From Flavobacterium psychrophilum (GTDB taxonomy: Bacteria > Bacteroidota > Bacteroidia > Flavobacteriales > Flavobacteriaceae): a DNA stretch of 16,708 nt. The notes below the pieces were generated by a model that ran no database searches, was not told where the DNA came from, and was given only the letters and a program-made list of their open reading frames with translations. Position 1 is the first letter of the stretch. Every line of letters starts with the position of its first letter. Where the stretch lies: positions 1 through 16,708 of the forward strand of contig CAMBHH010000065.1 in NCBI GenBank assembly GCA_945866505.1, written 5' to 3'. Shown piece by piece: positions 1 through 16,708 of this stretch. The translations under genes and the position numbers were made by a program.

Positions 1-270
1 AACAATATAAAAGCTTTGTAATGAACTATAATACTCAATTATGTAACACAGCTTGGGGAAAAAAATTACTGGCGCAAGTTGCGAAGCGTACGTGTTTTTG
101 TTTCAAAAACTGTGACAGTAATTTTTTTTGGAGCGTTGGCAAAGGAGTGGCAACTGAAATGTAAAACGTTCTTTTACCACCGAACTTTTGGTATTTTTAT
201 TTAAAATAAAAAGTTGATTAGAAAAGAGAATTTAGATTTAGGTTTTTAGCAACCATATTTCATTTTACCT
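1..270. other. Non-coding left end with several foldable segments
   Basis: I see no credible gene in these bases, which lie downstream of the 850-residue S1-repeat gene on the minus strand. They contain a 13-bp inverted repeat with two small hairpins between its arms (59-128), a short hairpin with arms 161-166 and 172-177, and a 9-bp A/T-only palindrome with a one-base centre (194-212). Together they look like a structured 3' untranslated or boundary region rather than spacer DNA. The window stops before the next gene, so its job cannot be decided. Confidence 0.5.
59..128. repeat. Branched inverted repeat, possible terminator or element end
   Basis: The arms 59-71 and 116-128 are exact 13-bp reverse complements (core ATTACTG / CAGTAAT with A and T tails). 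The 44-base interior holds a CGCAA-G-TTGCG hairpin near 73-83 and a perfect 7-bp stem with a three-base loop (94-100 with 104-110). A folded strand would be a stem topped by two hairpins. On the minus strand the structure ends in seven T residues, so it could terminate the S1-protein transcript, although the stem-to-stem distance is large for a simple intrinsic terminator. A mobile-element end or recombination site is an alternative that I cannot test here. Confidence 0.45.
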
Positions 271-2823
271 TCATATAATTTCAAATTCGCCATTTGAAGT
301 TGAAACTGGTATTACTTCAATTGCTGCACCTAGCATAATTTCTTTTTCTGGAATATTCGTCCAACCTTCTATTTCATCGGAATAGAAATACCCTTTAGTA
401 TGGTTTTCTTTTACATACTTAACGCTGTATTTTTCGCCATATATTGGTTCTTCAATAGTTTCAAGATATTCTGTTCTTGTTAAAGAAATAGTCTGTCTAT
501 CTTCATTAATTTCAGAAATATAGAAGTTGAATTTAGAATTGATTGATAAGTAATAAGGTAAATCGTCCCTTTCAACAAAAGCAAGTTTTGAAATAAATTT
601 TCTTAAAATATATGCCTGAACTGTATATCCATCTTGGGAAAGTTCTATTTGAGCACTGTTTTCAAAATATCCAATCACTTTCCCTTCAATTGGCTCATCT
701 TCATTCACAATATCAAGCCATTCTTTAAATTGATGTTTGTATTTTCTTTTGACACTAAACTTTACACTGTTCTTTTCAGCATCAAATTCTGATACAACAA
801 CTTGTAGCTTATCTCCAACTTTATATATTAAATCAAATCTACCAACTGAACCCCAACCAATTTCAAACCAATGAACAAATCCTGTATTAGTGCTACCATC
901 ATATTGTATGGCAAGTCCTTTTTCAGGTATTATATTCACTATTACAGCTTCAATAATATTATTGACATTAGCTTCATAATATTCTAATTCAGGAGTTTTG
1001 AACTTTCTTTTTATCGAAACATCAATCTTTTTCCTGTCTATATCAATTGAAATCACTTTTACTTCAATATCATCATCTATTTTGAATTGAGAAGTAATAC
1101 ACTCTTTTTGTTTCCAAGAAATTTCTTGTTTTGAGAAACTACATTCCAAACCTTCTTCAATTTCACATATTACGGTGAATTCATTAAGTTGTTTTACTAC
1201 AACATTTATTATATCACCTACTTTTATTTTATCTACTGTATCTCCTTCCCAAGGATTGTTGAGATTTTCTATACAACCAACGAAATTTGCAGAAAGGGAA
1301 TTATAATTTTCAATAAACACATTCATCTCTGTGGCTAAAGGAAACTTTAGTGATAAATCTAAAAAACGACTTGCTGTTGCTTTGTATTTAGGAATATAAA
1401 TCCAAGACTTTAATTCTGATGCTGAAACTTTTAAGCCCATTTGCAGTCCCTGCTTATCAATTTGTATTTTTTCAACTTTACACTTGTATATTTTGCTTTC
1501 ATTTAAAACACTCTCAATAAAGTGTTTTGGATCAGAAATAGTTCCTTTATTGGATAATACAATATGTTGTTTGTCAGGATTAAACTCTATAATATTTAAA
1601 TATAGTTCATCTTCAATCTTGAACACTTTTCTTGCATCAGGTAATTCTAAATCAGAAAGCAGATTGTTAGTAATTTCAAATTTTAAACCAAAGACATTGA
1701 CTACAATGTTATCTTTCTGAACACTATCAATAATTGCAGGAACATCATTTCCATTACTATTATACTTTTTAAAACTTTCCCAAGCAAGATATGCAATTGT
1801 TGCTTTATTAGGTCTTAACGTATAACAAGTAACAATATATTCCTGACCTTCTGCTGAAACACATTTGATTTTAGGGTTTTTATTTATTTGGTCAAATCCT
1901 TTTGAATGTGTTAGAATTTTTATCACAGTTGTTGCTCTTTCATATCCATTGCTTCCACGAGCTAAAACATAAACTGAATTATAATTTTCAGCTGCATAAT
2001 AATCTGCCCATTTTGTATATGCAGTTGCTCCTTGACTTTCCCAAGTTTCATCTTTTCCGACAAGTATTACTCCTACTTTTAAGTTTTTAGAAATATATTT
2101 TAAATTTGTCCTTTCGTCAAATTCTCTTGTAGCAAGTTCTTTAAACCAAAGAAATAAACCGTTCGCCTCGGTAGTATATTCAGAGCTTGGTGGAAGAGTG
2201 TCAATAAGTTCCCCATAAAAATGAAATTCGGGTAAAAGTATATTAAGAAATAGACCTTTATCGTTCGTTGGAGCTAGAGTTTCAAATTCTTTTTTTGTTT
2301 CCTCATCAAACTCATTTAATTTTTTTCGAAATGTTGTTAAAACTTCTTTTCTATTATTTCTTAAAATAATATGTGTTGTAAGCAAGTCGATTGCTACTGA
2401 TGATGATTTAGTCAAATAATCTTTTGCTTTTGCTATTAGACCGGTTTGAACAAAATTTAACGTTGCATTGTAAAAATTTAAATTGTGGTCTTTTTTATCA
2501 AAACTCAAACAAATAATTGCCTCGTTTTCTTTCAAAATATTTTGTTGGTTTTCAGGAGTAACCCACTCAATCGTACAACTTGGAAGTATTGGGCTTTCAA
2601 AGTTCTTATTATAATCTTGAATAATGGAATTTATAGTGCCTTCATATTCACTCTTAATACTTAATTTTCTAATGCTTTTACCAGCCCAACCAAAAAAATT
2701 TAAAATATCACCTAAAACAACTTTACCTTTTATCCATATTTCACCACCCAAGTAAATACCCGCAAAAAATATCAATAATGAAATCGGTATGTATATGAGT
2801 ATGGTTTCGACTAATTTATTCAT
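271..2823 (-). CDS. Membrane-anchored multi-S1/OB-fold protein, function unknown
   Basis: An 850-residue protein that I cannot assign to a named family. Residues 5-27 form one hydrophobic segment followed by a basic stretch, which fits an N-terminal membrane anchor with the rest in the cytoplasm. Residues about 95-340 are an uncharacterised alpha/beta region; the segment 248-305 alternates strand, helix, strand (GVILVG, then YVLARG) like a Rossmann-type unit. From about 365 to the end, five or six S1-like OB folds follow, near 365-428, 445-522, 534-607, 620-695, 710-785 and a short one after 793. Several end in the typical S1 pattern D-x-x-(K/R)-x-x-(I/V)-x-(L/F/V)-S, for example at 593-604 and 680-690. 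S1 domains usually bind RNA. The start codon overlaps the stop of the upstream four-cysteine gene (TAATG), implying coupled translation. Its place beside Gabija and type III RM suggests, but does not prove, a defence role. Confidence 0.8.
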   Translation of the reverse strand: MNKLVETILIYIPISLLIFFAGIYLGGEIWIKGKVVLGDILNFFGWAGKSIRKLSIKSEYEGTINSIIQDYNKNFESPILPSCTIEWVTPENQQNILKENEAIICLSFDKKDHNLNFYNATLNFVQTGLIAKAKDYLTKSSSVAIDLLTTHIILRNNRKEVLTTFRKKLNEFDEETKKEFETLAPTNDKGLFLNILLPEFHFYGELIDTLPPSSEYTTEANGLFLWFKELATREFDERTNLKYISKNLKVGVILVGKDETWESQGATAYTKWADYYAAENYNSVYVLARGSNGYERATTVIKILTHSKGFDQINKNPKIKCVSAEGQEYIVTCYTLRPNKATIAYLAWESFKKYNSNGNDVPAIIDSVQKDNIVVNVFGLKFEITNNLLSDLELPDARKVFKIEDELYLNIIEFNPDKQHIVLSNKGTISDPKHFIESVLNESKIYKCKVEKIQIDKQGLQMGLKVSASELKSWIYIPKYKATASRFLDLSLKFPLATEMNVFIENYNSLSANFVGCIENLNNPWEGDTVDKIKVGDIINVVVKQLNEFTVICEIEEGLECSFSKQEISWKQKECITSQFKIDDDIEVKVISIDIDRKKIDVSIKRKFKTPELEYYEANVNNIIEAVIVNIIPEKGLAIQYDGSTNTGFVHWFEIGWGSVGRFDLIYKVGDKLQVVVSEFDAEKNSVKFSVKRKYKHQFKEWLDIVNEDEPIEGKVIGYFENSAQIELSQDGYTVQAYILRKFISKLAFVERDDLPYYLSINSKFNFYISEINEDRQTISLTRTEYLETIEEPIYGEKYSVKYVKENHTKGYFYSDEIEGWTNIPEKEIMLGAAIEVIPVSTSNGEFEII

Positions 2824-3059
2824 TACTTATTATCTTTTTTACGGTTAAATTCTTCTACGCAAACAGGACTATCACAAATGAAATCATAGGTTTTGCCTTG
2901 TCTTGGAATAATAAGTTGAATATTTTCAGTCGTTATTACTTTTGAGCAAACCTTGCAAATCCGTTCTCCTTTTTCGATTGGTTCTAATTCATTAATAGAT
3001 AGAAGAAGCTTTTGCAAATCTTCTTTAAATACAGCTGGTATTTTATTTTTTCCTGTCAT
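2823..3059 (-). CDS. Small four-cysteine zinc-ribbon or treble-clef protein
   Basis: A 78-residue protein with cysteines at 35, 38, 62 and 67 (C-x2-C-x23-C-x4-C), a spacing compatible with one structural zinc ion in a ribbon or treble-clef fold. The first 30 residues look helical and charged, and the C-terminus is basic (NRKKDNK). No signal peptide or membrane segment is visible. Its TAA stop shares one base with the ATG of the S1-repeat membrane protein, so the two are almost certainly co-translated and may act together. Small zinc proteins of this size often serve as adaptors or nucleic-acid binders, but nothing in the sequence fixes the role. The ATG at 3059 is preceded by a U/A-rich leader without a Shine-Dalgarno sequence, normal for Bacteroidetes. 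Confidence 0.75.
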   Translation of the reverse strand: MTGKNKIPAVFKEDLQKLLLSINELEPIEKGERICKVCSKVITTENIQLIIPRQGKTYDFICDSPVCVEEFNRKKDNK

Positions 3060-3429
3060 TTTCTATTTTAGTCACATTAAGTAATTTAATTATCTCGAAA
3101 ATTCTAAACTCTGGTTAAACAAGTAAATTTCATCAAATGTATATAACTTTTTTTTAAGTTAGAGTTTGTAAACACTTCAAATCTAGATTTATAACATTCA
3201 CAAAGTTTACTTTGTTTCATTTTATCAATTATTCCTATTATTTGAATTTTTTTAGTACCGTTTTTAATGTTGTGAAAATAGTCATTAACGAAATGAAGCA
3301 AACAAAGATGTGAGTTTAGGAACACTTGGACTAAACGAGGATTTTGTGCAGCTGAATGAGGTAATGACTTGTTTTTTTAGAAAAATCGAATATAAAGGAT
3401 TTAGTAATTTTTACCTTTGGTTGATTTGT
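3060..3429. other. 370-bp gap between GajB-like gene and zinc-protein gene
   Basis: This spacer separates the Gabija-type pair from the S1/zinc pair and probably carries the promoter of the latter. A minus-strand open frame runs from about 3104 to 3381 without stops but has no ATG start and encodes a low-complexity, Lys/Asn/Phe-rich sequence, so I treat it as non-coding or a gene remnant. A perfect 7-bp inverted repeat (ACAAAGT / ACTTTGT, 3200-3215) stands next to a promoter-like box. I see no tRNA, no terminator with a clear U tract and no CRISPR-like repeat. Confidence 0.5.
3178..3215 (-). promoter_or_regulatory. Candidate promoter for zinc/S1 gene pair, with palindrome
   Basis: Read on the minus strand, 3185-3178 is TAGATTTG, a perfect match to the Bacteroidetes -7 consensus TAnnTTTG. 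A TTTG at 3204-3201 could serve as the -33 box, but the gap is only 15 nt, shorter than the usual 17-23. A 16-bp near-palindrome (3200-3215) overlaps that upstream box and could be an operator. Initiation near 3170 would give a leader of about 110 nt. A second -7-like box, TACATTTG at 3141-3134, lacks any -33 match. Confidence 0.35.
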
Positions 3430-5319
3430 TTATATAATACGCGTAATAAAACTTGATACTTTTTGGACTTTATTACCATATTGTGTTAATCTATTTTTGG
3501 GATAGGTTAAATAAAGAAATCTTTCCGCTCTAGTTACTGCAACATAAAATCCATTTTCTTCTGATTCAAATTCGTTACCTCCTTTTTGAACTGCTCTAAA
3601 ATCAGGAAAAGCACCTTCTGTTAAACCAATAATAAAAACTATTGGATACTCCAAACCTTTTACTGAATGTACTGTTCCCAATGTAATACCGTTTAGGTTA
3701 TTACTAATATTAGTTATACCTAAAGCGATTTGAGTTTTGAAATGTTGTAAAGATTTTAAATCAACTTTTGTATTTCTTGAATATGTATTCCAGAGATCTC
3801 GAAAAGATTTAATATCAAATAGTATTTTATCTAATTCATTAATAGCTTCGTCTTTTGAATTTTCATATTTAAGAATAATATTTTCTTCAAGATTCTTTAT
3901 TGCAGCTGAAAAATTATTAATCTCTTTATCTATTAATTCCCAAGCACTAAGTAAGAATAAGAAATATTCCTTGTTATCCTCTTTTAAAATATTATCATAG
4001 ATTCGTTTAAGATTAGAAATCCCATTATTTTTATCAAGTAATTGAATGTCCTCTATTTCTAATATTTTTTGAATTTTAGAATAATGGATTAAGTCTTGAG
4101 AGTTTGTCAAAACACTTAATCCTAAATCAAATAGCGTAATGAATTCGCTACCGAAGTCTGTAACATCAGAACCTTTTTTATAAAAATAATTTAATTTCTT
4201 ACCCTGTAAATTCCTTTCGTTTAGTTCTTTTTCAACACCTTGAAATAGGTATTTATTTCTAGCTAAAACAGCTATTTTATTAAGAGATATATCTCCTTCA
4301 ATTTCTTCATATTCTTTTTGCAGTAAAAATTCTTCAATTTTATCCACAATCCATTTAGCTTCTTCTTCAACATTAGCAAATTCTTTTATTTCAAAAATAC
4401 CTTCTGGTGTTTTTTCATCAATTGATACCGAATTTGGTTTTATTTTATTTGCGATTTTTAAAACTGCTTTTGAAGAACGATAATTTGTTTTTAATTCTAT
4501 TTTCTCTGCATCGAAATCAGTTAAAAATAATGAATTCATATATTTAATATCGGAACCATTAAAATGAAAAAGTGATTGATTAATATCTCCAACCATTAAT
4601 ACGTTTTTATGCTCTCCATTACATAAAATCTTAATAAACTCATATTGTGCAAAATTCAAATCTTGAGCCTCATCTACAGAAATATATTTATACAATCGTC
4701 TATAAATTTTTGCAATCGAAGGACGTTTAGCAAAAATTTTACAGGCTAAAAAAATAACATCATCAAAATCAATTGCATTTTGTTTTTTTAATAGTTCTTG
4801 ATATTCCCAATATATATAGCCAAGAGCATCGCTACTTTTTTCAATAGGGTCTATTAAATTTTTTTTCTGCTTACTTATATAATCAAGAACTTCATATATG
4901 AAATTTCTTTTTTCATTATCATTCTTGTTTAAGTAATGATTTCTCAAAGTAATATTATTTTCAAATACTTGAATTAACAATGCTTTTCTATCTTCTTCCT
5001 TATCGAAAAAATGAGGCATTTCATTTATACCTATTGAATATCCTTGTTTATTAATAATTTCTAGGCAAAAACTATGAATTGTACCAATAAATGAACGCTC
5101 CTGAATACCTTCAACATCTTCAAGTCTAGCTGCCATTTCTTCGGCTGCTTTGTTTGTAAAAGTTAAGGCTAAAACGTGATATGAACCATCTTTAAGTAGA
5201 TTTTTAATTCTTTCAGTTAACACTCTAGTTTTACCACTACCAGCTCCCGCTAATACTAACAAAGCTCCCTCTTTATGCTGTGTAATTTGGGTTTGAATAT
5301 TTGATAATTTAACTTCCAT
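3430..5319 (-). CDS. gajB: UvrD-like superfamily 1 helicase, Gabija GajB-like
   Basis: A 629-residue SF1A DNA helicase. Motif I (AGAGSGKT) is at residues 24-31, motif Ia (TFTNKAAEEM) follows, motif II (DEAQD) is at 216-220, motif III (GDINQSLFHFNGSD) starts near 244, motif V (HSVKGLE) is at 551-557 and motif VI (VTRAER) at 595-600. All core ATPase motifs are intact. It begins 1 nt after the stop codon of the OLD-family nuclease gene, the arrangement of the Gabija anti-phage system, in which GajB binds the GajA nuclease and is thought to respond to DNA ends or unwound DNA during infection. The characterised Bacillus cereus GajB is about 494 residues, so this version is longer and may keep more of the UvrD accessory domains. 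A stand-alone UvrD/Rep repair helicase is unlikely given the coupling. Confidence 0.85.
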   Translation of the reverse strand: MEVKLSNIQTQITQHKEGALLVLAGAGSGKTRVLTERIKNLLKDGSYHVLALTFTNKAAEEMAARLEDVEGIQERSFIGTIHSFCLEIINKQGYSIGINEMPHFFDKEEDRKALLIQVFENNITLRNHYLNKNDNEKRNFIYEVLDYISKQKKNLIDPIEKSSDALGYIYWEYQELLKKQNAIDFDDVIFLACKIFAKRPSIAKIYRRLYKYISVDEAQDLNFAQYEFIKILCNGEHKNVLMVGDINQSLFHFNGSDIKYMNSLFLTDFDAEKIELKTNYRSSKAVLKIANKIKPNSVSIDEKTPEGIFEIKEFANVEEEAKWIVDKIEEFLLQKEYEEIEGDISLNKIAVLARNKYLFQGVEKELNERNLQGKKLNYFYKKGSDVTDFGSEFITLFDLGLSVLTNSQDLIHYSKIQKILEIEDIQLLDKNNGISNLKRIYDNILKEDNKEYFLFLLSAWELIDKEINNFSAAIKNLEENIILKYENSKDEAINELDKILFDIKSFRDLWNTYSRNTKVDLKSLQHFKTQIALGITNISNNLNGITLGTVHSVKGLEYPIVFIIGLTEGAFPDFRAVQKGGNEFESEENGFYVAVTRAERFLYLTYPKNRLTQYGNKVQKVSSFITRII

Positions 5320-5320
5320 A

Positions 5321-7288
5321 TTATACTTCTTTTATGATTTTCAATTCTTCATTTATTAAATCGAATAAAGTTTTTATTTTTTTTGGAATTTTACTTTTAT
5401 TGCCATCTTCGGTTATCGAAATTATATTTTCAGCTATTTGAGTAGCGTATTTTGTCTTTCCTCCTCTCAAGCAATCTATCAAAGCTCTTTTTATTCCTTC
5501 GTCTCCATTATAATCTCTCACTTCATTCTTTGATAAATTTTCCCCATTTAATTCTGGAATATAATTACTTACTAAATAATTATCGGTCATTTCAATAATA
5601 TCAATAGCTTTATTTAATTCATCATCATATCCTTCATTAACAAGATAGCTTTCAAAGTTATTGCCATCCTCTAAATCAATTAATTTATGTTCAAAATTAG
5701 TATCTCCAAACACATCTTTGATTTGATTTTTAACTTCTTTTACAGTATTTCCGTCGGCATCGCTTAAAATATACCAAGGAATATTTAAAAATTTCGCTAT
5801 TGATAAAAAAGGTGTATAATTCTTTTTTCCACCAACTCCAATAAAATTTAATCCTATCTCAAATGGATATCTATCTCCAAAATACTTTTCAGCAAATATT
5901 GGTAATGCTTGTTCTTCTGTTTCTCCTTCAAACAAAATAATAGCTTTAGCAAAAAGTAATTCGCCTCTTGTATTCATTACTTCTCTTCGTATCTTTCTAA
6001 CTTGTTCTGAATTAATTTTACCTATTCTTTCTTTTTTTAATTCATTAATAATAGGAAAGATTCTTCTTTTTAAATCTTTATTATCATTATCGTTTTTAAT
6101 CTCTTCTATAAGTGAGCATATTTGATTATCTATTAAATCACTTAATTCTAATGCTCCAATTTTCAAACCATTATCATCTTTGTAAAAATGTCTTAAATCA
6201 GTTAATTTACATTGAGCAGCAATAAATGGAGAATGTGTACTTATTATTTTTTGCCCTTTGATTTCATCTAACTGTTTGAATAGATGTCTTTGTGCATTTG
6301 GATGGAGATGTGATTCAGGTTCTTCTAATCCAATGATTGGAAAAAAAGGGTCTTTTACATTCTCATTTTTAGGATTCTCATTCCAAGAGATAAAGGCATT
6401 TAATGTAAGTACAGAAGCCCAGCTTCTTGTACCCATACCGTGATAATCTAATGGTAAACTTTCCTTATCAGTATCTTTGAAATTTATGTTTAAATTTCTG
6501 CCAATATCCCTAATTTTTTTGTTGATTGGAGATATTTCTACACCGGTCCCTTGAGAATTTACTGTTTTATTTAGTTCTTGTAATGTTATTTTTAGATGTT
6601 CTAAAATTGGACTTTCATTGACAATATCAGAGTTTATTTTATTTAATTTCCCTTCAATTTCTATTATTTGAGCATCTTTTATTTCTAATCTTTCTGTAAG
6701 TTTTCCTAAATATGAAGATCTATCTTTTAAATCTATTTGAATATCTCTTTGAGCATCAATAAAAAATAAAGGAATTGCTTCAATTTTTGGAAATTTAATT
6801 TTAGCAATTGTATTTTTCCAAGGACTAATGATTTCTTTTTCATCATTTAATGATTCATAAGGTTCCCAGTTTGTCAATTCTAATGTCTCAAAAGAGTATC
6901 CTTTTAATAAATCATAAAAGCCTCTTGTTCTATAACAAATAAATTCATTGTCATCACTGTCTGTTTTTATATATGAGCCAAAGACTTTTTCTGCCCAATT
7001 GTCACTGAATACAGTTATTCTTTTATTATTTTCATAATCGAAAGGCACAATTCTAATATCAATTAAAATATCTTTACTATCGGCTTTTTCATTCGAGCCA
7101 TCGTCGTGAAAATCTTCTTTTGAAATACTTCTTCTATCAGCACCTAAAGCTAAATGCAATGCTTTTAGGAAAGATGTTTTACCAGCATTGTTAGCTCCTA
7201 CCAAAAGTGTATTTGGTGCTAAACTAACTTCTACTTCTTTTATTCCCCTAAAATTTGCTATTCTTACTGTATCAACAAGTATTGCCAT
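5321..7288 (-). CDS. gajA: OLD-family ATPase/TOPRIM endonuclease, Gabija GajA-like
   Basis: A 655-residue protein with an ABC-type ATPase split by a coiled-coil region and a C-terminal TOPRIM nuclease. Walker A (GANNAGKT) is at residues 31-38, a helical insert follows at about 195-245, Walker B (GLEEPES) is at 320-326 and the H-loop (STHSP) at 350-354. The TOPRIM part shows the metal-binding glutamate in FEGETEE (E454) and the DxD pair in SDADG (D510, D512). OLD proteins encoded beside a UvrD helicase are the class 2 group, which includes GajA, a nicking endonuclease that cuts DNA when nucleotide levels fall during phage infection. The next gene starts 1 nt after the stop. The 92-bp spacer behind res is extremely A/T rich; it could carry a weak promoter (a TTTTTG run followed by TATTTT on the minus strand), but read-through from the RM locus is equally possible. 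Confidence 0.87.
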   Translation of the reverse strand: MAILVDTVRIANFRGIKEVEVSLAPNTLLVGANNAGKTSFLKALHLALGADRRSISKEDFHDDGSNEKADSKDILIDIRIVPFDYENNKRITVFSDNWAEKVFGSYIKTDSDDNEFICYRTRGFYDLLKGYSFETLELTNWEPYESLNDEKEIISPWKNTIAKIKFPKIEAIPLFFIDAQRDIQIDLKDRSSYLGKLTERLEIKDAQIIEIEGKLNKINSDIVNESPILEHLKITLQELNKTVNSQGTGVEISPINKKIRDIGRNLNINFKDTDKESLPLDYHGMGTRSWASVLTLNAFISWNENPKNENVKDPFFPIIGLEEPESHLHPNAQRHLFKQLDEIKGQKIISTHSPFIAAQCKLTDLRHFYKDDNGLKIGALELSDLIDNQICSLIEEIKNDNDNKDLKRRIFPIINELKKERIGKINSEQVRKIRREVMNTRGELLFAKAIILFEGETEEQALPIFAEKYFGDRYPFEIGLNFIGVGGKKNYTPFLSIAKFLNIPWYILSDADGNTVKEVKNQIKDVFGDTNFEHKLIDLEDGNNFESYLVNEGYDDELNKAIDIIEMTDNYLVSNYIPELNGENLSKNEVRDYNGDEGIKRALIDCLRGGKTKYATQIAENIISITEDGNKSKIPKKIKTLFDLINEELKIIKEV

Positions 7289-7380
7289 ATAAAAAGTTAT
7301 TTTATCTTATTTCTATTTTTAAAATATCATTGATTTTAACTCAAAAACAAAAATCATCTTTATTTTCGATTAAAAATATC

Positions 7381-10074
7381 TTACAAAGCTCCAATAATAT
7401 CTAAAAAGTTTTTAACTGTATAGCAACCTTCTACATTTTTACTTTCATAAACCATAAAATATTTATAGTTTTCGCCTGATTTTTCAGCCCATTTTTTACC
7501 TAAAACATTCTTTGCTTTGCTTTCGTCATTGTCCAGAAAATCGCCTTTGGTTTCAACTAAAATAATGTTTTGCTTTTGAGTGTATAATATAAAATCCGGG
7601 TAATGATTGTTGCTAAAACCGTTTAAGTAAAATCCTTTGTCTTTGGTTACTGAATTTCTGTGCCAAAACAAAACATTTTCTTGAGAAGCAATATCCATTA
7701 TCAAACGTTGTTCAAAATTATTCATATCGCCTTCACGCTCGTAAAGTGATTTGTCAATTTTGGCTCCTTCTTTGGTGTGAATTAGCGTTTCTTTGAACTT
7801 GAAAGTTGGTTTTACAATAATTTTATTGGTATCCAACAATCTGCTGAATTCTTCTTTGGCGTGCTGGTTTGATAATTCTAAAATCTTGGCTTTTATTTTG
7901 TAAACGTAGTTGTATTCATTGTTTACTGCATCAATTATCTCTTCTGTGGAGAACTCGCTAAAGATGCGCTCGATGTATTTTTTGATTTCCTGTTCAGCAA
8001 TTGGTGTCATATTACCAATTTTACCCACCATAATATTGGCTATGTCTTTGACTTGCTTTTCTTTTGGTTTGGCTACAATGGTATCAATTAATATTTTTTT
8101 TGCTTGTACGCTAAATTTAGAAATTACAGCATCTTTTCGAGCTTCATCATAATCAACTTTAACAATTTCGGCACTAACACTATTAAAGTCAATTTCAATA
8201 TCTTTTGAAGACAATTTGAATGTGCTTAATAACTGATCTCTATTTAAGAAAACTTCTCCTTGACTTAATTCATCAAAAACCAATTCACGACTTAACACAT
8301 CGGTTTCTAATTTTTTGTAAAACTGTGGTAGCTCAATACTTTCTGCTACTTGATGAAAGTGTTCAACAATTTTGTAACGCTTTGGTTCTTTTCCCATTTC
8401 TCTTAAAAGGTATTCGGTACTATCTCCAGTATCTTCTGTTAATCTTGTCTCAAAAGCAGCTCCTTGTTCGATTGCTTTTTGTGTAATTTGATTGATTGTA
8501 GTATTTGCAACTGGGACAAATTCTTTTGCCATAGGATCGAATTCTATTGCATCAATATTGATATTTGTGATGTCATTATCATCAAATTGTTCAACTGTTT
8601 TGTTTTCTTCTGACGAACCAAATAAATCTCTGTTTAAAGCCTCTTTGTCTGATATTGGAGTAACATTACCTTCAGATATAATTTCTTCGGCATAATAGTC
8701 TTTGTTACTAAAACCTGCATCTTGTAATCCTCTGACAATATTGTCTAATGTTTCGTTGAATTTAGCGGAAGCCGTTAATACAAAAGACAAATTCAATAAT
8801 GGTTCTTTGTGCTTTAAAACATAAGGCTGACGCAATACTCTACCTAAAATTTGTTCTACTTCGACTGCTGATGATTTGTCTGCTAATGATGCTAAAATAT
8901 AGGCAAATGGGCAATCCCAACCTTCCTTTAGAGCATTGATGGTTATAATATATCGAACAGGACATTTTTCGTCCATTAAATCAATTCCTTTTAATTCATC
9001 TAAACCGCTAACTTTGATTTTGATTTGCTCTTCTGGAATTTTTAATTCTATCAGTTTTTCTTTAATCTTGATGTAGGTTGTATTGTCGCTTCCTTTGATA
9101 TTGGATTGTGCCTGGAATAAAATAATGGGTCTTATTTTTTTACCACCTTCTAAAGTTTCTTGAATTGCCAGCTGTTCTAACTGTCTTTGTAAATGTAAAG
9201 CACTATTGATTACTTCTTCTTTACGGCTGTGGTTGTAAACAATAACTGGTAATTTTACCATATGCTCCTTTTTCAATTCAATAGCATTGACATAACTCAC
9301 GATATTGCTATTCTTTTTAGGCGTAGCAGTTAAATCTAAAACGAATGAAGGATTAAGATTTTGCAACATTTCTACACTCAAATCACTTTCGGCATTATGA
9401 CTTTCATCGACAATAACCAAAGGATTTAGGCTTCTAATAATATTTATTAAAGCACTTTCGTCTGTGTCTGGCAAAACTAAATCTTGCTCTACAACGGTAT
9501 CTCTAAAGGCTTCTAACGAACCATTTTGTTGGTATATTTTTCGGTCGTCTTTTTTCTTGGAATTAATCCTTAAACTGCTAAAATTGAATACGAAAATATT
9601 TAATTGTTCTGAAACTGATGTTGGATTAAAATTAGCTCCCTGCAACAAACTTTCTTTTTCGTACACTTCAACACTATGATTGAATAATGTATTTAATTTT
9701 TGGCGGTATGGATGGGCTGGATCTGATAAACTGGAGGCAGTTTGTTGTAATAAATTGCTCCAAGGCACTAACCAAACTACTGCTTTTGGTCGGCTGCTAT
9801 CATAACTGCTGAAAATAGAATGTATAGCATTGCAAGCAATAAATGTTTTTCCTCCAGCTGTAGGGACTTTTATTGCAATGTGTGGTGTATTGAGAATATT
9901 GTCTTTATATGGCACCATACCACTATAAGTACCGTCAAGTTTTAATTCGTAAGGACCAACTTTGTCTTCCCAATATTGCTTGAAAGCTGTTGCAGGTTTA
10001 GGATACTTTTGAAGGTATTCTAAAAACAATTCTAAATCTGTGATTACTTGTTGTTGGTAGGATTTTAACTCCAT
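7381..10074 (-). CDS. res: Type III restriction subunit Res (helicase-nuclease)
   Basis: An 897-residue protein with an N-terminal superfamily 2 helicase and a C-terminal nuclease. Walker A (PTAGGKT) is at 71-77, motif II (DESH) at 223-226, motif III (TATP) at 249-252, the EGWDC motif at 384-388 and motif VI (QILGRVLR) at 408-415. Near the C-terminus PDF (D827) and ETKGD (E841, K843) form the PD-(D/E)XK site used by type III Res for cleavage. All catalytic motifs appear intact and the length fits the family. In type III systems Res works only in complex with Mod, translocating or sliding between two inversely oriented unmethylated sites before cutting. The methyltransferase and a KilA-N gene lie just upstream on the same strand. 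The 114-bp leader between the KilA-N gene and res contains a predicted plus-strand transcript that would be antisense to the res leader. Confidence 0.92.
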   Translation of the reverse strand: MELKSYQQQVITDLELFLEYLQKYPKPATAFKQYWEDKVGPYELKLDGTYSGMVPYKDNILNTPHIAIKVPTAGGKTFIACNAIHSIFSSYDSSRPKAVVWLVPWSNLLQQTASSLSDPAHPYRQKLNTLFNHSVEVYEKESLLQGANFNPTSVSEQLNIFVFNFSSLRINSKKKDDRKIYQQNGSLEAFRDTVVEQDLVLPDTDESALINIIRSLNPLVIVDESHNAESDLSVEMLQNLNPSFVLDLTATPKKNSNIVSYVNAIELKKEHMVKLPVIVYNHSRKEEVINSALHLQRQLEQLAIQETLEGGKKIRPIILFQAQSNIKGSDNTTYIKIKEKLIELKIPEEQIKIKVSGLDELKGIDLMDEKCPVRYIITINALKEGWDCPFAYILASLADKSSAVEVEQILGRVLRQPYVLKHKEPLLNLSFVLTASAKFNETLDNIVRGLQDAGFSNKDYYAEEIISEGNVTPISDKEALNRDLFGSSEENKTVEQFDDNDITNINIDAIEFDPMAKEFVPVANTTINQITQKAIEQGAAFETRLTEDTGDSTEYLLREMGKEPKRYKIVEHFHQVAESIELPQFYKKLETDVLSRELVFDELSQGEVFLNRDQLLSTFKLSSKDIEIDFNSVSAEIVKVDYDEARKDAVISKFSVQAKKILIDTIVAKPKEKQVKDIANIMVGKIGNMTPIAEQEIKKYIERIFSEFSTEEIIDAVNNEYNYVYKIKAKILELSNQHAKEEFSRLLDTNKIIVKPTFKFKETLIHTKEGAKIDKSLYEREGDMNNFEQRLIMDIASQENVLFWHRNSVTKDKGFYLNGFSNNHYPDFILYTQKQNIILVETKGDFLDNDESKAKNVLGKKWAEKSGENYKYFMVYESKNVEGCYTVKNFLDIIGAL

Positions 10075-10100
10075 TTATGTTTTATTTTACTGAAAATTCA

Positions 10101-10108
10101 TATATTTG
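10101..10108 (+). promoter_or_regulatory. Bacteroidetes -7 promoter box, plus strand
   Basis: TATATTTG matches the -7 consensus TAnnTTTG exactly and is followed by GCACC, so transcription would start near 10114-10116. I find no good TTG -33 box 17-23 bases upstream, where the sequence is T-rich. The only thing downstream on this strand is a short non-coding segment ending in a terminator hairpin, which makes a chance match less likely. Confidence 0.5.
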
Positions 10109-10114
10109 CACCGA

Positions 10115-10180
10115 GTTCGTCATACCGTTTGGATGAAGGAAATCGAGAAACGCAAGCCTAGATGCTCTGCGTTTTTTGTT
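10115..10180 (+). ncRNA. Predicted small RNA antisense to res leader
   Basis: Between a perfect plus-strand -7 box (10101-10108) and an intrinsic terminator (hairpin 10148-10174 plus T run) lie about 65 bases that would be transcribed opposite to all neighbouring genes. The RNA would be complementary to the untranslated leader of res, ending about 40 nt from its start codon, and converges on the 3' end of the KilA-N gene. It could silence or destabilise res mRNA or interfere with readthrough from KilA-N into res. A 19-codon frame from the ATG at 10133 runs through the hairpin to a TAA at 10190-10192; it looks incidental. Existence of the RNA is inferred from the two signals only. Confidence 0.45.
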
Positions 10181-10184
10181 TTTT
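10148..10184 (+). terminator. Intrinsic terminator, plus strand
   Basis: AAACGCA (10148-10154) pairs with TGCGTTT (10168-10174), an inner AGC/GCT extends the stem around a CTAGAT loop, and a T run (10172-10177, then further T residues to 10184) follows. Read in the other direction the hairpin is followed by CTCGATTTCC with no T tract, so it points to termination of a plus-strand transcript and not of the KilA-N mRNA. Confidence 0.65.
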
Positions 10185-10188
10185 ACCT

Positions 10189-11079
10189 CTAATTCTTTAA
10201 CTTTTTTTGTTCCTCCACAAAAGTACTATCTGATAATCTTTGTAGCGATTTCATAGCATTGCTTTTATCTAAAACGGCTAATTGTTGCAGTGCTGTTCTG
10301 TGTAAATACTGAAATCGTTGGTTTTTAGGCAATTTGTTTTTAATTAATTCTGAATTTAAAACTTCAAGATTTGATAGTACCGTTAATTGATTTATACTTG
10401 CAAAATCTCTCATATTTTTATTTTCAAGTGCTAGTTGCGGATTTGCGAGTTTCCATTGTTTTGCTGTGCATCCAAATAAGGCAACATTCAACACATCGGC
10501 TTCATCAGCATAAGTAATCCATTCTTTGTCCTTGGCTATATTTAGTGTTGGTATGATATGATTTTTTATTGCATCTGTATGTATGCTATAATTGGCTTTT
10601 GTCAAAATTCTTTTTACATCCCATTCTAAATTGAACTGATTGCTTTCGCTTTCTTTGAGGCGTTGGTATTCCTTGATTAAATATAATTTGAAAACTGGGC
10701 TTATTGCCGAACCAAATTCAAAAGCAATGTCTTTATGGGCATAAGTACCACCATATCTACCTGATTTAGAAGACAAACCAATGGCTCCTGTTTGTTCTAC
10801 CCATTGCGAAACACTCAAAACAAATGTTGGCAAACCGGCTTCTTTTTTAAAGTGGTCAAATTCGACCACTTTAAAATTTGGGTTATTTAGCATTTCCCAA
10901 GTTCCTAAAAATTCGATAGTTCCTCTGTTTCTTAACCAATTTTTTATGATGTCGGCAGAACGGTTTTCTCCTTCTCTTGCTTTTGCCATATCTGTAAGAC
11001 AAATAAAGTCTTCTTCTTTAGTGCTGTGAATGTTTATAGCAACATCATTTACTAGTATTTGTTTTATTTTTGCCGTCAT
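10189..11079 (-). CDS. KilA-N domain DNA-binding protein within type III RM locus
   Basis: A 296-residue protein. Residues about 5-130 match the KilA-N domain as I know it from phage and Bacteroidetes proteins, with the signature stretches LTDMAKAR (28-35), IIKNWLRNR (44-52), EFLGTWEMLNNPNFK (56-70), then SGRYGGTYAHKDIAFEF and LYLIKEYQRL. KilA-N is a DNA-binding domain shared by phages and large DNA viruses. The C-terminal 150 residues are helical and resemble the companion region of KilA-N proteins found in RM loci; their role is not known to me. The gene lies 62 bp after mod and 114 bp before res on the same strand, so it is probably co-transcribed and may regulate restriction. A 32-bp palindrome stands upstream and a near copy lies inside the gene at codons 68-79, making autoregulation an attractive hypothesis. 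Confidence 0.85.
   Translation of the reverse strand: MTAKIKQILVNDVAINIHSTKEEDFICLTDMAKAREGENRSADIIKNWLRNRGTIEFLGTWEMLNNPNFKVVEFDHFKKEAGLPTFVLSVSQWVEQTGAIGLSSKSGRYGGTYAHKDIAFEFGSAISPVFKLYLIKEYQRLKESESNQFNLEWDVKRILTKANYSIHTDAIKNHIIPTLNIAKDKEWITYADEADVLNVALFGCTAKQWKLANPQLALENKNMRDFASINQLTVLSNLEVLNSELIKNKLPKNQRFQYLHRTALQQLAVLDKSNAMKSLQRLSDSTFVEEQKKLKN
10845..10876. repeat. Internal copy of 32-bp palindrome, KilA-N gene
   Basis: These 32 bases are a palindrome with a single mismatched pair (10858 with 10863) and differ from the intergenic palindrome at 11116-11147 by one base. The core is AGTGGTCAAATTCGACCACT. The segment encodes FKVVEFDHFKK, part of the conserved KilA-N domain, so the palindrome also serves as coding sequence. 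The centres of the two copies are 271 bp apart. Confidence 0.9.
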
Positions 11080-11115
11080 ACTTTTGGTTAAAATATTTAT
11101 TTATAATTGGTTATG

Positions 11116-11147
11116 TTTTAAAGTGGTCGAATTCGACCACTTTAAAA
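11116..11147. repeat. Perfect 32-bp palindrome at mod stop codon
   Basis: All 32 bases are self-complementary, with core AGTGGTCGAATTCGACCACT flanked by TTTTAA and TTAAAA. One flank supplies the TAA stop of mod (11142-11144), and the other end is 37 bp from the KilA-N start codon. No T run follows on the minus strand, so it is not an ordinary terminator. Its position and the matching copy inside the KilA-N gene suggest an operator for that protein; an mRNA hairpin between mod and KilA-N is the other possibility. Confidence 0.85.
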
Positions 11148-12938
11148 TCTTGTTATATCTCTTGGTATTTTTTTGAAAATGATGTGATGCTTTAGCATAA
11201 AATCTTTTTCGAGTAAACAGTTGTCTGCATAGATTATGTATTGGCTTGCTTTGTGTTTTATTTTAGCCATAAAATCATAATCTACGGTTGTAACTGCATC
11301 TTTGGTGTAATAAAAATAATAATCGGTTTGGTCTTTTGAACCTATGCGATAGTTTTCTTCTACAAGCGAATGCGCTTTTGGATTGTATGCAGTTCTTGTT
11401 TCGGAATACCAAATGTATTTTAAAATATTTTCTAATCCCACTGCTTCATTAAGCACATCTTCTTCGAGAAACAAAGGTTCCCCTAGTTGGTAATAATTGA
11501 AACTACCGCCTGTGCCCTCTACAACTTTTTTATTTTCTTCGCCATAACCGTTAATCACTCGTTTTACTCTTTCAGAGGTGATAGTGTTAGCATAATCTTC
11601 CATTTCAATTAATATAAATTTTCTATTACCTCCGTCTTGTTTGTTCAAATTTAATACTGCGTGTGCAGTGGTTCCCGAACCAGCAAAACTGTCTAATATT
11701 ATGGAGTTTTTATCTCGAAACGAACAAATTAATTTTCCAATTAATTTTGTAGGTTTTGGAAAATCAAATATTTTCTTCCCAAAAATATTTCTATTTTCGT
11801 CATCGCCATCTTCATTAGAACCCCAGCCATTAGCATTTAAATTATTTGTGTCAAATGTTAAATGATTTGAGGTTTCAATTTCTAGTATTTCATTTTTTAA
11901 ATTAAGTATATTTTCCTTATCAGAGGAACCTTCTTCGTAAAGACTTATAAGTTTTGTTTTTAATTTTAGTAAATAATCATTGTCAACTCTAGGTAGCCAA
12001 TCTTTTAATTTTTTATATCTTGGATCAGTAACTTCACGTCTTAAATATAAATCTCTCGTAAAATAAAGTTCATTAGTTTTTGCAAATTCATCAATTTTAT
12101 CTTGACCATATCTCCACTCGCTGCTTATTTCTACATCATTTTTTAAAAATCCATCTTCTAAAACAAGTTCTGTTTTCAGTTCTAAACTCATATTACCCGC
12201 TGAGATAATACTCCCTGCTGGTAAAAAATAATTTTTTTCTTTAAAAGTTGACTTTACACCTTTTGGAATTAATCTTGAACTTACAGTATTGCCTGGGTTT
12301 ATACAAGGGTATGTTTCTTTATGGTTAACTATTTGACCTATCAAACCTTTAAATTCGTTTTGGTTTTTACAATAAACCAAAACATATTCTTTTACTGTTG
12401 TAATCCAATTATTTAAATGAGAACCTTTCTTCTTTTTTTCCCAACTTAAAAGCGCCACTTTGTTTTGTTCACCAAAAATTTCATTGCAAATAGTAATTAG
12501 ATTTTGAATTTCGTGGTCATCAATTGAAATGAAAATTACACCCTCTTTTGCTAAGAGTTTGTGTAATAGTTTTAATCTTGGATAAAGCATACACAACCAT
12601 TTGTCGTGGCGTGTTAAATCTTCACCGTCTTTGCCTACCACTTCGCCCAACCATTTCTTGATTTTGGGGTGGTTTACGTTATCATTATATTTCCAATTTT
12701 CTTCTCCAGTATTGTAAGGTGGGTCAATGTAAATACAGTTTATATTTCCTTCATATTCTGGCAATAAACTTTTTAAGGCTTCGAGGTTGTCGCCGTGAAT
12801 AATTTTGTTGCCGCTGTCATTAGGTTCGGGTTGTTGTAAACCATCAGCAAAGCCATATTGAGGCTCCAGTATTTTGTAGGGTACGTCTTGGTGGTGGTTG
12901 ATTACTTTTTCTTTTCCGATCCAGTTTAATGTTGGCAT
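11142..12938 (-). CDS. mod: Type III DNA methyltransferase subunit Mod (adenine-N6)
   Basis: A 598-residue site-specific DNA methyltransferase. The catalytic motif IV (DPPYNTG) is at residues 72-78 and the SAM-binding motif I (DSFAGSGTT) at 416-424; this order, with the target-recognition region between them (about 170-370), is the beta class to which type III Mod proteins belong. They methylate adenine N6 on one strand of an asymmetric site and are needed with Res for cleavage. The C-terminal 140 residues presumably contact Res. The start codon at 12938 gives a protein beginning MPTLNWIGKEKV, a usual Mod start. A heptamer tandem repeat ends 9 bases upstream of the ATG. The last codons merge into a 32-bp palindrome. 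The recognition sequence cannot be read from the protein. Confidence 0.92.
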   Translation of the reverse strand: MPTLNWIGKEKVINHHQDVPYKILEPQYGFADGLQQPEPNDSGNKIIHGDNLEALKSLLPEYEGNINCIYIDPPYNTGEENWKYNDNVNHPKIKKWLGEVVGKDGEDLTRHDKWLCMLYPRLKLLHKLLAKEGVIFISIDDHEIQNLITICNEIFGEQNKVALLSWEKKKKGSHLNNWITTVKEYVLVYCKNQNEFKGLIGQIVNHKETYPCINPGNTVSSRLIPKGVKSTFKEKNYFLPAGSIISAGNMSLELKTELVLEDGFLKNDVEISSEWRYGQDKIDEFAKTNELYFTRDLYLRREVTDPRYKKLKDWLPRVDNDYLLKLKTKLISLYEEGSSDKENILNLKNEILEIETSNHLTFDTNNLNANGWGSNEDGDDENRNIFGKKIFDFPKPTKLIGKLICSFRDKNSIILDSFAGSGTTAHAVLNLNKQDGGNRKFILIEMEDYANTITSERVKRVINGYGEENKKVVEGTGGSFNYYQLGEPLFLEEDVLNEAVGLENILKYIWYSETRTAYNPKAHSLVEENYRIGSKDQTDYYFYYTKDAVTTVDYDFMAKIKHKASQYIIYADNCLLEKDFMLKHHIIFKKIPRDITRF

Positions 12939-12947
12939 TTTTAAAAT

Positions 12948-12968
12948 TATGAGTTATGAGTTATGAAT
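12948..12968. repeat. Three tandem TATGAGT heptamers in mod leader
   Basis: Two exact TATGAGT units and a third TATGAAT are joined head to tail, ending 9 bases before the mod start codon on the minus strand. They occupy the place where a ribosome-binding region would lie. Similar TATGAGT/TATGAAT strings are frequent in Flavobacterium intergenic DNA, so this may be background. Confidence 0.8.
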
Positions 12969-13055
12969 TATTACGGTGTAAGGACATAATTTGTAAAAAA
13001 AATATTTACCTATTTTTAGTACAAAAAACTAATACATCAACGTAGTAATTATGTA

Positions 13056-13063
13056 CAAACATA
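13056..13063 (-). promoter_or_regulatory. Candidate -7 box for the mod-KilA-N-res operon
   Basis: On the minus strand the bases read TATGTTTG, a perfect TAnnTTTG match. A TTTAC about 18 bases upstream is only a partial -33 box. Initiation near 13050 would leave a leader of roughly 110 nt before mod. Position and consensus support it, but the weak -33 lowers confidence. Confidence 0.4.
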
Positions 13064-13319
13064 CAAAAAAGCAATTGAATGTAAAGAGGTGTTTTTAGAT
13101 TAAAGTTGATAGGATAAGCAAAAAAAGGATAAAAGATATTTTTATTTTTTTATGAAATAAAAAACGGATTTTAGTGGCTGTTTGAGTGTAAAAGGGTTGT
13201 AGTGGTTAATTGATTTGCTTTACTATTGGCTTATGTTACCCAATTGTTTAAAATTAAAAAAAGTAGTTTATGTTTTAGGTGTTTTTTGGTTATCCTATCC
13301 TATCCCTTATTTTAGTGAA

Positions 13320-13342
13320 AAAAGGTGCATTTTGCACCTTTT
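13320..13342 (-). terminator. Intrinsic terminator after VirE-type primase-helicase gene
   Basis: AAAAGGTGCA (13320-13329) and TGCACCTTTT (13333-13342) form a perfect 10-bp stem around a three-base loop, 28 bp beyond the stop codon at 13370. On the minus strand the stem ends in six T residues; the other side also ends in T residues, so it may work in both directions. It isolates the mobile-element operon from the RM locus. Confidence 0.8.
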
Positions 13343-13369
13343 AGAATTTGTATTGATTTGACTAGAATT

Positions 13370-15508
13370 TTAAAGAAGATTATCGCTTGAATTACTGGTG
13401 TTTTTTTGGTCTACTTCTTCATAAGTGAATTCTCTAATGGCGTAAACATATCCTGTTTTAGTGCTTATTCTAATGAAGTTGTGTTTTTTCATAGCCTTTC
13501 CGATTTTGTTTATTGTACCGTCATTGATGTTGATTTTTGCCTTTTCTGCTAGTTTGGCTGCTATTTGAGAAGCGTTTAAAAATAGTGTTGCGTTTTCTCT
13601 TTCGATTGGCTCAAACCACGTTAATAATAATTCTTCTTCTGGGCTTCGTAGCTGGTATTGTTCGTTATTTTCGGTGATGGATTTTATTTCTTCCTGGTCA
13701 AACCAATATCTAAAGCCACTTTTGAAAAGATACAATGCTTGTGAAAATGCCATATTAATATCTACATTGTGCTGGTATTTGATGCCTTCCAACTCAAAAC
13801 AAAGAAACCTTCTGCTTCCTGTACTGTCGTTTAAGAACTGTGCTGTATTTACACTTCCGGCAAACGATGCCCGTCTGGGCATTGTTTCGTTGTTGTGTCC
13901 GTAAGCTTTTCTCATTCTGATTTGGGTTTTTGTAATGATTTCTTTGAGGGATCCTATTTCGGAACGGTTCAAGTTTTCAAGTTCGTCTAAATTAATTAAC
14001 ATACATTCTGAAAGCTGCACCAGAGTATCTTTGTTGTTAGGGTTTATGGTTCCAGAAAATAGATATTCTTTCAATGGTTTCGGAACGAGTTTTTCCACCC
14101 AGGTTGTTTTGCCTAATCCTTGTTTGCCACTGAAGACAATAACTGTGTGATTGATTACTTTGTCATCCAATACGCAACCTACCATTGCTACTAACCATTT
14201 TTTAAAACATTGCTGCCAAAGTTCTTGTTTTGTGGTTGTGATTGTGTTGGCTAATTCGGTAATGTAATCGGTCTTTTCATCATAAGAAGGTAAATTAAAA
14301 AAGTAATCTTCAAATGGATTGAACAGTTCACAAAAATCAGAATACAATAAGTTTCTTAACGATGATAGGTTTGTTTTAATTCTACCTTTTAAACATTCTC
14401 GAAGCATTGAATTTTCTATAAAATCATTCATTACATTCCACTTCTTTTTGCCGAAATATTGGAACTCTAATTTACCAGAAACCATATTGTGCCGAAATAC
14501 ATATTTGTTTGATAAAAACAACTCTAATCGGTCTATTTGGGTTGGTTTTGGTTTGTCTTCGTCGTCAGCCTCACCCCAGCCCTCTCCAAAGGAGAGGGAG
14601 TTAGAAACCGTATTCTTTTTTGAAGAAGAGTTTGCTTCGTCGTTCCTCCTCGCAATGACAGGTTTTTCGTTTTTGCCAAACTCGTGGATGTTTCCATAGG
14701 CACTGTTGACAGCTTGAGTTACTTCTTTTTCATCATAGCCAAAATCGGTTAAAATATATCCTAGTGCTTCTTGCAATGCTACTCCTTTTCGGTTTAGGTT
14801 ACACGCTAGTTGGTGCACGAATACGTTACGACTTCCATTCACAAACTGCACTTTTTTTTCTGTGAAATTTACGCAGTGGTTGTAAACAACCTCACTACTT
14901 TCGGTTGTTTGAGGTCCTTCGACAAGCTCAGGATGACAAACTTTTTCAATAGGCATCTCCACTGTGCTCAATGAGACAAAGGTTGTAGCGGTTTCGTTTA
15001 GATATAGATTTTCATCCCAGGAATAAAAGCATAACCTCGTTATATCTTTGCCTGATTTGTCTATTTCCAGTTTTAGAATGCTCTCATAATGTGCTTGTAC
15101 CAATAGGAACGCTTCTTTGTGATTTGCTTTGTCTGAATTGATTTTTACTAGAATTTTTAATCCGTTGCCTGATGGGCTTATGAAACTGGCAAATGTGAAT
15201 TCAGATTGATTGGCCAAATGCTTTGCATTTTGCAAATCGACTGCACTTAATTTGTCGATGTCCAAAATAATACAATTTGAATAATTCGCTAGGAATTCCA
15301 ATTTTCGACCTCCAACAAACTTTCCCGAAGGTGTGAATGCTGGAAGGGATTTTTTGGCTTTGTTGTAAGCTTCTGTTTTGTTTTCGGCAAGTGATTTACG
15401 CAAGTAAACAATGCCCGGTTTGTATTTTCCAGAGCGTATTTCTTCCAGTATTGAATGGATGGATTTGTGTTCAACGACTTCGTTAAAGTTTTTGAAGATT
15501 GTGACCAT
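13370..15508 (-). CDS. BT4734/VirE-family primase-helicase of a mobile element
   Basis: A 712-residue protein of the type found in Bacteroidetes integrative elements. Residues about 10-180 resemble the BT4734-like N-terminal domain, with an acidic ILDID strand (81-85) and SPSGNGLKI (111-119) as in primase-like folds. Residues about 225-275 look like a PriCT-type helical module. The VirE-type P-loop ATPase follows, with Walker A GKQGLGKT at 461-468, an acidic LINLDE strand near 504-509 and TGSRRF at 563-568 as a likely arginine finger; a winged-helix-like region covers the last 80 residues. It probably helps replicate or mobilise the element. Two linkers contain translated dispersed repeats: CHPELVEG (191-198), then VIARRNDEANSSS (284-296) and SLSFGEGWGE (304-313). 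The frame stays open through all three. The upstream HTH gene is its usual neighbour. Confidence 0.85.
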   Translation of the reverse strand: MVTIFKNFNEVVEHKSIHSILEEIRSGKYKPGIVYLRKSLAENKTEAYNKAKKSLPAFTPSGKFVGGRKLEFLANYSNCIILDIDKLSAVDLQNAKHLANQSEFTFASFISPSGNGLKILVKINSDKANHKEAFLLVQAHYESILKLEIDKSGKDITRLCFYSWDENLYLNETATTFVSLSTVEMPIEKVCHPELVEGPQTTESSEVVYNHCVNFTEKKVQFVNGSRNVFVHQLACNLNRKGVALQEALGYILTDFGYDEKEVTQAVNSAYGNIHEFGKNEKPVIARRNDEANSSSKKNTVSNSLSFGEGWGEADDEDKPKPTQIDRLELFLSNKYVFRHNMVSGKLEFQYFGKKKWNVMNDFIENSMLRECLKGRIKTNLSSLRNLLYSDFCELFNPFEDYFFNLPSYDEKTDYITELANTITTTKQELWQQCFKKWLVAMVGCVLDDKVINHTVIVFSGKQGLGKTTWVEKLVPKPLKEYLFSGTINPNNKDTLVQLSECMLINLDELENLNRSEIGSLKEIITKTQIRMRKAYGHNNETMPRRASFAGSVNTAQFLNDSTGSRRFLCFELEGIKYQHNVDINMAFSQALYLFKSGFRYWFDQEEIKSITENNEQYQLRSPEEELLLTWFEPIERENATLFLNASQIAAKLAEKAKININDGTINKIGKAMKKHNFIRISTKTGYVYAIREFTYEEVDQKNTSNSSDNLL
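14569..14602. repeat. Dispersed CCCTCTCC-AAA-GGAGAGGG hairpin repeat in coding frame
   Basis: The arms 14580-14587 and 14591-14598 make a perfect 8-bp G/C-rich stem with an AAA loop. The surrounding CCTCACCCCAGC is the usual flank of a repeat I know from many Bacteroidetes genomes. It is translated as SLSFGEGWGEAD in the primase-helicase linker, and it is far richer in GC than its surroundings. Confidence 0.75.
14631..14660. repeat. Dispersed GTCATTGCGAGG-type repeat in coding frame
   Basis: On the minus strand the segment reads GTCATTGCGAGGAGGAACGA and continues ACGAAGCAAA, which closely follows a widespread bacterial intergenic repeat. Here it is translated as VIARRNDEAN in the primase-helicase linker. 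It lies only 28 bases from the hairpin repeat of a different family. Confidence 0.7.
14913..14938. repeat. CHPELVEG dispersed repeat in coding frame
   Basis: On the minus strand the segment encodes CHPELVEGP, the well-known translation of a dispersed repeat (core CCTTCGACAAGCTCAGG on the plus strand). It sits between the primase-like and PriCT-like parts of the protein. A second, diverged copy is found 620 bp away in the leader of the same gene. Confidence 0.8.
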
Positions 15509-15534
15509 AGTATAAGGATGATAGTTGAAAATTA

Positions 15535-15558
15535 CCCTTCGACAAGCTTAGGGTTACA
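15535..15558. repeat. Diverged CHPELVEG-type repeat in primase-helicase leader
   Basis: CCTTCGACAAGCTTAGGGTT followed by ACA matches the copy at 14916-14938 at 20 of 23 positions. It lies 27 bp upstream of the primase-helicase start codon, in the same orientation as the internal copy. Confidence 0.7.
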
Positions 15559-15577
15559 GTTTGTTGGTTCTCGTTTG

Positions 15578-15605
15578 TGTGAGTTTTGCAATCGCAAAAC
15601 TCACA
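15578..15605. repeat. Perfect 12-bp hairpin between HTH and primase-helicase genes
   Basis: TGTGAGTTTTGC (15578-15589) and GCAAAACTCACA (15594-15605) are exact reverse complements separated by AATC. No T run follows on the minus strand, so it is not a standard terminator. It begins 20 bp from the diverged CHPELVEG copy and may be another dispersed palindrome or an mRNA-processing or attenuation hairpin in the operon. Confidence 0.75.
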
Positions 15606-15627
15606 AGTTCCGTTGCAGCTGCTCATA

Positions 15628-15909
15628 CTATCTTCCTTTGAAAGATTTGTTGTAATGCTCCGTTAGGAGCTTTTCAACATCAGAAAGTTTGTAGTAGATT
15701 TTGTTACCAACTTGACTAAATGAAATTTTACCTTCGTCTCTCCAGGTTTGCGCTGTACGTTTTGAAATTTTCATCAGAAGCAGGAATTCTTGATTGTCCA
15801 GAAAGGTTTCTTTCTTTGGGTCAGCCTTGATTGAGATTTGGCTTTGAATTGTGTCTAATTTGCTCATTAGATCTGTGAACTGGTCTTTTGTGAAGATAAT
15901 TGCATCCAT
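15628..15909 (-). CDS. HTH DNA-binding protein (excisionase/MerR-like) of a mobile element
   Basis: A 93-residue protein beginning MDAIIFTKDQF. The C-terminal half (about 36-88, FLDNQEFLLLMKISKRTAQTWRDEGKISFSQVGNKIYYKLSDVEKLL) carries a winged helix-turn-helix of the kind used by excisionases and MerR-like regulators, with the recognition turn around KRTAQTWRDEGKI. The N-terminal half is helical and may dimerise. Bacteroidetes integrative elements commonly place such a protein just before a BT4734/VirE-type gene, as here. An in-frame TTG at 15939 would add ten residues, but it overlaps the -7 promoter box, so the ATG at 15909 is the better start. It may act as an excision factor or regulate the element; the choice is open. 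Confidence 0.85.
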   Translation of the reverse strand: MDAIIFTKDQFTDLMSKLDTIQSQISIKADPKKETFLDNQEFLLLMKISKRTAQTWRDEGKISFSQVGNKIYYKLSDVEKLLTEHYNKSFKGR

Positions 15910-15936
15910 TTTTAAAAGTTTTAAATTGTTATGGTG

Positions 15937-15965
15937 CAAATGTGAGAAGTTGAAAAAAGTCCAAA
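15937..15965 (-). promoter_or_regulatory. Promoter for HTH and primase-helicase genes
   Basis: On the minus strand TTTG (15965-15962) is followed after 17 bases by CACATTTG (15944-15937), one base off the TAnnTTTG consensus, and then CACC. Initiation near 15930 leaves a leader of about 20 nt before the ATG at 15909. The -33 box lies directly against the terminator of the preceding gene. Confidence 0.55.
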
Positions 15966-15990
15966 AGTCCTGAAATGGTCTTTCAGGACT
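15953..15990 (-). terminator. Intrinsic terminator after the 234-codon gene
   Basis: AGTCCTGAAA (15966-15975) pairs with TTTCAGGACT (15981-15990) in a perfect 10-bp stem with a five-base loop, starting 9 bp beyond the stop codon at 15999. On the minus strand the stem runs into TTTTGGACTTTTTT, a suitable U-rich tail. Confidence 0.8.
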
Positions 15991-15998
15991 ATTTTGTT

Positions 15999-16708
15999 TT
16001 AGAGCATTTTGTCGATGTCTATTCTTTTATGGGGTTTCGGACGTTTTTCGGTTCGTGAAGGAGTTAGTATTGTTTTGACTGTTTCAGGACTTATATCTTT
16101 TCCATCTTTGTCAAGATAAGAATTTACGATAATTGCCACCATATCATTAACCGAACCATCAAGTATAGATTTTCCATCCACAAATAATTCTCTTAAAAAC
16201 TGATAATGAATATCAATGAACTGGTTTAAATTGCAATTGATTTGCATTTTTTTGAATGGCATTTGAATGCCTGCGTTGTGATTTTTAGCTTGTTCAATTG
16301 CTGCTTGTATTTTTTGTAAGGCATAAATATTCTCTATTTCTTTGGTGCATTGTGCATCATAAAACGGTGTTTTTTGATTGATAAACTCAATATTAGCTTG
16401 TTGGTATTCAAACATTTCTTTAGTCAATAACAATATTTTTTGATTGTCATCATTGATTTTTTCGAGCTGCTTTTTTATCTCATAAAATGAAAAATATCGG
16501 TCTTCACTTTCGGCATTAATGAACTTTTTAGGAGTTTTTGCAACTGGTTCTTTTACTCTCAAAGATTGCAGCTCAGTTCGTTTTTTCTCGATTAAAAAAT
16601 ACAATTTATTGTATCTACTCATTGCTGTTTTGGAGCTGAAAAAGGCTTCATTATTGGCTAATAATTTTTCGAGTTTACATATCCATATTTCCGGGTTCTT
16701 CACCTGGT
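15999..16708 (-). CDS. Mobile-element protein of unknown function, probably 5'-partial
   Basis: At least 234 residues, mostly helical and charged. I do not recognise a catalytic motif. Residues about 75-135 form amphipathic helices of coiled-coil character. The C-terminal 70 residues (QFIDIHYQFLRELFVDGKS to the end, with ISPETVKTIL and the basic tail TEKRPKPHKRIDIDKML) look like a small DNA-binding or oligomerisation module. It vaguely recalls the C-terminal parts of RteC-like proteins and other regulators next to HTH/VirE genes in Bacteroidetes elements, but I would not assign it. The first possible start inside the window is a GTG at 16703; the frame remains open to the window edge, and GTG starts are rare in Flavobacteriia, so the true start may lie outside. 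It ends with its own terminator. Confidence 0.65.
   Translation of the reverse strand, partial: QVKNPEIWICKLEKLLANNEAFFSSKTAMSRYNKLYFLIEKKRTELQSLRVKEPVAKTPKKFINAESEDRYFSFYEIKKQLEKINDDNQKILLLTKEMFEYQQANIEFINQKTPFYDAQCTKEIENIYALQKIQAAIEQAKNHNAGIQMPFKKMQINCNLNQFIDIHYQFLRELFVDGKSILDGSVNDMVAIIVNSYLDKDGKDISPETVKTILTPSRTEKRPKPHKRIDIDKML

Follow-up and report, generated by a model that had tools for sequence, protein, structure and literature searches.

A palindrome within the DNA-binding-domain codons of PDC-S22-family KilA-N genes, a putative cognate recognition site and self mark

Genetic context of the palindromes

Why does a long palindrome that covers the stop codon of a methyltransferase gene recur, almost unchanged, inside the coding sequence of the neighboring KilA-N gene? 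The question is raised by the window, i.e., the whole analyzed stretch of Flavobacterium psychrophilum DNA (16,708 nucleotides). The features concerned are as follows:

7381-10074, minus strand: type III restriction enzyme (res), downstream of KilA-N
10189-11079, minus strand: KilA-N protein of 296 aa (Pfam PF04383 at residues 11-143; PADLOC candidate PDC-S22)
10845-10876, no strand: internal palindrome, a 31/32 copy of 11116-11147, with an own palindromy of 30/32
11116-11147, no strand: perfect palindrome (32/32) over the mod stop, with 36 bp between it and the KilA-N start
11142-12938, minus strand: type III DNA methyltransferase (mod), whose stop lies within the palindrome

On the minus strand the gene order is mod, KilA-N, res (a type III restriction-modification system), then GajA and GajB (Gabija), which occupy positions 3430-7288, directly downstream of the type III system. 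Together, the type III system, Gabija and PDC-S22 form a compact defense island. Upstream of mod (13370-15939) there are genes encoding a VapE-like/BT4734-like protein and an excisionase-like HTH_17 protein, and the island may reside on an integrative element.

PDC-S22 is a PADLOC single-gene phage-defense candidate. The window protein matches its model with an E-value of 4.7e-124 (residues 3-281 of 296 against model positions 3-275 of 281), as do its 61 homologs in alignment A3 (62 of 62 aligned proteins). PADLOC-DB includes a BstA model, and it was by PADLOC models alone that the window protein was set against BstA; PDC-S22 was the sole model matched at E 0.01. The family is very large, with at least 7,999 relatives scored at E 0.001. 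In the best AF2 model (mean pLDDT 86.8), residues 1-140 form an Mbp1-like domain. A sequence search of solved structures with the KilA-N protein gave nothing below E 0.5, and BstA was not among the structures named by the structure aligner, which is uninformative either way.

Both palindromes of the original prediction were recovered: the perfect one over the mod stop, ending 36 bp before the KilA-N ATG (11079), and its copy with one changed base, 271 bp away within the KilA-N coding sequence. The latter contains codons 69-78 (10846-10875), which encode the peptide FKVVEFDHFK of the KilA-N domain. A chance origin was held to be very unlikely, and this is borne out: for 16,708 bases with the composition of the window, the expected number of perfect 32-bp palindromes is about 3.5e-5. 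The two are the top-scoring 32-bp palindromes of the window, the third best reaching 26/32.

The usual core of the palindrome appears to be CGAATTCG, while the six outer bp of each arm would define its type. The type GTGGTC is found in the window and in the Flavobacterium MAG BC.034 (G001, locus L025), which carries an equally spaced pair, with a perfect internal and an imperfect upstream copy. In a further relative (G071) the type has switched in both copies (upstream copy GGTGTC; internal arms AGTGTC/GGTGTC). The mod homolog of G079, a genome without a KilA-N match, has an identical end (...GATATAACnAGATTTTAA), and there the palindrome is absent although the terminal TTTTAA is present. Since this mod ends alike without the palindrome, TTTTAA, the left edge of the palindrome, is the native end of mod, and the palindrome itself seems, from this comparison of sequences, to be part of the KilA-N cassette rather than of mod. 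In the same genome (L606; G079:C279:30800-36500) another small gene, which by eye we take to be GxxExxY-like, replaces KilA-N between mod and res. The mod-res gap of related type III systems thus looks like a cargo slot.

Constraint on the internal palindrome

KilA-N homologs were collected from genomes and viral contigs. Among those fetched by homology (153 loci; 156 segments, including repeats of one place), palindromy at the codons aligned to residues 69-78 is 22-30 of 30, the sole exception being a second, poor HSP of L137 (4/30), which was left out of the codon-resampling tests. Across 98 loci (without L002, L004, L005 and L108, repeat fetches of G001), the mean palindromy of codons 69-78 is 0.908, compared with 0.267 (sd 0.047, highest 0.48) at other offsets between -200 and +700. 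Matches with 28-37% identity (L474, L477, L478 and L481) have weaker palindromes (18-20/24).

The symmetry stays while the sequence varies. The segment TTTAAAGTGGTCGAATTCGACCACTTTAAA encodes FKVVEFDHFK, and its variants include TTTAATTCCATCGAATTCGATGGAATTAAA (FNSIEFDGIK), TTTAATTATACCGAATTCGGTATAATTAAA (FNYTEFGIIK), TTTAAACCTATCGAATTCGATAGGTTTAAA (FKPIEFDRFK) and TTTAACATGGTGGAATTCCACCATGTTAAA (FNMVEFHHVK); a Streptococcus canis satellite has a different core, TTTAAACGATTGGAATTCCAATCGTTTAGA. The homology-fetched set contains 47 arm words.

For 63 distinct homology-fetched segments the mean palindromy is 26.7/30, against 17.4 expected with the amino acids fixed and the genes' own codon usage, so that protein conservation alone is ruled out as an explanation. 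The maximum permitted by the peptides averages 28.0/30, and 28 of the 63 segments stand at their own maximum. The amino acids themselves also participate in the symmetry. When arms were shuffled among 52 distinct peptides, attainable palindromy fell from 27.8 to 24.8 (sd 0.27; highest value in 1000 shuffles 25.8), and partner residues are codon-complementary (V-H, S-G, P-G, Y-T, P-R, L-Q; z 11.2, uncorrected for common descent, as the palindromy and shuffle statistics ignore the tree). Pair 9-22 compensates, with GC in 12, TA in 12, CG in 13 and AC in 2 of 39 segments. A first round of tests took in loci L105-L133 (71 segments, 26.8 vs. 17.4; codon complementarity z 12.4). As these had been fetched by the palindrome pattern, the repeat excludes them and we rely on the homology-only figures. 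Protein positions that track the palindrome type (34, 41-46, 60 and 125) were not used, because descent confounds them.

The internal copy is therefore kept at synonymous positions in distant homologs, for which conservation of the peptide is insufficient. The internal site is constrained at the nucleotide level, not just as a peptide, and its arms covary.

Further copies in bacterial genomes

In 129 homology-fetched KilA-N loci we found 19 extra palindromes, of which 11 lie within 300 bp upstream of the gene (38.4 kb in total) and eight in the other 1,059 kb. With pattern-fetched loci the count rises to 25 sites in 151 loci (16 in 44.6 kb upstream vs. 9 in 1,116 kb), leaving out L179-L189 and identical contexts; the shuffled sequence used as a control for this count contained none. 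The type of the upstream site equals that of the gene itself in four cases (the window, G001, G071 and L092), i.e., 4/11 of the homology-fetched sites or 4/16 from all loci, and differs from it in the remaining 7/11 or 12/16. Most loci have the internal copy alone.

A generic 30-mer pattern matched in 29 of 395 Bacteroidota genomes. Among the 29 loci opened from it, 26 have a KilA-N tblastn match, two (L128 and L132) read as KilA-N fragments, and L109 was assigned to neither group. With a 24-mer pattern, 33 genomes yielded 36 sites, against one genome matched by the reversed control; of the 30 sites opened, 22 lie in KilA-N matches and eight alone, two of the latter near KilA-N fragments. Several KilA-N fragments (L132, L110, L172, L178 and L230) start or stop at the palindrome or close to it, which would fit a hotspot of breakpoints. 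Locus L484 has several palindromes in one short frame, MKAKVVEFDPFSFNPIEFDGFNRVEFDAVAKTVGKHSNPDFNYGEYATIRNQAG.

Two loose copies in bacterial genomes deserve mention. A GTGGTC palindrome lies between thymidylate synthase and HU-like genes (L609, site 4024; G008:C12:283000-291000) in a genome without a KilA-N match, and its 30-mer is identical to the upstream copy of G001. A GGTGTC palindrome is located in a phage-type ORF (PHROG) adjoining an endolysin gene (L610, site 3914; G378:C2:88500-96500). Escherichia coli was dropped as a panel of empty sites, since nothing close to two viral KilA-N genes was found in it.

Loose palindromes in phages and satellites

Among the matches listed for viral contigs, 109 of 116 sites stand alone; such sites were called loose on stretches of contigs, elsewhere on which a KilA-N gene could lie. 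With exact 24-mers, 51 of 59 viral sites are loose, a figure not used as evidence because it includes ordinary terminators of T4-like phages. In marine T4-like phages (L497-L576) a terminator is located at a constant position, about 75 bp ahead of terL, with variable stem and loop, and some of its versions are identical in sequence to KilA-N palindromes. By eye, 77 T4-like relatives (of 80 loci) have a hairpin with a T-run and varied stems and loops before terL, and we therefore regard the terL-upstream sites of the marine T4-like phages as terminators. Treating all loose phage sites as one class was accordingly rejected.

The opposite simplification, that the loose palindromes are all generic terminators, was rejected as well, on their arm words. 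For loose sites without a T-run, 83 of 131 arm words fall within the 19 words of the same form from KilA-N genes, compared with 11 of 77 words of generic hairpins from the same loci; for sites with a T-run, 12 of 24 arm words are shared with KilA-N genes. A- or T-runs accompany 20 of the 97 non-redundant loose sites.

The clearest single case is that of Streptococcus phage Javan117, in which the element directly follows a stop codon in the capsid operon and matches, at 35/35 positions, the coding segment of KilA-N in satellites Javan559, 581, 588, 596 and 625. The same junction was read in eight Streptococcus phages, out of record lists of 16 and 23. Javan527 has CTGG/GGGG arms, Javan118 has CCGTGT/GGGG arms and Javan485 a shortened form; no such palindrome was found at the junction in Javan128, 315.3, Javan146 (a weak 16/24 stretch) and Javan454. 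A terminator-like hairpin (GTCGTAGCAATACGGC, then T) beside the junction is kept in seven of the eight phages and altered in Javan527.

Neighboring palindromes are mostly 24-50 bp apart. None of 16 distinct pairs (two of them from close relatives) contains one type twice; no rate was derived from these, because the loci had been fetched for holding palindromes. In the Helicobacter phage record BK070131 a loose palindrome lies downstream of a KilA-N gene of a different kind, without an internal site.

Alternative explanations

The original prediction proposed paired operators for KilA-N, timing restriction after entry into a new host. As a general role, C-protein-like timing of restriction is unlikely, the close neighbors being too diverse, and KilA-N is a stand-alone defense candidate (PDC-S22). 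Among the first 25 families listed, restriction or modification domains are encoded by 2/41 downstream (ResIII) and 5/56 upstream neighbors (HsdM-type 3, N6_N4_Mtase 2); the scan covered 41/63 same-strand downstream neighbors at most 100 bp away and 56/60 same-strand upstream neighbors within 200 bp, without near-identical viral copies. The operator part fared better. A KilA-N dimer on the internal (and upstream) site could act as a roadblock or form a loop and thereby repress transcription of its own gene, in line with the upstream sites at -27 to -194 of the start and with L092, where the upstream copy is located between a promoter-like motif, presumably of the Bacteroidota type, and the start codon. 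In the nearest relatives (window, G001 and G071) both copies are kept and change type jointly, and for this lineage the paired-operator reading survives. Most loci, however, have no upstream site, and where one exists its type is mostly foreign to the gene, which disfavors an autoregulatory pair; nor do operators explain loose palindromes, or mixed types side by side, on phage stretches without a KilA-N match. We regard autoregulatory operators as unlikely to be the explanation for the family; autoregulation is possible above all in the window, because both copies there are of one type.

A mobile or recombinogenic palindrome, spreading by insertion or hairpin-templated repair and tolerated by the KilA-N gene, would account for similarity between copies that stops at or a few bases from the palindrome edges, for the KilA-N fragments (L132, L110, L172 and L178) that begin or end near it, and for several phage elements placed directly after stop codons. 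Nevertheless, the patterns used gave at most two matches per genome, the element occupies constant codons of one family in records named from several phyla, and a neutral element would be expected to decay in place. Such spreading, with covariation arising through template-switch correction of imperfect palindromes, is improbable in our estimation. The remaining alternative is an RNA element, either a hairpin of the KilA-N transcript or a terminator acting in both directions. Strong RNA hairpins are predicted for both window copies (-18.5 and -17 kcal/mol; z -6.6 and -3.8), and a terminator scan marked both on the plus strand, against the genes, but neither on the coding strand. The look-alikes before terL in T4-like phages are plainly terminators, yet the arm words of loose sites without a T-run resemble those of KilA-N genes rather than generic hairpins, and most of the eight Streptococcus phages have a separate terminator-like hairpin next to the element. 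Over all 15 pairs of the homology-fetched set, GT/TG mismatches outnumber AC/CA (53 vs. 21), which counts against a DNA reading; most of this excess comes from pairs 2-29 (AAA/AGA) and 13-18 (TTC/TTT), at which the encoded amino acid constrains the partner base. Pairs 4-12, which vary freely, show the opposite (GT/TG 7, AC/CA 16), and the RNA hairpin reading is weakened but still standing. The wobble counts leave DNA versus RNA unsettled; we lean toward DNA, given the DNA-binding fold of the protein and the loose copies outside genes, and consider an RNA element quite improbable.

Proposed role of the palindrome

The explanation we favor, while granting it slightly less than an even chance, is that the palindrome is the cognate recognition site of the PDC-S22-family KilA-N protein, placed within its own gene as a putative self mark. 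A KilA-N dimer would bind the palindrome as DNA, and we infer that each protein has its own cognate palindrome type. With less assurance, and by analogy with aba and BstA, we propose that the site, since it moves together with the gene, may mark the carrying element or replicon as self and switch the defense protein off there. On this view, the loose palindromes of phages and satellites, some of which stand beside palindromes of other types, would serve as immunity tags. The additional copy at the mod stop would give the window a higher tag dose, and it could double as an operator. Foreign-type upstream sites, mixed types side by side, and presence, absence or change of type at the phage junction fit tags better than operators. 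The broader generalization, that KilA-N defense genes write their own recognition site into the codons of the DNA-binding domain and that phages and satellites collect these palindromes as DNA-only immunity tags, is one we put forward with considerable reserve.

It is a rare double constraint for one stretch to encode protein and at the same time form a near-perfect palindrome, with compensating codon and amino acid changes across distant bacteria. It yields a specific prediction, namely that the site would be read as nucleic acid and each type separately. On the broader generalization, the KilA-N protein and its target would evolve as one self-complementary sequence, in an arms race with 30-bp passwords. 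The tag reading, if true, would explain how a very large family discriminates self from foreign DNA, and phage genomes would give a readable list of the defenses escaped.

Comparison with known systems

The C proteins of type II restriction-modification systems are small DNA-binding regulators with paired symmetric sites beside the restriction-modification genes. The window KilA-N gene likewise adjoins such genes and has paired symmetric sites. In contrast to C proteins, KilA-N has no general link to restriction-modification (2/41 and 5/56 neighbors), its site lies within the coding sequence, and its upstream types are mostly foreign. The palindromic elements of Rickettsia are in-frame palindromic DNA in coding genes, and the KilA-N palindrome is also read in frame within a protein; unlike them, it is found at one homologous position in one family, its core is conserved and its arms covary.

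PDC-S22 is listed in a Streptococcus suis survey (PMC12813430), and other PDC genes figure in a defense-locus study (PMC11514479). In the literature searched, we found no mechanism, DNA element or protection experiment described for PDC-S22 and, with most subscription papers outside the search, no published description of the KilA-N palindrome.

The closest precedent is BstA, a prophage abortive-infection protein with a KilA-N-like domain, and its cognate DNA-acting element aba, which overlaps bstA and spares the prophage carrying it (Owen et al., 2021; PMC8585504). The aba element comprises 63 bp at the start of the gene and contains CCCGCC direct repeats; this repeat was not found on either strand of the window. 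In multicopy, aba acts in trans to suppress the protein. BstA and the KilA-N protein have in common a KilA-N-type N-terminal domain, a length of about 300 aa and a defense role (candidate for PDC-S22), and both loci have a short element in or at the own gene, with variant-specific types. They differ in that the KilA-N palindrome comprises 24-30 bp inside codons 69-78, shows compensating changes and has loose copies of multiple types in phages, whereas aba is the 63-bp element at the gene start. If the tag reading of the KilA-N palindrome is true, the lone precedent of BstA-aba would become a general principle.
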